Source: Deltaproteobacteria bacterium
Lineage (GTDB): Bacteria; Desulfobacterota_D; UBA1144; Nemesobacterales; UBA2774
Assembly: GCA_040223695.1 (NCBI GenBank)
Contig: JAVKFU010000015.1
Location: 170,534-234,533, forward strand
Direction of reading: 5' to 3'
Length of the DNA stretch: 64,000 nucleotides
Position 1 is the first letter of the stretch. Each line of letters begins with the position of its first letter. The notes below the pieces were generated by a model that saw only the letters and a program-made list of their open reading frames with translations, searched no databases and was not told where the DNA came from. Made by a program: the position numbers and the translations under genes. Of the stretch, positions 1 to 64,000 are shown one piece after another.

Positions 1-294
1 ACGGGAGCGGACGTTATCGAATATTTAGTATCGCTTGACGAGGCTGCTCTTGCTCGGGTTCATGATATTACCGTAACCCTCTACAAACAGTCCATCCCGC
101 CTTTCTATCTCCAGCAGCGATTCAGGGACGCTAACCGGGGGCCCGCCGAGAAGGACGAGATTGACAGGCTTTACTATATAACGAGTCACCTGGACCTGGA
201 TGACGTTACGGACGAAGAGGGAAGGGCGGTAATCAGGGACTGGAAGTTTTATATCACGAGCGACACACGTGAAGTGGAAGGCTTTATCCCGTAA
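1..294 (+). CDS. C-terminal fragment of an unrecognised protein
   Basis: An open frame runs from the first base of the window to a TAA at 292-294 and gives 97 residues, so the start lies upstream of the window. The fragment is soluble and charged (rich in Asp, Arg and Glu) with no membrane segment and no cysteine. I recognise no family in it. It ends 27 bases before the proposed start of the next gene on the same strand, so the two are probably co-transcribed. Coding character rests on the open frame and a composition like that of neighbouring genes. Confidence 0.6.
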   Translation, partial: TGADVIEYLVSLDEAALARVHDITVTLYKQSIPPFYLQQRFRDANRGPAEKDEIDRLYYITSHLDLDDVTDEEGRAVIRDWKFYITSDTREVEGFIP

Positions 295-307
295 ATTTAG
301 CGGAAGT

Positions 308-314
308 AAAGGAG
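308..314 (+). promoter_or_regulatory. Strong Shine-Dalgarno site in front of an ATT codon
   Basis: AAAGGAG lies 7 bases before ATT at 322-324. No ATG, GTG or TTG in the right frame lies within reach of it. The next conventional start in frame is TTG at 439, 39 codons later, with no comparable ribosome binding site. This site is the main reason for proposing an AUU start for the following gene. Confidence 0.55.
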
Positions 315-321
315 TGGAAAT

Positions 322-996
322 ATTTCAAAAATCGGAGATTTCCCGAAGCACTGGGTTTTCGGTCATCAGGCCTCGGGGCAGTTCATAAACGGGCTTGAGG
401 CCTGGATCAGGGATTCCTTAAAAGCCGATGCAGTTAAATTGATTACGGCAATAAAGGAAGACGCAAAAACCATAGAGAAGTCCGATACGGCACTGATAAA
501 AGACGCTCCCTCCCACGGCCATCTGGAGCTTTGTTCCATTATACTGTCCGCTTATAATAATCTCCTGCCTGTTATAGGTGATAGGGACTCCACGCTCGAG
601 TTCATTAGTAAAGCTATGATGGACGGGATAAACAATATCTCGATGCAGTCCTCTCTCGCTCTCATGCTCAAAGCCTGCAAGGACAATCCCGACCGCCTGC
701 GCTCTATATTCAGCTGGCTTATGGAGCAGTACGGGACGACATTCGAGTGGACTTCTCCGCATGAGGAAAATGAAGAGGAGGACAGCTTTTCAATCGAAGT
801 ATATAAGTGCTTTTATTTTAATTTCTTCAAGTCTCATGGCGTGCCGTTTCTAACCCCGATTCTCTGCCAGCTGGATTCCCTCTGGTTCGATATGGTGAAT
901 CCTCAAAAGCACGGCTTCTACTTCGACAAAACCCGTTACCGGACTCAGGGCTACGGTGCGCCCAAATGCGTTTTCCCGATAGTCCAGGAAAAATAA
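322..996 (+). CDS. L-2-amino-thiazoline-4-carboxylic acid hydrolase-like protein (ATT start proposed)
   Basis: The protein resembles the ATC hydrolase family (Pfam PF14196), whose founding members open the thiazoline ring in the bacterial route from D,L-ATC to L-cysteine. The resemblance is in the helical core around the SHGHLELC segment and in the C-terminal pattern in which a short helix, an ILCQLD segment and a tyrosine/cysteine-containing end follow each other. The frame is open without a stop from 310. With the ATT at 322 the product is 224 residues, close to what I expect for the family. With TTG at 439 it would be 185 residues and lose the N-terminal helix (KHWVFGHQASGQF). The substrate of distant members is not known, so the reaction is inferred only at family level. 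It follows the truncated upstream gene closely and is probably in the same transcript. Confidence 0.55.
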   Translation: MSKIGDFPKHWVFGHQASGQFINGLEAWIRDSLKADAVKLITAIKEDAKTIEKSDTALIKDAPSHGHLELCSIILSAYNNLLPVIGDRDSTLEFISKAMMDGINNISMQSSLALMLKACKDNPDRLRSIFSWLMEQYGTTFEWTSPHEENEEEDSFSIEVYKCFYFNFFKSHGVPFLTPILCQLDSLWFDMVNPQKHGFYFDKTRYRTQGYGAPKCVFPIVQEK

Positions 997-1187
997 AAGC
1001 TCGGGATAAAGAAGGTGGTATGTCGATTAATGCTGTGCATTAAGGTGCCGGGTGTTAGTGTCCTTTTCTTTAGATACAATGCGCTTTGTTTGATATTATT
1101 TGATATTTCTATTATTTTCTTTTATTGCTTTCGTTCCGGTTGTTGTAAATATATATTCCCTGTTTGAATATTAATAAGGAGGTCTTA

Positions 1188-1826
1188 ATGAGGATATTTT
1201 ATACTCTATTGGTCATTCTACTAACGGTTCTATTTTCCCATATATCACCGCAACACTTATTCGCGGAGTCTCGGAGTAAAGCGTCCGCGCCCAGTGTTCA
1301 GGCTCAATTGAAAGAAGCGGATGAGAGCTTTTATTTCGACGGCAAGGCTATCCATCCGGGCTGCGTAAGGAGGTTTAATGTGGGTCTGGCCGACTCCCCT
1401 CCGCCGGTTGTGCGTTCGGTGGACGTAGCCGCGTGCGTGTCGAGCAACGAAAATTATGAGCCTTTTAAAACTTCGGACGATGGTTATGTATCGTACGAAT
1501 ATGATTTGGATGAGGGGGAGAAAGGATACTTCGCCTATAGGTATCTCGGCAAAACGGGAAGCGGGCTGCATGTTCTGGATACAAGGTCTAATGAGGGAGG
1601 GACGATGGTGGCTATGACTGTTTTTCTGATAGATTTCAATACCGGAAATTATCTCACTTTTTCCGAAGAAGCGAAGGGTAAGAAAGATGAAAGGCTTATA
1701 ATGTCGTGCACGGGGCAGATAACGCGCGGCGACAGGGATACGGGGACGGTGATGCTTGAAGGAAATGAATTGACGCTCGGTGCATCGCAGTACCGGGACA
1801 AAAACAAGATAATTACCCTTGATTGA
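1188..1826 (+). CDS. Secreted protein of unknown function
   Basis: The product is 212 residues with a clear Sec signal peptide. The N-terminus starts with Arg, a hydrophobic stretch spans about residues 4-19, and a likely cleavage site follows LFA at about residue 26. The start at ATG 1188 is preferred over an upstream one (1164) because AAGGAGG lies just before it. The mature part has three cysteines and many Asp, Gly and Tyr residues, which suggests a beta-rich periplasmic or exported protein. I do not recognise a family. It is followed directly by a small lipoprotein gene on the same strand, whose ATG lies 37 bases after this stop, so the two probably form an operon. Confidence 0.7.
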   Translation: MRIFYTLLVILLTVLFSHISPQHLFAESRSKASAPSVQAQLKEADESFYFDGKAIHPGCVRRFNVGLADSPPPVVRSVDVAACVSSNENYEPFKTSDDGYVSYEYDLDEGEKGYFAYRYLGKTGSGLHVLDTRSNEGGTMVAMTVFLIDFNTGNYLTFSEEAKGKKDERLIMSCTGQITRGDRDTGTVMLEGNELTLGASQYRDKNKIITLD

Positions 1827-1863
1827 GTTTGCTCCAATATTAAAATACTGCGAGAGGTATTGC

Positions 1864-2160
1864 ATGAAACCCCATGCGATGACACCGTTTTTCCTTTTGC
1901 TTCTGTTTGCTTCCTGTAACTCTGCGGTCAATGAGGATAGTCCCGAAGAGCAGCTTAACTCTTACTGCGTAAGAGAATGCGTGATAGAGACGTCTGACGC
2001 GGAGATATGCGATACCCGCTGCAGATGCGCGGTTGAAAAGCTCTCATCCAGGGTCTCCGAGCGGGAATTAAAAGAAATTGTTAAGGGTATTACAATCCAA
2101 GATGATGCAGGGAAAGAAGGTCTAGCGAAAATGAGAGGAGCTTTTCAGTTGTGTGAATGA
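1864..2160 (+). CDS. Small lipoprotein with a twin CX3C-like cysteine pattern
   Basis: The product is 98 residues. Residues 7-18 form a hydrophobic stretch ending in FASC, a lipobox with Cys18 as the lipidated residue. The mature part carries cysteines spaced C-x3-C-x9-C-x3-C-x-C and a further cysteine three residues from the end. The flanking sequence is charged and helical, as if two short helices were held by disulfides. ATG 1864 is chosen because it gives a standard lipoprotein signal and is preceded by GAGAGG; upstream starts would add a tail in front of the signal. No known family is recognised. It is probably co-transcribed with the secreted protein before it. Confidence 0.7.
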   Translation: MKPHAMTPFFLLLLFASCNSAVNEDSPEEQLNSYCVRECVIETSDAEICDTRCRCAVEKLSSRVSERELKEIVKGITIQDDAGKEGLAKMRGAFQLCE

Positions 2161-2220
2161 AAAAAATAAGGCTTGGTTTGGACGTCTGGTGGGGATGGAA
2201 GAGGGATCCAAACCAAGCCT
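2161..2220 (-). terminator. Intrinsic terminator between convergent genes
   Basis: Perfect 14-base arms at 2169-2182 and 2207-2220 enclose a 24-base loop. Read on the minus strand the hairpin is followed by a T-rich run (complement of 2161-2168), so it fits best as the terminator of the AhpD-like gene. It may also stop plus-strand transcription of the lipoprotein gene. Confidence 0.75.
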
Positions 2221-2256
2221 TTGTCTGGTTTCAATGTAATTATAGCAACTTATATT

Positions 2257-2778
2257 TTATTTTTCAAGTTCTACTTTAAACGTATCCGCGAATCTGGTTA
2301 AAACATGGAAGACGCCGTTTACCATATTAAGCTCCGCTATCTGACCGTCATCGAAGTGCTTTCTCATCTCATCGAGTGATTCCTGGCTCGCCGCCACGTT
2401 TTGCGCGAGTTCCTTGGAATACCTGACTACCGCTTTCTCCCTGTCGTCAAAAGCATCGCTGGTCTCATCAGGAGCTGCGTTAACCTTTTCATCGCTGAGT
2501 CCCGCTCTTTTTCCGGCTGCCGTATGATGAGCCGCGCAATAGTTACACCCGTTGAGTTTGGATGTAGTGATAATTGCGAGCTCTTTTGTCGCACTGTCCA
2601 CCTTGCTCGGACCCAGAGCCGCCCCCAGAAACGGTATGAAGCCCATGAACAATTCGGGACTATTGGCCATTCCCTTTAAAACGTTGGGCACCACCCCGAA
2701 TTTCTTCTCCATTTGCTCGTAAACTCCTTTTACATTCTCAGGCGCTGCGTCCTTCTCTACGTATGCTATTTTCGCCAT
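2257..2778 (-). CDS. AhpD-like / carboxymuconolactone decarboxylase family peroxidase-related protein
   Basis: The product is 173 residues of the AhpD-like fold. The diagnostic redox motif is present as Cys78-Asn-Tyr-Cys81 followed by two His (84-85), with Glu66 in the preceding helix at the position used for proton relay in AhpD. Members reduce hydroperoxides or act as peroxidase-related proteins, with electrons passed through the CxxC pair. The length and the preceding helix carrying PNVLKGMANSPE match the peroxidase-related subfamily rather than true gamma-carboxymuconolactone decarboxylase. ATG 2778 follows AAGGAGG. It lies directly downstream of a TetR-family gene on the same strand with a palindromic operator between them, so it is probably the target of that regulator. 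Confidence 0.85.
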   Translation of the reverse strand: MAKIAYVEKDAAPENVKGVYEQMEKKFGVVPNVLKGMANSPELFMGFIPFLGAALGPSKVDSATKELAIITTSKLNGCNYCAAHHTAAGKRAGLSDEKVNAAPDETSDAFDDREKAVVRYSKELAQNVAASQESLDEMRKHFDDGQIAELNMVNGVFHVLTRFADTFKVELEK

Positions 2779-2805
2779 ATCTTAATACCTCCTTATTTGT
2801 TTTAA

Positions 2806-2827
2806 TTGTTGAACAAGCGTTCAACAA
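2806..2827. promoter_or_regulatory. Palindromic operator before the AhpD-like gene
   Basis: Arms TTGTTGAAC and GTTCAACAA (2806-2814 and 2819-2827) form a perfect 9-base inverted repeat with a 4-base centre. It sits between the TetR-family gene and its downstream neighbour. A related site lies upstream of the tetR gene, which supports both as binding sites of that regulator. Confidence 0.65.
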
Positions 2828-2841
2828 AGATTTAAAATTTT

Positions 2842-3420
2842 TTATCCGATAGTCGACAAAATTACGTTTACCACTTTTTTCAATTGTTCCGGGTTAGATG
2901 CGGACTTGCCTGTTACGATTAAACCGTGCGTGCTTGTAGCGAGAAAATGGGACAGCACGACCGTATCGGTGTCCTCGGGCAGTTCACCCTTTTCTACCGC
3001 TCTGTCAAGACAATTAAGGAACGCTGATTGTATCCTGGCCAATATTCCCTTCACTACCTCAGCTACCTTGTCGTCGTGGGGAGCGAGTTCTACTACGGTA
3101 TTGCTTATGAGGCATCCCCTGATTTTCCTGTCCTGCGGGGAATTGACCACTCTGTCAAAAAACTTGTGGATGTTCTTGAGGGGTGAGCCCGGGGATTCCA
3201 GAACCTTGATCATTTCCGATGTGACGGCCTCCCCGTAATATTCAACAGCCGCAATGAATAGGGAATGCTTATCGCCGAAGGTGTTGTAGATGCTGCCCCT
3301 CTTTATCCCCATCCTGTTTACGAGATCGTCAATGCTGGTCGCTTTGTAGCCCTTTTCCCAGAAAACGTCCATTGCTCTGGAAAGGGTTTCTTCCCTGTCG
3401 AATTCGTATGGCCTTCCCAT
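2842..3420 (-). CDS. TetR/AcrR family transcriptional regulator
   Basis: The product is 192 residues. The N-terminal 55 residues form a typical TetR helix-turn-helix: a helix with the AMDVFWEKGYKATSIDDL pattern, then a recognition helix with GIKRGSIYNTFGDKHSLF. The remainder is the all-alpha ligand-binding domain, with a TetR_C-like segment ending in a hydrophobic helix. Family members repress their target until a small ligand binds. The gene is followed 63 bases later by the AhpD-like gene, and similar palindromes lie upstream of both. Autoregulation and control of the peroxidase-like gene, perhaps in response to an electrophile or oxidant, are therefore inferred. Confidence 0.9.
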   Translation of the reverse strand: MGRPYEFDREETLSRAMDVFWEKGYKATSIDDLVNRMGIKRGSIYNTFGDKHSLFIAAVEYYGEAVTSEMIKVLESPGSPLKNIHKFFDRVVNSPQDRKIRGCLISNTVVELAPHDDKVAEVVKGILARIQSAFLNCLDRAVEKGELPEDTDTVVLSHFLATSTHGLIVTGKSASNPEQLKKVVNVILSTIG

Positions 3421-3439
3421 GATTAAAACAAGATAACCA

Positions 3440-3461
3440 ATCTTGAACGAACAGTCAACAA
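3440..3461. promoter_or_regulatory. Second TetR operator, upstream of the regulator gene
   Basis: Read on the minus strand this site begins TTGTTGAC and ends CGTTCAAGAT, aligning with the perfect palindrome at 2806-2827 (shared TTGTTGA and CGTTCAA ends). It lies about 20-40 bases upstream of the tetR start, a position suited to autorepression. Confidence 0.55.
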
Positions 3462-3532
3462 CTTCGCGTTATTTCTTTTATAGTTTTAAATCGGACGGGG
3501 TAACTGACCGCGGGGGTTGAAAATTAGATTAA

Positions 3533-4543
3533 TCAGGTAGTGGGGGCGTATTTTATATCGAGCGGCTTTCCGACTTCAGGCCTGCTGACCTTCCATATCC
3601 AGCCGTCATATATGAAATGGAGGAATGAGGATCCGGTAATGTAAATTCCGAGGGCGCTTTCGTTTATGTTCACGCCCGCGAAGCTTATACCCGCCAGAAC
3701 CAGCGTAAAAGCGCCGCTGTAAACCCACTGCCTTCTTGACACCTTTGAGAATAAGCTCGTATTCTCTGGTTTCTTTTTATATTTCGCGTTAACGAACACG
3801 TTCACGAACGCTATGTATTCGAGTGCGTGCGAGAACCCGAAGACTACAAAACCTATAACCAGGTCGTAGAGAAATATAGAGTATAGAATAAGAATCGAAA
3901 ATACGAACAGGTTTTTGGGGACGCTCAGTTTATCGCTGTTTCTTAATTCCTCCACTGCATAAGCTATGGTAAAAAATACCGCGACACCCAGAGCGACATA
4001 GGATACGAAAGTGAATATGGGCAGGTAGTTCCCGATAGTGTCCAGAAGGGAACGTCCTATCTTGTATTGTGCGAGAGTGTCCCTGTTCGTCTCCCCGAGC
4101 GAAAGGAAAAGGTAAACGAACCAGGAGTATATTATGCCTTTATCGATCCATGCCTTTCCGTATCCCGCCTTTCGGGAATAGATTCTGGTAAACCCGTATT
4201 TTTGGGCGATCGTATGATACATGGTCCACACTACGGATATAGCGAGCAGTATGGTAAAGAATCCGAGGAGAAGTGAAACCGCGGTTAAAAGGAGAAATGC
4301 GACAGGCAGTAGTATATAGCTCTTCTTTCTCTTTTCGAATTCATCCTTCTGGCCGTAGACGAGTGCAAAGGTGTAGTGACGGTGTACGAAACTGAAAACC
4401 AGCACCATTATAACGAGCGCGCCTGTGTATTGTTTGAACGCTACGAACGCCAGGAATACGATTATCCAGCCGAAGCCGAGATAGGTGAGGTCAAAGGTCG
4501 GGTTCTGTATCCAGTAGTTTTTGGCTTGAACGGCGGTGCTCAT
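3533..4543 (-). CDS. Polytopic membrane protein of unknown function
   Basis: The product is 336 residues with about nine predicted membrane segments by eye and short charged loops. Histidines and aromatic residues recur at membrane borders: H54 and H56 in a SFVHRHYTF segment, another in MYHTIAQKYGF, one in GFSHALEY, and a C-terminal FLHFIYDGWIW segment. This looks like a conserved metal or redox site near the membrane face, as in membrane desaturases or Brp/Blh-like dioxygenases, but I cannot assign it to either. The gene stands alone between the tetR region and a divergent vanZ-like gene. Confidence 0.75.
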   Translation of the reverse strand: MSTAVQAKNYWIQNPTFDLTYLGFGWIIVFLAFVAFKQYTGALVIMVLVFSFVHRHYTFALVYGQKDEFEKRKKSYILLPVAFLLLTAVSLLLGFFTILLAISVVWTMYHTIAQKYGFTRIYSRKAGYGKAWIDKGIIYSWFVYLFLSLGETNRDTLAQYKIGRSLLDTIGNYLPIFTFVSYVALGVAVFFTIAYAVEELRNSDKLSVPKNLFVFSILILYSIFLYDLVIGFVVFGFSHALEYIAFVNVFVNAKYKKKPENTSLFSKVSRRQWVYSGAFTLVLAGISFAGVNINESALGIYITGSSFLHFIYDGWIWKVSRPEVGKPLDIKYAPTT

Positions 4544-4693
4544 TAGGGTTCGGCTCGATATCCTAAAATACTAAGGCTAGGCATGATTTCCAGACTATAT
4601 ATATCACAAAATTTATGTTCAGGCAAAGTAACTAACAATTGATTCATCAAGTATAATACTGTGCTTAAATACGGGAATAAAAAGCTGCCCTGA

Positions 4694-5047
4694 ATGCTCC
4701 AGACAATATTCATAGCTTATACTCTGTTTGTAATTGTGCTCAGTCTGTTACCTTTGCCCAGTGCGGGAACCGCTATATATAAAGACAAGATTGTGCATTT
4801 CCTTATGTACGGGTTAATGGCCCTTCTCGCATATATATCGGTGCCGTCCGAGGGCAAGAGAAAACACCTTTTGGCTTTCATCATTATACTCGGAGCGGCC
4901 ATTGAATTAATTCAGATTTATATTCCCGGGCGGTCCGCGTCCTTGATGGATATATTCGCCAATACGGGCGGAGTTGTCTTTGTCATTTTTTTGTTCTGGA
5001 TATATTCGAGATTTTTTGTCCGAAGAGTCGAAGGCAGCGGGAATTAA
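4694..5047 (+). CDS. VanZ-family membrane protein
   Basis: The product is 117 residues with four membrane segments. The VanZ signature is visible: an acidic DKIVHF segment that leads into the second segment, then GAAIELIQIYIPGRSASLMDIFANTGG in which the Glu/Gln and the Arg-x-x-x-x-x-Asp are conserved across the family. VanZ of enterococci gives low-level teicoplanin resistance. Most chromosomal homologues have no proven role and are thought to affect the envelope. ATG 4694 is the only reasonable start; its ribosome binding site is weak. Confidence 0.85.
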   Translation: MLQTIFIAYTLFVIVLSLLPLPSAGTAIYKDKIVHFLMYGLMALLAYISVPSEGKRKHLLAFIIILGAAIELIQIYIPGRSASLMDIFANTGGVVFVIFLFWIYSRFFVRRVEGSGN

Positions 5048-5202
5048 CCGGGTCCGAATAATTGAAGCGTGGATACAAATCCTGATTCCCCGGTATTCGG
5101 TTCCAGTATAAGGTCTTCTATGTACCTTTAACGTATTAACCGTGTGTTTGGTAAAACAGCCGCCCTGTGTCATAATTGAGAAATTTCCTGCGAGGATAAT
5201 CA

Positions 5203-6621
5203 ATGAAAATACAGTTCTGCGGAGCCGCGAGAACGGTTACCGGAAGCTGCCATCTCGTTACGCTTGACGACGGGTATAAGATACTTCTTGACTGCGGGCT
5301 TTACCAGGGAAGGGACGAGGAATTCGCGGATTTTAACGGGAAATGGATTTTTAACCCCGCGGATATTGACTGCGTCATCTTATCCCACGCCCACATAGAC
5401 CACTGCGGTCGTATTCCCAAGCTCACCAAAGACGGCTATTCCGGCGAAATCATATGCACGAGCGCCACGAGAGACCTTTCAGCCGTTATGCTCATCGACA
5501 GCGCGAAGCTTCAGGAGAGGGACGCGTGGTACATAAATAAAAAGAGAAAAAGGTCCGGCAAGTTCCGAAAAGCCGAACCGCTCTATACGGTGCAGGACGT
5601 CTACAAGGCATTAGAAAGCTTTGTCGGCATCAGCTACAACGTCTGGCACGAGCTGGGAAAAGGCGTGGCCGTTCAGTTGAGAGACAGCGGCCATATATTC
5701 GGAAGCGCGAGCGTCACGCTCAAGATCAGCCGGAACGGCCAGCCCCCTGTTTTTCTAGGATTCAGCGGTGACATCGGGAGGCCCGCCAGGCCTATACTGA
5801 AAGACCCGGTCCCCATGGAGAACCTCGACTACCTTATTTGCGAGTCCACCTACGGAGGGGAGAGGCATAAACAGCTGCCCGAGGACGAGGAGGACCTCCT
5901 TCGGATAATTTATGAAACGTGTATTAAAAATAAAGGTAAGCTCCTGATTCCGGCGTTTAGTCTGGGAAGGACGCAGGAAATTGTATATATACTGGATAAG
6001 CTTGAGCACGATGGACGTCTGCCTGAAATTCCCGTTTTCGTTGACAGCCCTATGGCGGTGAATGCGACAGAGGTCTTCAGGATGCATCCCGAGTGCTTCG
6101 ATTCCGAGATAATTGAATACATGATAGATGACCCGAACCCGTTCGGATTCAATAATCTCAAATATATCCGCAGGACCGAGGATTCAAAGCGCCTCAATTA
6201 TCTGGAGGGTCCGGCCGTGATAATAAGCGCATCCGGTATGATGACGGGTGGAAGGATACTGCATCACCTGAACAACAATATAGAGGATGGCAGGAACACG
6301 GTTCTGATTGTCGGGTTCTGCGCCCCGCACACACTTGGGGCAAGGATTCGTGAGGGACAGAAGAGGATTAAAATATTCGGCGTTGAAAAAGACGTAAACG
6401 CGAAAGTTGTCGTGATGGATTCGTTCAGCGCGCACGGTGATCAGCCTGAAATGCTCTCATACCTTTCAGGTCTGGACAGGAAAAAATTGAAAAACGTGTC
6501 TCTCGTGCACGGAGAGTACGGACGACAGCAATTCTTCAGGTCGGCTCTTGAAGAACAGGGCTTCGGCAATATAGATATCCCGGAGCTCGGTCAGGTATTT
6601 GAGTTTAATCCGGCGGAATAG
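5203..6621 (+). CDS. MBL-fold beta-CASP ribonuclease-like protein
   Basis: The product is 472 residues with the layout of the CPSF73/YSH1-like group of metallo-beta-lactamase nucleases (COG1236). The zinc motif HxHxDH is at residues 62-67 (SHAHIDHCGR). An interrupted second half contains the beta-CASP insertion (about residues 215-350, with LGRTQEI and PVFVDSPMA). The terminal SAHGDQPEM motif supplies the last histidine. Such proteins cut RNA with two zinc ions. Bacterial members are common, but their natural RNA targets are mostly unknown. All expected metal ligands appear present, so the enzyme is probably active. Confidence 0.9.
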   Translation: MKIQFCGAARTVTGSCHLVTLDDGYKILLDCGLYQGRDEEFADFNGKWIFNPADIDCVILSHAHIDHCGRIPKLTKDGYSGEIICTSATRDLSAVMLIDSAKLQERDAWYINKKRKRSGKFRKAEPLYTVQDVYKALESFVGISYNVWHELGKGVAVQLRDSGHIFGSASVTLKISRNGQPPVFLGFSGDIGRPARPILKDPVPMENLDYLICESTYGGERHKQLPEDEEDLLRIIYETCIKNKGKLLIPAFSLGRTQEIVYILDKLEHDGRLPEIPVFVDSPMAVNATEVFRMHPECFDSEIIEYMIDDPNPFGFNNLKYIRRTEDSKRLNYLEGPAVIISASGMMTGGRILHHLNNNIEDGRNTVLIVGFCAPHTLGARIREGQKRIKIFGVEKDVNAKVVVMDSFSAHGDQPEMLSYLSGLDRKKLKNVSLVHGEYGRQQFFRSALEEQGFGNIDIPELGQVFEFNPAE

Positions 6622-6702
6622 ATTCTGAATATCAAAAAAATAAGCGGCATCAGACAACTTATCCGGATCTTGTCATGCTGTGTGGTAAGGGGGGCAGGGG
6701 AG

Positions 6703-7569
6703 TCAATATAGACCGTTTACTATCGGTATGCACTCATCGGGAAGTCTCGGCGGGATGCTTTTTCCCGATGCCTTCCTGCTTTTAACGCTTCCGTCGGCTG
6801 TAAACCAGGAATCAAGCTCGCTTCCGCAGCCGTCTTCGTAAATGTTCAGGGGTTTCTGCGGCACGCAGAGATGATTCCCGGGCGGACACCTGAGACGGAC
6901 GTGAAAATGCCCGTCGTGTCCGTACCAGGGCCGTATTTTGGCGAGCCATTTTTCACCCTCGTAGGATCTGCAAAGTTTCTTCTTTATCAACGGATTCACG
7001 AAAATACGGTCAACCCTGTTATCCGAGGCCGCGAGCTTCAGTATTTCCCCCATGTTGTCGTTCCATTTAAATTCGTCTATCCGTCTTTCGTCATCGGTTA
7101 AAACGGACTGCGGGTGGATATGCTCCCGTTCGACAAATGTGAGAGACCTGTTTAACGCTATCGGATGCTGCCAGAGAAGAATATCCGCGTCGAGTCCGGT
7201 TTGATGGCTGCTGTGCTCGTCAAACATCGGCCCCCCGGTCCTCTGCGCTACGTCGCCTATAAGGAGTATACCGTTTAGCTGTTCATCTACCTTCGAGGCG
7301 AGGGATTTGATGTAGTTGACTGTGTCCGGATGGGCGTAAAACCTTCCCCTTCCGGGCCTGATTACCTGAAAACCCTCCCCGTCCCGGGGGATTGCCGTGG
7401 AATTTCTTATGCATCCGGCAGTGTATGAGCCTATGGACTCGGTAACGGAAGCATCGAGGGCGTCAGATTGGCCCGCTCCGGCAAGCAGGAGAAGAGCCAT
7501 CAGGAAAACCGAGGTATGGGTTATTTTAGGGATATAAGTTTTAATCGCTGACTCCTTAATTGCCGGCAT
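6703..7569 (-). CDS. mepA: Penicillin-insensitive murein endopeptidase MepA
   Basis: The product is 288 residues with the peptidase M74 pattern. This periplasmic LAS-type zinc enzyme cuts D-alanyl-meso-diaminopimelyl cross-links in peptidoglycan. The zinc ligands are visible in HSSHQTGLDADI (His and Asp) and in the C-terminal GHDGHFHVRLRCP cluster. The paired cysteines of the family (TAGCIRN, RLRCPPGNHLC) are also present. A signal peptide with the hydrophobic stretch VFLMALLLLAGAG is at about residues 18-30. The frame is open for 75 more codons upstream, but the extension is not conserved-looking and crosses the divergent arsR promoter, so ATG 7569 is preferred. Confidence 0.9.
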   Translation of the reverse strand: MPAIKESAIKTYIPKITHTSVFLMALLLLAGAGQSDALDASVTESIGSYTAGCIRNSTAIPRDGEGFQVIRPGRGRFYAHPDTVNYIKSLASKVDEQLNGILLIGDVAQRTGGPMFDEHSSHQTGLDADILLWQHPIALNRSLTFVEREHIHPQSVLTDDERRIDEFKWNDNMGEILKLAASDNRVDRIFVNPLIKKKLCRSYEGEKWLAKIRPWYGHDGHFHVRLRCPPGNHLCVPQKPLNIYEDGCGSELDSWFTADGSVKSRKASGKSIPPRLPDECIPIVNGLY

Positions 7570-7751
7570 GATTAAAAAAATCTGGATTGACCGTTCCCCG
7601 TAATTCGCGGGTTGTCCGGATTTCAGGCGAATTTCCACACAGGTGAACGTCGTTTTAGAAATTATACAGTAATCAGGGGCTTTATAAAACTTAATCCACG
7701 AGGTTTTGGAAACTGAGCGGAGCCTGCTGAAAAGAAATGCGCATAAAATAT

Positions 7752-7765
7752 CAACTATAGAGTTG
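7752..7765. promoter_or_regulatory. ArsR operator 1 (CAAC-N6-GTTG)
   Basis: CAAC at 7752-7755 and GTTG at 7762-7765 form an inverted repeat that overlaps the -35 element of the arsR promoter. The same pattern recurs 40 bases downstream at 7792-7805. Two matched boxes at -35 and +1 are the arrangement expected of an autorepressor. Confidence 0.65.
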
Positions 7766-7791
7766 ACAATAAGAATGGTTGTTGCTATAAT
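7763..7791 (+). promoter_or_regulatory. Consensus sigma-70 promoter of arsR-SRPBCC
   Basis: TTGACA at 7763-7768 and TATAAT at 7786-7791 are separated by exactly 17 bases: a full match to the housekeeping consensus. Transcription would begin at about 7798, at or next to the ATG at 7799, so the message may have no leader. Confidence 0.85.
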
Positions 7792-7805
7792 CAACCATAT
7801 GGTTG
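7792..7805. promoter_or_regulatory. ArsR operator 2 over the transcription start
   Basis: CAACCATATGGTTG is a perfect 14-base palindrome covering the predicted transcription start and the ATG of the regulator gene. It shares the CAAC-N6-GTTG frame of the site at 7752-7765. Confidence 0.7.
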
Positions 7806-8137
7806 TTAATAAAACGATTGATCTGGATGATATTTTTCACGCCCTCGCCAATTCGACAAGACGCAATATTCTCGCCCATCTTGTCGAAAAGGACATGACC
7901 GTGAACGAGCTTGCCGAAAGGTACGATATGACGCTCCAGGGAGTATCCAAGCATATCCGTGTGCTGGTTAAGTCGGGACTGGTATCACAATCGAAGCGGG
8001 GCAGGACAAAAAAGTGCCGTGTGAACTACCGTCAGTTAGACAGGGTATCGGAGTTGATTCTGAAATACAGGAAGTTTTGGGAGGCAAGGCTCGATTCTTT
8101 AGAGGAATATTTCGAAAATCCGAAAGAGGAGAACTGA
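7799..8137 (+). CDS. ArsR/SmtB-family transcriptional regulator
   Basis: The product is 112 residues with a winged helix-turn-helix. It has the family opening DDIFHALANSTRRNILAHL, then NELAERYDMTLQGVSKHIRVLVKSGLV as the recognition helix, and a wing with SKRGRTKKCRVN. No metal-binding cysteine cluster of the classical ArsR type (CxCxxC) is present. The gene is immediately followed by an SRPBCC gene, so this is the common ArsR/SRPBCC pair rather than a metal sensor. ATG 7799 is chosen over an in-frame start at 7706 because the latter lies upstream of the promoter. Two CAAC-N6-GTTG boxes around the promoter imply autoregulation. Confidence 0.92.
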   Translation: MVVNKTIDLDDIFHALANSTRRNILAHLVEKDMTVNELAERYDMTLQGVSKHIRVLVKSGLVSQSKRGRTKKCRVNYRQLDRVSELILKYRKFWEARLDSLEEYFENPKEEN

Positions 8138-8143
8138 AGAGAG

Positions 8144-8563
8144 ATGGGTGAAACCACGCTTATCGTAAAGAAGCTGATAAGAGCTGCCCCTGAGAGGGTA
8201 TTCGAGGCTTTCACGAAGCCGGAGATTATGACTAAATGGTTTTATGCTGGTGATGATTGGGCCGTCGAAGTGAGTAATACGCTCGAAGTCGGGGGTAAAT
8301 ATACACTCAGCATGCACACCACCGACGGGAATGTTTATGAGCACACGGGCGAGTACAAAGAGATTCTCCCTTCAGAAAAGCTGGTGTTTACCTGGAGCTC
8401 GGACTTTGTGCAGGACACTGTCGTTACGGTTCATTTCCGTAAGGTCGTTGAGGGCACCGAAATAACACTCGAGCATGATTTCCTGCCCGAGGGCGAAATG
8501 AAGGAAAATCACAGAAAGGGCTGGACGGAGTGTCTCGGAAATCTCGATAAATTATTTGCGTGA
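8144..8563 (+). CDS. SRPBCC (AHSA1-type) domain protein
   Basis: The product is 139 residues of the START/AHSA1-like fold. Its signs are the N-terminal strand followed by RAAPERVFEAFTKPEIMTKWF, the central GGKYTLSMHTTDG hairpin, and the C-terminal WTECLGNLDKLF helix. The fold makes a deep hydrophobic pocket that binds a small lipophilic ligand; ligands of these stand-alone proteins are mostly unknown. It starts 6 bases after the arsR stop codon and must be co-transcribed with it. Ligand sensing or removal linked to the regulator is plausible but unproven. Confidence 0.88.
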   Translation: MGETTLIVKKLIRAAPERVFEAFTKPEIMTKWFYAGDDWAVEVSNTLEVGGKYTLSMHTTDGNVYEHTGEYKEILPSEKLVFTWSSDFVQDTVVTVHFRKVVEGTEITLEHDFLPEGEMKENHRKGWTECLGNLDKLFA

Positions 8564-8620
8564 ATAAGTATATTAAGCCATTTTATATAGGTTCGTAAAA
8601 AAACTAATGGGGGTCTTGAA

Positions 8621-9169
8621 ATGAGATATTTTGCCTGTATTGCTGTTATTACGTTTTTACTACTGCCGGTACTGGTTAATGCTGTTTACGCCGATCCGGT
8701 CAAAGATAAGGGTGGGCATGACATGAGTCCGGTAACGGGTTCTCAGGAGCTTGAAAAAATGAAGACGCTTGAGGGCTCGTGGCAGGGCACGACTGTAATG
8801 GACGGCAAGGAAGTGCCTATATCTGTCGTTTATGAGACTTCTTCAAACGGCAGCGTTGTCGTAGAGACACTTTCCCCCGGAACGCCGCACGAAATGGTCT
8901 CTGTCTATTACGATGTGGACGGTAAGCTTAACATGACGCACTACTGCGCCGTTAACAATCAACCTCATTTTACTCTGAAAGAATCTACCGGCGACCGTAT
9001 CGATCTGGATTTCGCGGGCGGTACTAACCTAAACGCCGATAAGGACGGACACATGCACGCTGTCAGCTTTAATTTCAAGGACACGGATAACATGGTGCAG
9101 GAATGGACCTATTACGAGAGCGGTGAAGAAAAGCAGGTAAGTGCATTTACCTTGACACGCACCGAGTAG
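8621..9169 (+). CDS. Secreted lipocalin-like protein
   Basis: The product is 182 residues with a signal peptide (hydrophobic residues about 4-20, likely cleavage after VYA at about 24). The mature part is beta-rich, with the LEGSWQGTTVMDGKEV opening and repeated short strands seen in DUF1579/lipocalin-like proteins that measure or bind a small ligand. Histidines occur in a HDM, THY and MHAV setting, but no clear metal site can be named. It follows the arsR-SRPBCC pair by 57 bases on the same strand and may belong to the same transcript. Confidence 0.7.
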   Translation: MRYFACIAVITFLLLPVLVNAVYADPVKDKGGHDMSPVTGSQELEKMKTLEGSWQGTTVMDGKEVPISVVYETSSNGSVVVETLSPGTPHEMVSVYYDVDGKLNMTHYCAVNNQPHFTLKESTGDRIDLDFAGGTNLNADKDGHMHAVSFNFKDTDNMVQEWTYYESGEEKQVSAFTLTRTE

Positions 9170-9212
9170 TGCCCTTCTCCCGGCGATTTGCAAAATAATA
9201 TTTACTTCATAA

Positions 9213-9240
9213 TAACGGGCCCCTGAAGACGGGCCCGTTA
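9213..9240 (+). terminator. GC-rich hairpin after the secreted protein gene
   Basis: Ten-base perfect arms (TAACGGGCCC and its complement) enclose an 8-base loop, 43 bases after the stop codon at 9169. There is no strict U-run directly after the hairpin, although ATTTTTAT follows about ten bases later. It is a probable terminator, of moderate strength. Confidence 0.65.
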
Positions 9241-9446
9241 ATTCCCCGGATTTTTATAATATCTCAATGTTTTTTCTTTCTTGCCGCCTTTTTCTCTTCC
9301 ACTGAAAATCGGAGTTATAATTAATTGATATACGGTAAGGTTTTCCCAGGTTAAATCATCATTGTTTAGCTGATCATTAATCCTGTGCTTATAGATGCAT
9401 AAAAAAGAGCATTGACCCGTAGTACCAATTAGTTAGGAGGAGTAAC

Positions 9447-10817
9447 GTGAAAATTAAAACACCGGCAATTTTTGTACTTATCTTATCATTAACAATGTTT
9501 ATTTCTTACGCAGGCTGCTCGAATGTAAAGAAAATATCTACTACAAGCAGCTCAGTGAGCCGGTCTGACGACCTTGTCAACTTTGAGCCGTCGCCTGACG
9601 ACGGCAATGAGCTAGTACCTTTGATTATGCAGGTGGTGAAGAAGCCCCGGCCCTTTAGAGCAAGTGACGGGTTGACTCATCTTGTCTATGAGCTTCAGAT
9701 AGAAAATTTCACGACCGAGACAATCGGCTTAAAAAAACTAACTGTTTTTGGTAATGCAGTTGATACAGCGCCGATGCTGGTACTACAAGGCGATGACTTG
9801 ATACAAAGAACTCTTCTGCTCCAATATCACCCTTTCAAGAAAGCCCCTTTGGATGAAGTTACAGTAGATCAAATCGGCCCCGGTCAGACGGCGGTTGTTT
9901 TTCTTGATGTAACCCTGGACAGCGGAGAATCGGTGCCTGATACTCTTATAAATAAAGTCGAAATAGACGGCCCGCCAATTATTGCCGAGATCCTGGGCAT
10001 GAGCGCATTGTCTGTTAGTGCTGAAGTGGACGTGGACAAAGAAGAAGCCCTGGTGCTCGGCCAACCTATAAGGGGAGGCAGATGGATAAATCTAAACGGC
10101 TGCTGTGATTTTTCCAGCTCTGCGCATAGACGGGTTATACGCTCAGTGGACGGTAAAGAGTTTTTCCCTGAGCGTTATTCTATTGATATAATGGAAGTTG
10201 ATGAAGAAAATAACTTGTTTGTCGGCGATGCTAACGACAATAAGAGCTGGTTAGGATATGGCACGGAACTGATGGCAGTAAGCGACGGAGTCGTAAGCCG
10301 CGTGGTTAAAGGAGTTCCGGATAATAAGCCTGGTGAATCGCCGCCATTCCCAATAAGCTTGTCAGACGGCGCCGGGAATATCGTGATTTTGCACATAGGC
10401 AACGGTATCTATGTCCTGTATGCGCATCTGATACCTGGCAGTAATGATCGCCTGGAAGTTGGAGATTTTGTAAAAAAGGGTGAGGTTGTCGGACTCCTGG
10501 GCAATACGGGCCAGAGCGGCGCTCCGCATCTGCATTTTCAAGTGATGGACGGCAACTCAATAGCCCAAGCGGAGGGAGTTCCATTTGAATTTGAAGAATT
10601 TGATAACGTCGGAATACTGCTGGATGTTGATGAGGAAGACGGTGATGATGAAGGCGACGGCCTGGACCTCGACGATGTTATAGATACTGAGGAAGAAGAA
10701 AACATGGAACAAGACAGTCCCGGAATCATTTTGACAAACGTTCAGCTTCTCCCTGAGCCCGCGCCGCGCACTAACGAACACCAGCTTCAATTCACAATCA
10801 TAGGCTTTCCTGAATGA
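9447..10817 (+). CDS. M23-family metallopeptidase lipoprotein with an acidic C-terminal segment
   Basis: The product is 456 residues from GTG 9447, which has AGGAGG in front. Residues 1-24 form a lipoprotein signal ending YAGC. A beta-rich domain (about 55-190) precedes the peptidase. The M23 zinc site is seen as an Asp within ERYSIDIM, the YAHL segment and HLHF (about 357-360). A short GCCDFS motif before the peptidase core is shared with the paralogue at 12194-13450. Residues about 391-425 are almost all Asp and Glu, an insertion absent from the paralogue. Members cut peptide cross-links in peptidoglycan or other glycine-containing peptides. Lipidation would place it at the outer membrane. 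Confidence 0.82.
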   Translation: MKIKTPAIFVLILSLTMFISYAGCSNVKKISTTSSSVSRSDDLVNFEPSPDDGNELVPLIMQVVKKPRPFRASDGLTHLVYELQIENFTTETIGLKKLTVFGNAVDTAPMLVLQGDDLIQRTLLLQYHPFKKAPLDEVTVDQIGPGQTAVVFLDVTLDSGESVPDTLINKVEIDGPPIIAEILGMSALSVSAEVDVDKEEALVLGQPIRGGRWINLNGCCDFSSSAHRRVIRSVDGKEFFPERYSIDIMEVDEENNLFVGDANDNKSWLGYGTELMAVSDGVVSRVVKGVPDNKPGESPPFPISLSDGAGNIVILHIGNGIYVLYAHLIPGSNDRLEVGDFVKKGEVVGLLGNTGQSGAPHLHFQVMDGNSIAQAEGVPFEFEEFDNVGILLDVDEEDGDDEGDGLDLDDVIDTEEEENMEQDSPGIILTNVQLLPEPAPRTNEHQLQFTIIGFPE

Positions 10818-10952
10818 TTATAATTAATGATAAGGTTGATTCGAAGTAAATAACGATCTTGGGCAAATTGCTGCCGCTATATACAGGTTGAACTAGCGAG
10901 TCTCGTAAGTAAACTAACTTTAATCCAGTCTCATATTTGGGACATAATAATA

Positions 10953-12137
10953 GTGGTTGACAAATATTTGAAGAGAATAGTCGCTAAGCTGAATAGGCCG
11001 TTTTCATATTTAATCCTAATAATAATCTTATCTTCGTTCCCATTTTTCACTTCCTGCAAATCGGACAACAATTCTCTTGACCCTGAGCTTGCTCGCAGGC
11101 TAAAAGAGATTCTCTCAGACAATATGGAGGAGTTTGGAGTTCCCGGCGCTTTGGTAGGTGTATGGATTCCAGGGCAGGGAAGTTTAATTATTGAAGAGGG
11201 CGTCTCTAATATTGAAACCGACGAGCCTATCTCAAAAGAAGACCATGTCAGAATAGGCAGTGTTACAAAATCGTTCACTGTAACCGTCATACTTCAGCTT
11301 GTGGATGAAGGGCTTATCAGTCTGGATGACCCTGTTAAAAACTACCTGCCCGATGTAGAGAACGGAGACGCGACCATTGCCGAGCTTGCCAATATGAGGA
11401 GCGGAATATTCAATTATACGGAAGACGGTGAATTCGTGATGGAGTTTATCGCCGACCTGCTCAGGGAATGGACTAACCGGGAGCTTGTGGATTTCGCCGA
11501 CAGTAACGCGCCCTATTTCCCGCCTGGCGGGGGCTGGCATTACTCGAACACGAACACAGTCATTCTCGGAATGATAATAGAGCAGGTAACCGGAAATTTC
11601 GTGGGAGACGAGATTCAAAAAAGAATAATCAACCCCCTTGGACTTAAAGGAACCTTTTACCCCGAGACTCCGGACATGCCTGAACCGTTTTCCAGAGGAT
11701 ATGTGGAATTTGACCCGGAAGCTGGTTTACAGGATGTTACGTTTACTGATCCTTCCGCTTCCGCCGCTTCCGGTGCAATGATTTCGAGACTACTGGATTT
11801 GCGAAAGTGGGCGGATGCGTTAGGAAAGGGGACACTACTTAACGAAAATATTCAGCAAGAACGTATAGATAGCTTGACTCCGATAGTATTCGATCCATGT
11901 GATGACGACGATTCCGAAAGAGAAAAAAGAAGCTGTCCCGAGTATGATAAATACGGCCTGGGGATCGGGGAAATAAGCGGCTGGATAGGGCACACGGGGG
12001 AATATATTGGATATACGTCTCTCGTAATGTACGATCCCGAAAACGGGTCCGTAGTAGTTATTCTAATAAATATTTTTGGCGCGGGAGAGCATGTTCCCAC
12101 GAAAGTATTCAGGGAATTCGCCGAAATATTAAATTAA
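10953..12137 (+). CDS. Beta-lactamase-fold serine hydrolase lipoprotein
   Basis: The product is 394 residues of the class C beta-lactamase/DD-peptidase/esterase superfamily (Pfam Beta-lactamase). A lipobox ends at Cys35 (FFTSC). The catalytic SxxK is Ser103-Val-Thr-Lys106, the tyrosine motif is Tyr197-Ser-Asn199, and an HTG triad replaces KTG near residue 355. All are intact, so the enzyme should be active as a carboxypeptidase, esterase or D-aminopeptidase. A cysteine-framed acidic loop (DPCDDDD to SCPEYD) lies just before the HTG motif. It starts at GTG 10953, 135 bases after an M23 peptidase on the same strand, and converges on a second M23 paralogue. A joint role in wall turnover is inferred. 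Confidence 0.85.
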   Translation: MVDKYLKRIVAKLNRPFSYLILIIILSSFPFFTSCKSDNNSLDPELARRLKEILSDNMEEFGVPGALVGVWIPGQGSLIIEEGVSNIETDEPISKEDHVRIGSVTKSFTVTVILQLVDEGLISLDDPVKNYLPDVENGDATIAELANMRSGIFNYTEDGEFVMEFIADLLREWTNRELVDFADSNAPYFPPGGGWHYSNTNTVILGMIIEQVTGNFVGDEIQKRIINPLGLKGTFYPETPDMPEPFSRGYVEFDPEAGLQDVTFTDPSASAASGAMISRLLDLRKWADALGKGTLLNENIQQERIDSLTPIVFDPCDDDDSEREKRSCPEYDKYGLGIGEISGWIGHTGEYIGYTSLVMYDPENGSVVVILINIFGAGEHVPTKVFREFAEILN

Positions 12138-12193
12138 ATGCTCAAAGAACGACATTACGCGCACGCCAGCTCCTGAATCAAGCTTTTTCAGTT

Positions 12194-13450
12194 TCAGGTC
12201 GACGGGAAGTTAACCACTCTTTGATCTAATGGTAATGCGTTTTTATGTAATCCGGGTCTCTTCACCGGCACAACCTCAAGCGGCGTCCCTTCCCTCTCTG
12301 CCTTGTCGAACGCTTCAGTCGACGGCGCCTTTTCAATGAGATCGAATTCGTCGATTACATACGGGAGCCCGTTTGAGCCCAGGGTCGCATGGCCGTCCAT
12401 GACGTGGAAATGAAGATGGGGCGCGGATGTGTTTCCCGTATTCCCCAGAAGCCCTATTACCTGCCCCTGTTTGACCGTATCTCCCTCTTTGACCCTAACG
12501 CTTCCGGGCTTCAGATGGGCGTAGAGCGCGTATCTCCCGTCCCCAAGGTCGAGCACAACGTGGTTTCCGTCCGCCTCCTCGAGGGTCATTCCGGGTGGCA
12601 GCTCACCTGGAATCTGGTTCTCGTATTTATCCACCGCGGTCACTACTCTGGCATCCCTAACAGCGAGAACGTTCTTACCGTAAGAGAAATAACTCTCCAC
12701 GTCCTTCGGGTCGCCTATAAAAATAAGTCTGTTCTCATTTATCACTTCCCAGTCTATGGCGAAGCGCTGCGCTACCCTGAGCTTATCGTTTATCGGCATC
12801 ATTGAGCGCACGTGTCTTATGGAGTCGCAGCATCCGTCGGCTGCAACCCAGCCCTTGCCCTGAAGAGGCGGTGCGATAACTACGGCGTCCTGTGACCCTA
12901 CCTCTGTCGGCGACGAAGCGTAGGAATATTCTTCCGCCCCTTCGGGGAGTCCTGCAAAATCTGCGAAACCTGCGGGGATGCCGCCCGGAACGCCGATTGA
13001 GACTCGGTGGATTATCGATCTCGGAATGTCCTTCTTATCCTTTACAAAAAAATGCACGAACACTATCCCGGTCTCACCCCCGGCAAGCGTTGTGCTCGGG
13101 GTTGTGTCGGTAATTAAACGCATTCTGCTTTTAAGCTCATCTCCTTCCAGGGTTAGAAATGCCGTATCGTCTTCTTTTTCTCCCTTAACTTCAATCGAGC
13201 CTATTTCCCATGTCATAGGGGTGGCGTTTAATAATTCGAGTTCGTAAACTAAATGATAATTTCCGACTGATCCTCTTACCGGATTGGGTGCGTTAAGTAC
13301 CGATACTACTACAGGGGTAAACGTATTATCGGGTTTTTTCAGAGAAGTTTTTGCTTCATCAGCGAAGATATCCGGGCTCCCCAGTGTGGAAAAAACAAAT
13401 CCTGCAAGGGCCGCGAATATTAGGAGCGCTTCAATGTATCGTTTGGTCAT
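12194..13450 (-). CDS. Periplasmic M23-family metallopeptidase (paralogue of 9447-10817)
   Basis: The product is 418 residues. ATG 13450 follows GGGAGGA and gives a signal peptide (hydrophobic LLIFAALAGFVFSTLG, cleavage near ADE); an ATG 16 codons further upstream lacks this. After a beta-rich domain comes the GCCDSIRH motif, then AQRFAIDW with the zinc-binding Asp, YAHLKPGSV and the HLHFHVMDG zinc site. The order and motifs match the plus-strand copy at 9447-10817, but without the Asp/Glu-rich tail. It also lacks a lipobox, so it is probably soluble in the periplasm. The two copies therefore seem to differ in location. Confidence 0.85.
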   Translation of the reverse strand: MTKRYIEALLIFAALAGFVFSTLGSPDIFADEAKTSLKKPDNTFTPVVVSVLNAPNPVRGSVGNYHLVYELELLNATPMTWEIGSIEVKGEKEDDTAFLTLEGDELKSRMRLITDTTPSTTLAGGETGIVFVHFFVKDKKDIPRSIIHRVSIGVPGGIPAGFADFAGLPEGAEEYSYASSPTEVGSQDAVVIAPPLQGKGWVAADGCCDSIRHVRSMMPINDKLRVAQRFAIDWEVINENRLIFIGDPKDVESYFSYGKNVLAVRDARVVTAVDKYENQIPGELPPGMTLEEADGNHVVLDLGDGRYALYAHLKPGSVRVKEGDTVKQGQVIGLLGNTGNTSAPHLHFHVMDGHATLGSNGLPYVIDEFDLIEKAPSTEAFDKAEREGTPLEVVPVKRPGLHKNALPLDQRVVNFPST

Positions 13451-13499
13451 CGGTTTTATCCTCCCTGTACGGTTAGTCTTCAATCGTCCTTCTATCATT

Positions 13500-13523
13500 A
13501 AAATAGAATTATAATTCTATTTT
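13500..13523. promoter_or_regulatory. 24-base perfect palindrome between divergent genes
   Basis: AAAATAGAATTA is followed at once by its exact complement, giving a 24-base palindrome with no loop. It lies between the divergent M23 peptidase gene and the antiporter gene. A spacer-free dyad of this size fits a protein-binding operator better than a terminator. Confidence 0.55.
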
Positions 13524-13654
13524 GATTAACGGTATAGTCTCCGGTCTTAATTTTATTGTATTTTAGTACTTGGCGGGCTATGGTTATTTCGGCAATTAGA
13601 TCACATTTTTAAGTTTTAATTGCTATTAATCCTGAGCAGGAGATTTGGTGCATA

Positions 13655-15112
13655 TTGGACTATTCTGTTGAATACATACTGCTGGGAGCATCCGTTCTGG
13701 TCCTGGCCAGCATTTTTGCCAGTAAAGCGGCCTCCAAGCTGCGCGTTCCGGCCCTTCTGTTGTTTTTAATCGTGGGAATGCTCGCGGGCTCGGAGGGACC
13801 CGGGGGTATATACTACGACGACCCCTGGTCGGCTCAGCTGCTCGGGGTTCTGGCCCTGGCCTTTATAATATTTTCAGGAGGGCTTCACTCCGGGTGGAAG
13901 AATGTTTCCCCAGTTCTCTGGAGCGGGGTATCCCTTTCGACTATCGGTGTTTTCCTTACCGCCGTTCTGGTCGGTGCTTTCGCTCATTACTTCCTGGGTT
14001 TCTCGGTTCTCATGGCTTTACTTCTGGGCTCAATTGTTTCCTCCACGGATGCCGCCGCGGTATTTTCGGTTATGAGCTCAAGCGGCGCCGGGCTTAGAGG
14101 GAAGTTGAATGAACTTCTCGAATTCGAGTCCGCGAGTAACGATCCAATGGCGGTTATTCTCACTATAGGATTTATTCAGCTCATTATTAACCCGGAGTCT
14201 TCCGTTTTGAGTATGGCGGTACTGCTTGTAAAACAGATGGTGCTCGGAATTCTCTTCGGGTATGGAATGGGTAAAGCTATGGTGTATATAGTAAACCGTC
14301 TCAGGCTCGATTTTGAAGGGCTCTATCCTGTGCTGTCCATGTCGCTTGTCCTGTTCACATACGGCGTTACGGCGTCGATAGGCGGGAGCGGATTTCTGGC
14401 CGTTTATATCGCCGGTCTCCTGATGGGAGGGAGGGAATTTGTAAATAAAAAGAGCCTCACCCGTTTCCATGACGGTATTGCGTGGCTGCTTCAGATCACG
14501 ATGTTTCTAATACTGGGATTACTCGTATTTCCCTCCGGGCTCCTTCCCGTGGTTCTTCCGGGTATTGTCGTATCGATTTTCTTAATCTTCATTGCGCGCC
14601 CTGCGGGGGTGTTTATTTCTCTTTCTCTGAGCGGGATCAGCGCCAGGGAAAAGACATTTATCTCCTGGGTGGGGCTCCGCGGGGCGGTACCCGTCGTGCT
14701 TGCGACTTTCCCGCTTCTGGCGGGCGTGCCTGAATCTAATAGATTGTTCAACCTGGTTTTCTTTATAGTTATTACATCCGTGCTCTTGCAGGGGACGACC
14801 ATTCCGCTGGTTTCAAGATGGCTAGGGGTTGACGCCCCCGGCGAAGCTCCTCAGAAACGAAATGTAGAATTTGAATTCCCCTACGAGGAGAATACGGATA
14901 CGGTCGAGTATGATGTGCCCGACGGCTCGGAAGCCGTCGGAAAGCAGATTGTGGAGTTGGGGCTGCCCGAAAGCGCGCTCATAATGCTAATAAAGAGGGG
15001 AGGCGGCTCAATAGTTCCACGGGGTGCTACGGTTTTAGAGTCAGGAGACAGGGTTCTAATAATGGCCGATAAGGGCGACCTCGTCGCCGTGCGTTCAATC
15101 CTCGGTATTTGA
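13655..15112 (+). CDS. CPA-type cation/proton antiporter with a TrkA-C domain
   Basis: The product is 485 residues: about twelve membrane segments (to residue about 390) of the NhaP/CPA1-2 exchange fold, followed by a cytoplasmic TrkA-C (RCK C-terminal) domain at about 405-485. The SSTDAAAVFS and ESASNDPMA segments carry the Asp residues of the ion site seen in NhaP2/CvrA-type K+/H+ antiporters. It is shorter than Escherichia coli CvrA, lacking the extra C-terminal domain. The start is TTG 13655 with AGGAG upstream; no ATG lies nearby in frame. Potassium or sodium export coupled to proton entry is expected. Confidence 0.88.
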   Translation: MDYSVEYILLGASVLVLASIFASKAASKLRVPALLLFLIVGMLAGSEGPGGIYYDDPWSAQLLGVLALAFIIFSGGLHSGWKNVSPVLWSGVSLSTIGVFLTAVLVGAFAHYFLGFSVLMALLLGSIVSSTDAAAVFSVMSSSGAGLRGKLNELLEFESASNDPMAVILTIGFIQLIINPESSVLSMAVLLVKQMVLGILFGYGMGKAMVYIVNRLRLDFEGLYPVLSMSLVLFTYGVTASIGGSGFLAVYIAGLLMGGREFVNKKSLTRFHDGIAWLLQITMFLILGLLVFPSGLLPVVLPGIVVSIFLIFIARPAGVFISLSLSGISAREKTFISWVGLRGAVPVVLATFPLLAGVPESNRLFNLVFFIVITSVLLQGTTIPLVSRWLGVDAPGEAPQKRNVEFEFPYEENTDTVEYDVPDGSEAVGKQIVELGLPESALIMLIKRGGGSIVPRGATVLESGDRVLIMADKGDLVAVRSILGI

Positions 15113-15148
15113 GGGGAAAAACGCGCCGGAGCGGTTCTAATTCAAGTT

Positions 15149-15736
15149 ATGTTTAATAATTCCTTTCACTTTATAAACAGACACAGCCGCGCGCTCGGAA
15201 TATTCATTATCATTCTGTCGGCCTTCCTATTGATATGCGCGTTTTATTTCCCCTTTATCAAATCAAGTTTCAGCGTCGATTTTCCTGACTGGCTGCCGAA
15301 CTGGTTCGGTGTCCATGAGGAGATTGAGAAGTGGATTATCAAAAAGGGCAGGATACCCGAAGGGAATCAATACCTTCTGGGCATTATCAAATCTCTATTC
15401 GAGGACGGCTCGATATTTCTTGGAATAATCATATTCCTGTTCTCGGTAGTCTTCCCTGTTCTCAAAATCGCCCTCTGCGCCGCGGCGTTGTCCAGAAGCC
15501 GGCTGTGGCATACCCGCAGCCACAACGGCGTAATTAAAACGCTGGGTTATGTGTCAAAATGGTCAATGGCCGATGTCTTTATAGTTGCACTCATAATCGT
15601 CATGTTCAAGGCTAAGGGTTTTAATTTCAGCTTCACGGCCGAAGCCGGCCTGTACTGCTACGCCGTATCGGCTATTCTGTCCTCACTGTGCATAGTTTTA
15701 ATAATGCACCGCTCGGATTCACTCGATAAAGTTTAG
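15149..15736 (+). CDS. PqiA-type (paraquat-inducible protein A) membrane protein
   Basis: The product is 195 residues with four membrane segments. The C-terminal half shows the PqiA domain signature: a cluster reading SKWSMADVFIVALIIV, then a short loop and a final pair of helices. It has one PqiA domain where E. coli PqiA has two, as in many stand-alone homologues. PqiA-class proteins work with MCE-domain partners in lipid traffic between the membranes, but no MCE gene is adjacent here. A periplasmic loop of about 60 residues lies between segments 1 and 2. It starts 36 bases after the antiporter gene and is probably co-transcribed. Confidence 0.82.
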   Translation: MFNNSFHFINRHSRALGIFIIILSAFLLICAFYFPFIKSSFSVDFPDWLPNWFGVHEEIEKWIIKKGRIPEGNQYLLGIIKSLFEDGSIFLGIIIFLFSVVFPVLKIALCAAALSRSRLWHTRSHNGVIKTLGYVSKWSMADVFIVALIIVMFKAKGFNFSFTAEAGLYCYAVSAILSSLCIVLIMHRSDSLDKV

Positions 15737-15859
15737 GTTCTGTTAATCGAAAGAAAAGGCAGTATAATTTCTTCGGCGGATTTTGACTGTTTCAATTCCT
15801 GGAACAGGCTTATAATTTATTATTCGAAATTGATTAAATCTATGATGGAGGAATGCGAC

Positions 15860-16393
15860 ATGAACGGTACACCTTCTTTAAAGGGTAGCTGGGGCTGGCT
15901 TCTTGCGCTGGGCGTGATATACGTAATTATGGGACTCATTATGGCGGGCTCTCCCATAGCCGCCACATACGCGATCGAGGTATTCCTCGGGTTTATACTC
16001 ATTGCTGGCGGCGCAATCTCCGTAATCGGCTCATTCTTCGCGGGGAACTGGAAAAAGCTTTTACTTATTTTGCTGAGCGGTATTCTCTATCTTGTAGTCG
16101 GTTATATGCTTCTTAAAAACCCGATGGCGGGAGTTCTCACACTGACCATTCTGCTGGCCGCATTTCTCCTGGTTGAAGGTATTTTTAAAATCATTCACGC
16201 CTTTCAGATGAAACCGTCCCCCAACTGGGTCTGGCTCCTCGTAAGCGGTATAGCGTCGGTAATACTTGGAGTTATGATCTGGGGCGAATTCCCCGCGTCG
16301 AGCGCCTTCGTAATAGGGCTTCTTGTCGGGATATATTTCATAATAAACGGCTTTTCAATGGTAATGCTCTCTTTTGCGTTAAAGGGGAAGTAG
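15860..16393 (+). CDS. HdeD-family (DUF308) membrane protein
   Basis: The product is 177 residues made of six membrane segments arranged as three related hairpins, the DUF308 pattern found in acid-resistance membrane protein HdeD. Glycine-rich helices such as GWLLALGVIYVIMGLIM and WVWLLVSGIASVILGVMIWGEFP are typical. The role of HdeD at the molecular level is not established; it protects dense cultures at low pH. ATG 15860 is chosen because GGAGGA lies 7 bases before it; two earlier ATGs in the same frame have no such site. Confidence 0.85.
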   Translation: MNGTPSLKGSWGWLLALGVIYVIMGLIMAGSPIAATYAIEVFLGFILIAGGAISVIGSFFAGNWKKLLLILLSGILYLVVGYMLLKNPMAGVLTLTILLAAFLLVEGIFKIIHAFQMKPSPNWVWLLVSGIASVILGVMIWGEFPASSAFVIGLLVGIYFIINGFSMVMLSFALKGK

Positions 16394-16418
16394 GACAGGG
16401 CTCAACTTTTCACAGCCG

Positions 16419-17921
16419 TCAGTGCGCGCTCACTGTCCTCTCCGATGCCCACTGCCTTAACCGGACAATTTGCTCACTCATCGTCTGTGAGAGCGGGCAT
16501 GTAAGGGCAACTTCGTCTAGCAGAATTTCCGTGCTTAGCTCTTTTTTCCCGGAAAACGCGGTGTAGAGTCCTGAAACTATTGCCTGCCCTATCTCGGACC
16601 CGCTGAAGCCCCCGGTCTTTCGAGCTAGCAGGGTTAAGTCGAAGTCGTCCGGGTTCTTGCCCCGTTTGGCAAGATGAATCCGGAAAATTGATTGCCGCGC
16701 CTCACTGTCGGGCAGATCAACGAAGAATATTTCGTCGAACCGTCCCTTCCTCAGGAGCTCCGGAGGAAGTTTCCGGACATCGTTTGCCGTTGCGACCACG
16801 AACACATCCCCTTTTCTGTCCTGAAGCCAGGAGAGAAAAGTCCCGAATACCCTCCTCGAGACCCCTCCGTCCTCCGATTCCCCGCCGGTTGAGAACGCCT
16901 TTTCGATCTCGTCTATCCAGAGCACCACAGGCGACATCTTCTCAGCCGTCTTCATAGCCCTTTTAAAATTCTTCTCGCTCTCTCCTATGTATTTATTGTA
17001 AAGGTTCGAAGGATCGAGCTTCATGAGCGGCAGTCCCCACTCCATTGCGACTGCCCTGGCGGATAGGCTCTTCCCGCATCCGGGCACTCCGAGCAGTAGA
17101 ATCCCCTTTGGAAACGATAGTCCGAACTCCGCAGCTTTGTCGGGGTGTAAAATTATCTCCTTTCTCTTGGAAAGCCATGTTTTTAGAGTTTTAAGGTCCG
17201 CAATCTCATCCATGCTCTCTTCCGCGGGGTAGTATTCGAGAACACCTTCTTTCTCGACTATATCACTCTTTGCGTCGATTACCCTCCGTATGTCCTCGGA
17301 TGAAAGCGCGCCGTCTTCGACTACTACTTTGGTAATGATTTTTTCAGCCTCCGTCAATGTCAGCCCCTTTATGCCGTTAAGGAGCCTTTCGGTGTCCTCG
17401 TCTGAGAGTTTCACATCCACGGTCATTCGGGAATAGATATCCCTCACAACCCGGCCCAGGAGCTCCCTGTATTCCTCCCTGTCGGGCTCGGGCATTTTAA
17501 AATAAGCGCTTTGGGGTTTCAGGGTGTCCGGGACTCTGATATCGTTTCCGGTAAGGATAATCGCGCCGTAGTTCTTTGAGTACGGGGCAGCCGCGTCTTT
17601 AAGCATTTCCGTTAGATCTCTGTCCTCTAGAATATCCCCCGGCTCCTTAAAATGGTAAAGTGCCTGAAATTTCGAGGACTCTATATGGCTCAGCGCCTGC
17701 CCGATGTCGGTCGAGCCGTAAACGGGCCCCTTGGATTCTATGTCCACTCTCTTCAGCCCCTTTGTCCTCGTCCAGTAGAAATAAGGGATTTTCATCCGTC
17801 CTGCAAGGAGCGTCAACACGGTTCGCGCCCGGTCTTCTTCCGCGGTGTCGATGAATATCAGACTGTAATGCGATCTTATGAGGAGTTCCAGCTCCCTTAG
17901 TTTGTCTCGTCCCTTCGACAT
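16419..17921 (-). CDS. Ycf46-like AAA ATPase
   Basis: The product is 500 residues. The N-terminal 230 residues form a degenerate nucleotide-binding-like region (SHYSLIFIDTAEEDRAR, ILTGNDIRVPDTLKP) as in Ycf46-type proteins. It is followed by a complete AAA module: Walker A GVPGCGKS at 278-285, Walker B with Asp337-Glu338, sensor 1 in VVATANDV, and arginine fingers in LLRKGRFDEIFF. Cyanobacterial Ycf46 has been linked to CO2 uptake regulation, but in other bacteria the role is unknown. The module is intact and should hydrolyse ATP. The gene stands alone, facing the divergent rarA. Confidence 0.88.
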   Translation of the reverse strand: MSKGRDKLRELELLIRSHYSLIFIDTAEEDRARTVLTLLAGRMKIPYFYWTRTKGLKRVDIESKGPVYGSTDIGQALSHIESSKFQALYHFKEPGDILEDRDLTEMLKDAAAPYSKNYGAIILTGNDIRVPDTLKPQSAYFKMPEPDREEYRELLGRVVRDIYSRMTVDVKLSDEDTERLLNGIKGLTLTEAEKIITKVVVEDGALSSEDIRRVIDAKSDIVEKEGVLEYYPAEESMDEIADLKTLKTWLSKRKEIILHPDKAAEFGLSFPKGILLLGVPGCGKSLSARAVAMEWGLPLMKLDPSNLYNKYIGESEKNFKRAMKTAEKMSPVVLWIDEIEKAFSTGGESEDGGVSRRVFGTFLSWLQDRKGDVFVVATANDVRKLPPELLRKGRFDEIFFVDLPDSEARQSIFRIHLAKRGKNPDDFDLTLLARKTGGFSGSEIGQAIVSGLYTAFSGKKELSTEILLDEVALTCPLSQTMSEQIVRLRQWASERTVSAH

Positions 17922-18078
17922 GCTTAATCCTTCATTACTATTAGCTATTACTCCCTTATATCGTTCGTATGAATCACTGCTTAAAGATAGAGCTCGAACA
18001 ATTTTATTTCAAGTCGCGACGTGGAGATAATACGTCTCCAGTATTGATTTGTTTCGCATAACCCTCTAGTCTTTTTTT

Positions 18079-19404
18079 ATGGTCGCGAAAGGATTGGACA
18101 AGGAGCCTTCTCTTTTTAAACCTCCCGCGGGGGCGGCGCCGCTTGCGGAGAGGATGCGTCCCGGGACTTTCGATGATTTCGCAGGGCAGGGACACCTGGT
18201 CGGCCCCGACGGCGTCATTCGCAGGATGCTGCGCGGGCAGCACATCCGCTCGATGATTTTCTGGGGGCCTCCGGGAACCGGAAAGACTACACTGGCGAGA
18301 CTTCTGGCGACACAGCTAAAGGCCGACTTCATTCAGATAAACGCTATCTCTTCGGGGGTCAAGGAGCTCAGGGAAATAATAAGTCAGGCGGAGAAGTCCC
18401 TGGACATAGGCAGAAGGACGGTCCTGTTCATAGACGAGATTCACAGGTTTAACAAATCGCAGCAGGCCGCCCTTCTTAAGAGTGTGGAAAACGGCACCTT
18501 AGTTCTCATAGGGGCGACTACCGAAAACCCGTCCTTCGAGGTAATTTCACCCCTTCTGTCCAGGTGCAGCGTTTACGTGCTTGAGGCATTGACCCCTCGT
18601 GACCTTGACGCCCTTCTGGAAAGAGCGCTCAGTGAGGACGAGATTATAAAAGGCACCGCGCTTTCATCAGAGGCGAGGGAGGAGCTGATAACCCAGAGCG
18701 GCGGGGACGCCCGCGTAATGCTCAATACGCTCGAGGTTGCGGTCGATATTACGGACCTGAACGAGGTCGCTCAAATAAGTAAAGACATAATAAAAGAGGC
18801 GTATCAGACACACCATTACAGGTACGACAGGGGAGGGGACGAGCATTACAACACCATATCCGCGTTTATAAAGAGCGTAAGGGGCAGCGACCCGGACGCG
18901 GCCGTTTATTATCTCGCCAGGATGTTAGAAGCGGGTGAAGACCCCAAGTTCATTGCGCGAAGGCTGATTGTTCTCGCCTCCGAGGATATAGGAAATGCGG
19001 AGCCCTATGCGCTCACCCTGGCCACGGCGGCTTTCACCGCTGTCGATTACGTCGGTATGCCCGAGGCTAGTCTGATACTGGCGCAGGCCGCCACCTACCT
19101 TTCGAGCTGCCCGAAGAGCAACGCTTCCTACAAGGCTATAAGCGCCGCTCTGTCCGAGGTCAGGAGCAAGCCGGGCGTAGCGATTCCCATACACCTCCGT
19201 AACGCCCCTACGAAACTGATGAAAGATATCGGCTACGGAAAGGACTATAAGTACTCCCACGATTCCGAGGACCATTTTATTGATCAGGATTTCCTTCCCG
19301 AAGAACTAAAGGACAGGATTTTTTACGAGCCCACGGAGATCGGCCGCGAAGCGAACCTAAAAAAATATTTAAAGAGCAAATGGAAGAAGAGACGAAAAGA
19401 TTAA
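18079..19404 (+). CDS. rarA: Replication-associated recombination protein A
   Basis: The product is 441 residues of the RarA/MgsA/WRNIP1 family, a clamp-loader-like AAA ATPase acting at stalled replication forks. Walker A GPPGTGKT is at 63-70, Walker B is in TVLFIDEIHRFNKSQQ, and the family-specific TTENPSFEV motif follows. The C-terminal half (SGGDARVMLNTLE, then the helical DUF-type domain with YYLARMLEAGEDPKFIARRLIVLASEDIG) forms the tetramerisation part. Length and order match the family throughout. The ATG at 18079 has no strong ribosome binding site, and the first 15 residues may be poorly conserved. Confidence 0.95.
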   Translation: MVAKGLDKEPSLFKPPAGAAPLAERMRPGTFDDFAGQGHLVGPDGVIRRMLRGQHIRSMIFWGPPGTGKTTLARLLATQLKADFIQINAISSGVKELREIISQAEKSLDIGRRTVLFIDEIHRFNKSQQAALLKSVENGTLVLIGATTENPSFEVISPLLSRCSVYVLEALTPRDLDALLERALSEDEIIKGTALSSEAREELITQSGGDARVMLNTLEVAVDITDLNEVAQISKDIIKEAYQTHHYRYDRGGDEHYNTISAFIKSVRGSDPDAAVYYLARMLEAGEDPKFIARRLIVLASEDIGNAEPYALTLATAAFTAVDYVGMPEASLILAQAATYLSSCPKSNASYKAISAALSEVRSKPGVAIPIHLRNAPTKLMKDIGYGKDYKYSHDSEDHFIDQDFLPEELKDRIFYEPTEIGREANLKKYLKSKWKKRRKD

Positions 19405-19836
19405 GGGTATGATATTATTTGAGAACTCCTTGAGCTGCGCTAATTAATCTCGTCATTCTGAACTTGTTTCAGAATCTCGTCTTCTTATATCCTTCTGATT
19501 CAAGGGCGAGAACTTAGGCAGGGGTAATATGTTAACTGATATTATTCAGGCCTTTCTATAAGCTCCATTTGACATTAATTCTGGTCTATAATGCATGCGG
19601 CGAACGTGATGCGGAGTCTCCTAAGTAGCTGTAACTACTCAAATATTTTTATTCTAATGCCCTCTTCGAGATTTACAAACATTCTAAAAATAATTTATGA
19701 GTTGATAACAAGAATGGAGTTATAATATTACTATATAAACTGAAATTCTCCGGCAACGATCTGGCTAGTTCCGGTCAGCGCTCAGAACGGAAACAGACAA
19801 TGCTGACGGAGCATTCCGGCTGAACAGGAGGATTTT
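19405..19836. other. 432-base intergenic region without a gene
   Basis: No open frame of coding character is seen. The left part carries a short palindromic element (19456-19474). The right part is AT-rich and leads to the promoter of the secreted protein at 19837, with a TTGATA and several TATAAT-like hexamers whose spacing is not ideal. Nothing else could be identified. Confidence 0.6.
19456..19474. repeat. REP-like palindromic element
   Basis: TTCTGAA and TTCAGAA arms enclose a 5-base loop. The hairpin is framed by CTCGTCA on the left and TCTCGTC on the right. Short hairpins of this style, of the type CGTCATTCTGAA...TTCAGAATCTC, are dispersed between genes in many environmental bacterial genomes. 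Only one copy is present in this window, so repetitiveness is inferred from form. Confidence 0.45.
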
Positions 19837-20649
19837 ATGAGCAGTATAAAACATTATGCGGTTTATGCGTTTATTATTTCTTCCGTGTGCCTCTTTCCCC
19901 CGAATGCTTTTTCTATTAAGGAGATAGAATTTCACGTAACTAACAATACTGATGTTGAAAAGTGCGTTCAATGTAATGGCCCTTACTCAAGGGAGACACC
20001 CAGGGTAATAGTTAGTCCTGATGGCGGCAGGACATATATCTACACTGCCGAAGTCAACTCGTTAAGCCCCTTCGGGTCCTGGGAATGTTTCATATATATC
20101 ACAGACCGCTGCTTCGATCCGGGCCCTGTACCGGATGAGGATACGATCAGCAGCAAGATCGTAATCCCGGCAGGAGTGTCCGTTGTGGATATTACTATCT
20201 CCGAGGTCTCTCAAGGCATGGACGCGATTTCTATCAGCTTCCCGGGCTTCGTGGCTTCCAACGGCGCTGTAGTGTCTGTCGCTTCATTTCTCGGCGACAA
20301 CCCCAAGTCGGAAAAACCGGATAGGGATACGTTCGGATTCGAGGCTGTGGAAGGCGATCAGATTTCGGTCACGCTTGACGGCGACCCCTCGGTGGGCCGC
20401 ATCGGATCCGAGACGAGTCTCAGGTTGAGAAGCGGCCGTAGAATAGGCAATTTTGAAAGAATCGAAAGCGGGGAGCTGCCGCTCGAAATCGCTGTGACTA
20501 TACCCGAAACGGGCATGTATGAGCTCACAGTCGGGAAAATCGCTCAGAGCGACGTACCGGATAATATGCTCGGCGGTTATATATTAAGTGTCGGGTCTGT
20601 AGACGGCGGTATTGAGTCGTTGGTACCGGGGAAGAATGTAGAGAACTGA
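19837..20649 (+). CDS. Secreted protein with a C-terminal beta-sandwich
   Basis: The product is 270 residues from ATG 19837 with AGGAGG in front. A signal peptide with a hydrophobic stretch (residues 8-22) ends near AFS. A cysteine-containing N-terminal domain (CVQCNGPY, WECFIY, RCFDPG) of about 100 residues is followed by a region (about 155-262) resembling the bacterial pre-peptidase C-terminal (PPC) beta-sandwich, with DRDTFGFEAVEGDQISVTLDG and a closing YELTVG strand. PPC domains usually sit beside secreted proteases, but no peptidase domain is present here. Function unknown. Confidence 0.7.
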   Translation: MSSIKHYAVYAFIISSVCLFPPNAFSIKEIEFHVTNNTDVEKCVQCNGPYSRETPRVIVSPDGGRTYIYTAEVNSLSPFGSWECFIYITDRCFDPGPVPDEDTISSKIVIPAGVSVVDITISEVSQGMDAISISFPGFVASNGAVVSVASFLGDNPKSEKPDRDTFGFEAVEGDQISVTLDGDPSVGRIGSETSLRLRSGRRIGNFERIESGELPLEIAVTIPETGMYELTVGKIAQSDVPDNMLGGYILSVGSVDGGIESLVPGKNVEN

Positions 20650-20763
20650 GGCGGCGGACGGTTGAAATTCTATGTTTCGCCCGCCGGGATTACCGGTCAA
20701 TCGGCAGAGAGTGCATAGCGAGCGAAGTTTTTGCTGCGTGTTAGAGCGGTGCGGGCGGAATAA

Positions 20764-21141
20764 TTAAGGACGTTCTATAAGCTCCACCTTATAGGAGTCC
20801 GGGTCTTCTATAAACGCGATCACAGTCGTGCCGTGCTTCATGGGTCCGGGAGGCCTGACAACTTTGCCGCCTGCCTGCTCGATCTTCTCGCATGTCGCGT
20901 ATATGTCATCCACGCCGAAAGCCATATGTCCGTAGCCGCTCCCCAGATCGTATTTGTCGGTATCCCAGTTGTAGGTAAGCTCGAGGAATTCCGGGTCGTC
21001 TTCAAATCCCAGGAACGCGAGCGTAAACTTTCCGTCCGGATAATCTTTCTTTCTGCTGAGCTTCATGCCGAGCACTTCGGTGTAAAATTTTATCGATTTT
21101 TCCAGGTCCCCGACCCTTATCATAGTGTGTAAAAAACGCAT
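20764..21141 (-). CDS. gloA: Lactoylglutathione lyase (glyoxalase I)
   Basis: The product is 125 residues of the vicinal oxygen chelate fold. It converts the hemithioacetal of methylglyoxal and glutathione to S-lactoylglutathione. Metal ligands can be placed at His5 (RFLHTMIRV), Glu in FLELTYNW, His in GYGHMAFGV and Glu in YKVELIE. The short length without the eukaryotic insertions fits the nickel-dependent bacterial type. The start codon has GGAGG 6 bases upstream. It stands between a plus-strand secreted protein gene and a maoC-like gene and may be read with the latter. Confidence 0.92.
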
Positions 21142-21258
21142 TCTAACCTCCGAATTTAAAACTGATGTGCGTCCTAAACAGAAAGTAGCATAATGACTCT
21201 TTTAAGTCAAAAATCAGGTTTGTATCGAATGGAAAGGAAGCTAAAGAACAATGCTGTC

Positions 21259-21717
21259 TTAGTTCTCGAGAGGAAAAATCGTCTCGTTCCCCACGAGCAG
21301 CTTCGCTTCGAGTGTGGCGGCAACAGTGCCTTCTGTGTTTCTTATCTCTCCCGATAGCGCGACCAGTCCGCCGTTGAGCTTGGGCTTCTCGTCCAGCCCC
21401 GTCACTGTCCATTCCATTGTAATTGTGTCGTTTATAAAAACGGGGGCGGTGAACTTAATGGACGCCTCTACGGTGGATATGTCGGTGTCGTGAAACACCT
21501 TGCTGTAAACCCCAACAATGAGACTGAACGTAAGCGCTCCGTGGACTATCCTCCTGCCGAATCTGGCGTTCTTCATGTCGGGCTCGTTTGTGTGAAGTGC
21601 GTTGTAGTCATTGAAAAGCCCGGCAGCTTTTACTACGTGAGTCTCGGTTATTGTAATATTTTCCGAGAGTACATCCCCTACTTTAAGCTCGTTAAAAGCT
21701 CTCCCGATCCTTGGCAT
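21259..21717 (-). CDS. MaoC-family (R)-hydratase
   Basis: The product is 152 residues of the single hot-dog fold. The catalytic motif is seen as NDYNALHTNEPDMKNARFGRRIVHGALTFSLIVG, where Asp and His form the hydratase dyad. Enzymes of this type hydrate trans-2-enoyl-CoA to (R)-3-hydroxyacyl-CoA. Neighbouring genes give no pathway, so the acyl substrate is open. GGAGGAAATC precedes the ATG at 21717. The gene lies 117 bases upstream of gloA on the same strand. Confidence 0.88.
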   Translation of the reverse strand: MPRIGRAFNELKVGDVLSENITITETHVVKAAGLFNDYNALHTNEPDMKNARFGRRIVHGALTFSLIVGVYSKVFHDTDISTVEASIKFTAPVFINDTITMEWTVTGLDEKPKLNGGLVALSGEIRNTEGTVAATLEAKLLVGNETIFPLEN

Positions 21718-21801
21718 GATTTCCTCCTGCGCGAATACTTATCCGAGTAATTTAGCGATTCATGTTCTTAACAGCTAATTGCAAAATTCCGAGCATCATA
21801 T

Positions 21802-22407
21802 TTATATATACTTCCTATTCCTAATAGCTTTACTTAATGTTATTTCATCTATATATTCTATATCGCCGCCCATTGGGATGCCGTGGGCTATCCTGCTCAC
21901 CTCTACCCCGAGAGGCTTTATGAGCTTCGCCAGATAAAGAGCGGTCGCTTCACCCTCGACGCTCGGATTGGTAGCTATAATAACTTCTTTTATGCTCTGG
22001 TTCTCGAATCTCCGCATAAGCTCTTTTATCCTTAAATCCTCGGGACCGATCCCCTCTATTGGAGATATAACGCCGTGAAGCACGTGATATTTCCCACTGA
22101 ATTCCCTGCTTTTCTCTACAGCGAGCTGGTCTAGGGGTTCCTCCACCACGCAAATTGACGACTGATCCCGCTCCTCGTCCCGGCAGATTTCGCATGGCGA
22201 TCGGGACGCGAAATTGAAACAGACTCCGCACAGTATAACCTTGGATTTTGTATCGATAATAGCGCGAGCGAGGCTCTCTGCGTATTCCCCGGAAGACCTG
22301 AATATATGGAAAGCGAGTCTCGTGGCGTTTTTCTCCCCGATACCCGGCAGCTTTGAGAGTTCGTTGATAAGCCTTGAGATCGATTCGGGCAGACCTGAGC
22401 GCTGCAT
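21802..22407 (-). CDS. recR: Recombination mediator protein RecR
   Basis: The product is 201 residues with the full RecR order. An N-terminal helix-hairpin-helix (LSKLPGIGEKNATRLAFHI) is followed by a C4 zinc finger (CGVCFNFASRSPCEIC), a Toprim domain starting ICVVEEPLD, and the C-terminal ARGIPMG-like segment (IAHGIPMGGDIEYID). RecR acts with RecO and RecF to load RecA at single-stranded gaps. It starts 2 bases after the ybaB stop codon, in the common dnaX-ybaB-recR operon. Confidence 0.96.
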   Translation of the reverse strand: MQRSGLPESISRLINELSKLPGIGEKNATRLAFHIFRSSGEYAESLARAIIDTKSKVILCGVCFNFASRSPCEICRDEERDQSSICVVEEPLDQLAVEKSREFSGKYHVLHGVISPIEGIGPEDLRIKELMRRFENQSIKEVIIATNPSVEGEATALYLAKLIKPLGVEVSRIAHGIPMGGDIEYIDEITLSKAIRNRKYI

Positions 22408-22409
22408 GT

Positions 22410-22736
22410 CTAGAGAAGACCCGGGGGAAGCCCCATACCGCCCGCGAGTTTTGAAACCTCTTCCTTCATGAGATCCTGCCCCCGGCTGAGGGCTTCGTTA
22501 ACAGCGGCTGTAATAAGGTCCTGCAGCATCTCAATATCTTCGTCCTTCACTATCTCGGGCTCGATTTTAATGGAGATGAGTTCGCCTTTTGCCTTGGCGA
22601 CAACCGTAACCATCCCGCCGCCCGAAGACGCCTCTATTGTCTTTTCGCCGGCTTCGGCCTGGAGCTTTTCCATCTGCTCCTTCATCTTGCCCGCCTGTTT
22701 CAGCAAATTCTTTATGTTGCCTCCCCCGAATTTCAT
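22410..22736 (-). CDS. ybaB: YbaB/EbfC-family nucleoid-associated protein
   Basis: The product is 108 residues. The family form is clear: an N-terminal helix with the LLKQAGKMKEQMEKLQAE pattern, the strand region with GMVTVVAKAKGELISIKIEPE, and a C-terminal helix with LITAAVNEALSRGQDLM. The dimer binds DNA with little sequence preference. It lies between dnaX (4-base gap) and recR (2-base gap), so the three are co-transcribed and probably coupled in translation. Confidence 0.95.
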   Translation of the reverse strand: MKFGGGNIKNLLKQAGKMKEQMEKLQAEAGEKTIEASSGGGMVTVVAKAKGELISIKIEPEIVKDEDIEMLQDLITAAVNEALSRGQDLMKEEVSKLAGGMGLPPGLL

Positions 22737-22740
22737 AGTT

Positions 22741-24393
22741 CTACTCCTTTTGTTTTGGTTTTACACTCACGACCCTGCCTCCGAAGATTTCTATAGCGTC
22801 CTTAATGGCGGGGTCATCGTGGATTCTGTTCTTGTTCTCTTTTGTTTTTTCATTGCCTTTTTCGGTGTCGTTTCCGGGAGAGGATTCGCTTTCTGCGATT
22901 TCAACCTCCGTATCTCCCGAATAAAATTCACTCAGATAGTTTTTGAGAGCGTTCAGGGTCTCTTTTTTCCTGAAATATTCAGGATGCAGAGAGCGGTTGA
23001 AAACTATCTTAAAGATCGATTCTTCAAGGACAATTTCCTTTGCCTGCTCAAGCCTTGTTCCCATAACGGCATTCTTGGACTTTATGAATTTAATAAGCTC
23101 GGATTGGCTCTTCTCCGAAGAGCCCGGTTTTTTTTGGACAGCTTCTGTCTTATTCTCTGTCCCGTTAGTTTTTGAGCTTGCCCCTGATTCGGGTGTTTTT
23201 TTATAGTCCGTCCGCGGCTCTTCAAACCTTGGTGCCTGCTGGGGGACAGATCCGATCTTCCCCGAAAGGCTTTCTATTCTGTTAATTATATTTTCAATCG
23301 GGACTGTCTTCACAAGAGTAGCGAGTTTTATGAGGGTCAATTCAAGCGCGGGCAGCGGATAAAATGACCTTTGAACACTCTCCGCGCCCTCAAGCATCAT
23401 GTTAAAAAGGGACTCCAGGGTTTCTACACTCTCCCCGGCTATAAGGTTGTGTATAACGTCCTTATCCTCATCCGAGAGATCGGCTACAATCTCCTTCCCG
23501 CACGTTTTAATCAATACCGCGTACCTGAGAGTCCTCAATAAATCCTCTGCGAAGCGCTTGGGGTTTATTCCCTTTTCAATTGCCAGGTTGAGTGTTTCGA
23601 TACATGATTTGGGGTTTTTGCCCAGAATTCCTTCTATGGCGGACTTAAGTAGCGCCTTATCGAGAACACCCAGTATTCTGATCGCCTCTTCGTGGCTTAT
23701 TTTGGTTCCGAATGTCGCTACAAGCTGATCCATCAGGCTGAGAGCGTCCCTCAGGCTTCCGTCCGCTTCCTGCGCCACGGTATAGAGGGTTTCCTCCTCT
23801 GCGTCGATACCTTCGGCGTCTGTAATCGAGGACAGATTCTCCCTTATTTTGTCCACAGGCACTTTCTTAAAATCGTATCTCTGGCACCGTGACAGTATAG
23901 TCACCGGTATTTTGTGAGCTTCGGTTGTGGCCAGCATGAAAAGCACATGAGGAGGGGGCTCTTCGAGTGTTTTAAGGAGCGCGTTGAAGGCGGACTGCGA
24001 AAGCATATGAGCCTCGTCGATTATATATATTTTGTACCTGGCTGATGCGGGTAGATATTTAATATTCTCGATTATTTCCCTTACGTCATTCACGCCTGTG
24101 TGTGAAGCCGCGTCTATTTCAATCACGTCGAGGGACTTCCCATCCGAGATTTCCGTGCAGAACACACAGGCAGAGCACGGATCGGGTGTCGGTCCGTGCT
24201 GGCAATTCAGTGCTTTAGCCAGAATTCTCGCCGTCGAGGTCTTTCCCACGCCGCGCGGGCCTGAAAAAATGAATGCATGGGCGATTTTTCCTGTGGATAC
24301 GGCATTTTTGAGGCTGCGCGTGATGAATTCTTGGCTGATTATATCGTCGAAGTTTTTGGGCCTCCATTTTCTCGCTAGGACTAGATAGGACAT
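22741..24393 (-). CDS. dnaX: DNA polymerase III subunit gamma/tau
   Basis: The product is 550 residues. The N-terminal clamp-loader ATPase (about 1-370) has Walker A GPRGVGKTS at about 45-53, the four-cysteine zinc module CQHGPTPDPCSACVFC, Walker B in IYIIDEAHMLS, and the SRC motif in TILSRCQRYDF. The C-terminal part is a Lys/Glu/Ser-rich linker and a short end domain (about 430-550), which would bind the polymerase core in tau. I looked for the slippery A-rich site used in E. coli to make gamma and saw no convincing one. The ATG at 24393 lies only 15 bases after the SRP RNA on the same strand. Confidence 0.95.
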   Translation of the reverse strand: MSYLVLARKWRPKNFDDIISQEFITRSLKNAVSTGKIAHAFIFSGPRGVGKTSTARILAKALNCQHGPTPDPCSACVFCTEISDGKSLDVIEIDAASHTGVNDVREIIENIKYLPASARYKIYIIDEAHMLSQSAFNALLKTLEEPPPHVLFMLATTEAHKIPVTILSRCQRYDFKKVPVDKIRENLSSITDAEGIDAEEETLYTVAQEADGSLRDALSLMDQLVATFGTKISHEEAIRILGVLDKALLKSAIEGILGKNPKSCIETLNLAIEKGINPKRFAEDLLRTLRYAVLIKTCGKEIVADLSDEDKDVIHNLIAGESVETLESLFNMMLEGAESVQRSFYPLPALELTLIKLATLVKTVPIENIINRIESLSGKIGSVPQQAPRFEEPRTDYKKTPESGASSKTNGTENKTEAVQKKPGSSEKSQSELIKFIKSKNAVMGTRLEQAKEIVLEESIFKIVFNRSLHPEYFRKKETLNALKNYLSEFYSGDTEVEIAESESSPGNDTEKGNEKTKENKNRIHDDPAIKDAIEIFGGRVVSVKPKQKE

Positions 24394-24408
24394 CTTTCAC
24401 CGTTAAAA

Positions 24409-24514
24409 CCAGCTAGTCAGGTGCCCCGCAACGCTCAGGAGGTTTTGCTACCGTTGCTCCCTTCCGGGCCTGGCGGAGTTCGCAAGCTCCTGCCGTACGG
24501 GCCTGACTAACTGG
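24409..24514 (-). ncRNA. ffs: Bacterial SRP RNA (4.5S type)
   Basis: Read on the minus strand the region ends in a 13-base closing helix (CCAGTTAGTCAGG with CCTGACTAGCTGG). It carries the conserved apical domain: a GGAA tetraloop inside GCCCGGAAGGGAGCA, followed by the asymmetric bulge sequence of the Ffh-binding site. At about 106 bases it is the short form without an Alu domain. It lies just upstream of dnaX, a known arrangement. The exact ends are inferred from the helix. Confidence 0.9.
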
Positions 24515-24651
24515 CGAATCTCTCAAAACTTGATATTAACTTACAGAATTAAGCCTTCTCTATAAAATACCAGATATTGATAAGTTTATCTCCACCTTGA
24601 GCCGCCCGGCTAAAAAACTCCCGCCAATACGGAGGCACACTCTTCAATATA

Positions 24652-24743
<92 letters not shown>

Positions 24744-24861
24744 GGTTGTATATCAAGGAATTTAAAAAGATATTAACATTTAGAGAATATAGTACAAAGG
24801 ATAATAATTTTTATTGCCTCGGCTCAATTCGTAAAAACCGGATTCGGACAGACAGATACGG

Positions 24862-25056
24862 TTATTCGTACTCCTCGGGATAATTCGCGCCTTCCTCGTA
24901 TCCCTCTTCTATCTCCTCAGGCTCCGTAGGCGCCCCGACAGCCTGGTCCGGATCTTCGACGGTTCCGGGTTGAAACCATGAACATGCGTTCAAAAAAGGC
25001 AAGAACAGGAAGATAATAAGAAAATATACTTTGATATTCTTACAAATATTCTTCAT
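24862..25056 (-). CDS. Small acidic lipoprotein
   Basis: The product is 64 residues. A hydrophobic stretch (about 10-22) ends in LNAC, so Cys25 should be lipidated. The mature part of about 40 residues is rich in Glu, Gly, Pro and Tyr with no other cysteine. ATG 25056 has AAGGGTG before it and is preferred to an earlier GTG at 25065. No family is recognised; such short acidic lipoproteins often lie next to envelope or respiration genes. It is 108 bases from the cytochrome gene's far end and in the opposite gene order, so co-function is unknown. Confidence 0.6.
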   Translation of the reverse strand: MKNICKNIKVYFLIIFLFLPFLNACSWFQPGTVEDPDQAVGAPTEPEEIEEGYEEGANYPEEYE

Positions 25057-25166
25057 TGGAGTCACCCTTGCTATTATCTTTTTAGGTCAAAGTATATACT
25101 TCTAAATCTGTTTATACACAAGAGTAAAGCGGGCGGTATATTGTGCCCCCGCCCTCTCGGTAAGGC

Positions 25167-25553
25167 TTATTTCTTTTCGTACTTACATTTGCAGATGTCC
25201 TGCCTTATATACGCAATTACGTCGTTTATGTCCTGTTCGGATAATACGCCTCCCCATGCGGCCATCATGGGCGAAAGGCCGACCGAGGCTCCGCCTTCGC
25301 TAATGACCTTGTAGAGATGCTCGTTGCTGAGTGTCGAGACGTATGCACTGTCGCTCAGGTCTCTGGGCTTCGGGTCGAGCGCGGCCGCCGCCACACCGTC
25401 CCCTTTACCCTCGGGCCCGTGGCAGGATGCGCATGTATTGGTGAAGACTTCTTTCCCCTTTGCCGCATCCCCTTTATCCCCCGCCGTACTCGTCGTAACG
25501 GATATAAGAAGACACGGAATCAATATCAATAAAAGTGACAATACTTTTCTCAT
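25167..25553 (-). CDS. Periplasmic class I c-type cytochrome
   Basis: The product is 128 residues from ATG 25553, which has AGGAGG upstream. A signal peptide ends near TAG at residue 25. The single heme site is Cys41-Ala-Ser-Cys44-His45, with the sixth ligand most likely a Met in SPMMAAWGG (about 91-92). The length and the helix ending DINDVIAYIRQ fit a small mono-heme electron carrier (cytochrome c551/c555 type). It ends in CKCKYEKK with two extra cysteines. Electrons would pass to a terminal oxidase or another periplasmic partner, not identified here. Confidence 0.92.
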   Translation of the reverse strand: MRKVLSLLLILIPCLLISVTTSTAGDKGDAAKGKEVFTNTCASCHGPEGKGDGVAAAALDPKPRDLSDSAYVSTLSNEHLYKVISEGGASVGLSPMMAAWGGVLSEQDINDVIAYIRQDICKCKYEKK

Positions 25554-25707
25554 TTCTGAACCTCCTGATTTCTGCATAAGCTCTAAATACGAGATTTTTA
25601 AGATTTTATTTTAACCGTATTATATGTTTTGTATAGTACCCTGTGTTGCGGTGCAGTTGTGCGGATGTGATAATAAAACGGATATTTGAGTCTTGACGGA
25701 GGGGCTA

Positions 25708-26460
25708 ATGAGTTACACAGAATTATCCAGTGCGGAAGGTATTACGACCGTTACACTCAACCGGCCTAAGGTAAACGCCTTGAATGAGCCTTTTGTGGAT
25801 GAGCTCAAGGCGGTTTTCGGTGAGCTCGGGACGGACGAAAATACTGAGGCGGTCATATTGACAGGGGAGGGGAGTTTCTTTTCCTTCGGTTTCGATATAC
25901 CGGAATTCCTCGATTACAAGAAGGAGGACTTTCATCGTTATGTAACCAAATTCTCGGAGCTTGTGAGGAATATGTTCGTTTTCCCCAAACCGGCGATTGC
26001 GGCCCTTAACGGACATACCGTAGCAGGCGGGTGTATTCTCGCTCTCTCCTGTGACTACAGGGTGATGGCGGCGGGAAAGGCCAAAATAGCGTTAAACGAG
26101 CTCACTTTCGGCTCCACTGTCTTTACGAGTATAGTCGAAATGCTGAGATACGCTGTAGGATCACGAAATTCACAGTATCTTCTCTTTGGCGGTAAAATGC
26201 ATTCAGCCGAAGAGGCATTGGCCCTCGGGCTTATCGACGAAGTCTCTTCCGCCGGGGATTTAAACGATGCGGCCCGGAGAACGGCGCTCGATTTCGCGGG
26301 CAGGGATAAAGACGCGTTTGTGAGCGTGAAGAAGATTTTAAGGAAGCCGTATCTGGAAAGGATGGAAAGAGAGGAAAGGGCCTCAATCAAGGAGTTCGTT
26401 AATATCTGGTACTCGGAGAGAACCAGGGATAGCTTGAAGAAGATTGAAATACGCAGGTAG
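25708..26460 (+). CDS. Enoyl-CoA hydratase/isomerase family protein
   Basis: The product is 250 residues of the crotonase fold. The oxyanion hole is in the GSFFSFGFDIPEF loop and in NGHTVAGGCILALSCDYRVM. A Glu in IALNELTFG sits where one catalytic glutamate is found, while the other common Glu position is not evident. This favours an isomerase or a variant over a classical hydratase. ATG 25708 follows ACGGAGGGG; a TTG at 25693 in the same frame is less likely. The Nudix gene on the same strand starts 42 bases after this stop codon. The acyl-CoA substrate cannot be read from the sequence. Confidence 0.85.
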   Translation: MSYTELSSAEGITTVTLNRPKVNALNEPFVDELKAVFGELGTDENTEAVILTGEGSFFSFGFDIPEFLDYKKEDFHRYVTKFSELVRNMFVFPKPAIAALNGHTVAGGCILALSCDYRVMAAGKAKIALNELTFGSTVFTSIVEMLRYAVGSRNSQYLLFGGKMHSAEEALALGLIDEVSSAGDLNDAARRTALDFAGRDKDAFVSVKKILRKPYLERMEREERASIKEFVNIWYSERTRDSLKKIEIRR

Positions 26461-26502
26461 AAAATTACCGGTTCATTCGATAATTAAATTCGATGGGCAG
26501 AG

Positions 26503-27045
26503 ATGATAAAGAAATGGAAAGTTGTTAAATCTGAAGAGCTTGATTCCAACAGGGTGTTCGCAACGAGGAAAGACACCAGCGTATCTCCTGTCACGGGTAA
26601 GGAGCACGAGTTTTTTATAATCGACGCCCCTGACTGGGTGAACGTGGTCGCCGTTACGCCCGGGGAGGAGATAGTGCTCATCAGGCAGTACAGACACGGA
26701 ATCCGCTCGGAGACCATAGAGATTCCGGGCGGCATAGTTGATCCCGGCGAGTCTCCCGTGGAAGCCGCCAAGAGGGAGCTGATCGAGGAAACGGGTTACA
26801 CCTCGGATGAGTGGATTAAAATAGGCGAGGTTGTTCCCAATCCCGCAATTCAGAATAACACCTGCCACACATTTCTTGCTCTGTCGTCAAGGAAGATAGA
26901 AGAGCCGAGCTTCGATGCGACTGAATTTATAGAGACCTTTACCGCTCCTGTCTCTGAGATGTCCCGTCTCGTCTCCGGTGGGCAAATCGATCATTCCCTG
27001 GTTGTTGCCGCGTTTCACTGGTTTTATCTCTACAATAACTCATGA
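26503..27045 (+). CDS. NUDIX hydrolase (ADP-ribose pyrophosphatase type)
   Basis: The product is 180 residues. The Nudix box is complete (GGIVDPGESPVEAAKRELIEETGY), preceded by the IRQYRHG and EIPGG strands typical of ADP-ribose and related nucleotide-sugar pyrophosphatases. Substrate specificity within this class cannot be decided. The four N-terminal strands and the C-terminal helix fit the ADPRase length. The start is ATG 26503. It follows the enoyl-CoA hydratase gene closely. Confidence 0.88.
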   Translation: MIKKWKVVKSEELDSNRVFATRKDTSVSPVTGKEHEFFIIDAPDWVNVVAVTPGEEIVLIRQYRHGIRSETIEIPGGIVDPGESPVEAAKRELIEETGYTSDEWIKIGEVVPNPAIQNNTCHTFLALSSRKIEEPSFDATEFIETFTAPVSEMSRLVSGGQIDHSLVVAAFHWFYLYNNS

Positions 27046-27135
27046 GCGCATGGACCCTGTCCGCAAGGGCTTGCTGGTTCTAGAATCAGGTTTAACTGTT
27101 GTACGCCTGTACGCTGTATCGCTTAAATAATCATG

Positions 27136-27164
27136 TTGAGTATTTGACCGGGTAAGTGTATAGT
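27136..27164 (+). promoter_or_regulatory. Sigma-70-like promoter of the DUF4124 gene
   Basis: TTGAGT at 27136-27141 and TATAGT at 27159-27164 are separated by 17 bases, about 30 bases upstream of the start codon at 27197. Four and five of six positions match the consensus. Confidence 0.5.
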
Positions 27165-27196
27165 TTAATTCTAGCGATGCAACGAGGAGGCAAGAG

Positions 27197-27772
27197 ATGC
27201 TGCGAAAGGTTTTATTGAGCGTATGCATAATGGGCGTCTTGGGGATTTTACCGCTGACAGCGTTATCACAGTCAACCGCTCCCGCCCCCGCCGCCCCCGA
27301 CGTTATCAATACGCCCCCTGATTTCCCGGAGTATATAGTCACACCGAGGGAAGATCTGAATCCGTATAATTTATCCACAATGGATAAAACCACTGGAACT
27401 GATTACAGGGAAGGTGCGGGCACCTTGGGAACTACCAGAGAGCGCTCGAGCAATATAGAGATAAACGAGTCACTCAAGAGGGAGAAAGAGGAGAGGGAGA
27501 AGGCGAAGCAGGAATCCGAGAAAGAGCCTGAAAAGGGTCAAAATGGTTCGACAACAGACGGGGCTGATTCAGCTCAGGCTGCGCGCGTCACTGCTCCTGC
27601 TGCTCCGAAAAGGGACATCTCCTCACCGGGTGTAAGGGGCGGACTCTTTACCTGGACTGACGAGGACGGTGTGCTTCATGCCACAAATGATCTGGGACAG
27701 GTTCCCATAGAATATCAGGTCCAGGCCCTTGAAAATCAGAAAAGCATCGGCGTTAAGAAAGGAGCTGATTAA
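27197..27772 (+). CDS. Secreted protein with a C-terminal DUF4124-like domain
   Basis: The product is 191 residues with GAGGAGG before ATG 27197. A signal peptide (hydrophobic residues 4-22) is followed by a low-complexity part: an Ala/Pro-rich tract, a Tyr/Asn segment, then a highly charged Lys/Glu helix (about 88-118) that may form a coiled coil. Residues about 150-185 form a short domain (GLFTWTDEDGVLHATND) of DUF4124 form, a small beta unit found at the ends of periplasmic proteins. Function unknown; exported and possibly wall-associated. Confidence 0.72.
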   Translation: MLRKVLLSVCIMGVLGILPLTALSQSTAPAPAAPDVINTPPDFPEYIVTPREDLNPYNLSTMDKTTGTDYREGAGTLGTTRERSSNIEINESLKREKEEREKAKQESEKEPEKGQNGSTTDGADSAQAARVTAPAAPKRDISSPGVRGGLFTWTDEDGVLHATNDLGQVPIEYQVQALENQKSIGVKKGAD

Positions 27773-27823
27773 AATCTGCTGTAGTACAAGGAACTTGCAA
27801 TTATAACCTGATATTTCGCTTGA

Positions 27824-28099
27824 TTACTTCTTTGTTCTGGGTTTGCTTCCCTTTTCTGTAAGTTCTGAGACCTTTTCTTCCAGATTTTCCAATTTTGCGG
27901 ACAGCCTCTTGAGTTGTCCTTCCAGAATATACAGCGAGTCATTTGTGCTCTCAGAGCGTTTCAGCAGCATAATGCCGAGCCCTATTAAGGGTGCGACTAT
28001 GAATATCAACTGAAACAGGTATCCCGGACCGCTGTCCGAGCAGCCGCTCAGAAATAACCCCGCGTAGATAAAAGTAATCGCATATATGAAAGTCCTCAT
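27824..28099 (-). CDS. Small membrane lipoprotein with a coiled coil
   Basis: The product is 91 residues. A lipobox ends FLSGC (Cys20). A second hydrophobic segment (about residues 28-46) follows, then a heptad-patterned helix (about 54-84, LEGQLKRLSAKLENLEEKV) likely to form a coiled coil. The order of a lipoprotein signal followed by a membrane segment is unusual. It could instead be a two-pass protein with a coincidental lipobox. No family is recognised. Confidence 0.6.
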   Translation of the reverse strand: MRTFIYAITFIYAGLFLSGCSDSGPGYLFQLIFIVAPLIGLGIMLLKRSESTNDSLYILEGQLKRLSAKLENLEEKVSELTEKGSKPRTKK

Positions 28100-28184
28100 A
28101 GCTCTTTGCCTCCTTCTCGTACAATAAGAATTTTATCTTACCTGAGAAAAAAAATACAAGGGGATGAATAGATATTATCTTGAA

Positions 28185-28802
28185 TCATTTGTTGTTTGTA
28201 AACATCAGATAGTAAATTTTCCTTCCCTCTTCCCTGAATTCCCTTTCGTAAGTTGTCAAAGGGCGCTCGGGAACGTGGTTTAAATAACCGCTCCCCCGGT
28301 ATTCGCTTTCGAAAAAAGTTATATTGTTCAGTCTCGCGAGCGCGTTGAAAATATAATCTTTATGATCGCTCGCGATATCGAGTTTTGCGTTTCTTTTCAT
28401 CACTCGCGAGAGTTTTTCAAGGAATTCCGCGTTTATTATTCTGTGTTTCTGGTGCCTGTCCTTGGGCCAGGGATCAGGGAAGTTGATATAAACCGTAGAA
28501 AAGGAATCAGGATAAAATATCTCTCCGACTGCCACGTTCGCGTCGATATGCAGGAACTTGATATTCCCTAATCCTTTACGGAGCGCGGTTTTAACGGCCT
28601 TGTTAAACCTTCTTTTTTTTACCTCTATGCCGAGAAAATTTTTCCCCGGCTGCCTGATTGCGCTCTCACTAAGAAAATCCCCGTCTCCGAAACCTATCTC
28701 AAGCGCGCAATCCCCCGAGTTGCCGAAGAGCTCCGGCAAATCTACCGGTATGAGGTGTTCGGAAATATCCAGTATCGGATTTATCTCCTTTAGCTTTTTC
28801 AT
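28185..28802 (-). CDS. trmB: tRNA (guanine-N7)-methyltransferase
   Basis: The product is 205 residues of the TrmB family, which makes m7G at position 46 of tRNA with S-adenosylmethionine. The SAM loop is ALEIGFGDGDFL, and the family signature NFPDPWPKDRHQKHRI is intact, followed by a segment ending GSGYLNHVPERPLTTYEREFREEGRKIYYL. The length is normal for the bacterial form. It is the last gene of a six-gene minus-strand run; aroB lies 40 bases upstream. Confidence 0.95.
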   Translation of the reverse strand: MKKLKEINPILDISEHLIPVDLPELFGNSGDCALEIGFGDGDFLSESAIRQPGKNFLGIEVKKRRFNKAVKTALRKGLGNIKFLHIDANVAVGEIFYPDSFSTVYINFPDPWPKDRHQKHRIINAEFLEKLSRVMKRNAKLDIASDHKDYIFNALARLNNITFFESEYRGSGYLNHVPERPLTTYEREFREEGRKIYYLMFTNNK

Positions 28803-28842
28803 TGTTATGTGTGTTTACGGTTTTTGTAAAGAGGGAAGGTAG

Positions 28843-29946
28843 TTAAACTAGATCCCTGATAGCCGAATCTTCAATTCTAATCCCGTAGTTGCCTTCAATC
28901 TGCGCCATTCTTCCCAGCCCGCCTGGAAGCGCCATTTCTATGTGCCCGCCCCTGGATTTCTTGTCCAGTCTCATGGTGTTAATGATTCTGCCGATCTCCA
29001 TTCCCTCGGGCAGCTCCGCGGGCAGGCCCGCTTTCCGTATAACAGCCGCCAGTCTCCGAAGATCACCCTCTCCCCATAAGCCCATATTGACGGCAAGCTT
29101 CCCCTCGGCGACCATTCCGATGGAAATGGCCTCTCCGTGGGAGATGGCGTAATGGGACAGGTTCTCGATTGCGTGCCCTATTGTGTGACCGAAATTAAGG
29201 ATCTTCCTCAGATTTGATTCCCTTTCGTCCCGCTCTACCACAACCGCCTTGATCTCGCAGCTTCTCCTGATTATACGCCCCAGCGCCTCTTTATCGTAGG
29301 AGAAAACCCGGTCCATGTCGCTTTCGAGAAACACGAACAGGTCTCTGTCCTCGATCACTCCGTACTTTATAACCTCTGCGAGCCCTTCTCTTATCTCCTT
29401 CTCCGGCAATGTAAGAAGAGTATCCAGGTCTATATACACCCTCCAGGGCTGGTGAAAAGCCCCGATGAGATTCTTCCCGTGCGTCGTATCCACTGCGGTT
29501 TTCCCGCCGATCGAGCTATCGACGCATGCGACAAGCGACGTGGGTACCTGAACATACGGAATGCCCCGCGTGTATGTCGCCGCTACATATCCCGCCATGT
29601 CCCCCACAACTCCGCCGCCGAGCGCTATCACCGCCGAGTCCCTTCCGAACCCCTTTTCCAGCATGCGGTCTTCGATCCATGCCTTGGTATCCCTGTTCTT
29701 GTGCATTTCGCCCGCGGGGAAGGAAATGAGGGATATATCAATCCCCGCGCGCTCGAACCTTTCCAGAAGCTCCCCGGCGTAGAGGGATTCGACGTTTGAA
29801 TCGGTGATGATGGCGAATTTGTGCCCAAGCCGGGCCTCCGCCGCCTGACGGGCTACTCTTTCAAGCACGCCCTCGCCGATGAATATTTCGTACGACTTAT
29901 CCTCGCTGATTTTAAGATTGACCTTAACCTTATCCATTATGTCCAT
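28843..29946 (-). CDS. aroB: 3-dehydroquinate synthase
   Basis: The product is 367 residues. The NAD-dependent second step of the shikimate pathway is recognisable from GGGVVGDMAGYVAATYTRGIPYVQVPTSLVACVDSSIGGKTAVD, the zinc-site Glu in EVIKYGVIED, and the two histidines in NFGHTIGHAIE and SHGEAISIGM. ATG 29946 is used; an ATG three codons later (29937) is equally possible. The gene lies between the lipid-kinase-like gene (14-base gap) and trmB, so it is co-transcribed within the apt operon. Confidence 0.96.
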   Translation of the reverse strand: MDIMDKVKVNLKISEDKSYEIFIGEGVLERVARQAAEARLGHKFAIITDSNVESLYAGELLERFERAGIDISLISFPAGEMHKNRDTKAWIEDRMLEKGFGRDSAVIALGGGVVGDMAGYVAATYTRGIPYVQVPTSLVACVDSSIGGKTAVDTTHGKNLIGAFHQPWRVYIDLDTLLTLPEKEIREGLAEVIKYGVIEDRDLFVFLESDMDRVFSYDKEALGRIIRRSCEIKAVVVERDERESNLRKILNFGHTIGHAIENLSHYAISHGEAISIGMVAEGKLAVNMGLWGEGDLRRLAAVIRKAGLPAELPEGMEIGRIINTMRLDKKSRGGHIEMALPGGLGRMAQIEGNYGIRIEDSAIRDLV

Positions 29947-29960
29947 TCACCCGGTCGGGT

Positions 29961-30935
29961 TTAAATATTAACCTCTTTTTCTCCCTGAAAAGAGAATATG
30001 TTTAAAGTTGGTCCAGGCTCGATCGTCACATTAGTCGGATCGTCATTCTTGAATATCTCCCCGTCTATTATATACCCTCTGTTTCGTTCCACACGGAGGG
30101 ATTCTACGGATTTATTTATAAAGTTTCCCTCTTTGTCTGATTTCAGGCTCTTGTAGAGGCCGAGCGGGAGCTTGTGGCGGGATTTCTTAATATAGTCTTC
30201 CCTCAGATAGATAGCGTTGAATGATTTTCCCGGAATGGTGTCCTCAGCGTACATATCGAATCCGAATACGAACTTTTTAAGGCTTGACGCTATGATCAGC
30301 ACATGCCCTTCATGGGGCAGCGCCTTCCCGTCTATGTGGACCGCGGACGGGAAATTTCTAAAGAGCTCGTGGTCCGCGTTAGAGAGCAGAGTCAGGATCG
30401 TTTTTACGGTCATGATAGACGCTACCTGAATTCCGGCGCCCTGATTGTAATAGTCGAGGAGAAATCTGTAAAGAAGCCCGTCTATCCAGGAAAATCCATA
30501 GACCGGCTCGGGTAGTTTATCGTCCTTTATCCTGAGGAGCCCCCTCTCCGTGACCGCTATGCTTCCGTTGCCGCTCACCCTGTCTTTTATCTTTTTGCAC
30601 AACGTAAGCTGGTTATCCCTCAGGCCCGCGTCCGCCCCTATCATATTGATAGTCCCCCCCATAAGCGGAACCACTACTGGCAGTTCTTCTTCGCCCGATA
30701 TTTTTATGTAATCCGAAATGACGTTGCAAAGGGTCCCGTCCCCGCCGCTGATTAGTAATATCCTTATACCCTCGCCGGTGAATTCCTTTATTACCCGGGG
30801 CAGTTCGTTTTTGCTCCGAGTAGTGCGTACGAGCGCCTTATCACCGAAAATTCCGCTTATAGCGTCGAGAACGACCGCTGTTTTCCTGCTGTTTATCTTG
30901 GCGGACGGGTTAAGAATTATTCCTATCTTCTTCAT
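29961..30935 (-). CDS. Diacylglycerol/sphingosine kinase-family protein
   Basis: The product is 324 residues. The DAGK catalytic signature is visible as GIILNPSAKINSRK, then RILLISGGDGTLCNVIS and a later loop PVVVPLMGGTINM where other members have GTGN. The C-terminal beta-sandwich half is present. Such proteins phosphorylate lipids or lipid-like alcohols. The changed GTGN motif (GTIN) makes the substrate uncertain. ATG 30935 overlaps the apt stop codon as ATGA, indicating translational coupling. An alternative upstream ATG at 30959 lies inside apt and is less likely. Confidence 0.85.
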   Translation of the reverse strand: MKKIGIILNPSAKINSRKTAVVLDAISGIFGDKALVRTTRSKNELPRVIKEFTGEGIRILLISGGDGTLCNVISDYIKISGEEELPVVVPLMGGTINMIGADAGLRDNQLTLCKKIKDRVSGNGSIAVTERGLLRIKDDKLPEPVYGFSWIDGLLYRFLLDYYNQGAGIQVASIMTVKTILTLLSNADHELFRNFPSAVHIDGKALPHEGHVLIIASSLKKFVFGFDMYAEDTIPGKSFNAIYLREDYIKKSRHKLPLGLYKSLKSDKEGNFINKSVESLRVERNRGYIIDGEIFKNDDPTNVTIEPGPTLNIFSFQGEKEVNI

Positions 30936-31453
30936 GCCGGATATTTCATTAAAGACCACACAGTATGCGGGGCTAGTTTTTCTTTTCCTCCTAACTCTGT
31001 AAGCTCGATCAGAAAGCTGTACCCTATAATCTCCCCCCCAAGCTTCTCCACAAGGTCACCCGCCGCCTGTGCCGTTCCGCCGGTCGCGAGCAGGTCGTCT
31101 ATCAGTATAACCTTGCTGCCCTCGTGTATGGCGTCTCTGTGTACCTCAAGGGAATCGCTTCCGTACTCAAGGTTATAGGAGGCGTTTATCGTTACGTAGG
31201 GGAGCTTCCCCGGTTTTCTCACTATTATCAGGCCCATCCCGAGCTTCATCGCCAGAGCCGACGCGAAAATAAACCCGCGGGATTCAATGCCGACCAGATA
31301 GTCTATTTCAATGCCGTCGAGCATTTGGGCCATCCGCTCTATTGCGCTTTCAAACGCTTTTGCGTTTTGAAGGAGCGGTGTGATATCGTGAAATATTATC
31401 CCCTCCTTCGGGAAATCCGGAATGTCCCGTATGAATTCTTTTAGGTTAGGCAT
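30932..31453 (-). CDS. apt: Adenine phosphoribosyltransferase
   Basis: The product is 173 residues of the PRTase fold that turns adenine and PRPP into AMP. The PRPP loop VILIDDLLATGGTAQAA is intact. The opening segment FPKEGIIFHDITPLL and the ESRGFIFASALA loop match bacterial Apt. The stop codon shares two bases with the start of the next gene (ATGA). It lies 28 bases downstream of the LysM-M23 lipoprotein gene on the same strand. Confidence 0.95.
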   Translation of the reverse strand: MPNLKEFIRDIPDFPKEGIIFHDITPLLQNAKAFESAIERMAQMLDGIEIDYLVGIESRGFIFASALAMKLGMGLIIVRKPGKLPYVTINASYNLEYGSDSLEVHRDAIHEGSKVILIDDLLATGGTAQAAGDLVEKLGGEIIGYSFLIELTELGGKEKLAPHTVWSLMKYPA

Positions 31454-31481
31454 TGGTCGCTCTCCTCATGTAGGTTATATA

Positions 31482-32204
31482 TCAGTGCAGGTAATTTAAC
31501 GGATTTACCGGCCTGCCGTCTTTCCTTACCTCGAAGTGAAGATGGTTTCCCGTAGCTCTCCCCGTGGCGCCGACCCTTCCGAGCACTTCCCCCGCCTTTA
31601 TGCATGTTCCCGCCTTTACGTGGTTTTTGCTGTTGTGAGCGTAAAGCGTCCTTATTCCCCGTCCGTGCTCGATTATCACGATCCTCCCGTATCCCGAATA
31701 ACCCTTTACCCTGTCCGCGCTTGCCAGTACCAACCCGTCGGAGGCGGCCCTGATCGGAGTGCCCCTGGGCGCGGGTATGTCTATTCCCCAGTGAAATCTC
31801 CTCCCCCGTTTTCCGTATCCTGAGGATATCTTGCCGGGCACGGGCCACATCAGACCTGATGAAATGACGACCCCCGGCACTTTGAGCCTCGTCCCTGCGG
31901 GGATGTCCGTATGGTCTATTATCCCGTTTATCTCGATTAGCTCCTCGATCGTCGTGTCGTACATTCTGGATAATCTATATAAAGTCTCTCCTTCCGCAAG
32001 TACGTGGTAATTGTACCCTTCAGTAAACGAAAGGCTCTTTGTCAGGCATCTGTTTATATCCTCTATGTCCGCCTCGGGTATGGAAGGCGGCGGCGGAGGA
32101 GCGCTTTTAGCGCATGCCCCTATCAGCAAGACTAGAAGAGATCCTGATAGCCATATCCACAGCTTCCCCGGGACTTTCTGCATTTTTGATTTCGGATGAT
32201 ACAT
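31482..32204 (-). CDS. LysM and M23 peptidase lipoprotein (NlpD type)
   Basis: The product is 240 residues. A lipoprotein signal ends LIGAC (Cys31). A LysM domain (about 66-109, with YHVLAEGETLYRLSRMYDTTIEELIEINGI) binds peptidoglycan. The M23 domain (about 115-240) has the zinc pattern HWGIDIPAPRGTP, YAHNS and HLHFEVRKDG; the first His and Asp and the HxH pair are present. Catalysis is therefore plausible, unlike E. coli NlpD, where zinc ligands are missing. The first 98 bases overlap the gene before it out of frame, so the lipobox is coded within the neighbour's C-terminus. An ATG at 32183 is an alternative start. Confidence 0.88.
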   Translation of the reverse strand: MYHPKSKMQKVPGKLWIWLSGSLLVLLIGACAKSAPPPPPSIPEADIEDINRCLTKSLSFTEGYNYHVLAEGETLYRLSRMYDTTIEELIEINGIIDHTDIPAGTRLKVPGVVISSGLMWPVPGKISSGYGKRGRRFHWGIDIPAPRGTPIRAASDGLVLASADRVKGYSGYGRIVIIEHGRGIRTLYAHNSKNHVKAGTCIKAGEVLGRVGATGRATGNHLHFEVRKDGRPVNPLNYLH

Positions 32205-32583
32205 CCCAAGTATTTATTCCTATTATCGGAATCCGAAGCCTGAGAGCGAAGGCTATTTCCGATAATGTACCGTAGCTCCCTCCTATTGCAATGATAGCAT
32301 CACTTGAGTGGACGACAATGATGTTTCTGCCGTGGCCCATGCCCGTTACAACGGGTATATCGACATAGGGGTTAGCTTCGCCCTTCTCTATGCCGGGGAT
32401 AATTCCGACGGTCAATCCGCCTTCTGTTTTTGCGCCCCTGCAGGCAGCCTCCATGACGCCGCCCATCCCGCCTGAGACGAGAACAATATCTCTTTTTGCT
32501 ATTTCCCTGCCTACCTCATATGCCGTATTCAGTTCTTCCTCTGAAGCGACTCCTCTGCCTATTACGCCTATTACGGTTTGCAT
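32107..32583 (-). CDS. TIGR00725-type SLOG/LOG family protein
   Basis: The product is 158 residues from ATG 32583 (MQTVIGVIG); an earlier start at 32622 is possible but adds residues atypical of the family. The nucleotide-fold signature is present as VSGGMGGVMEAACRGA and GGSYGTLSEIAFAL, where cytokinin-activating LOG proteins have PGGxGTxxE. Members of this subgroup are thought to bind or cleave nucleotide derivatives, but the substrate is unknown. Its last 98 bases, which code a conserved-looking terminal helix (EAVDMAIRIS), overlap the next gene in another frame. Confidence 0.8.
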   Translation of the reverse strand: MQTVIGVIGRGVASEEELNTAYEVGREIAKRDIVLVSGGMGGVMEAACRGAKTEGGLTVGIIPGIEKGEANPYVDIPVVTGMGHGRNIIVVHSSDAIIAIGGSYGTLSEIAFALRLRIPIIGINTWDVSSEIKNAESPGEAVDMAIRISSSLADRGMR

Positions 32584-32898
32584 ATCGAGACAGATTATAT
32601 TTCCATTCTCTCCGAGTCTCAAATTATTTTAATTTTTAATAATTCGGAGAAACCGGCTAATAATATATATAGTATATATTAAATATAACTAATAGTATTC
32701 GTAGAGGATATTGCTTGATTTCCGTTATCCCATCGGGTATATTTTCTATACTAATCCAAATAAAAAGAAAATTTAAAATTCATTTCACTCTGATTAATAC
32801 TTAGAAATTTCTGCCGTAAAAAGCACTGGTTTTCGATACTTTGATATTGGAGTCGTTTTAAAAAATCACTTTGCGTAAAAGCAGGGAGGAATTTATTT
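32584..32898. other. Divergent AT-rich intergenic region
   Basis: This region between the LOG gene and the asparagine synthetase-like gene holds no gene. It is very AT-rich, with a 9-base-arm inverted repeat of TAATATATA at 32661-32681. It must contain both divergent promoters, but no hexamer pair is convincing. A GGGAGGA ribosome binding site precedes the plus-strand gene. Confidence 0.6.
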
Positions 32899-34491
32899 AT
32901 GTGTGGCATATGTGGGTTTATTGACGATGATGACATTCCGTTGTCGGATAATTTAAATATGCTTGAGAGGATACGCCACAGGGGGCCTGATCAGGTCGGC
33001 GTATATCTGGATGGTGAAATCCGTACGGGGCTCGGTATAGAAGATTTGGAATTCGACAAGAGAGACGGGAATATCTCTCTCGCGCAGGCAAGGCTCGAAA
33101 TAGTCGGCGGGCGCGACGGTGTACAGCCTGTTTCGGGAGAGCGTACAACTCTTGTGCATAACGGGGAAATATATAATCATAAAGAATTGAGAAAACTCCT
33201 CCAGCACAGGGATATGTCCAGCGAGAGCGACAGTGAGATCCTCGTCCACCTTATAGAAGAATACTATACGGGCGATCTTCTGGACGCTGTTAAAAAAGCG
33301 ATGCCCCTTCTCGACGGAATGTACGCGTTCGCAATCACGGATGGAAAGTCCCTGGTTCTCGCCAGAGATCCGATAGGCAAAAAGCCGCTTTACTTCACGA
33401 ACGGGTTCCCTTTTTATTTCGCATCCGAGAGAAAAGCGCTGGTAAGCGGAAATGGAAATTTGAAGAGGGTAATGCCCGGTAAATTAGTAGAAGTCAGGAA
33501 CAACGAAATTAAGATTCATGACGGATATGAGATCGAAAAACCGCCGATAGAAATAAACGATATGGATGAAGCGTTAAACGCATACGAAGATGCTTTTGAG
33601 CGTTCCATGGATAAGCGCGTTTACGGGCTGGATAAAGTCGGGGTGTTGTTTTCAGGCGGTATAGACAGTGTTCTGGTGGCCCGCGCGCTGCAGCTCAAGG
33701 GTCTCAAGGTTACATGTTATACGGTCGGAACCAGGGGCAGCTCCGATATGGAAATGGCCTTGAAGGCCGCAAAGGAGCTGGGTCTCGATATCAGGGTCGA
33801 ATACCTTACGGAAAATCTGATCCGCAAATATCTTGCCGAAATCATCGAGGCTATAGAACTTAACGGCCTGCTGCAGGTTGAGGTGGCGATTCCGATGTAC
33901 ATTGCCGCCAGGAAGTGTAGTGAGGATGGGCACAAGGTCATGTTCAGCGGCCAGGCGGCGGACGAGCTCTTCGCCGGCTACACTTGGTACCGCGATGTCG
34001 TGAAAGATGAAGGTCATCTTTGTCTTCACAACAAACTGTGGGAAGATATCGACAAGCTCTACGAGGACACTCTCGAGAGGGAAGACCGTATGGCCATGGC
34101 CCACTCGATTGAAATAAGGGCTCCGTTTCTGGACAGGGAGCTTATCAGAACCGCTATGAGGATAGCCCCCCATCTGAAGCTCAATAACGCTGATGACGTT
34201 TACGGAAAACGCGTGCACAGAGAGCTTGCGCTCAGGAAGGGCATCCCCAGAGAGTTTGCCTACAGGGAGAAATCACCCGCACAGGAAGGAACGGGTATTC
34301 ACGAAATGATCGAATCGATTGCCGCCAAGCATTTCGAGGGAAGAGAGGTCAAGGAAGTCGACCTGCTTGATTACGGGAGCAATTATCGTTACCTCGGAAA
34401 TCATTACGGAACACCTGAAATGGCGGCCTTGCTGAGTGAAATCACCGAGAAGAACAACGTCGAGTTTATCGCGGATCACGGGGAGAATTAG
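32899..34491 (+). CDS. Asparagine synthetase (glutamine-hydrolysing)-like amidotransferase
   Basis: The product is 530 residues. The N-terminal class II glutaminase has the nucleophile Cys2 (MCGICGFI) and the RHRGPD and LVHNGEIYNH segments for glutamine binding. The C-terminal synthetase domain has the PP-loop VGVLFSGGIDSVL (about 250-262), followed by the SGQAADELFAGY and REDRMAMAHSIEIRAPFLDREL motifs. Both active sites look intact. True AsnB is about 550 residues, but AsnB-like enzymes also amidate other carboxylates. A hydrolase and a symporter follow on the same strand, so amide formation in a dedicated pathway is possible. Confidence 0.88.
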   Translation: MCGICGFIDDDDIPLSDNLNMLERIRHRGPDQVGVYLDGEIRTGLGIEDLEFDKRDGNISLAQARLEIVGGRDGVQPVSGERTTLVHNGEIYNHKELRKLLQHRDMSSESDSEILVHLIEEYYTGDLLDAVKKAMPLLDGMYAFAITDGKSLVLARDPIGKKPLYFTNGFPFYFASERKALVSGNGNLKRVMPGKLVEVRNNEIKIHDGYEIEKPPIEINDMDEALNAYEDAFERSMDKRVYGLDKVGVLFSGGIDSVLVARALQLKGLKVTCYTVGTRGSSDMEMALKAAKELGLDIRVEYLTENLIRKYLAEIIEAIELNGLLQVEVAIPMYIAARKCSEDGHKVMFSGQAADELFAGYTWYRDVVKDEGHLCLHNKLWEDIDKLYEDTLEREDRMAMAHSIEIRAPFLDRELIRTAMRIAPHLKLNNADDVYGKRVHRELALRKGIPREFAYREKSPAQEGTGIHEMIESIAAKHFEGREVKEVDLLDYGSNYRYLGNHYGTPEMAALLSEITEKNNVEFIADHGEN

Positions 34492-34526
34492 AGGTGTCAT
34501 AATTCATCAATTGAGATTAAAGTTCA

Positions 34527-34551
34527 GGCCGGTTTGTCCCGGCCGGGGAGG
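34527..34551 (+). promoter_or_regulatory. Hairpin touching the ribosome binding site
   Basis: GGCCGG (34527-34532) pairs with CCGGCC (34539-34544) around a 6-base loop. The Shine-Dalgarno sequence GGGGAGG (34545-34551) begins at the next base. The hairpin may limit or tune ribosome access to the hydrolase gene, or stall transcripts between the two genes. Confidence 0.45.
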
Positions 34552-34563
34552 ATTTTAAAAGAC

Positions 34564-35241
34564 ATGCATATAAGACCGGTGCTCCTTGTAGTGGACATGC
34601 AGAACGGATTTTGCGGGATTGGCGGATCATTCGACAAGTTCGGGTTCAATATCAAGCCCTACAGGGATATAATCCCCAATCTGCAGACCATCATAGGTTT
34701 CATGCGCAGGAAGGGCATACCCGTTTATTACGCCAAGGCCATAAGGGAGGCTTCGGGACTCGATCTCCTCGACAGAGTCCACAAAATCATTCCCGAGAGC
34801 CGCAGGGAGAAGCTCGACGATATGCATCTGTGTATCAAAGATACATGGGATGCTGACGTAATAGACGAAATCTATCCCGAACCGGACGACTATATTGTCG
34901 AGAAGAGACGGGATTCCGTCTTTCAGGATACCGAGTTCGAGCTGTGGCTCAGGTCCTTCGGCGCAGACACCATAATTTTCACGGGCATTGATGCCTACAT
35001 ATGCGTGGAGAGTTCCGTCAGAGACGCCTTTAACAAGGGGTACGACGTCATTGTGCTGGACGACTGTGTTGCGTCCAGAGAGGAAAAGCTTCAACTCGCC
35101 TCCCTGATGCAGATATCCGAAGCCTACGGCTGGGTAATGTCCTCGCAAAAACTGATTCAAAAGATAGATAATAAAGATCTTATTCTTACCGGCATAGAGC
35201 CGCCGTCCGTTTCTCTCGTAAGTTCCGAAGGCCAGGCTTGA
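34564..35241 (+). CDS. Isochorismatase-like cysteine hydrolase
   Basis: The product is 225 residues of the isochorismatase/nicotinamidase fold. The catalytic Asp is Asp11 (LLVVDMQNGF), the Lys is in VEKRRDS, and the nucleophilic Cys is in DAYICVESSVRDA. The triad is complete. Substrates in this family include nicotinamide, isochorismate and various amides and carbamates, so it cannot be named by motif. ATG 34564 is used; it has GGGGAGG 12 bases upstream. Gene order behind an AsnB-like amidotransferase and ahead of a symporter suggests a related small-molecule amide as substrate. Confidence 0.85.
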   Translation: MHIRPVLLVVDMQNGFCGIGGSFDKFGFNIKPYRDIIPNLQTIIGFMRRKGIPVYYAKAIREASGLDLLDRVHKIIPESRREKLDDMHLCIKDTWDADVIDEIYPEPDDYIVEKRRDSVFQDTEFELWLRSFGADTIIFTGIDAYICVESSVRDAFNKGYDVIVLDDCVASREEKLQLASLMQISEAYGWVMSSQKLIQKIDNKDLILTGIEPPSVSLVSSEGQA

Positions 35242-35292
35242 TAAAAACCGGGATTTGATTTCAGCCCGCTTTTTCCTTTAAATTAAACGGCA

Positions 35293-36879
35293 ATGAACGT
35301 ACTCGACTGGCTTGTCGTTATTGTTTACATAGTTGTCCTGCTCACCCTCAGCAGGTACCTAAGCCGGAGGCAGGACAGTGTCGAAGACTACTATCTCGGA
35401 GGAAGGTCTTTACCCTGGTGGACCATAGGGCTGTCCACTATGGCGACGCAGCTTGGCGCGATAAGCTTTATTTCCGCCCCTGCCTTTGTGGCGCTCAAGC
35501 CCGGGGGCGGGCTTACATGGCTCGGTTACGAGTTCGCGGTCCCGGCAGCCGTCATCTTCGTGATGATTTTTATCATTCCCGTTATACACGCTGAGAAAGT
35601 CGTAAGCGTTTACGAGTATCTTGAGAGGCGCTTCGACCCCGCGACGCGCTCTATCGTGAGCTTTATATTCCAGATAGGAAGGGGGCTTGCGACAGGGGTA
35701 AGCATTTACGCCATAGGTCTTGTTCTCTCTGCCGTGTGGAAATTTCCCCTCGTCCCTACAATCCTTGCGATAGGTGTAGTAACTGTAATATACGACGTCT
35801 GGGGAGGCATCAAGGCCGTTGTCTTCAGCGATGTTATTCAGATGGTCATACTTACCGCGGGAATCCTGATTTGCGGTATAGCCGCCTATAATCTCACCGG
35901 AGGGTGGGAGAATGTTTTCTCGGCGTTTGAAAAGGAGCGTCTGGAAATTATGAGGCTCAGTACGCACGGCTTCGGAGACGGCGACGACTTCAGCTTCTGG
36001 GCTCTTCTTCTGGGCGGTTTCTTCCTCTACATATCCTATTACGGCTGTGATCAGAGCCAGATACAGCGTGAGATCTGCGCTAAAACACTGGATGACGCGA
36101 AGAGGTCGCTTATGCTAAATGGCATAGCGCGTTTTTTTATCGTGTCCGCCTACCTCGCCATGGGCCTCCTGATCGGCGCCTTCGCCTACCGGAACGAATA
36201 TTTCATGAGCCTCATACCAAAAGACAAGGTCGATTACATGGTCCCTGTATTCGTGCTGAATTATCTCCCCCACGGCCTTATCGGTTTCATAGTTGTGGCG
36301 CTGCTTGCGGCGTTTATGTCGAGCCTCGACTCCTCTATCAATTCCCTGAGCGCGGCGACCATGAGAGACATTTATCAGCGCTACGTAAGGCCCGAAGCGG
36401 ACGGCAAGCACTATTTTCTGTGGTCGAAAATCCTGACCGTTTTCTGGGGCGCCGTATGCACCGGGTTCGCGTTTTTCGTGGGTAGTATTTCCGACACGAT
36501 AATAGAGGCTATAAACAAGGTGGGCTCTCTTTTTTACGGTCCTGTTCTGGCCGCTTTTGTCCTGGGAATACTTATCAGGAGAACGAGCGCCGCCGGAGCC
36601 AAAGCCGGCGTGCTCGCCGGCGTATCGGTCAATCTCATCCTCTGGATAGGGTTTCCGGGAGTCTCATGGCTTTGGTGGAACGTGACGGGATGTTTATCGG
36701 CTATCGGGACGGGATATCTGCTGAGCTTCTTTTATCCCAATAAAAAAATTGCCGAGACTTCCGGGAGGGCTTTTGCGGATGAGGGAGGCAATTGGAGGAG
36801 AGGCTATATAATATTGGTGCTCTATTTTTTTGCAATCATTTTCTTGAGTTACGCCGTTCAGCGCCTCTGGCTCGGATAA
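35293..36879 (+). CDS. Sodium/solute symporter family transporter
   Basis: The product is 528 residues with about thirteen membrane segments of the SSS (LeuT-like) fold. Features include the N-terminal YYLGGRSLPWWTIGLSTMATQLGAISFIS motif, the GRG motif in the fifth segment and the later SSLDSSINSLSAATMRDIY segment carrying sodium-site serines. Substrates of this family range from sugars and myo-inositol to proline, urea and carboxylates; none can be chosen here. It begins 51 bases after the hydrolase stop codon, so it is co-transcribed with it and probably imports a substrate of that pathway. Confidence 0.9.
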   Translation: MNVLDWLVVIVYIVVLLTLSRYLSRRQDSVEDYYLGGRSLPWWTIGLSTMATQLGAISFISAPAFVALKPGGGLTWLGYEFAVPAAVIFVMIFIIPVIHAEKVVSVYEYLERRFDPATRSIVSFIFQIGRGLATGVSIYAIGLVLSAVWKFPLVPTILAIGVVTVIYDVWGGIKAVVFSDVIQMVILTAGILICGIAAYNLTGGWENVFSAFEKERLEIMRLSTHGFGDGDDFSFWALLLGGFFLYISYYGCDQSQIQREICAKTLDDAKRSLMLNGIARFFIVSAYLAMGLLIGAFAYRNEYFMSLIPKDKVDYMVPVFVLNYLPHGLIGFIVVALLAAFMSSLDSSINSLSAATMRDIYQRYVRPEADGKHYFLWSKILTVFWGAVCTGFAFFVGSISDTIIEAINKVGSLFYGPVLAAFVLGILIRRTSAAGAKAGVLAGVSVNLILWIGFPGVSWLWWNVTGCLSAIGTGYLLSFFYPNKKIAETSGRAFADEGGNWRRGYIILVLYFFAIIFLSYAVQRLWLG

Positions 36880-36959
36880 ATACTTGATTTCCGCTCCGGG
36901 GTCTTTATCATTTTAAGCTGTAGATTATATTTAAAGCGAGGGTTCAAGGGAGGCAAAGA

Positions 36960-37601
36960 ATGAATCTTTTAAAACTGTTATCGGCTATTTTAATAATGTT
37001 CGGCGTGGTGATCGTCGCTGGCTCCGAAGCGCAGGAGAGCGATCTTTCTCCGCTTGGTTTCTCATTCGGCATATCCCACAAGGATGCTGAGAATATAATC
37101 GACTCAAACGGGAAGAGGCTGATCGATAATAAAGTGGACTCCAAGAAAATCAGGACCATGCTTATGCAGGGAGTAATAGTCGATCTCCCGCTTGACCTTG
37201 AAGGAAGAGACGTCAGTACCGGACTTGAATTCTACGACAAGAAGCTCCTCTCAACCTCTCTCATACTCAACGCGCAGGATTCCTTCGAGGAGCTCGAGCT
37301 CGAGAATATGCTGACCAGATATTTAACCGATAAATACGGCGAGCCTTCGAGTTCCGACAGCATGCTTTATTTTAAAACCTGGACATGGCAGATGCCGGAC
37401 GTAAAACTGGTCCTCCATACGAATCAGAAGGATAATATGGTAAAGGTCGAATACACGTACAAGCCCGTGCACCAGGCGAAATTCGAGGACGAGCTCGATA
37501 AGAAACGGGGAACGAAGAAAATCGACCCCGCAAAGGAGATGTTCCTCGATGGTGATTACAGTAAACCGACGGGTTATGATGAGAAATATGATATCAGGTA
37601 A
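36960..37601 (+). CDS. Secreted protein of unknown function
   Basis: The product is 213 residues with GGGAGG before the ATG at 36960. A signal peptide (hydrophobic 4-20) ends near SEA (about 24). The mature part is alpha/beta-like with no cysteine. The segment SFGISHKDAENIIDSNG resembles the opening of small periplasmic proteins with a tandem-repeat fold. No family is recognised. It lies 80 bases after the symporter gene on the same strand and may belong to that operon, though a periplasmic substrate-binding role is not supported by any motif. Confidence 0.65.
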   Translation: MNLLKLLSAILIMFGVVIVAGSEAQESDLSPLGFSFGISHKDAENIIDSNGKRLIDNKVDSKKIRTMLMQGVIVDLPLDLEGRDVSTGLEFYDKKLLSTSLILNAQDSFEELELENMLTRYLTDKYGEPSSSDSMLYFKTWTWQMPDVKLVLHTNQKDNMVKVEYTYKPVHQAKFEDELDKKRGTKKIDPAKEMFLDGDYSKPTGYDEKYDIR

Positions 37602-37646
37602 CAGACTTCCCGCGCTCTAATTAACCCCGCCCGTTCTTTTTCAGGC

Positions 37647-38144
37647 TCAATACCTCGTACATTTCTGAACGGTTTTCAAATTTTTGTGGTCGTTGCCGAG
37701 TATCCCGTAAACGTGAGCCCACTCGTGCTTCAGTAGCGGCAATATTCCCTTTCTGTTAAACGCCTTGTAGCTCACTATTATAAGCGAGTTTGCGGGGTCG
37801 TACTCTCCGTTACACTTCCCCTTGTGGTATTCGCACTCGAATGTCCCGTTCACGACCGCGACTAAATATTGTCTCGCCTGCTTTCCTCCGTCCTTAATAC
37901 CGTAACAATCACTGAATTCTGTAAACTGCCTGTCCACGTTCCTGAGTATTGCCCCCTTATCCCCGGGGACTTTTCTCGTCATCCCGACCCTGAATCGGTA
38001 CTCCGGGGTGGTTTCGTAGGGCAGGTTCTTTAGATTCTCCCTATTCACCTCCTCAGGGTCAACGATCTCCGTTATACGTCCCATATTGGCGCAGGAGGTG
38101 AGCAGGAGTACGAAAAAAGCCGCATACAGAATCCGAAATCTCAT
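37647..38144 (-). CDS. Putative zinc-peptidase lipoprotein (HEWAH motif)
   Basis: The product is 165 residues. A lipobox ends LLTSC (Cys18). The only recognised motif is His140-Glu141-Trp-Ala-His144 within LLKHEWAHVYG, the HExxH of zincin peptidases, with His153 nine residues later as a possible third ligand. Four cysteines lie between about 80 and 111 (SDCYG, FECEY, KCNG), with one more near the end. The peptidase claim rests on this single motif, so it is tentative. It is convergent with the secreted protein gene at 36960. Confidence 0.6.
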   Translation of the reverse strand: MRFRILYAAFFVLLLTSCANMGRITEIVDPEEVNRENLKNLPYETTPEYRFRVGMTRKVPGDKGAILRNVDRQFTEFSDCYGIKDGGKQARQYLVAVVNGTFECEYHKGKCNGEYDPANSLIIVSYKAFNRKGILPLLKHEWAHVYGILGNDHKNLKTVQKCTRY

Positions 38145-38322
38145 AATTGATTAGAAAATATAACTCATATTTTGCAAGATAAAAAAGCGGTGTGAAAATC
38201 TCCCCAGGCTAATTTAGATTCTCTGCGCTTTAATACGTAAAGTTTGTATTGATCCTCCGGATTCCCGACTACGGGCGTATTCGTGTTAATATTAAATTGA
38301 ATGGGGCTTATTCCGGTACAAG

Positions 38323-38811
38323 ATGACTGACATGAAGGATAAAAGCGGATTCTTAAAAGATGCGCTCGCCTGGTACGGCTCGACGAGGGTAGGGGCGTGG
38401 ACGATTATAAATCTCGGGTCGCATCTGGATAAATGGCTTATTAAGGCTTCGGGCGGGCGGCTGAACACCACCTTCGCATGGCCGTGCCTCGTGCTCACTA
38501 CAAAGGGCGCCAGAACGGGCAGACCGAGGACGACCCCTCTGGTCTACATCGAGGACGGCGGCAACATCGTTCTGATTGCGTCTAAGAGAGGGAACCCGAG
38601 CCACCCCTCCTGGTATATAAATCTCCGGGCAAATCCCGAAGTCGAGGTATTCCTCGGCGGTGAAACAAAAACCTGTACAGCGACAGATGCGGAAGGGGAA
38701 GAGCGCGAGAGGCTCTGGCAAAAAGCCGTCAAGCTTTACTCCGGGTACGAGAAATACAGGAAGAGAGCGGGGGAGAGACAAATTCCGGTCGTTGTGCTTA
38801 AACCTTTGTAA
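38323..38811 (+). CDS. Ddn-like (deazaflavin-dependent nitroreductase family) protein
   Basis: The product is 162 residues of the split-barrel fold. The segment TTKGARTGRPRTTPLVYIEDGG followed by ASKRGNPSHPSWYINLRANPEVEV is typical of the nitroreductase family DUF385/Ddn, members of which use F420 or a flavin. No F420 biosynthesis gene is in this window, so the cofactor is undetermined. The start at ATG 38323 is plausible, with a weak ribosome binding site. Confidence 0.78.
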   Translation: MTDMKDKSGFLKDALAWYGSTRVGAWTIINLGSHLDKWLIKASGGRLNTTFAWPCLVLTTKGARTGRPRTTPLVYIEDGGNIVLIASKRGNPSHPSWYINLRANPEVEVFLGGETKTCTATDAEGEERERLWQKAVKLYSGYEKYRKRAGERQIPVVVLKPL

Positions 38812-39132
38812 TATTAGTACCTAAGACGCTAATATTTCTATATAAAATTTCTAACCCGGTCTTGTTGGAGATTAATCGGCAATTACTCTTCCGTGTCCCG
38901 CCCGCAACAGCTTCGAAAATCCTGGAAACAGCAACAAGGAAAATATAACCTAGCCGCCGCTGGAATTAGTTTCTTTCTCATTTAAGCCTGCGGCAATATC
39001 CGGATATAAACGCCGCTTGACTAAAAAGCGCACTATACTTAAAAAACAGGTTTTTTAATCAAGAACAGTATGATTTGGATAATAAATAACAACAATGAGA
39101 ATGCAGCCACTATATAACGAGGAGTGATTTCT
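38812..39132. other. Intergenic region before the hybrid kinase
   Basis: No gene is seen in these 321 bases. They hold one copy of a diverged repeat at 38962-39009 that recurs at 42598-42645. The end carries the GAGGAG ribosome binding site of the kinase gene at 39119-39124. Confidence 0.55.
38962..39009 (+). repeat. Diverged 48-base repeat, copy A
   Basis: It begins GGAATTAGTTTCTTTCTCAT. The first twenty bases differ at one position from the copy at 42598-42645 and the rest at about nine, roughly 80% identity by hand. The copies lie upstream of the hybrid kinase gene and upstream of the DHA2 transporter gene. Confidence 0.5.
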
Positions 39133-42039
39133 GTGTACAAGAACCCGGATGCACATAAAAATGACTTCTTTAGTATTCTGGATAACGTCCCCGATGCCAT
39201 GGTTGTTACTAACAACGAGGGGAAGATTGTACTGATCAACCACCAGACAGAAAAATTATTCGGCTACTCTGAAGAGGAATTGCTCGGAGAGACGGTCGAG
39301 ATCTTGTTGCCTGAGCGTTTTCGTAAAGAACACAAGAGACATCGTGGGAGCTACTATGATGAACCTAAAGTAAGGCCTATGGGAAGAGGTATAAGCGTTA
39401 TTGGAAGACGTAGAGACGGAAGCGAAGTTCCATTGGAGATCAGCCTGTCTCCATGGAGAAATGGGGATGAATTTCTTGTCATATCGGCTATCCGCGACAT
39501 TACCGAGCGCGAGAGAACCGAGAAGGAATTAAAGTGGAAAAACAAGAACCTAGAAATGCTGAATACCGTCACCCAGGCAGTACACAAATCCCATGATCTG
39601 GATGAGGTTTACAAGATTGCCCTGGATATGGCCACAGAGCTGGAAAATGTAGATATAGCATGTATATATCTGGTGGATAGAGGTAGAAAAGAAGCCGTTC
39701 TCCAGGCCTACAGGAACCTGCCTGAAGAGTACATTGGCAGGGCTCAGCGAATACCATATTCCAGTGGTATTACATGGGAAGTTATTAACTCCGGCAAGGT
39801 GCTAAATATCGAAAATATCCAAAAAGATCCGAATATTGGACAAGCAGGCAAGAGCCTCGGACATCTGGCTGTCCTGGGAATACCTATAACTTCGCGGGAG
39901 GGAGTAATAGGAGTCATCTGGTTCTCCAGCTATAAAGAGCGAACATTCGGGGAGCAGGAGGTAGCCTTGCTTACCTCTATCGGCGATCAGATCGCTACAG
40001 CCATAGCCAAGGCCAAGCTGTACAGAGACCTGGCGAGAAAGAGCCGGTATGAGGAAATCATAAGAACCGTTGTACAGAATGTCCACAGTTCACTCGATTT
40101 ACAGGAAGTTCTCGAGAATGCAGCCGTATCCCTGATCGAGAATATAGAGGTTGTGGATATTGTTGGGATTTACATGGTAGAAGGAGAGGAGGCTGTTTTG
40201 AAAGCCCACGGAGGTTTGACCGACTCTTATATAAAGCGGGCCGGAAGAATCCCCTATCCGAAGGGTTTTACATGGAAGACCATACTGGAAGGGGAACCCA
40301 GGTATTGCGCGGATGCGGGAAAGGATAATTATATAGGTCCTGCCGGAAAGAAAGAGGGAATAAAAAGTTATTTGTCCATGCCCCTGGTAAATGAAGATAA
40401 GACTGTAGGTTGTATAAACATTACTTCCAAACAAAAGAATACTTTTGATAGAGAAGAGTTAAAGCTGCTTGAGGCAGTGTCGCATCAAATTTCGGTTGCA
40501 ATAAAGAACGCCAAACAGGCGGAGTTGCTTCTTGAAAGTGAGGAACGATTAAGTGCTGTATTAAACAATACTCCAAACGTGTCAATCCAGAGTTATGATA
40601 TAGACGGCAGGGTTTTATACTGGAACAAAGCTGCGGAGAATATATTTGGTTGGTCGCGGGATCAGGCATTGGGAAAAACTCTGGATCAATTAATATTAGA
40701 CAAGGAATCCACAAATGAGTTTGTTTCAGTCCTCAAGTCTGTAGATAAATCAAATGAACCTTTTGGTCCCAGTGAATGGAATTATAAGGGCAGAGAAGGG
40801 AATAAAGGTACTGTCTATTCTACAATATTTCCCATTCCCTCATCGGGAGGCAAAAAAGAATTCATTTGTATGGATATTGACATCACCGAACGGAAACGCA
40901 TGGAGGAAGAGCTTCTTAAGGTACAGAAACTGGAATCCGTAGGTATCCTGGCCGGTGGAATTGCACATGACTTCAACAACCTGTTAACCGGAATAATGGG
41001 CAACATCTCCGTTGCCAGATTACGCGCGGAAAAAGGTAGGCCTATTAATGAAATGCTGCAAGAGGCGGAGAAAGCAACACTGAGGGCGACTAATTTAACC
41101 AGTCAGCTGCTTACCTTCTCCAAGGGCGAAGCGCCGATAAAGCAATTATCATCTCTTGACGATATAATAAGGGAATCTGCTGGTTTTGTCTTAACGGGAT
41201 CCAATGTCAGATGTGAATATACCATACCCTCGGACCTCTGGTCGGCAGAAGTTGATAAAGGGCAGATTAGTCAGGTCATAAACAACCTTGTGATAAATGC
41301 ACAGCAGGCAATGCCGGAAGGAGGGGTTATCCGGCTGAGTGCCGAGAATACAACTGAAGTTAAAAAACATAATACTTTGAGAGAGGGACGTTACGTAAGG
41401 ATAAGCGTAAAAGATTCGGGGACTGGAATACCTAAGGAATACTTACAGAAGATATTTGATCCTTATTTTACAACGAAGCAGAGAGGAAGCGGTCTTGGCC
41501 TTGCGATATGCTACTCAATAATCAACAAGCACGCGGGGCTAATCACCGTAAACTCCGAGATGGGGGAGGGAACAATCTTCTCTGTGTACATTCCTGCAAG
41601 TGGGGAACGTATTCAAAAATATAAAGAGGGGGTAAAGAATGTTCTGGAGGATGGAGAGGGAAGAATACTCGTGATGGATGACGAAGAAATGATTAGAAAA
41701 GTCGTTGAATTTATATTGGAGGATACGGGATATGAAGTCCGGTTTGCGAAAGACGGGGCAGAGGCGTTGGAGTTGTATAAAGAAGCTATGAAGAGGGGAA
41801 ATGCTTTTGATGCCGTTATACTCGACCTGACTGTACCGGGGGGAATGGGCGGCAAGGAAACAATGGAGAATCTGATCATGATAGACCCGAATGTCAGGGG
41901 GATAGTATCGAGTGGATATTTAAACGACCCGGAGATGGCGGATTTTGAGAAGTATGGATTTAAGGGGATTGTTAGCAAGCCATACGATGTTCAGGAACTA
42001 ATTATGGTATTGCACAAGGTAATTTGCACCGAAAGATAA
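39133..42039 (+). CDS. Hybrid sensor histidine kinase (PAS-GAF-GAF-PAS-HK-REC)
   Basis: The product is about 968 residues. PAS 1 spans about 10-130 (DNVPDAMVVTNNEGKIVLINHQTEKLFGYSEEELLG). Two GAF domains lie at about 150-300 and 310-460 and share a repeated IPYSSGITWEVI / IPYPKGFTWKTI segment. PAS 2 lies at about 465-590. The kinase has His at about 612 in GGIAHDFNNLLTG and an HATPase region with GSGLGLAICYSIINKHAG (about 786). A REC domain with Asp at about 898 (VILDLTVPGG) ends it. No membrane segment is seen, so it is cytoplasmic. GTG 39133 is chosen for its GAGGAG at 8 bases. No response regulator with an output domain is adjacent. Confidence 0.92.
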   Translation: MYKNPDAHKNDFFSILDNVPDAMVVTNNEGKIVLINHQTEKLFGYSEEELLGETVEILLPERFRKEHKRHRGSYYDEPKVRPMGRGISVIGRRRDGSEVPLEISLSPWRNGDEFLVISAIRDITERERTEKELKWKNKNLEMLNTVTQAVHKSHDLDEVYKIALDMATELENVDIACIYLVDRGRKEAVLQAYRNLPEEYIGRAQRIPYSSGITWEVINSGKVLNIENIQKDPNIGQAGKSLGHLAVLGIPITSREGVIGVIWFSSYKERTFGEQEVALLTSIGDQIATAIAKAKLYRDLARKSRYEEIIRTVVQNVHSSLDLQEVLENAAVSLIENIEVVDIVGIYMVEGEEAVLKAHGGLTDSYIKRAGRIPYPKGFTWKTILEGEPRYCADAGKDNYIGPAGKKEGIKSYLSMPLVNEDKTVGCINITSKQKNTFDREELKLLEAVSHQISVAIKNAKQAELLLESEERLSAVLNNTPNVSIQSYDIDGRVLYWNKAAENIFGWSRDQALGKTLDQLILDKESTNEFVSVLKSVDKSNEPFGPSEWNYKGREGNKGTVYSTIFPIPSSGGKKEFICMDIDITERKRMEEELLKVQKLESVGILAGGIAHDFNNLLTGIMGNISVARLRAEKGRPINEMLQEAEKATLRATNLTSQLLTFSKGEAPIKQLSSLDDIIRESAGFVLTGSNVRCEYTIPSDLWSAEVDKGQISQVINNLVINAQQAMPEGGVIRLSAENTTEVKKHNTLREGRYVRISVKDSGTGIPKEYLQKIFDPYFTTKQRGSGLGLAICYSIINKHAGLITVNSEMGEGTIFSVYIPASGERIQKYKEGVKNVLEDGEGRILVMDDEEMIRKVVEFILEDTGYEVRFAKDGAEALELYKEAMKRGNAFDAVILDLTVPGGMGGKETMENLIMIDPNVRGIVSSGYLNDPEMADFEKYGFKGIVSKPYDVQELIMVLHKVICTER

Positions 42040-42257
42040 CAGTTCTCACTGCGGGTGTTTCTGACGGTCTCTTTCCCTGTCGCGAATTAGAAAGAGTTTC
42101 TTACAGCAGAGAACGTATAACCTTGGAAATATTCTTCATAATTCCAGCCTAGACCGGGCCTGACGAAAGTGGCGCAGTACAAACTATATATACAATAGAT
42201 TTTCAAAATGATACAATATGAAAATTATAGCCTTAACATCTATGAGGAGGCCTAATT

Positions 42258-42443
42258 ATGGGAGAAAGAAAGAAAATAGATTGTAGAAAAATGCCGAGCG
42301 AGAGCAACTGCACACTCGCTATAAGTGGAACGGAAGAGGAAGTTTTACCAATTGCTGTATATCATGCAATTACTATCCACGGCCATGAAGATACGCCTGA
42401 ACTTAAAGAGCAAATTAGAGCTATGCTCGAAGACGAAGACTAA
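42258..42443 (+). CDS. DUF1059 small protein
   Basis: The product is 61 residues, with GAGGAGG before ATG 42258. The family form is clear: KIDCRKMPSESNCTLAISGTEEEVLPIAVYHAITIHG with two cysteines, then a short acidic end. Members are small soluble proteins of unknown role, widespread in environmental bacteria. It lies 218 bases after the hybrid kinase gene on the same strand. Confidence 0.85.
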   Translation: MGERKKIDCRKMPSESNCTLAISGTEEEVLPIAVYHAITIHGHEDTPELKEQIRAMLEDED

Positions 42444-42597
42444 CCGGGGATTTTATAGAGCGGCCTGACCTTCTATAATAGGCTCATCAGATAAGCTGGA
42501 TTTTAACGGGAAACGCTGTTTAAAGAAGGACATCGGAGTGGCAATCAGGGATTACATTCTGTCTTGTTCCAATTTAACTTGCGGTCGAACCGCTTTT

Positions 42598-42645
42598 GGA
42601 ATTAGTTTTTTTCTCATATAGTCCTGTCGTAATATCTGAATAAAA
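42598..42645 (+). repeat. Diverged 48-base repeat, copy B
   Basis: This is the second copy of the element at 38962-39009, upstream of the transporter gene. The opening GGAATTAGTTT and the CTCAT following it are shared, and the last part is more diverged. It lies within the 5' leader of the transporter gene. Confidence 0.5.
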
Positions 42646-42657
42646 GGCGAGGGGAGA

Positions 42658-44175
42658 TTGAGCAGGCACCTTATAATCGTATTCACCGCAATGGGGATCG
42701 GGGTCCTTCTTCTCGCCATGGACATCTCCGCGATGAACGTGGCCCTTCCCGTTATCGAGAAACAGTTCGATTCACACCTCTCCAAGATCGAGTGGGTTAT
42801 AAACGGTTATCTCCTGGCGTTTTCGATGTTCATAGTTACGGGCGGAAGGCTTGCCGACATATTCGGCAGGAAGAAGTTATTCTACATCTCCATTTTAATC
42901 TTTTCAGGCGCTTCCTTGTTGGGCGGCTTGGCTCAGTCAGACACCTGGCTCATCTGCGCGAGAGTAGTGCAGGGATTCGGAGCCGCGATTCTCTGGCCTT
43001 CCATAATCGGAATAATAAACGCTTCCGTTTCGGACGACAGGCGCGGCCTGGCGTTTGGCTTGATTCTGGGCTCTGCTGGCCTCGGCCAATCAATCGGGCC
43101 TATTACTGGAGGCGCGTTTACCGAGTTCTTGAGCTGGAGATGGATTCTTCTTTTAAACGTGCCTCTGGGCATACTGACAGCGGCTATCACTTTTTTCAGC
43201 GTAAGGATTAAAGATGTAAAAACCCACGGGGAGAAAATCGACTATGAGGGGATCGCGACGTTGTCGCTCGGGCTCGTGCTCCTCATGTACGCTCTGAATC
43301 AGTCGGCCTCGTGGGGGTGGAGCTCACTTTATACCTTAGGTCTCCTGGTTCTGTCACTTATTTTGATTATTACTTTTTTATCAATCGAGAAAAGGGTGCC
43401 GAGCGCTCTTGTACCTCCCGATCTTATGCAAAACAGGGGTTTTATGATTCCATGTTTCGTAATTTCCATGATATCCCCGGCGTTTTTTGCCGCGCTTCTC
43501 TATCTGCCTCAATATATGGAGCAGTTTCTGGGTTTTTCATCCCTGAAGGCGGGGATTGGAATGGTCCCGGCAATGCTGGTATGGGCATTCGTGTCTCCTT
43601 TTGCCGGAAAGCTGTATAATGTCTTCGGACCTAAATTCATAGTATCGGCGGCCGCCGTCCTGATAGCGCTGGGGGCTTTTCTCTTCTCCCTCCTGACTCC
43701 CGAATCAGGCTATACGTCCCTTTTACCCGGGCAAGTAATTCTTGGTATAGGTTTGGGAATCGGGTTCTCCTCGATTACAACCGCGGCTATAGGCGCGGTG
43801 AATCAATCGAGGTCTAGTCTGGCGGGGGGGCTTATCTATATGTTCCAGATAGGCGGCGGGGCGCTCGGTCTCGCCGTCTCCACCGCCATCTTTACGGATA
43901 TAAGCAAGAGAAGCCTGGCGTCCACAATCGGTCACGCCGGAATTACGCTCAATGGGGCGGAGAGAAATACAGTCGAAAATTTCCTTTCAGGCCTGGAGTC
44001 GAAAAGCCGGTTGGTCGAGCAGTTCAGTCCCGCTGTCGGTGAAAAGATAGTTTCCATAGTGCACGATTCCTATATCCTGGGCCTCCACGATGCCATGCTC
44101 TTTGTCTCGCTGATTTCCATTGCGGGAGCGGTGCTTTCACTTATTTATATAGAAGGTAAGAGCAGGATGGTTTAA
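42658..44175 (+). CDS. DHA2-family (EmrB/QacA-type) major facilitator transporter
   Basis: The product is 505 residues with fourteen membrane segments. Motif A (GGRLADIFGRKKLF) lies between segments 2 and 3, and motif C (glycine and proline-rich GLGQSIGPITGGAF) is in segment 5, both typical of proton-coupled drug efflux of the 14-segment type. The substrate is open. TTG 42658 is used because GGGGAG lies just before it and no ATG fits. No MFP or outer-membrane partner is near, so it probably works alone in the inner membrane. Confidence 0.9.
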   Translation: MSRHLIIVFTAMGIGVLLLAMDISAMNVALPVIEKQFDSHLSKIEWVINGYLLAFSMFIVTGGRLADIFGRKKLFYISILIFSGASLLGGLAQSDTWLICARVVQGFGAAILWPSIIGIINASVSDDRRGLAFGLILGSAGLGQSIGPITGGAFTEFLSWRWILLLNVPLGILTAAITFFSVRIKDVKTHGEKIDYEGIATLSLGLVLLMYALNQSASWGWSSLYTLGLLVLSLILIITFLSIEKRVPSALVPPDLMQNRGFMIPCFVISMISPAFFAALLYLPQYMEQFLGFSSLKAGIGMVPAMLVWAFVSPFAGKLYNVFGPKFIVSAAAVLIALGAFLFSLLTPESGYTSLLPGQVILGIGLGIGFSSITTAAIGAVNQSRSSLAGGLIYMFQIGGGALGLAVSTAIFTDISKRSLASTIGHAGITLNGAERNTVENFLSGLESKSRLVEQFSPAVGEKIVSIVHDSYILGLHDAMLFVSLISIAGAVLSLIYIEGKSRMV

Positions 44176-44207
44176 CGTGTATAATGCGCTTTCGCTGCTA
44201 GTAAATA

Positions 44208-44546
44208 TTACTTCTTCGCCTTCCTAGGCGGAAGCGTCGATACGAACTCAACGCACCGCCCGACCCATTTCTTGAGATCCTTGTCCGACCTGCATCCTCC
44301 GGGCCCGACGTAAACGTAGCCCTTCATCGGTTTTCCCGTAAAGTCCATAACCCTTACGTGTTTTTCATCGAGGGCGCTTTCATACCGGTCCGGCCCGACC
44401 CTGGCCATCAGCTGGTCGTCCAGGACACCGCAGCACATGTGTCCGCTCAGCATGAAAGCGATGCCGCCGAACATCTTCTTCTCCGTTCCATTCCGTTCTT
44501 CCAGTAACTTCCTTATTCTTCCGGCCAGTTTCTCATCGAATGCCAT
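44208..44546 (-). CDS. TfoX N-terminal-domain protein
   Basis: The product is 112 residues and covers only the TfoX_N domain (MFGGIAFMLSGHMCCGVLDDQLMARVGPDRYE). The C-terminal helix-hairpin-helix domain of Sxy/TfoX is missing, as in many stand-alone members. The ATG at 44546 with GGGAG in front is preferred to one 13 codons upstream. A role in competence, as in TfoX, cannot be assumed for this shorter form. Confidence 0.85.
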   Translation of the reverse strand: MAFDEKLAGRIRKLLEERNGTEKKMFGGIAFMLSGHMCCGVLDDQLMARVGPDRYESALDEKHVRVMDFTGKPMKGYVYVGPGGCRSDKDLKKWVGRCVEFVSTLPPRKAKK

Positions 44547-44661
44547 TTGCTGCTTCTCCCGAAAATTTCTGTCGTGACAGTTCATATTATAGACATTTCA
44601 ATCCGTAAATTGAACAGTGAGCCGAATAAATATCAAGGCGTAAACAGATCACAGTGGTGTT

Positions 44662-45582
44662 TTAATGTAGCCGCGACCCTTTACGATTATCCTGTTTATT
44701 TCTGATAAGCTCTGCCGATCTCTTCCGGAAATAGCCCCACGCGTTTGCAACCTGAGACAGGAACATCAGCACTGAGAGTTTTAGTTTCTGTTTATTCCGG
44801 GCCTTCCGGGGGTAAAGAATCAAATTGACATAAAAGGAAAAAGGCTCAATCCGCATTTTTTGCCGGGACCTTCTTGCCCGTATTTCGTGAAAATTGAAGG
44901 CGCCGATCCCGTAATTGAAATGCTGCCTCAGGAATTTCCCGAATGTAAGCGGATGGGCGTGATTAACGATCACATCCGGGTCGTAGACAGTTCTAAAACC
45001 GTTATAAAGACACCTGTCGCAAAATTCTCGGTCCTCCCCGGCGGCAAGAGGGAATGACGTATCGAATCCGCCTGCTTCCCAAAACCGCTCCCGCGACAGC
45101 GCCATATTATTCGATGTAAGAAACCTTGACCCTTTGTTGTTGTTATAGGCATGCAGATAATCGACAATCAGCTGACTCGCCGTCGAGTAGGGGTTATCCG
45201 GTAACGCGTTGGCGGTTCTTCCGGCTACAAGGCAGTCTTCATCTTGGGTAAACCTGTCAGCCAGTTTGCCGAGCCAGTCACGAGAAGGCTTGCAGTCGTC
45301 GTCCGTGAATGCGAGGAATTTGCCAGTAGCCTCGCGGGCTCCCCTGTTTCGCGCCGCAGCCGGCCCCGCATGCTCCTGAATGATCAATTTGACATCGATC
45401 CTTGTCTGATAAGCCTTCACTACATCTTCAGGACTGTTTGTGCTCCCGTCATCGACTACTATCACCTCGAATTTGTCTTCGGGATATTCAATATTAGTTA
45501 TCGAATCAAGGCAGGCATCCAGCTCCTTGAATCGTTCGTAGGTCGGTATTATGATCGAGAAAGAAGGTCTTGCATTTTCCAT
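44662..45582 (-). CDS. Family 2 glycosyltransferase
   Basis: The product is 306 residues with a GT-A fold. The nucleotide-binding opening SIIIPTYERFKELDACLDSI and the VVDDGST, AAARNRGA and FTDDDCKPS motifs are all present; the last contains the metal-binding DxD-like cluster. A C-terminal region with two hydrophobic stretches may touch the membrane. Sugar and acceptor are unknown. It is the first gene of a surface-glycan group on this strand. Confidence 0.88.
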   Translation of the reverse strand: MENARPSFSIIIPTYERFKELDACLDSITNIEYPEDKFEVIVVDDGSTNSPEDVVKAYQTRIDVKLIIQEHAGPAAARNRGAREATGKFLAFTDDDCKPSRDWLGKLADRFTQDEDCLVAGRTANALPDNPYSTASQLIVDYLHAYNNNKGSRFLTSNNMALSRERFWEAGGFDTSFPLAAGEDREFCDRCLYNGFRTVYDPDVIVNHAHPLTFGKFLRQHFNYGIGAFNFHEIRARRSRQKMRIEPFSFYVNLILYPRKARNKQKLKLSVLMFLSQVANAWGYFRKRSAELIRNKQDNRKGSRLH

Positions 45583-45894
45583 TTTATAGAAATGTTCGTC
45601 AACCGTATATTGATGATCCGGGTTTTCCCTGTTCGTTGTATCTAAATATAAAAGACCCGGTTAAAGATCGAAAGTCTTCGGCCCGCGCTTTTATGAAATC
45701 CGGCTTGCCCGCGTCAATGCCCGGGGAGAAAAGAGGAGGAATTTCTGTAATAAGCGCCATTTGCTTCGCGCTTATTATAATAAATTTTAAATATCCTTTC
45801 AATTAATGAAATGCTTTAGATTTTGCAAATAACTACTACTTATACATAACAAGCTCAATACGTGCGTTTAATATTGGAGTATGATATTTTGCAG
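45583..45894. other. Intergenic region, no gene identified
   Basis: Short open frames exist on both strands here (78 and 67 codons) but overlap each other, have no ribosome binding site and match nothing. The region probably holds the promoter of the glycosyltransferase at 44662-45582. No hairpin or repeat was seen. Confidence 0.6.
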
Positions 45895-47079
45895 CTAACT
45901 GTGACGAGCGCAGAGCGATTCATAAATAATCATCAATTTCTCCAGGTGCTTGTCTGCGCTGAACCTTGACGATGCGCTCATATGCCCGGCTCTTCCAATG
46001 GATTGTGCGAGTGATTTATCTCCTAAAAGCCGAGTCAATTTCACGGTCAGTTCTTCTACGTCCCCGGGGGGGACAAGCAATCCGCTCTTCCCGTTGTCGA
46101 TTATTTCTCTAAGCCCTCCGGTGTCGCTTGCGATAACCGCCGTCCCCCGCATCATCGCCTCTGCGGCTGCCATGCCGAAAGGCTCTTCCCATACGGAGGG
46201 GACCGCCTGCACCCAGGCTTCGCTCAAATGGGAATCGAGATGCGAGCTGGGAATACTCCCGAGCATGGATACATTCGGGGACATGTTCAGGTCGGAAATA
46301 AGCCCTCTTAGTTTTTCAGACTCCGTTCCCTCCCCGGCTATTAGTAATCTGGCAGCGGGGATGAATTTTAATACATTCGCAAAAGCCCGCAGCAATATGT
46401 CCGCACCTTTTTCTCTGACAAGACGCCCTGCGAATGCCACCGTAGGTGTTTCTGATAAGTGGACGTCTGTTCCGGATTCCGGAATACAGTAGTCAAGCAC
46501 TTCGGCGTTATCAATACCATATGAGACCAGTTTGTCCCTTACGGATTCACTATTCGCTAATATCGTATTGAAGGCGCCTCGCCAGCGCCTGAATAATTTC
46601 AGCTGTAGCATGAGAGCGGCCCAGTCACCTGACGGCAGGCATTTATTCTGCCGGCAGGTAATTCCGGGTTTTACGTTACAGAGATTTCCGTCGGGAAGAA
46701 GCTTCGTCCCGGTAGGACAGATAGGGCGGTACCAGGCCACGTGATAAATGCTCGGGATATCCCTTAGCAAGGGCAGTATCAGCGGCGATAGCTGTGTGAG
46801 AAATATCTTTACATGAACAACGTCGGGTTTAAATTCCTTGATTACTTTCCCGAGCTTTAAATACGCCCACGGATTCATAGTTTGAAGCGCGGCCCGAAAG
46901 GGGGAGGTGGTTCCAACGCATGTATAGTCTGCTTCATTGACCTGTCCATCCGCCGCAACATTACTCGTGAATAGCCTTGCATCATGACCTTTATCTCTAA
47001 GCAATTTACGAAGTCTCAATATATATACTTCTGCGCCGCCCAGCGGTACTCCGTAATCGTTCACTAGCAGTATCTTCAT
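45895..47079 (-). CDS. Family 4 glycosyltransferase
   Basis: The product is 394 residues of the GT-B fold. The N-terminal glycine-rich segment MKILLVNDYGVPLGGAEVYILRL is the acceptor-side loop. The C-terminal half has the E-x7-E motif in EPFGMAAAEAMMRG and the VREKGADILLRAF region. ATG 47079 is chosen because the upstream extension overlaps the next gene and does not look like this family. Several cysteines in the middle (KPGITCRQNKC) are unusual. The sugar is unknown. Confidence 0.88.
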   Translation of the reverse strand: MKILLVNDYGVPLGGAEVYILRLRKLLRDKGHDARLFTSNVAADGQVNEADYTCVGTTSPFRAALQTMNPWAYLKLGKVIKEFKPDVVHVKIFLTQLSPLILPLLRDIPSIYHVAWYRPICPTGTKLLPDGNLCNVKPGITCRQNKCLPSGDWAALMLQLKLFRRWRGAFNTILANSESVRDKLVSYGIDNAEVLDYCIPESGTDVHLSETPTVAFAGRLVREKGADILLRAFANVLKFIPAARLLIAGEGTESEKLRGLISDLNMSPNVSMLGSIPSSHLDSHLSEAWVQAVPSVWEEPFGMAAAEAMMRGTAVIASDTGGLREIIDNGKSGLLVPPGDVEELTVKLTRLLGDKSLAQSIGRAGHMSASSRFSADKHLEKLMIIYESLCARHS

Positions 47080-47104
47080 CGTATTAAATTTTATAAGCTT
47101 GTAT

Positions 47105-48091
47105 TCATCGGCTCGATAAAAGCCTTCTGTCCTTTTCAATCAGGTGCTTGAATCTGTCGAATTCAAAATCGTTGATTTGTTGTTGCACAGAGCCGAAACC
47201 AACGGTATAGCCCCATAATTTCCCCAGAAAATGAGCTGTTAGTCCGGAGACAATAATCGGTAACGCCTGAGGCATAAGCTTCCCCCAGTAACCCGCGCGT
47301 CTGATGTTCTGTAATGTTCCGCGGAAATATTTAAGCATGATTAACGGCTCAAGAGAAGCGTTCAGAATGCGCTTCGATAGCGGCCATTTTTTGTGAAGTG
47401 CCAGGGCGGCGGTGTATAACTGGCCGTTATAAAACAAATCGAGCAAAATTGATTTTGTTTTGGTTATATTGATATGCTGGACTTTCGCTCCGGATTCAAA
47501 ATATAGCCGGTATCCCCGTGAGCGCAGGTCCATATGCATGATATTCGTTCTTATAAGCTTGTGTCCGAGTTCGCTTCCGTAATCAATAAGCACGGAGCGT
47601 TTGTAGGAGCTGTTGTGGCCGGGGAGGTCGTTAACTTCTCCCGAGTCCAGGGGTTCTGTCCAGGGTCCGTATGTCATGAATAGCTGCGCCCAGCTCCTCA
47701 AACTGTGGGGATTTGCATTTTTGTGAATACACCCCACGGCGGCCCACGGTCCTTTATGAGCCTCTACAAGGGCCTCCGCCCACACGGGTTCGGGAAATGC
47801 ATGGTTCTCGCCGAATGCGACTACGGGAGCGCTTGATTGATGTACGGCATCGACCCAGGCCTGATAGAGCTCGTTGTCGATGTCCGCCTCAATAATAATG
47901 GTATTGTAAAAATCCTCTAACTCGGTTTCAGCGGATGCCGGTCTCTCTATCCCCGGAGGAGCTATGATTATAACTTCGATCGCTTCTCTGACAGTTTGTT
48001 TGTTAAGGTGCTCGATAGTCGTACGGATTGAATCATAACCGAACGCAGTGGTGATTATGACAGACAGTTGAGGTAAATTTTCGTCTTTCAT
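47105..48091 (-). CDS. Family 2 glycosyltransferase-like protein
   Basis: The product is 328 residues with a GT-A opening (LSVIITTAFGYDSIRTTIEHL). It has reduced motifs: the usual DDGST is replaced by a divergent segment, and a FGENHAF segment stands where the DxD is expected. The C-terminus has a hydrophobic helix. It may be active with a different donor or be inactive. It lies 25 bases before the GT4 gene start on the same strand, so it belongs to the same operon. Confidence 0.75.
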   Translation of the reverse strand: MKDENLPQLSVIITTAFGYDSIRTTIEHLNKQTVREAIEVIIIAPPGIERPASAETELEDFYNTIIIEADIDNELYQAWVDAVHQSSAPVVAFGENHAFPEPVWAEALVEAHKGPWAAVGCIHKNANPHSLRSWAQLFMTYGPWTEPLDSGEVNDLPGHNSSYKRSVLIDYGSELGHKLIRTNIMHMDLRSRGYRLYFESGAKVQHINITKTKSILLDLFYNGQLYTAALALHKKWPLSKRILNASLEPLIMLKYFRGTLQNIRRAGYWGKLMPQALPIIVSGLTAHFLGKLWGYTVGFGSVQQQINDFEFDRFKHLIEKDRRLLSSR

Positions 48092-48132
48092 GTTTATTGC
48101 CCCGGAGTTATGCCGATATGTTTTTTAGAAGC

Positions 48133-49203
48133 TCACAAGCCCGTTAATTCCCGTTTCGGATAATCATTTATTGAAATTACAGCTCCCGATCTCGCGGACT
48201 CCTCGGCCGCTTCTATTACAGACAAACTCATATAGCCGTCCTCGAAATCAGGACTGCATTTATGGTTGTTTCTGACTGCGGACGCGAATTGGTTCAATGC
48301 CAGCTCGAAAGAAGGCTCTCTTCCGGGCGCGAGCATTTTATCCTTCAGATTCGGGCTCCTCAAAAGGGAGCTTATCCCCCTTTGTAGCTGGCGGAGCCTG
48401 CCTTGATTATTTGCGTCGGATTCCGTGACCTCGACGTTTATGGAAAGGTACCGGTCAGCGGTGAGCTTGCCGTTTGTGCCGTATATCTCTATTTCGTCTT
48501 TTTCTATTGAATCGAGCGAGAAGAAGGATTGTATTTCCAAACCGTCCGCCGTAGTTAGCTGCAATACCGCGTGGTCGTGCTCGGTCTTGTAAGAACGGAC
48601 GCGGGCGAATACATCTTTGATTTCAGTCCCGAGGATGTACCGGACAAGGTCGATATGGTGCGAGGCGAGATCGAGCAGAGCGCCTCCTCCGCTTTCCCGG
48701 TGCCGTTTCCACATGGGCAGGGCATGGCTGCTCGATGAGAAAACTGTACGCACATAGGTAACCTTGCCTATTCCGCCCGATTCTATGTGTTTTTTAATCC
48801 CCCGATACAGCGGGTTAAAGCGCAGGTTGAAGCCGATCATCCCGGTCAGACTGCTGTTCTTCCACGCATCCATAACTTTCCTGCCTTCATCCGTATTTCC
48901 GGCCAGGGGTTTTTCAAGGTATATATGCTTTCCTCTGTCGAGCGCGGCAAGCGCAGCCTCCGCGTGAAGTGAGTTGGGAAGGCAGATTATTACGGCATCT
49001 ATGTCCGGCGCCGCCAGAAGATCGTGAAAGTCCGGGTAAACTGAGGCCTCGGGTGCAACCTTACCGGCCGTATCCCTTCCGCCTGTGTCTGAGTCCGCTA
49101 TGGCCACGAGTCTCAGCTGGGACGATTTTTTAAGGATGTTGAGATGCACAAGCCTCGCTATACGGCCGCAGCCGATAAGGCCGACGTTGATAATCGACGA
49201 CAT
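48133..49203 (-). CDS. Gfo/Idh/MocA family oxidoreductase
   Basis: The product is 356 residues. The Rossmann opening GLIGCGRIARLVHL and the catalytic-lysine motif EKPLAGN are intact, followed by the alpha/beta dimer domain with the GGGALLDLASHHIDLVRYILG helix carrying the catalytic His. Members oxidise or epimerise sugars, often nucleotide-linked, at a ring carbon. It heads a three-gene run with two glycosyltransferases, so it probably makes or modifies a sugar for the surface glycan. Confidence 0.9.
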   Translation of the reverse strand: MSSIINVGLIGCGRIARLVHLNILKKSSQLRLVAIADSDTGGRDTAGKVAPEASVYPDFHDLLAAPDIDAVIICLPNSLHAEAALAALDRGKHIYLEKPLAGNTDEGRKVMDAWKNSSLTGMIGFNLRFNPLYRGIKKHIESGGIGKVTYVRTVFSSSSHALPMWKRHRESGGGALLDLASHHIDLVRYILGTEIKDVFARVRSYKTEHDHAVLQLTTADGLEIQSFFSLDSIEKDEIEIYGTNGKLTADRYLSINVEVTESDANNQGRLRQLQRGISSLLRSPNLKDKMLAPGREPSFELALNQFASAVRNNHKCSPDFEDGYMSLSVIEAAEESARSGAVISINDYPKRELTGL

Positions 49204-49436
49204 ATTGGATTGATTTAAATATCCCCCGCGAATATTTGAGCCGGACGGATACCCGGTGAGCTCTCGTTTTAGAAAGCATTTTACCCAATATAAGGCTTAT
49301 CCGATAGATGAGTTTGCCCGGAATATAAATTAATGCTGAAGTATTTAGAAGAATAAAAAGTAGCGTAAATAACTATTAATGCTTAAAGCTGTTAGGAGAT
49401 TCCAGACCCAGACCCCGCTCATTAAGAGTGCATTGA

Positions 49437-49513
49437 AAAAAATATATTGTTGCCATTTATGTCTGCATTTAATATACTGAGTTTGATTCCACATAACGAG
49501 TAATGACTAAATC
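49437..49513 (+). repeat. Promoter-bearing repeat, copy 1
   Basis: This 77-base block upstream of the HAD-like gene is about 84% identical by hand to 51002-51077. It holds a promoter (see 49450-49478) and a shared downstream stretch up to GAGTAATGACTAAATC. One small indel separates the copies. Confidence 0.7.
49450..49478 (+). promoter_or_regulatory. Sigma-70-type promoter within repeat copy 1
   Basis: TTGCCA (49450-49455) and TATACT (49473-49478) are 17 bases apart. Each hexamer has five of six consensus bases. Transcription would begin near 49485 and give a leader of about 55 bases to the HAD-like gene. Confidence 0.7.
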
Positions 49514-49539
49514 AAGCTTCGTTTGCCGTAAATAGGATT

Positions 49540-50898
49540 ATGACTGGTAATCCCGCTTTAGACCGCTATGAAAAAATTATATTGGATAATGCTCATGAGA
49601 ATGAGATCGATTCGATATATTTGGAAGCCGTTGCGAGCGCTTGTAGAAAGGCGCGCGCCCAAAAATCCTATAGTTCAAGCTATGACCTCAAGCTTTATTC
49701 GATGGGGACAAGTTTTTCAGGACCTATCCTGACCGCATTCGTTATATGGGTTTTAAGGGGAGCGCACAAAGCAAACATAAAGCGTTTATATTTTATAGCC
49801 CGTGACGGTCAAATTTTATATGAAATTGCACGGAAGCTGATCGTTCGATTCGATTTTAACATCGAGCTTAAGTATTTATACGGATCGAGGCAGGCCTGGT
49901 TTTTACCTTCTTTAAACGAGCTCACGGAGGTTCATGTTGATTGGTTAACATTGAAAAGTCCATTTATCTCTTTGAGAATTTTGACGAATCGGACCGGCTT
50001 GAACCTCCGGTGGGTAGAATCACGATTCTTTGATCAAACGGGACTGAGAGTCGGGGAGGATGAAAATATCAATTGCTTTGAGCAAGAGGTCCGCTCTTTA
50101 TTTCTTAGCAATGAGGTAAAAGCGCGTATTCTTGCCAATGCCGGCGAGCAAAGAAAACAAGTCGTCGGGTACTTTGAGCAAGAAGGCCTTTTTGATGAAT
50201 ACCCTTACGGCATTGTAGACCTGGGGTGGCAGGGAACTATGCAGGATTCAATGATTAAAATTATAAATTCAAATCGCCCGCGCAAAGAAAAAATATACGG
50301 GTTTTATTACGGCCTTGACCTTCTGAATAATCATACGGCTCACGATGACAATCCGAAATTTTCCTATCATTTCGCCACTCACGAATCGATACCGGTCGAT
50401 TGGCGCATTAAGTATTTTCTGGAGTTCATAACAACAGGAGATCATGGAATAACGCTGGGTTACCGGCTGGATGACCGGGGTGGATACGTCCCGGTTTTAA
50501 AGGAAAGTATCAATGCCGACGCCATGGCGTGGGGGCTTCAGAACCTCAGGCTTGGTATTCACGGATTTATAGATGCGCTGATGCAACAGAGTCATTTTGA
50601 TCTTAGAAAGTGGGATGTAAATGCGTTTAGACGCATTATAACATCAATGTTTAAAAAGCTCGTACATGAAACAACCCCTCTGGAGGCGGAAATAATAGGA
50701 AGCTATCTCTTGAAAGAAGACCCCTGCGAAACGTACTCTGAAGAATTCGCTCCAAAATTAAAATTCTGGAAAACAGTGTTGGGCTCCCCGGTAAGTTCAT
50801 ATTGGGTGCAGGCCTCTCTTATGCGCAGCGGTATTTCGGTGCGCCTTTTACATCGAATTAAAAGTAATCTTCCCCGCCTTGCTTCTCCACAAAATTAA
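49540..50898 (+). CDS. HAD-like capsule/polysaccharide-type protein (COG5610-like)
   Basis: The product is 452 residues. The opening segment RLYFIARDGQILYEIARKL and the later YGIVDLGWQGTMQDS segment are found in large HAD-superfamily-related proteins encoded in capsule and rhamnan loci; their exact reaction is unproven. The classical HAD DxDxT loop is not clear, so catalytic type is uncertain. The gene is visibly richer in A and T than the neighbours and stands alone between two copies of a promoter repeat, which suggests transfer with its own promoter. Confidence 0.7.
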   Translation: MTGNPALDRYEKIILDNAHENEIDSIYLEAVASACRKARAQKSYSSSYDLKLYSMGTSFSGPILTAFVIWVLRGAHKANIKRLYFIARDGQILYEIARKLIVRFDFNIELKYLYGSRQAWFLPSLNELTEVHVDWLTLKSPFISLRILTNRTGLNLRWVESRFFDQTGLRVGEDENINCFEQEVRSLFLSNEVKARILANAGEQRKQVVGYFEQEGLFDEYPYGIVDLGWQGTMQDSMIKIINSNRPRKEKIYGFYYGLDLLNNHTAHDDNPKFSYHFATHESIPVDWRIKYFLEFITTGDHGITLGYRLDDRGGYVPVLKESINADAMAWGLQNLRLGIHGFIDALMQQSHFDLRKWDVNAFRRIITSMFKKLVHETTPLEAEIIGSYLLKEDPCETYSEEFAPKLKFWKTVLGSPVSSYWVQASLMRSGISVRLLHRIKSNLPRLASPQN

Positions 50899-51001
50899 AC
50901 CTGTCTGGTCGCCTGTATATTTCCCCACTCCGCATATTCCTTGCTACAAGATCGTCAGGTTAGTCCGGTACCTATAGTTTCAATTAAGTATCGTAAGCAC
51001 C

Positions 51002-51077
51002 AAAAAATATCTTATTGCCATTTATATTTGCTTTTAATATACTGAGTTTGATTTCGCTGATGAGTAATGATTAAATC
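51002..51077 (+). repeat. Promoter-bearing repeat, copy 2
   Basis: This copy matches 49437-49513 at about 84% of positions. It contains the same TTGCCA-N17-TATACT promoter and the same downstream GAGTAATGATTAAATC stretch. It lies upstream of the 36-residue ORF and the antiporter gene. Confidence 0.7.
51015..51043 (+). promoter_or_regulatory. Sigma-70-type promoter within repeat copy 2
   Basis: TTGCCA (51015-51020) and TATACT (51038-51043) are again separated by 17 bases. It would start transcripts near 51050, upstream of the small ORF and the antiporter gene. Confidence 0.7.
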
Positions 51078-51124
51078 CGGCTTTATCATGTAAAAATTTA
51101 AATCGCTATGCCGGAGAGAAGAAT

Positions 51125-51235
51125 ATGACGGATAAAGGAATGAATTTGACAGTAGAAGTATGTTCCAAACACTTCAAGCCGGGTCATGCTGTAATACAGG
51201 TAACCGGACCTGTAAAAGTCTACATCAGAAAATAG
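51125..51235 (+). CDS. Unrecognised 36-residue ORF
   Basis: An ATG at 51125 opens a 37-codon frame ending in TAG at 51235. GGAGAG (51113-51118) lies 6 bases before it, a good Shine-Dalgarno site. The peptide starts MTDKGMNLTVEVCSKHFKPG and ends with a short Val/Lys/Ile/Arg tail; one Cys, two His. It has no membrane segment. It follows the promoter in repeat copy 2 and ends 30 bases before the antiporter start, so it could be a leader peptide for translation control, or a small protein. No homologue is known to me. Confidence 0.45.
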   Translation: MTDKGMNLTVEVCSKHFKPGHAVIQVTGPVKVYIRK

Positions 51236-51265
51236 ATGGTAAATTAAGCTCCTGAGAATTTTATT

Positions 51266-53641
51266 ATGAATCCGGAAATACTACTCGCGGGAGCGGCGCC
51301 CCCATTTCTGGCCGAGATAGTGGCAATCGTCGTCGTAAGCGCCGCCGCCGCATACATATGCCAGCGGCTGGGCCTGGTTCCCATTGTAGGCTTTCTAATA
51401 GCGGGCGTATTGATAAGCCCTAACTTATCGGGCCTGGTTACGAATAGAGAATTAATAGAGGCGACCGCGGAAGTAGGTGTAATACTCCTTCTTTTCACGA
51501 TCGGTTTGGAGTTTAGTCTTGAGAAGCTGGGAAAGATTAGAAAGCTGATCTTTTTCGGCGGTGGCATACAGGTAATTCTTACTTCGTTTCTGGTCATGCT
51601 GATTCTCGCGGTATTCGGCATAAACTGGATGATAGGTATCTTTACCGGATTCCTGATAGCGTTAAGCTCAACCGCGATAGTGCTCAAGATTCTGGCCGAC
51701 AGGGGGGAAACAAATACCCCTTCGGGACAAATCGGTCTGGGTCTTCTGATTTTTCAGGACTTGGCCATAATACCCATGGTCTTGCTTGTCCCTGTACTGG
51801 GAGGGCAGGCAGGCTCCAACCAGGAGATAGTTATTGCGCTTGCGAAGGCAGCCGCGGTAATCGCGGCTGTGCTGGTTCTGGCGCGCAGATTCATGCCTAA
51901 GGTGCTTGAGATAATATCCAGGGCCTGCTCGCCCGAGATTTTTCTCCTGAGCGTAATAGCTATTTGTTTCGGGACTGCGTACTTAACCAGCCTGGCGGGC
52001 GTGAGCGTCTCACTGGGCGCGTTTCTCGCCGGTCTGGTCGTAAGCGAGAGCAGGTTTTCCCAGAATGCCATGAGCGAAATACTGCCTCTCCAGACACTTT
52101 TCAGCGCGACTTTTTTTGTCTCCGTAGGAATGCTCCTTGATATTACTTTCTTCCTCGACAATTTCGTCATGATTGCCTTGATAGTTTTTGTCGTTCTTCT
52201 AATCAAGGTCCTTACTACAGGTGTAAGCGCCGTATCTCTCGGCTACAAAATACCGGTTGCGGTTGCCTCGGGGCTGATGCTCGCTCAGATCGGGGAGTTC
52301 TCCTTTGTTCTTGAACGCGCGGGAAGGGAAGTAGGGATGTTCCCTGCCGGAATGGCCGAGACGGGCTCTCAAATATTCATCGCTTCAACCGTAATATTGA
52401 TGATCCTGACTCCGTTTCTAACTCAGTTAGGTATGAAGCTAAAAGGCCGGATGGGCGATATGGCCGACGAAAAAGGCGCGTTGGAAAAGGAATTTCAACT
52501 CAATCAGGACAATCTTCCCGATCTTCAAAACCATGTGATAGTGGCCGGTTACGGAAAATGCGCCAGAAAACTGGTGCGAGTTCTGTCGAACTCCGGAATT
52601 CCTTATATTATAACGACGCTAAGCCCTCTAGGCGCCAACGAGGCTGAGTCTCAGGGGTTTCCGGTCATACGCGGGGACGCAAGCAAATATCATATTCTGG
52701 ATTTAGCCGGAATACGCTACGCGAAGATGCTCATTATTCCCGACGATGAGCCTTCGATGGCGCACCGGATTTCCTCCGTCGCCCATAATCTCAATCCGAC
52801 TATGCTGATACTCGTAAGAACCCGGTACGCTGAGGATATGGACGACCTAAAGAGGGCAGGGGCAAGCGTGGTCATTCCGGAAGAGCTCGAAAGCATCGTT
52901 CAGCTAATCGTGAGTATTCTGCATGATTACCAGCTTCCTCTGGAGGAGATCGAAAGGCACATAGAAACCATGCGGGGCGATAATTATGCTGGTCTGGATG
53001 AAACGGAGCTGTCTGGTAAGAACAAAATAACTTGTGAGAATTTAAATGAAGACTGCCTCGATACTCGGAGGGTCATTATCAAACCGGATACGCCGATTGC
53101 GGGTAAAGCTATACGCGATTTAAATCTCGAAGATTACGGAATTACGCTTGAAGAGATCAAGCGTGACGGGGAAAAAATAAACCCGGCTCCGGACCTCTTC
53201 TTTGAACTGAATGATCAGATACTTTTTTCGGGATCCGCACAAAGCTTCTATGAATTTTCCTCTCTATTAAGCTCGCCTGATTTAGAACTCGCGGACTCGG
53301 CGGAAATTCAAGATTCAGCAGTGAGAGACGCACCCTATATTAACACCGAGGAGTTTGTACAACCTCCTTCTGATATCGATCCCGCCAAATGCAAACATGC
53401 CGATAAAATGAGAGCTGTAGTTCCGAGTGCGGCGGGGTGTGAGGAATGTATCAAAACCGGCGACAGATGGGTGCACCTCAGGATTTGCATGACGTGCGGG
53501 CACACGGGATGCTGCGAGTCTTCTAAAAACAAGCACGCGCTCGGACATCATCACGAAACAGGCCATCCTATTGTGAAGTCTCTCGAACCCGGGGAAGACT
53601 GGGCCTGGTGTTACGTTGATAAAAACTATGTTAATGGATAA
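51266..53641 (+). CDS. Kef/YbaL-type cation/proton antiporter with TrkA domains and a C-terminal UBP zinc finger
   Basis: The product is 791 residues. About twelve membrane segments (to about 400) have the CPA2 motifs (LLFTIGLEFS, FLIALSSTAIVLKILADRGE, FQDLAIIP). A TrkA-N Rossmann domain follows at about 421-540 with NHVIVAGYGKCARKL, where the third glycine of the nucleotide loop is Ala. A TrkA-C domain lies at about 596-658. Residues about 708-785 form a UBP-type zinc finger: CKHADK, CEEC, CMTCGHTGCC and an array of His (HALGHHHETGH). Kef proteins export K+ with proton entry under thiol control. The zinc finger is an unusual regulatory addition that binds C-terminal tails of ubiquitin in eukaryotes; its bacterial ligand is unknown. 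Confidence 0.88.
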   Translation: MNPEILLAGAAPPFLAEIVAIVVVSAAAAYICQRLGLVPIVGFLIAGVLISPNLSGLVTNRELIEATAEVGVILLLFTIGLEFSLEKLGKIRKLIFFGGGIQVILTSFLVMLILAVFGINWMIGIFTGFLIALSSTAIVLKILADRGETNTPSGQIGLGLLIFQDLAIIPMVLLVPVLGGQAGSNQEIVIALAKAAAVIAAVLVLARRFMPKVLEIISRACSPEIFLLSVIAICFGTAYLTSLAGVSVSLGAFLAGLVVSESRFSQNAMSEILPLQTLFSATFFVSVGMLLDITFFLDNFVMIALIVFVVLLIKVLTTGVSAVSLGYKIPVAVASGLMLAQIGEFSFVLERAGREVGMFPAGMAETGSQIFIASTVILMILTPFLTQLGMKLKGRMGDMADEKGALEKEFQLNQDNLPDLQNHVIVAGYGKCARKLVRVLSNSGIPYIITTLSPLGANEAESQGFPVIRGDASKYHILDLAGIRYAKMLIIPDDEPSMAHRISSVAHNLNPTMLILVRTRYAEDMDDLKRAGASVVIPEELESIVQLIVSILHDYQLPLEEIERHIETMRGDNYAGLDETELSGKNKITCENLNEDCLDTRRVIIKPDTPIAGKAIRDLNLEDYGITLEEIKRDGEKINPAPDLFFELNDQILFSGSAQSFYEFSSLLSSPDLELADSAEIQDSAVRDAPYINTEEFVQPPSDIDPAKCKHADKMRAVVPSAAGCEECIKTGDRWVHLRICMTCGHTGCCESSKNKHALGHHHETGHPIVKSLEPGEDWAWCYVDKNYVNG

Positions 53642-53750
53642 TAAAAAAGGTTCGGAGTTTGGAGCAGCAAGTCGATTGCTCTTTTCATCTCCCGAACCTA
53701 TTAATCAGTCCGTTTATAATTCACAATTCGACTTGGCGCTAATTGTAATA

Positions 53751-53825
53751 TGGAGCCGACGTGGAGATTTGAACTCCAGACCTGCTCATTACGAGTGAGC
53801 TGCTCTACCGCTGAGCTACGTCGGC
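53751..53825 (-). tRNA. tRNA-Thr (anticodon CGT)
   Basis: On the minus strand the 7-base acceptor stem is GCCGACG with CGTCGGC. The anticodon loop reads CTCGTAA, giving CGT, which decodes ACG threonine codons. D and T arms are complete, the discriminator is T, and CCA is encoded. The length is 75 bases. Confidence 0.95.
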
Positions 53826-53942
53826 TTAGGGGAATTATTATATTATAGATTCCGGGTAAATCAACGGATAAAAAGACTCCTGAATGTCACACGGTAACGC
53901 CTAATTGTTGCAGCCGATTCCCCGCTATAAGGGCGCAGTTAG

Positions 53943-54986
53943 CTATGTTCGCCTAAAGAGTTTATTATATGTCCTTACAATCTTGCTAAGCAAGTTCAGT
54001 CCCCAGGAATATAGCCCCAGCATCAACATAACTCTCCAGGAGAATCGTCTTAATATGCTGGGTACTTTCCTTCCTTTTGACACATCGAATATCTTTGATG
54101 CATCTGTGTTCGTAAGGAAGCTTGTTATATAGGAAAAGGAAGAGCTGGAATCGATAATAAGATAATCACATTCTGCAAGCAGGTATAAATCAATGAGTGA
54201 TTCGACACCGCTCGTCATTGGATCCGGACAGTTTCTATTGTCGTGAATGCGTGATCCCGGTCCCGGGTACCAATGCGGGGTTGTAATAACTCCCGGGTAA
54301 TTCTCTTCGAACATTTTTTTGATCTGGATATTATCGGTTGCAAGGAATATCTGCAGGTTGGTTTCGTGTTTCAAAAGAGTGTTGAGTTTATCAAGTATTG
54401 GAAACAGACTAGCCCTGTAATCCGAGTAACGGATGTGTACGCCGACAGTTTTCCCTCTGAATTTTTTGTTTTTTAAATTTGTGACCATGTTATGAATCCG
54501 TGGTTGAAGTAAAAGGTCTTCCCGCAGTAACATCCTTAAAATCTCTTCCTTGCTCATCTGTATTAACTCATCGTAAGAACCCTTAAAATGGCTCCTCAGA
54601 AGGTTTACATGTTCGTGGTAGGACCACATTACCAAAATATCTTCGTCATAATCGAGCCTCCTTAAATCTATTGAGGTTTTTTGCCTGAATTCCTTGATAC
54701 TGTTATGGTCTCTTCGCATAGTGGCTACAGACTCATTTAGTCGGTTTTGCCAGACTGACGGGCATACGGTGCCTGTTGCCGGAATTTCATCCATTGAGCC
54801 GCTTGATTCACAGAGAAAGAATTGAGGAAACGCGTTGAAGCCGTTATTTGAGTATGTAGAGTCGCTCCAGTCCACGATTAATCTCCTGTCGCTAAGACGC
54901 GCGTACAGAATTCCGGTCAGAGCTACGAGCATTCGATTGCCTAACCCGGCCACGCCTTTTACGATGAGAAATTTATCCCGGCTCAT
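53943..54986 (-). CDS. NodZ/FUT-like alpha-1,6-fucosyltransferase-fold protein
   Basis: The product is 347 residues. The signs are the opening FLIVKGVAGLGNRMLVALTGILYAR and the central GVHIRYSDYR loop, both seen in NodZ/FUT8-type (GT23) and related GT-B fucosyltransferases that use GDP-fucose. A C-terminal basic segment with hydrophobic helix may tether it to the membrane. The donor and acceptor are unknown here. It belongs to the surface-glycan region by position and is AT-rich. A tRNA-Thr gene separates it from the antiporter. Confidence 0.65.
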   Translation of the reverse strand: MSRDKFLIVKGVAGLGNRMLVALTGILYARLSDRRLIVDWSDSTYSNNGFNAFPQFFLCESSGSMDEIPATGTVCPSVWQNRLNESVATMRRDHNSIKEFRQKTSIDLRRLDYDEDILVMWSYHEHVNLLRSHFKGSYDELIQMSKEEILRMLLREDLLLQPRIHNMVTNLKNKKFRGKTVGVHIRYSDYRASLFPILDKLNTLLKHETNLQIFLATDNIQIKKMFEENYPGVITTPHWYPGPGSRIHDNRNCPDPMTSGVESLIDLYLLAECDYLIIDSSSSFSYITSFLTNTDASKIFDVSKGRKVPSILRRFSWRVMLMLGLYSWGLNLLSKIVRTYNKLFRRT

Positions 54987-55230
54987 ATATTGATACTGTT
55001 TCAGACGGCATTAAAGAAATCGGATTATCAGGAAATTATCGAATCCGGTTATCTATTTTACCGGACGCGACGATTCATGACTATGAGGGCTGATTAATTA
55101 AATCTCAAGGAAATATATCAACCTTTTATATTGAGTATGTGAAAACTTGGGTAACTTCTGAAAATGCATCTCTACTCGTTCTATGTGATTATGCGAAAAT
55201 ACTCGGTCGGTTCGGGCCGGACATTTAAAA

Positions 55231-55887
55231 TTATTTACTCTCACAGGTCCAGCGGTAGCTGTAAGACAACCTGTACCGGTTGTCGTCCTTGTCCCTTTCA
55301 TGACCGCATACTACAGAGGCGTCCAGCTTCAATCCGTTTCCTTCCTCGGTTATGATGAATGTGTACTGAGGGCTGCAGCTGCCGTCACACCTTTTATAAA
55401 GGTCCTCACCGTCGGTCCCCTTGCCTCTGGAGAAGTCGGCAAACCAGTCCTCTACTTCCCCCATAGAGCTGAACTGCTTGTTATAGCTAAAAGGATTCTT
55501 CTCGGTTTTATTCAATAATTCCTGGCACTTATCGTAGTCCGGGTAATCGGTCACGAACTTGTTCGGTATGGATTTAAAGACGATATCAGGCTTCTCGGCC
55601 AACCGACACCCCGATGGGCATAAGTCCTCCGGTTTATCCCCGCCGGACAGGTTTTTCTCCGCTTTTTCCAGCATTGACGATGATTCGTACTTTATAGATC
55701 CGGGCTTGTTTCTCTCATTGGCGAAAAAAGACGCTGTAGCCAGTGTCGAGTCTTCTGAAACATCCTTTGTCGCGGACGAGCATTGACCCGTCTCATCCGC
55801 CGCCCCGGTTGAATTCGCGCGAAACAGAAAAGCTACTGTCACGATTACTAATATTATTGACAATCCCGCTTTAAAGGCTTTTTTCAT
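55231..55887 (-). CDS. Secreted cysteine-rich protein of unknown function
   Basis: The product is 218 residues with a hydrophobic N-terminal segment (about 10-24) as signal or anchor. The mature part holds eight cysteines (QCSSAT, LCPSGC, DKCQEL, RCDGSC, VVCGHE, WTCESK), probably forming disulfides. A region with CRLAEKPDIVF and a final strand-rich part are the only other features. No family is recognised. No ribosome binding site is notable. Confidence 0.65.
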   Translation of the reverse strand: MKKAFKAGLSIILVIVTVAFLFRANSTGAADETGQCSSATKDVSEDSTLATASFFANERNKPGSIKYESSSMLEKAEKNLSGGDKPEDLCPSGCRLAEKPDIVFKSIPNKFVTDYPDYDKCQELLNKTEKNPFSYNKQFSSMGEVEDWFADFSRGKGTDGEDLYKRCDGSCSPQYTFIITEEGNGLKLDASVVCGHERDKDDNRYRLSYSYRWTCESK

Positions 55888-56224
55888 GGTTTCCCCTTGT
55901 CCGGAAATCGAATTAATATCGAATGTCCCTTAAAATCTGAATCACTATACCTGAGTTATGGATGGTTAAAAATATTTATCGTAAAATAAGATACGATAGG
56001 CGGATTTCCGAGACGCATCGAAATAATATAGACTACTCGAATACACTCGATCCGGGGTCGATTTATAGCGTCTTAAAATCCCGCTGCCCGAGATAGACAC
56101 CTGTTCTGGATAGTAATTCCGAGCCGATTCGGGTTTGTCGAAATCCTGCTTGTGTTGTTATTCAACATATGATAATTTGTTGTGTGGGGATGGGGCCTTT
56201 TTATTTCTTACACAGAGAAATTAT
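55888..56224. other. Intergenic region before minC
   Basis: The region is mostly AT-rich. An open frame runs into minC from 56135, but its 30 extra codons have many cysteines and no ribosome binding site, so it is not counted. GATAAT at about 56168 could be a -10 element of the min operon, but no -35 is convincing. Confidence 0.5.
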
Positions 56225-56839
56225 ATGGGAATAGTGGTTAAGGGCATGACGGTGCCGGCCTTGCTTGTAAAATTGGACGAAAATTTGTCTGTTGATGAGA
56301 ATATCGCAGAGATAAAGGCAAAGCTGAGCAGCGACTTTTTCAAAGGTTCATTGACAGTGATCGATTTTGAAAGCGCTAATATATCCGATGAAAACAGGAA
56401 AAAGATAGAAGACGCCGTCAGGGATTCCGAAACCCGCTTCCTGGGCTACAAACCCTCTCTCAAGCTGGACAAGAAGTCAGAAAACGCGCCTCCTCTGCCC
56501 GGACAGGAAAGCCGTACCGTAAAGGTTATAAACAAGAATTTGAGAAGTGGGCAAAATGTTGAGCACGACGGCGATGTGCTGATAATAGGGGATGTAAATC
56601 CCGGCTCTTATGTCACCGCATCCGGGAACATCATCGTGATGGGCACGTTAAGCGGTATCGTTCATGCGGGTGCGGGAGGGGACGACAGCGCTGTAGTGAT
56701 TGCCCTTAAACTGAAGCCTCAACAGTTAAGGATTGCCAGGTGGATAACGAGGTCTCCTGACGAATCCGAAGACCCTGAGTACCCTGAAAAGGCCTATATC
56801 AGAAACAATCAGATGTTAATCGAAAAAATTAGAAGCTGA
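56225..56839 (+). CDS. minC: Septum-site determining protein MinC
   Basis: The product is 204 residues. The N-terminal alpha/beta domain (about 1-100) inhibits FtsZ; the C-terminal beta-helix (about 105-204) has the motifs RSGQNVEHDGDVLIIGDVNPGSYVTASGNIIVMGTLSGIVHAGAGG, which dimerises and binds MinD. ATG 56225 gives the normal start MGIVVKGM. The gene order minC-minD-minE on one strand places it 14 bases before minD. Confidence 0.93.
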   Translation: MGIVVKGMTVPALLVKLDENLSVDENIAEIKAKLSSDFFKGSLTVIDFESANISDENRKKIEDAVRDSETRFLGYKPSLKLDKKSENAPPLPGQESRTVKVINKNLRSGQNVEHDGDVLIIGDVNPGSYVTASGNIIVMGTLSGIVHAGAGGDDSAVVIALKLKPQQLRIARWITRSPDESEDPEYPEKAYIRNNQMLIEKIRS

Positions 56840-56853
56840 GGGGTAAGTAAGTT

Positions 56854-57636
56854 ATGTCTAAAGTAATTGTAGTTACATCGGGAAAGGGAGGGGTAGGGAA
56901 GACAACTGTAACGGCAAACCTCGCCGCGGCTCTGGCTTCCACGGGCAGCAGGGTTTTAACGATTGATGCGGACATCGGACTCCGAAATCTTGACATGATT
57001 TTGGGTTTGGAGAACAGGATTGTTTACGATATCGTGGACGTCGTCGAGGGTGTAATACCGCCTGAGAAGGCTTTTGTTAAGGACAAAAGAAGCGAGTCGC
57101 TTTATCTTTTGCCCGCCGCGCAGACGAAAAACAAGGAAGCCGTCAGCGGAGAGCAGCTCATTGCGATAGTGGAAAGAATTACATTTAATTTTGATTTTAT
57201 ATTCATCGACTCCCCGGCCGGAATAGAGGGAGGTTTCAGGACCGCGGCCGCTCCTGCGCAGGAAGCGCTCGTAGTTGTTAACCCGGAGGTCTCCTCGGTA
57301 AGGGACGCCGACAGGGTTATAGGGCTTCTTGAGTCAATGGGTATAGATAAGCTCAATCTGATCGTAAACAGGATAAGGCCGCATCAGGTAAAGAAAGGCG
57401 AAATGCTGTCGGTTGAAGATATCGAAGAGGTATTGCGTATAAAAAAGATAGGGATAATCCCCGATGAGGAAAAAATGGTGGATTACACCAACAAGGGCGA
57501 GCCGATAGTATTATCTGACAATTCAAACGCCGGACATGCCCTGATGAATATAGCGAGAAGACTGCTCGGTGAGGATGTGCCGTTTACCGAACTGGATGAT
57601 AGAAAAGGATTTCTAAGCAGACTCTTAGGGGGTTGA
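56854..57636 (+). CDS. minD: Septum-site determining ATPase MinD
   Basis: The product is 260 residues. The deviant Walker A GKGGVGKTT (with the signature Lys) is at about 10-18, switch regions contain DADIGLRNLDMILGLENRI and FIDSPAGIE, and the C-terminus ends in an amphipathic helix (FLSRLLGG) that binds the membrane. MinD recruits MinC and is released by MinE. It starts 14 bases after minC and ends 3 bases before minE. Confidence 0.97.
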   Translation: MSKVIVVTSGKGGVGKTTVTANLAAALASTGSRVLTIDADIGLRNLDMILGLENRIVYDIVDVVEGVIPPEKAFVKDKRSESLYLLPAAQTKNKEAVSGEQLIAIVERITFNFDFIFIDSPAGIEGGFRTAAAPAQEALVVVNPEVSSVRDADRVIGLLESMGIDKLNLIVNRIRPHQVKKGEMLSVEDIEEVLRIKKIGIIPDEEKMVDYTNKGEPIVLSDNSNAGHALMNIARRLLGEDVPFTELDDRKGFLSRLLGG

Positions 57637-57639
57637 TCT

Positions 57640-57891
57640 ATGTCATTACTCGATTTCTTCAGACGAAAAAAATCTGCTAATCTGGCGAAAGAAAGACTCA
57701 GAATGGTTCTCTCATACGAAAGGAAGGATCTTCCTACCAATTTTACGGACACGCTGCAGAAGGATCTTATCCAGATATTTGAGAAGTACCCGCAGTTCAA
57801 TTTATCCAACATAGAAATTAACGTGAATCAGGGAAATAACAGAGACGAGCTTTCCATATCGATCCCCTTTGTCGATCGTAGTCACAGCTAG
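57640..57891 (+). CDS. minE: Topological specificity factor MinE
   Basis: The product is 83 residues: an N-terminal membrane-targeting and MinD-binding helix (LLDFFRRKKSANLAKERLRMVLSYER), then the dimerisation strands (about 45-80, LSNIEINVNQ and ELSISIPF). Presence of minE implies pole-to-pole oscillation rather than a DivIVA system. It completes the min operon. Confidence 0.94.
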   Translation: MSLLDFFRRKKSANLAKERLRMVLSYERKDLPTNFTDTLQKDLIQIFEKYPQFNLSNIEINVNQGNNRDELSISIPFVDRSHS

Positions 57892-58189
57892 GAATACGTT
57901 TCCTGAGAGCGTTCACAATTAAAATATATGTATAGGGGAACATTTTATTTTAACCGGGATATTAATTACCGGGGCTTGTTTATCCGCAGGTCTCCACAAG
58001 AAGGGACTCTGCCGGTGCCACGGCTTCACCATTACTGCTTCTTCGCTTCTCCTCATCATAACCGGCGTGGAATGTTACGGATTCGTTCCTGCAGGTAATT
58101 GCCGGCCCGCCCGAAACTCTGGCCACCCGACTGTTTCCATCATCCTAACCAGTCAGGCGGGCGCGGTGGTAAAGATTTGAAAATCCGGC

Positions 58190-58516
58190 TCAGTACACGC
58201 AGGACTTGGCCAGTTCATCATTCTTGCTTGCGTATATGTGAACGCAGAAAGGCTGCATAAGCGCTCCTCTTGCCCTGTCTTCTATAGTGTTGGCAAGCTC
58301 CGCCGCTCTTCCGCTCTGGCTGGATGGTATCTGCACCCACATGGAAACGGGAGATTCCCATTCGACGGCCCTGAAAGTCTTTAACTGCGAAATGATTGTG
58401 GTGAAATGCTTCTGCGAGGGTGTAAGCGGAAAATACTGGCTTAATGCATGGCTGTTCATCGTGAACAGGCCGAGGGAAATCGTTAAAGCTAGTGCAAGGG
58501 ATTTAATAATTTTCAT
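58190..58516 (-). CDS. Small secreted protein
   Basis: The product is 108 residues with a signal peptide (hydrophobic 5-20, cleavage near ALS at about 25). The mature part contains two cysteines near the end (FCVHI, SCVY). No family is recognised. GGGGGAGG is just in front of the ATG at 58516, a strong ribosome binding site. The 298-base gap downstream towards minE has GC-rich pairing segments at 58105-58111 and 58156-58162, too far apart to be a clear terminator. Confidence 0.65.
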   Translation of the reverse strand: MKIIKSLALALTISLGLFTMNSHALSQYFPLTPSQKHFTTIISQLKTFRAVEWESPVSMWVQIPSSQSGRAAELANTIEDRARGALMQPFCVHIYASKNDELAKSCVY

Positions 58517-58642
58517 CCTCCCCCTCCTTTAATGGAATATTCTTTCTGCATTCGATAAATATTTAACCCGACTCGGAAATAAATGTCCAGTAGATCCGGA
58601 CAATTGATTCAACTTTTTAAAGCTGTGCTTTAAGTAATACTC

Positions 58643-59404
58643 CTACTTGGCGATCCATCCGCCGTCAACCGAAAGCATGTTGCCGGTCATGAATCCCACA
58701 TTATCGTCGCACAGGAATAATACCGAATGTGCAATTTCATCCGCCGTGCCGAATCTCCCCATCGGATGAAAGGATTTGAACAACTCTTCCGCTCCTCCCC
58801 TGTCCGGCATTGAGTCTAGCAGTCCGTCAACCATGGGTGTCTCAATAGTGCCGGGGCATATCGCGTTCACGCGTATTCCCTGCTCGGCGTACTCAAGCGC
58901 CATGCTTCTGGTGAGCTGAGTTACCGCGCCCTTGGTAGCGTTGTAGGCGGCTACTCCGGGAACGGCTTTCAGGCCAAGCACAGAGGAATTATTCACAATG
59001 CATCCGTAACCCTTCTCGAGCATGTGCGGGATCGTGAACTTGGACATAAAGAATGTTCCCTTCACGTTTATGTTAAAGATGTTTTCCCATGCTTCGGTCT
59101 CCGTTTCGTGTGTTGACCCTGTAAAAAGAATGCCCGCATTATTAAACAGGATATCGATCTTTCCATATTTATTAATCGTGTAATCCGCGGCCTCTTTACA
59201 ATCGCTTTCCTTCGATACATCGCTTACCAGATAGTCCATATCAAGACCTTTCTTTTTGGCCTCTTCTACCACTGCCTGAAGCGTCTTTTCCGTCCTGCCC
59301 GTGATGACCACTTTGGCCCCTTCCTCCGCGAATAATAACGCGGTTGCTTTTCCCAGCCCCAGACTTCCCCCCGTAATAAGAGCTACTTTATCTTTCAGCT
59401 TCAT
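58643..59404 (-). CDS. Short-chain dehydrogenase/reductase
   Basis: The product is 253 residues of the classical SDR family. The cofactor motif is TGGSLGLGKA at about 11-20, NNAG is at about 88-91, the catalytic Ser is in NNSSVLGLK and the YxxxK in YNATK. C-terminal ETPMVDGL and SVDGGW are typical. Substrate unknown; the residues after strand 2 (ITGRTEKTL, with Arg following Gly) suggest NADP preference. Confidence 0.9.
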   Translation of the reverse strand: MKLKDKVALITGGSLGLGKATALLFAEEGAKVVITGRTEKTLQAVVEEAKKKGLDMDYLVSDVSKESDCKEAADYTINKYGKIDILFNNAGILFTGSTHETETEAWENIFNINVKGTFFMSKFTIPHMLEKGYGCIVNNSSVLGLKAVPGVAAYNATKGAVTQLTRSMALEYAEQGIRVNAICPGTIETPMVDGLLDSMPDRGGAEELFKSFHPMGRFGTADEIAHSVLFLCDDNVGFMTGNMLSVDGGWIAK

Positions 59405-59557
59405 TTCTAAGTTACTCCCCTGTGTATGGATTTAATCATGAAGTATAAATAAAAGGCCCTTTCTTATCAAGAAATCAGATGTTTGGTAGTGGGCAAGATT
59501 CAAAGTAAAACTGAAATATCTTAAATCCGGGATTAACCGGAATTTCACCTGCATCGA

Positions 59558-59585
59558 CCCCGTTTAAGAAGTAAAGGGGCTTTTT
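59558..59585 (+). terminator. Terminator-like hairpin with no gene upstream
   Basis: CCCC-G-TTTA pairs with TAAA-GGGG around a short loop, with one bulged G, followed by CTTTTT. The nearest plus-strand gene upstream ends far away (57891), so the hairpin would end a non-coding transcript or an unseen small ORF. Confidence 0.4.
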
Positions 59586-59705
59586 AGTTTAGCCGACCTC
59601 CGGGAACGAATACTATCCCGTTTCCAACCATATCTTATCTTATAAACCCCGCCCGTCCCGAGTCCGATCGAAGGGCGCATTCCTCCCCGTCAGTCTGAGA
59701 AATAT

Positions 59706-59719
59706 TTCACTTAAGTGAA
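59706..59719. promoter_or_regulatory. Perfect 14-base palindrome
   Basis: TTCACTTAAGTGAA reads the same on both strands. It lies in the large gap with no neighbour closer than about 300 bases, so its target is unclear. Confidence 0.35.
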
Positions 59720-60248
59720 TGTTTCCGGGACATACTTCCCTTAATCAAAATCTTTCAGAATCCCGACTTTGAAAAATTTTCCTTTGTTTTTATTCCCTTC
59801 AGGGGGAAGGTCAGGATGGGGTGTATACGTGTACTGCTCCCTTTTCGTCAAGCACAAGATGATTTGAAACTATTAACTAGGCAGCGGTGCTCAGCGTCCT
59901 GATGACCTGGTATCTGCATTTTACTTTTCAAGATAATACACAGCCTGCCTGAAAAACAGCATTATTCTTAATTTACGGAAACAATTTCTTAAGGAGCGGA
60001 TTGGACTTTATCGGGGTAACCTGTGTTAACTAGTGGTGTATTGGTATTTTCACTACGAAATTCTAGATGCCCAACCACTGGATTTTTCAGTTATTCTAAA
60101 CTCGAAATTCCCTGCGCTAGATGTTATTATCTCAGGTGTCTGCTTATATAATCCGTTTGGGCAGCTTATCTAATCAAGATTTAAGTTAGATTCACCCTTT
60201 TCCGGGTAAATAACTTTAAGCAGGAATTATTTCATACGGAGGTTCCAT

Positions 60249-60683
60249 ATGAGTAAGGGAATCGAGACTGGCGATACCGTTACATTCAATTATGAGGGAA
60301 AAATTGAAGACGGCTCCACTTTTCGTACTTTCGATGAAGAGCCGTTTGCCGTCGAAATCGGCTCGGGAAGTCTGGTAAAGGGTCTGGAGGAAGGACTACT
60401 GGGGATGGAGGCGGATCAGGAAAAAGAATTCACGGTATCGCCTGAAAATGGATACGGAGTCGAGAATCCGGAGTTGGTGCATACCGTAGAGGCAAAATTG
60501 TTCGACGACACGGATATTACCCCTGAAGCGGGAATGATTCTCAAAACGCCTCACGGGAATTGTCACGTCGTTCAGGTGCAGGACGATAAGATTAAAATAA
60601 GCTACAACCATCCGCTCGCGGGGCACACGCTTCACTATAAAGTCAAAATAATAAATATAGAGAAAAATAAATCCGGTTCCTGA
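60249..60683 (+). CDS. SlyD-like FKBP-type peptidyl-prolyl isomerase
   Basis: The product is 144 residues. The FKBP core (GDTVTFNYEGKIEDGSTFRT) is interrupted by an insert-in-flap domain (about 70-120). The segment YNHPLAGHTLHYKVKI at about 117-132 is the SlyD signature. SlyD proteins combine prolyl isomerase and chaperone activity; the metal-binding histidine tail of E. coli SlyD is missing here. GGAGG precedes ATG 60249. Confidence 0.9.
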   Translation: MSKGIETGDTVTFNYEGKIEDGSTFRTFDEEPFAVEIGSGSLVKGLEEGLLGMEADQEKEFTVSPENGYGVENPELVHTVEAKLFDDTDITPEAGMILKTPHGNCHVVQVQDDKIKISYNHPLAGHTLHYKVKIINIEKNKSGS

Positions 60684-60722
60684 ATCGAAAGCGAGCGGCC
60701 CGCCAGGGTTATAAAATAGTGC

Positions 60723-60751
60723 TTGCTAAGACGTAACCCGCTTCATATACT
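60723..60751 (+). promoter_or_regulatory. Sigma-70-type promoter of the DUF4126 gene
   Basis: TTGCTA (60723-60728) and TATACT (60746-60751) are separated by 17 bases. The transcript would begin near 60758 and start 14 bases before the ATG at 60772. Confidence 0.6.
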
Positions 60752-60771
60752 ATAGTTTGGAGGTGCGGGAC

Positions 60772-61353
60772 ATGGAAACACTATTGAGCATCTTTGTCGG
60801 GGTGGGGCTGAGCGCGGCGTGCGGATTCAGGATTTTCGTTCCCCTTCTCGTAATGAGCATTGCGACACTTTCAGGACAACTTACGCTTGCGCCCGAGTTC
60901 GAGTGGATAGGCACTTATCCGGCCCTTGCGGCGTTCGCAATAGGCACCCTGTTCGAGATTGCGGCTTACTATATACCCATAGTGGATAATCTTCTGGACA
61001 CGATCGCTATCCCTGCGGCTACTGTGGCGGGCACTATAGTTATGGCATCCGCCGTTTCGGAAATGAGCCCTTTCTTGCAGTGGGCGCTTGCGGTAATTGT
61101 AGGAGGAGGCGTGGCGGGTACTGTTCAGGGATTCACGAGCATTACGCGTATTGCGTCGACGGCGACAACGGGGGGACTCGGAAATCCCCTGGTTTCGACC
61201 GCAGAGGCCGGGGGCTCTCTGGTTATGTCGGTTCTGGCGATTGCCGTCCCGGTTCTTGCGGCTCTGCTGGTAGTTGCGATTCTCTTCTTCGCCGTAAGGA
61301 AAATCTACGTCTGGCTTTTCAAAAGAAACCGGCTTCACGCTCAGCATGAATGA
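60772..61353 (+). CDS. DUF4126 membrane protein
   Basis: The product is 193 residues. It has six hydrophobic segments with glycine-rich helices and short loops, with the DNLLDTIAIPAATVAGTIVMASAV segment and GNPLVSTAEAGGSLVMSVLAI segment typical of DUF4126. No function is established for the family. ATG 60772 with GGAGG upstream is chosen over TTG 60757. Confidence 0.85.
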   Translation: METLLSIFVGVGLSAACGFRIFVPLLVMSIATLSGQLTLAPEFEWIGTYPALAAFAIGTLFEIAAYYIPIVDNLLDTIAIPAATVAGTIVMASAVSEMSPFLQWALAVIVGGGVAGTVQGFTSITRIASTATTGGLGNPLVSTAEAGGSLVMSVLAIAVPVLAALLVVAILFFAVRKIYVWLFKRNRLHAQHE

Positions 61354-61383
61354 GACCCGGAGCTGCCGAACCTGAATCGTTTT

Positions 61384-62808
61384 TCATAAGCCGGAGTCCC
61401 GTTGAATTGTCTCCAGCACTCTTTCAGCGGCGCGCTCCCCGGAGTTGACGCAGTCCGGTATTCCGATTCCTTCGTAAGCGTTGCCCGCTATCTCCAGTCC
61501 TCTGTGCTTCGCTAATTCTTCTTTTATGCGGTCGAGAAGCTCCAGATGCCCCACAAGGTATTGCGGCATGGCGTCCGGGTATCTCCTGACAATAGTAAAT
61601 AAAGGCCTGGAATTTATTCCCAATATAACCCCTAACTCCCTTTCGACCATATCGATCATTTCCGAATCCGATAACAGGAGCTTTTCAGGATTGATCGCTC
61701 CTCCGACGAACGCGCGGAGAACAATGTATCCCTCGGGAGCCCGGCCTGAAAATTTCTCGCTGCTGAAAGAGCAGGCTATCAGGCCGCTCCTCTCTATCGT
61801 GGGCACCACGAATCCGAACCCGTGGGCGTAATTCGATAAATCCTCTTTCTTATAGGCCAGTATGACAACTGCGGACGAAGCGTATTCGATATCGGATAAG
61901 AGAGAGGCGCACGGCTCGTCGAACGCTTTAAGGAGCCGGGCCGCCGCGAAGGAAGGCGTGGCTAGGACTACCCCCGAGGCTTGATAGACCGTCTCTTCTG
62001 TCGAGACCTCCCAGCCGCCTTCGACGGGCCGGAGTGAATTAACCGTCTGATTTAACCTGACCGATCCGTCAGGCAGGCTCTTTCCGAGGGCGTCCACGAG
62101 AGTACGCATGCCTTCTCTGTAGGACAGAAACAGGCTGTAGCGCGCCCCGCTTTCCCTCTTAACGCCTTCCCCCCTCTTTTTGTAGCTGTGATACATCCCC
62201 TTTATAACGCTCCCGTACCTCTCCTCCATTTCAAGGAATTGGGGCATTGTCGCCCTCAGGCTCAGTTTCTCGGGATCAGCCGTATACACCCCGCTTATCA
62301 TGGGCTGAGCTACGCGCTCTAGCGCCTCTCTGCCCAGACGTCTCCTTACAAAAGAAGCGAGGCTCTCGTCGCTTTGCTGCCTCCTTGCTATAAATAGGTC
62401 CATCAGCATACGCGCTTTACCCTTCCAGGAAAAAAGGGGTGTCGTCAGGAAAGGATAGATGCGGGTCGGTGCGAGCATGATGAACCCTTCGGGCAGAGGC
62501 GCTAATTTCCCGTCGAGAAGAACGAAGGTGCGTCTCTTCTCGTCGTTCGTTTCGATAATCTCTCCCGCCAGACCGAGCCGGTTGGACAAGTTGAGAGCCC
62601 ACGGTTTTGTAGTGATGAACGAATCGGGTCCCTCTTCAATCAAAAAGCCGTCTCTCTCAATAGTCGATATAACGCCTCCGAGAACACCGGTCTTTTCAAG
62701 CAGCGCTACATCTAGGTCTAAATTTTTCTCGTTGCTTAATTCCGTAAGCCGGTGGGCGGCGCTCAGTCCGGTTATGCCTCCGCCTATGACAACGATACGT
62801 TTTTTCAT
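61384..62808 (-). CDS. hemG: Protoporphyrinogen oxidase (oxygen-dependent, HemY type)
   Basis: The product is 474 residues. The FAD fold opens with RIVVIGGGITGLSAAHRL and a Glu in VALLEKTGVLGG. The later EEGPDSFITTKPW motif and C-terminal GNAYEGIGIPDCVNSG segment are the signature of the PPO family. It oxidises protoporphyrinogen IX to protoporphyrin IX, the penultimate heme step, using oxygen, which fits an aerobic organism. It lies 72 bases downstream of the NtrC-family gene on the same strand. Confidence 0.93.
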   Translation of the reverse strand: MKKRIVVIGGGITGLSAAHRLTELSNEKNLDLDVALLEKTGVLGGVISTIERDGFLIEEGPDSFITTKPWALNLSNRLGLAGEIIETNDEKRRTFVLLDGKLAPLPEGFIMLAPTRIYPFLTTPLFSWKGKARMLMDLFIARRQQSDESLASFVRRRLGREALERVAQPMISGVYTADPEKLSLRATMPQFLEMEERYGSVIKGMYHSYKKRGEGVKRESGARYSLFLSYREGMRTLVDALGKSLPDGSVRLNQTVNSLRPVEGGWEVSTEETVYQASGVVLATPSFAAARLLKAFDEPCASLLSDIEYASSAVVILAYKKEDLSNYAHGFGFVVPTIERSGLIACSFSSEKFSGRAPEGYIVLRAFVGGAINPEKLLLSDSEMIDMVERELGVILGINSRPLFTIVRRYPDAMPQYLVGHLELLDRIKEELAKHRGLEIAGNAYEGIGIPDCVNSGERAAERVLETIQRDSGL

Positions 62809-62880
62809 AAGAGTATTTAACCATGATCGCTGTTGGATTTACAGTATGAGCGGTGATTACTCCGAAAGTTAAATCTTCCC

Positions 62881-64000
62881 TCACGATTCTTCCTTCTGCT
62901 TTAGCTTGTACAGGAGCGAGCGTCTGCTGATACCGAGGGTTTTAGCGGCCCTCGTGCGGTTGCCGCCGGTCTCGGAAAGCGCTCTGTCTATAAAGGCGTT
63001 TTCGACCATTTGCTTTGCCTCGTCGAATGAGAAATTATTCAGCAATCCCTGAAGCTCTGTGCTGTTTGGGGGTCTGCTTCCGGCCGGTTCGACCTTTTGT
63101 ATTATATCCGAATCCGAGAGTATCATAGCCCTTTCAATTATGTTCTCCAGTTCCCTCACGTTTCCCGGCCACTCGTAACGGGTGAGCTCCGCCATGGCCT
63201 CGGGTGATACATGCCTGATACGGGGATTTATCTGGCGCCTGTATTTGTCTATGAAATGTCCTACCAGAAGTGGAATGTCCTCTTTCCTCTCCCTCAAAGG
63301 CGGTATAAAGATTGGAAATACGTTTAGCCTGTAGAAGAGGTCGTCTCTGAATCTTCCGCTTGTGACGTCCTGCCTCAGATCGCGTGAAGTTGCGGTTATA
63401 ACCCTCACGTCTATATTTATTAATTTGTTATCTCCGAGCCTTCTGATTTCCTCTTCCTGAAGCACTCTCAAGAGCTTCGGCTGGAGGACCTGTGGGAACT
63501 CGCCTATCTCATCGAGGAACAACGTCCCCCCGTGCGCTTCCTCGATTAAACCCCTCTTCGAGCTGTTCGCCCCTGTAAAGGCCCCTTTGGCGTACCCGAA
63601 AAGCTCGCTTTCCATAAGGGGTTCCGGTATGGCCGCGCAATTTACGGCGACAAAATTAGCATCCTTTCTGTCGCTTTGGTTATGAATCGCCTTTGCGACC
63701 AGCTCCTTCCCGGTCCCGCTTTCGCCTGTAATCAAAACCGTTGTTTTGAAACGGGACGCCTTGCTCGAAAGCTCGATCACTTCGTCAATTGCCCTGCTTG
63801 AGTGTACGATGTCCGTGAAAGTATTTTCTGTTCCGAGCTCTTTTCTCAGATAGCTGTTTGCCGCCCTCAGCCGGTGTCTCTCCCGGGCCATGTGCATCCT
63901 CAGAATCAGTTCTTCGGAGTTAATCGGTTTGTTTATATAATCCGCGGCTCCCCTCTTTATGGCCTCGATGGAGCTTTCTATTGATCCGTAAGCCGAGATC
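62881..64000 (-). CDS. NtrC-family sigma-54 response regulator (N-terminus outside the window)
   Basis: At least 373 residues are present; the frame runs off the right edge. The visible order is the end of a receiver domain (ISAYGSIESSIEAIKRGAADYINKPINSEEL), a linker, then a sigma-54 ATPase with GESGTGKE Walker A, the GAFTGA loop needed for contact with sigma-54, and an arginine finger region. A Fis-type helix-turn-helix (GNRTRAAKTLGISRRSLLYKL) ends it. It should activate sigma-54 promoters after phosphorylation; its kinase is not in the window. hemG follows and may be a co-transcribed neighbour rather than a target. Confidence 0.94.
   Translation of the reverse strand, partial: ISAYGSIESSIEAIKRGAADYINKPINSEELILRMHMARERHRLRAANSYLRKELGTENTFTDIVHSSRAIDEVIELSSKASRFKTTVLITGESGTGKELVAKAIHNQSDRKDANFVAVNCAAIPEPLMESELFGYAKGAFTGANSSKRGLIEEAHGGTLFLDEIGEFPQVLQPKLLRVLQEEEIRRLGDNKLINIDVRVITATSRDLRQDVTSGRFRDDLFYRLNVFPIFIPPLRERKEDIPLLVGHFIDKYRRQINPRIRHVSPEAMAELTRYEWPGNVRELENIIERAMILSDSDIIQKVEPAGSRPPNSTELQGLLNNFSFDEAKQMVENAFIDRALSETGGNRTRAAKTLGISRRSLLYKLKQKEES

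Follow-up and report, generated by a model that had tools for sequence, protein, structure and literature searches.

A conserved clade of Kef-type antiporters carries a C-terminal zinc finger of the bacterial UBP subfamily

Introduction

Kef antiporters shield bacteria against toxic electrophiles; the gate that is well understood is glutathione. The window, a 64,000-nucleotide stretch of genomic DNA, encodes a Kef-type antiporter whose frame runs on, beyond its regulatory domains, into a UBP-type zinc finger, a domain whose name points to ubiquitin. This raises the question of what such a finger does at the end of a bacterial antiporter. The original prediction for this locus regarded the finger as a eukaryote-type module with an apparently complete set of zinc ligands, offered a free C-terminal di-glycine, another peptide tail, or zinc or thiol sensing as its input, and suspected an altered nucleotide response in the antiporter itself. 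We examined the gene, its relatives and their genomic surroundings.

Results

The finger is part of an intact antiporter frame

The antiporter gene (51266–53641, + strand, as are all features of the protein given below) is an open frame of 791 aa initiated with an ATG codon. Four domains score above the Pfam cut-offs: a Na_H_Exchanger (CPA2) transmembrane domain (residues 24–385; 51335–52420; 1.5e-47), a TrkA_N/KTN domain (residues 424–537; 52535–52876; 8.7e-18), a TrkA_C domain (residues 602–668; 53069–53269; 3.8e-10) and a zf-UBP domain of the bacterial subfamily (residues 709–790; 53390–53635), for which the Pfam match itself covers residues 725–790 (2e-12) and which a fold prediction and a structure match also indicate. 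Pfam thus bears out the predicted order of antiporter, TrkA_C and zinc finger on a single frame. The zf-UBP match (PF02148) reaches 47.6 bits against a curated cut-off of 22.7; together with the ligand set and the predicted fold described below, this score places the protein in the zf-UBP fold family. An assembly or frameshift artefact was ruled out, as full-length orthologues of the fused frame occur in two other Dadabacteria genomes (L011, 77% identity; L008, 61%) and belong to a conserved clade.

In the transmembrane domain, the FQD ion-site motif (Q164, D165) aligns with KefC D156, and the Q-D pair is kept in 11 of 11 fused and 28 of 29 unfused antiporters. By its domains, a Na_H_Exchanger with Q-D followed by a KTN/RCK domain, the protein classifies as a CPA2 Kef-type antiporter, which presumably exchanges potassium for protons. 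Among solved structures, residues 20–539 are closest in sequence to the cryo-EM entries of KefC (E 7e-59) and residues 708–786 to 2IDA. Among the NCBIfam models, the antiporter matches KefC, YbaL and KefB, far under the equivalog cut-off of each (309.9 bits vs 752 for KefC; 242.2 vs 804 for KefB). A full-length AlphaFold model (mean pLDDT 65, pTM 0.44) was set aside.

The direct neighbours of the gene are an upstream 452-aa ORF on the same strand that has no Pfam match (49540–50898) and a convergent gene for a NodZ-like fucosyltransferase (53943–54986). Glycosyltransferase-like and oxidoreductase-like ORFs lie further upstream (44662–49203).

Fused antiporters form a clade in which the finger is more constant than TrkA_C

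Matches to zf-UBP were found in 6 of the 58 genomes of the Dadabacteria set and were fused to an antiporter in three, the window's included; the other Dadabacteria antiporters are unfused and at most 38% identical to the window's. A set of 297 genomes taken from Acidobacteriota, the phylum of locus L014, yielded six antiporters at 52–60% identity, with the next best at about 41%. Over the first 560 residues, every intact antiporter at 51% identity or more carries the finger and none at 42% or less does; the two exceptions to this gap are incomplete reads: in L112 a stop codon precedes the finger, although downstream sequence still encodes it, and L007 runs off its stretch. A tree was built from 11 fused and 29 unfused proteins after removal of the finger, and all fused proteins fell on one side of a branch supported at 100/100. 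They come from Dadabacteria, Acidobacteriota, Chloroflexota, Myxococcota and Gemmatimonadota. Further fusions, left out of the tree, are encoded on two Deinococcus plasmids (L146:4926–6956 and L147:4848–6881); they are annotated only as cation:proton antiporter and carry His at the last zinc-ligand position. The window protein belongs to this clade by the monophyly of its antiporter part, its C-terminal finger and the Thr at its KTN acid position (see below). The sequences therefore indicate that the fusion marks a conserved clade and is no one-off. The organism of the window belongs to Candidatus Dadabacteria, its nearest named relative (L013, one of the fused loci) being an uncultured Dadabacteria bin; L013 is apparently the same contig as that of genome G006. 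Two fused genes appear interrupted, L112 (in G261) by its stop codon and L015 by a frame change in the transmembrane part; these may be either assembly errors or decaying copies.

TrkA_C is absent from six fused proteins (L014, L017, L024, L145, L146 and L147), all of which keep the finger. Because TrkA_C is lost while the finger stays, the finger is the more constant part of the regulatory tail. This pattern, and the C-terminal position of the finger in every fused member, is what would be expected of a substitute dimerisation module, that is, of a finger that only stabilises the dimer of the regulatory tail or assists assembly and receives no signal. We consider such a purely structural role unlikely, as in most genomes the domain is free-standing and tied to a sensor-coupled enzyme, which argues for a role in signalling.

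The KTN ligand site is altered throughout the clade

An altered nucleotide response had been suggested on account of an Ala in the TrkA_N loop. The loop reads GYGKCA (GxGxxA), with A433 at the third Gly, and Ala is found at this position in 9 of 11 fused and 0 of 29 unfused proteins. A second change accompanies it: the acid at the end of KTN beta-2 (KefC D429) is Thr in all 11 fused proteins (T451 in the window) and in none of the 29 unfused ones, every one of which has Glu or Asp there. Three more fused sequences (L015, L142 and L146) also have Thr. The suggestion gains support from both residues, and the nucleotide response of the window antiporter is probably altered. As the TLSPxGANEAE stretch that follows the Thr is conserved across the fused clade, the ligand site looks repurposed rather than decayed.

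In KefC, RCK domains bound to glutathione (GSH) and AMP inhibit transport, and the residues of the GSH site have been defined (PMC11150392). The window protein has K431 for R409, R434 for Q412, R438 for R416, R520 for R498 and P538 for R516; when D429 is counted as well, only R416 and R498 have kept equivalents. Canonical glutathione gating was rejected on these grounds, and the protein falls outside the glutathione-gated KefC/KefB proper both by the equivalog cut-offs and by its GSH-site residues. With the site partly kept, some control by glutathione would be neither required nor excluded. The window's genome encodes a glutathione synthetase of the GSH-S_ATP type.

The zinc ligands are retained, with Asp in place of one Cys

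The zinc ligands were followed one by one in an alignment of 63 sequences and in alignments with UBP domains. The first pair, C709 and H711 (CxH; 53390–53398), and the C725-x2-C728 pair (53438–53449) are invariant in the 63 sequences. A WVHLR insert typical of the bacterial family leads into a further CxxC (W735, R739, C741 and C744; 53468–53497), of which the Trp, Leu (L738), Arg and both Cys are likewise invariant. Next come a vicinal Cys pair and the site of the ubiquitin-tail Arg of USP5 and HDAC6 (C749-C750-E751-S752-S753; 53510–53524), and then H757, H761 and H767 (53534–53566), the first two invariant and the third present in more than 90% of the sequences. The W779-x-W781-C782-Y783-x-D785 segment (53600–53620) supplies pocket aromatics and the last zinc ligands, with Asp replacing Cys. 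G745, C749, C750, S753, E777, W779 and C782 are also invariant, and H767, W781 and D785 are nearly so.

Counted on the three-zinc arrangement of HDAC6, which we take as the template, the predicted ligands are Cys709, His711, Cys725, Cys728, Cys741, Cys744, one of Cys749/750, His757, His761, His767 and Cys782. The twelfth position is Asp785 in the window protein and Cys in HDAC6-type domains; its relatives have Asp, Cys (L005) or His (Deinococcus), all of them zinc-binding residues. Provided that Asp785 stands for one Cys, the set is complete, as predicted, and the sites are presumably occupied by zinc. The loss of zinc ligands that would have spoken against a UBP-type finger was not seen in the alignment.

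The 12-ligand set, with an unusual and possibly weaker site at D785 that varies only among zinc-binding residues, could suit a zinc sensor, with the antiporter switched as a labile site gains or loses its zinc. UBP zinc sites, however, are normally structural and tight, and no zinc transporter or regulator was noticed beside the inspected loci in a non-exhaustive look at their neighbours, so that zinc sensing seems improbable.

Within the vicinal pair, C750 fits the ligand spacing of HDAC6 and C749 that of USP16. Whichever Cys is not the ligand would be a free thiol, which is absent from the aligned eukaryotic sequences. The pair is present in 26 of 26 sequences for which the search pattern did not require it.

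An AlphaFold model of residues 700–791, generated from the 63 sequences, has a mean pLDDT of 87.6. Its fold is closest to 2IDA (TM 0.83, rmsd 1.3), followed by the HDAC6 ZnF-UBP domain (TM 0.72).

The finger is of a bacterial kind and lacks the Arg that grips ubiquitin tails

One scan revealed at least 593 loci of the zf-UBP subfamily in bacteria and archaea, and the solved structure closest to the window finger is the standalone bacterial protein 2IDA (E 1e-32). The description of the finger as a eukaryote-type module is therefore not upheld. Recent transfer from eukaryotes was ruled out, its nearest relatives being hundreds of bacterial and archaeal loci.

Ubiquitin binding by USP5 depends critically on R221, the residue in contact with the ubiquitin C-terminus. 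With Lys in its place (R221K), the Kd goes up from 2.3 to some 100 micromolar (~43-fold weaker), and a triple RRY-to-KWF change abolishes binding (PMC3247260). In HDAC6, R1155 and Y1184 are key contact residues for the terminal glycine of ubiquitin, and the R1155A/Y1184A double mutant serves as a binding-deficient control (PMC10424181). At the corresponding stretch (E751-S752-S753 in the window protein), neither Arg nor Lys was found in any of 87 bacterial sequences. The tail-binding pocket has thus been lost in part: the Arg is gone, and the aromatics W781 and Y783, aligned with HDAC6 W1182 and Y1184, remain. The WVHLR insert with its invariant R739 is missing from the HDAC6 domain in the alignments. 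Ligands other than ubiquitin have a precedent: the USP20 and USP33 fingers show no measurable binding of the ubiquitin tail and use this site for a different motif (PMC13376213).

The residues just described bear on the proposal that a free C-terminal di-glycine, on a ThiS/MoaD-like or other tail, is the ligand of the finger and that its binding gates the antiporter. The match of the predicted fold to the HDAC6–ubiquitin complex (TM 0.72) and the two aligned aromatics are in its favour. The carboxylate-gripping Arg, however, is replaced by non-basic residues in 87/87 sequences, and the USP5 and HDAC6 mutants mentioned above show what changes at this site cost. Binding of a Gly-Gly or ubiquitin tail by the window finger is consequently unlikely, and gating of the antiporter by such a tail would be very improbable.

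Standalone fingers lie beside genes for sensor-coupled reductase-like proteins

In most genomes the finger is a free protein of about 85–100 aa, publicly annotated as 'UBP-type zinc finger domain-containing protein'. Its context was counted at 80 loci of the genome scan. A thioredoxin-reductase-like (TrxR-like) gene lies near the finger at 25 of them, against 0.15 expected from the density of reductase-like copies in 44 of these genomes, and the two are mostly 19–500 bases apart. All six reductase-like proteins examined have an N-terminal cNMP-binding or response-regulator receiver (REC) domain; such proteins are encoded at L008:10389–12047, L009:8669–10327, L010:10765–12420, L011:5759–7459 and L145:11218–12903. 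Their CATC redox motif is missing wherever the site is readable, so these partners need not act on disulfides. Readable members have a Cys further downstream (YYxAxxxEAxxC-like). Judged by these features, the proteins would make up a sensor-coupled, redox-altered reductase family.

The link extends to the fused antiporters. In the Dadabacteria genome G034, a reductase-like gene, a standalone finger and a Kef-UBP gene lie side by side; in G006 a reductase-like gene and the Kef-UBP gene point toward each other, and in G342 the two are ~1.5 kb apart. No sensor-type reductase-like partner was found in the window's own genome (G000; assembly 95.6% complete), where the only thioredoxin reductase is of the ordinary CATC type, and the partner is therefore not obligatory.

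A Rhodococcus plasmid (L148:1–5936) carries a dnaJ-cbpM-clpB-trxA-UBP-cNMP/TrxR run, in which the trxA, finger and reductase-like genes overlap; similar runs were observed in Nocardiaceae relatives (L049 and L067). As a thioredoxin gene adjoins the finger only in Nocardiaceae and at one acidobacterial locus, this neighbour was set aside as general evidence.

Such surroundings, together with the pocket, make a second role for the finger conceivable: it may dock peptides, recognizing a short motif of non-ubiquitin origin and so bringing in a partner such as thioredoxin, a chaperone or the reductase-like enzyme, with no redox role for its Cys. W781 and Y783 are kept, R739 is a new invariant Arg, and the conserved neighbours would supply partners. 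On the other side, no recognition motif was identified, the surroundings of the window gene include no conserved partner, and this genome lacks the reductase-like one. Pure docking is the nearest rival to the reading preferred below, and we regard it as possible rather than probable.

All Pfam-confirmed fusions among the 80 loci are to antiporters: Kef-type proteins at L013, L014, L015, L017, L023 and L024, short CPA2 proteins without KTN (L052:8005–9495 and L084:4792–6279) and a CPA1 antiporter (L056:2211–4109). Fusion of finger and antiporter probably arose more than once; a UBP-domain tree has too few columns to count the events. Long frames at nine other loci (L021, L032, L033, L036, L060, L067, L072, L082 and L088) had suggested fusions to other proteins, but Pfam finds only the finger in them, and their length was put down to spurious extension in GC-rich DNA.

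Discussion

We tentatively favour a model, at somewhat less than even odds, in which K+ efflux is gated by the finger, acting as a thiol-redox or partner-docking switch in the role that glutathione has in KefC. At rest, the KTN dimer and the zinc-finger tail would keep the transporter closed. Under thiol, oxidative or electrophile stress, the tail would then be altered by one of two routes, either through modification of the Cys cluster, the vicinal C749–C750 pair included, or through the docking or release of a stress-response partner protein. Once the block is lifted, K+ would leave and H+ enter, and the cytosol would acidify protectively, as it does with KefC when glutathione adducts displace glutathione. 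The domain architecture, the fused clade and the coordinated change of the KTN site are observed; the stress signal, for which the genomic company of the finger family suggests thiol or oxidative stress, and the direction of gating are what we infer for Kef-UBP proteins. It counts against a redox switch that the zinc cysteines may be conserved for structural reasons alone, and no experiment on any member of the family was found in the open literature.

A broader proposal can be framed, which we hold to be rather doubtful as a whole. Bacterial UBP fingers would be ubiquitin-independent redox modules that link sensor-driven TrxR-like enzymes to monovalent cation/proton antiporters, and in Kef-UBP proteins a zinc-thiol switch would replace glutathione as the gate, coupling thiol stress to K+ efflux. 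A gate of this kind, in a clade that spans five or more phyla and has a changed KTN ligand site, would be a second way of gating Kef antiporters, and a testable function would be at hand for the bacterial UBP finger, which is widespread and still carries ubiquitin in its name.

In the open-licence literature, no paper was found that connects a UBP-type zinc finger with an antiporter, a thioredoxin reductase or TrkA, and the sole match for a bacterial UBP-type finger was an ataxin-2 paper. The parts described here are of known kinds; their combination, the clade-wide KTN change and the link to sensor-coupled reductase-like genes were not found in the open literature searched.

Several known systems can be set beside the window protein. 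E. coli KefC and KefB, also of the CPA2 type, share its transmembrane and KTN parts (alignment over ~520 residues, E 7e-59), its Q-D motif and the equivalents of R416 and R498. The window protein differs from them in having Thr for D429, Ala for the third Gly, Pro for R516 and Arg for Q412, in its UBP finger, and in scoring below the NCBIfam equivalog cut-offs. The unfused Kef antiporters of Dadabacteria and Acidobacteriota have the same Na_H_Exchanger, TrkA_N and TrkA_C domains, whereas they are at most 42% identical, lack the finger, keep GxGxxG and Glu or Asp in the KTN site, and are separated in the tree at 100/100.

For the finger, the nearest counterpart is RPA1320 of Rhodopseudomonas palustris (PDB 2IDA), which is 57% identical and shares the fold (TM 0.83), the WVHLR insert, GCC and WCYxD; unlike the window protein, it is a standalone, function-unassigned protein with no transporter attached. 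The ZnF-UBP domains of HDAC6, USP5 and USP16 resemble the window finger in fold, zinc-ligand spacing and the Trp and Tyr of the pocket, but the window finger is without their tail-binding Arg and has an extra vicinal Cys, the WVHLR insert and Asp for the last zinc Cys. The zf-UBP domains of USP20 and USP33 offer a parallel for this fold without binding of the ubiquitin C-terminus (PMC13376213); they are eukaryotic and recognize a [KR]xxL[NED] motif, whereas the window finger bears no sequence sign of that specificity.
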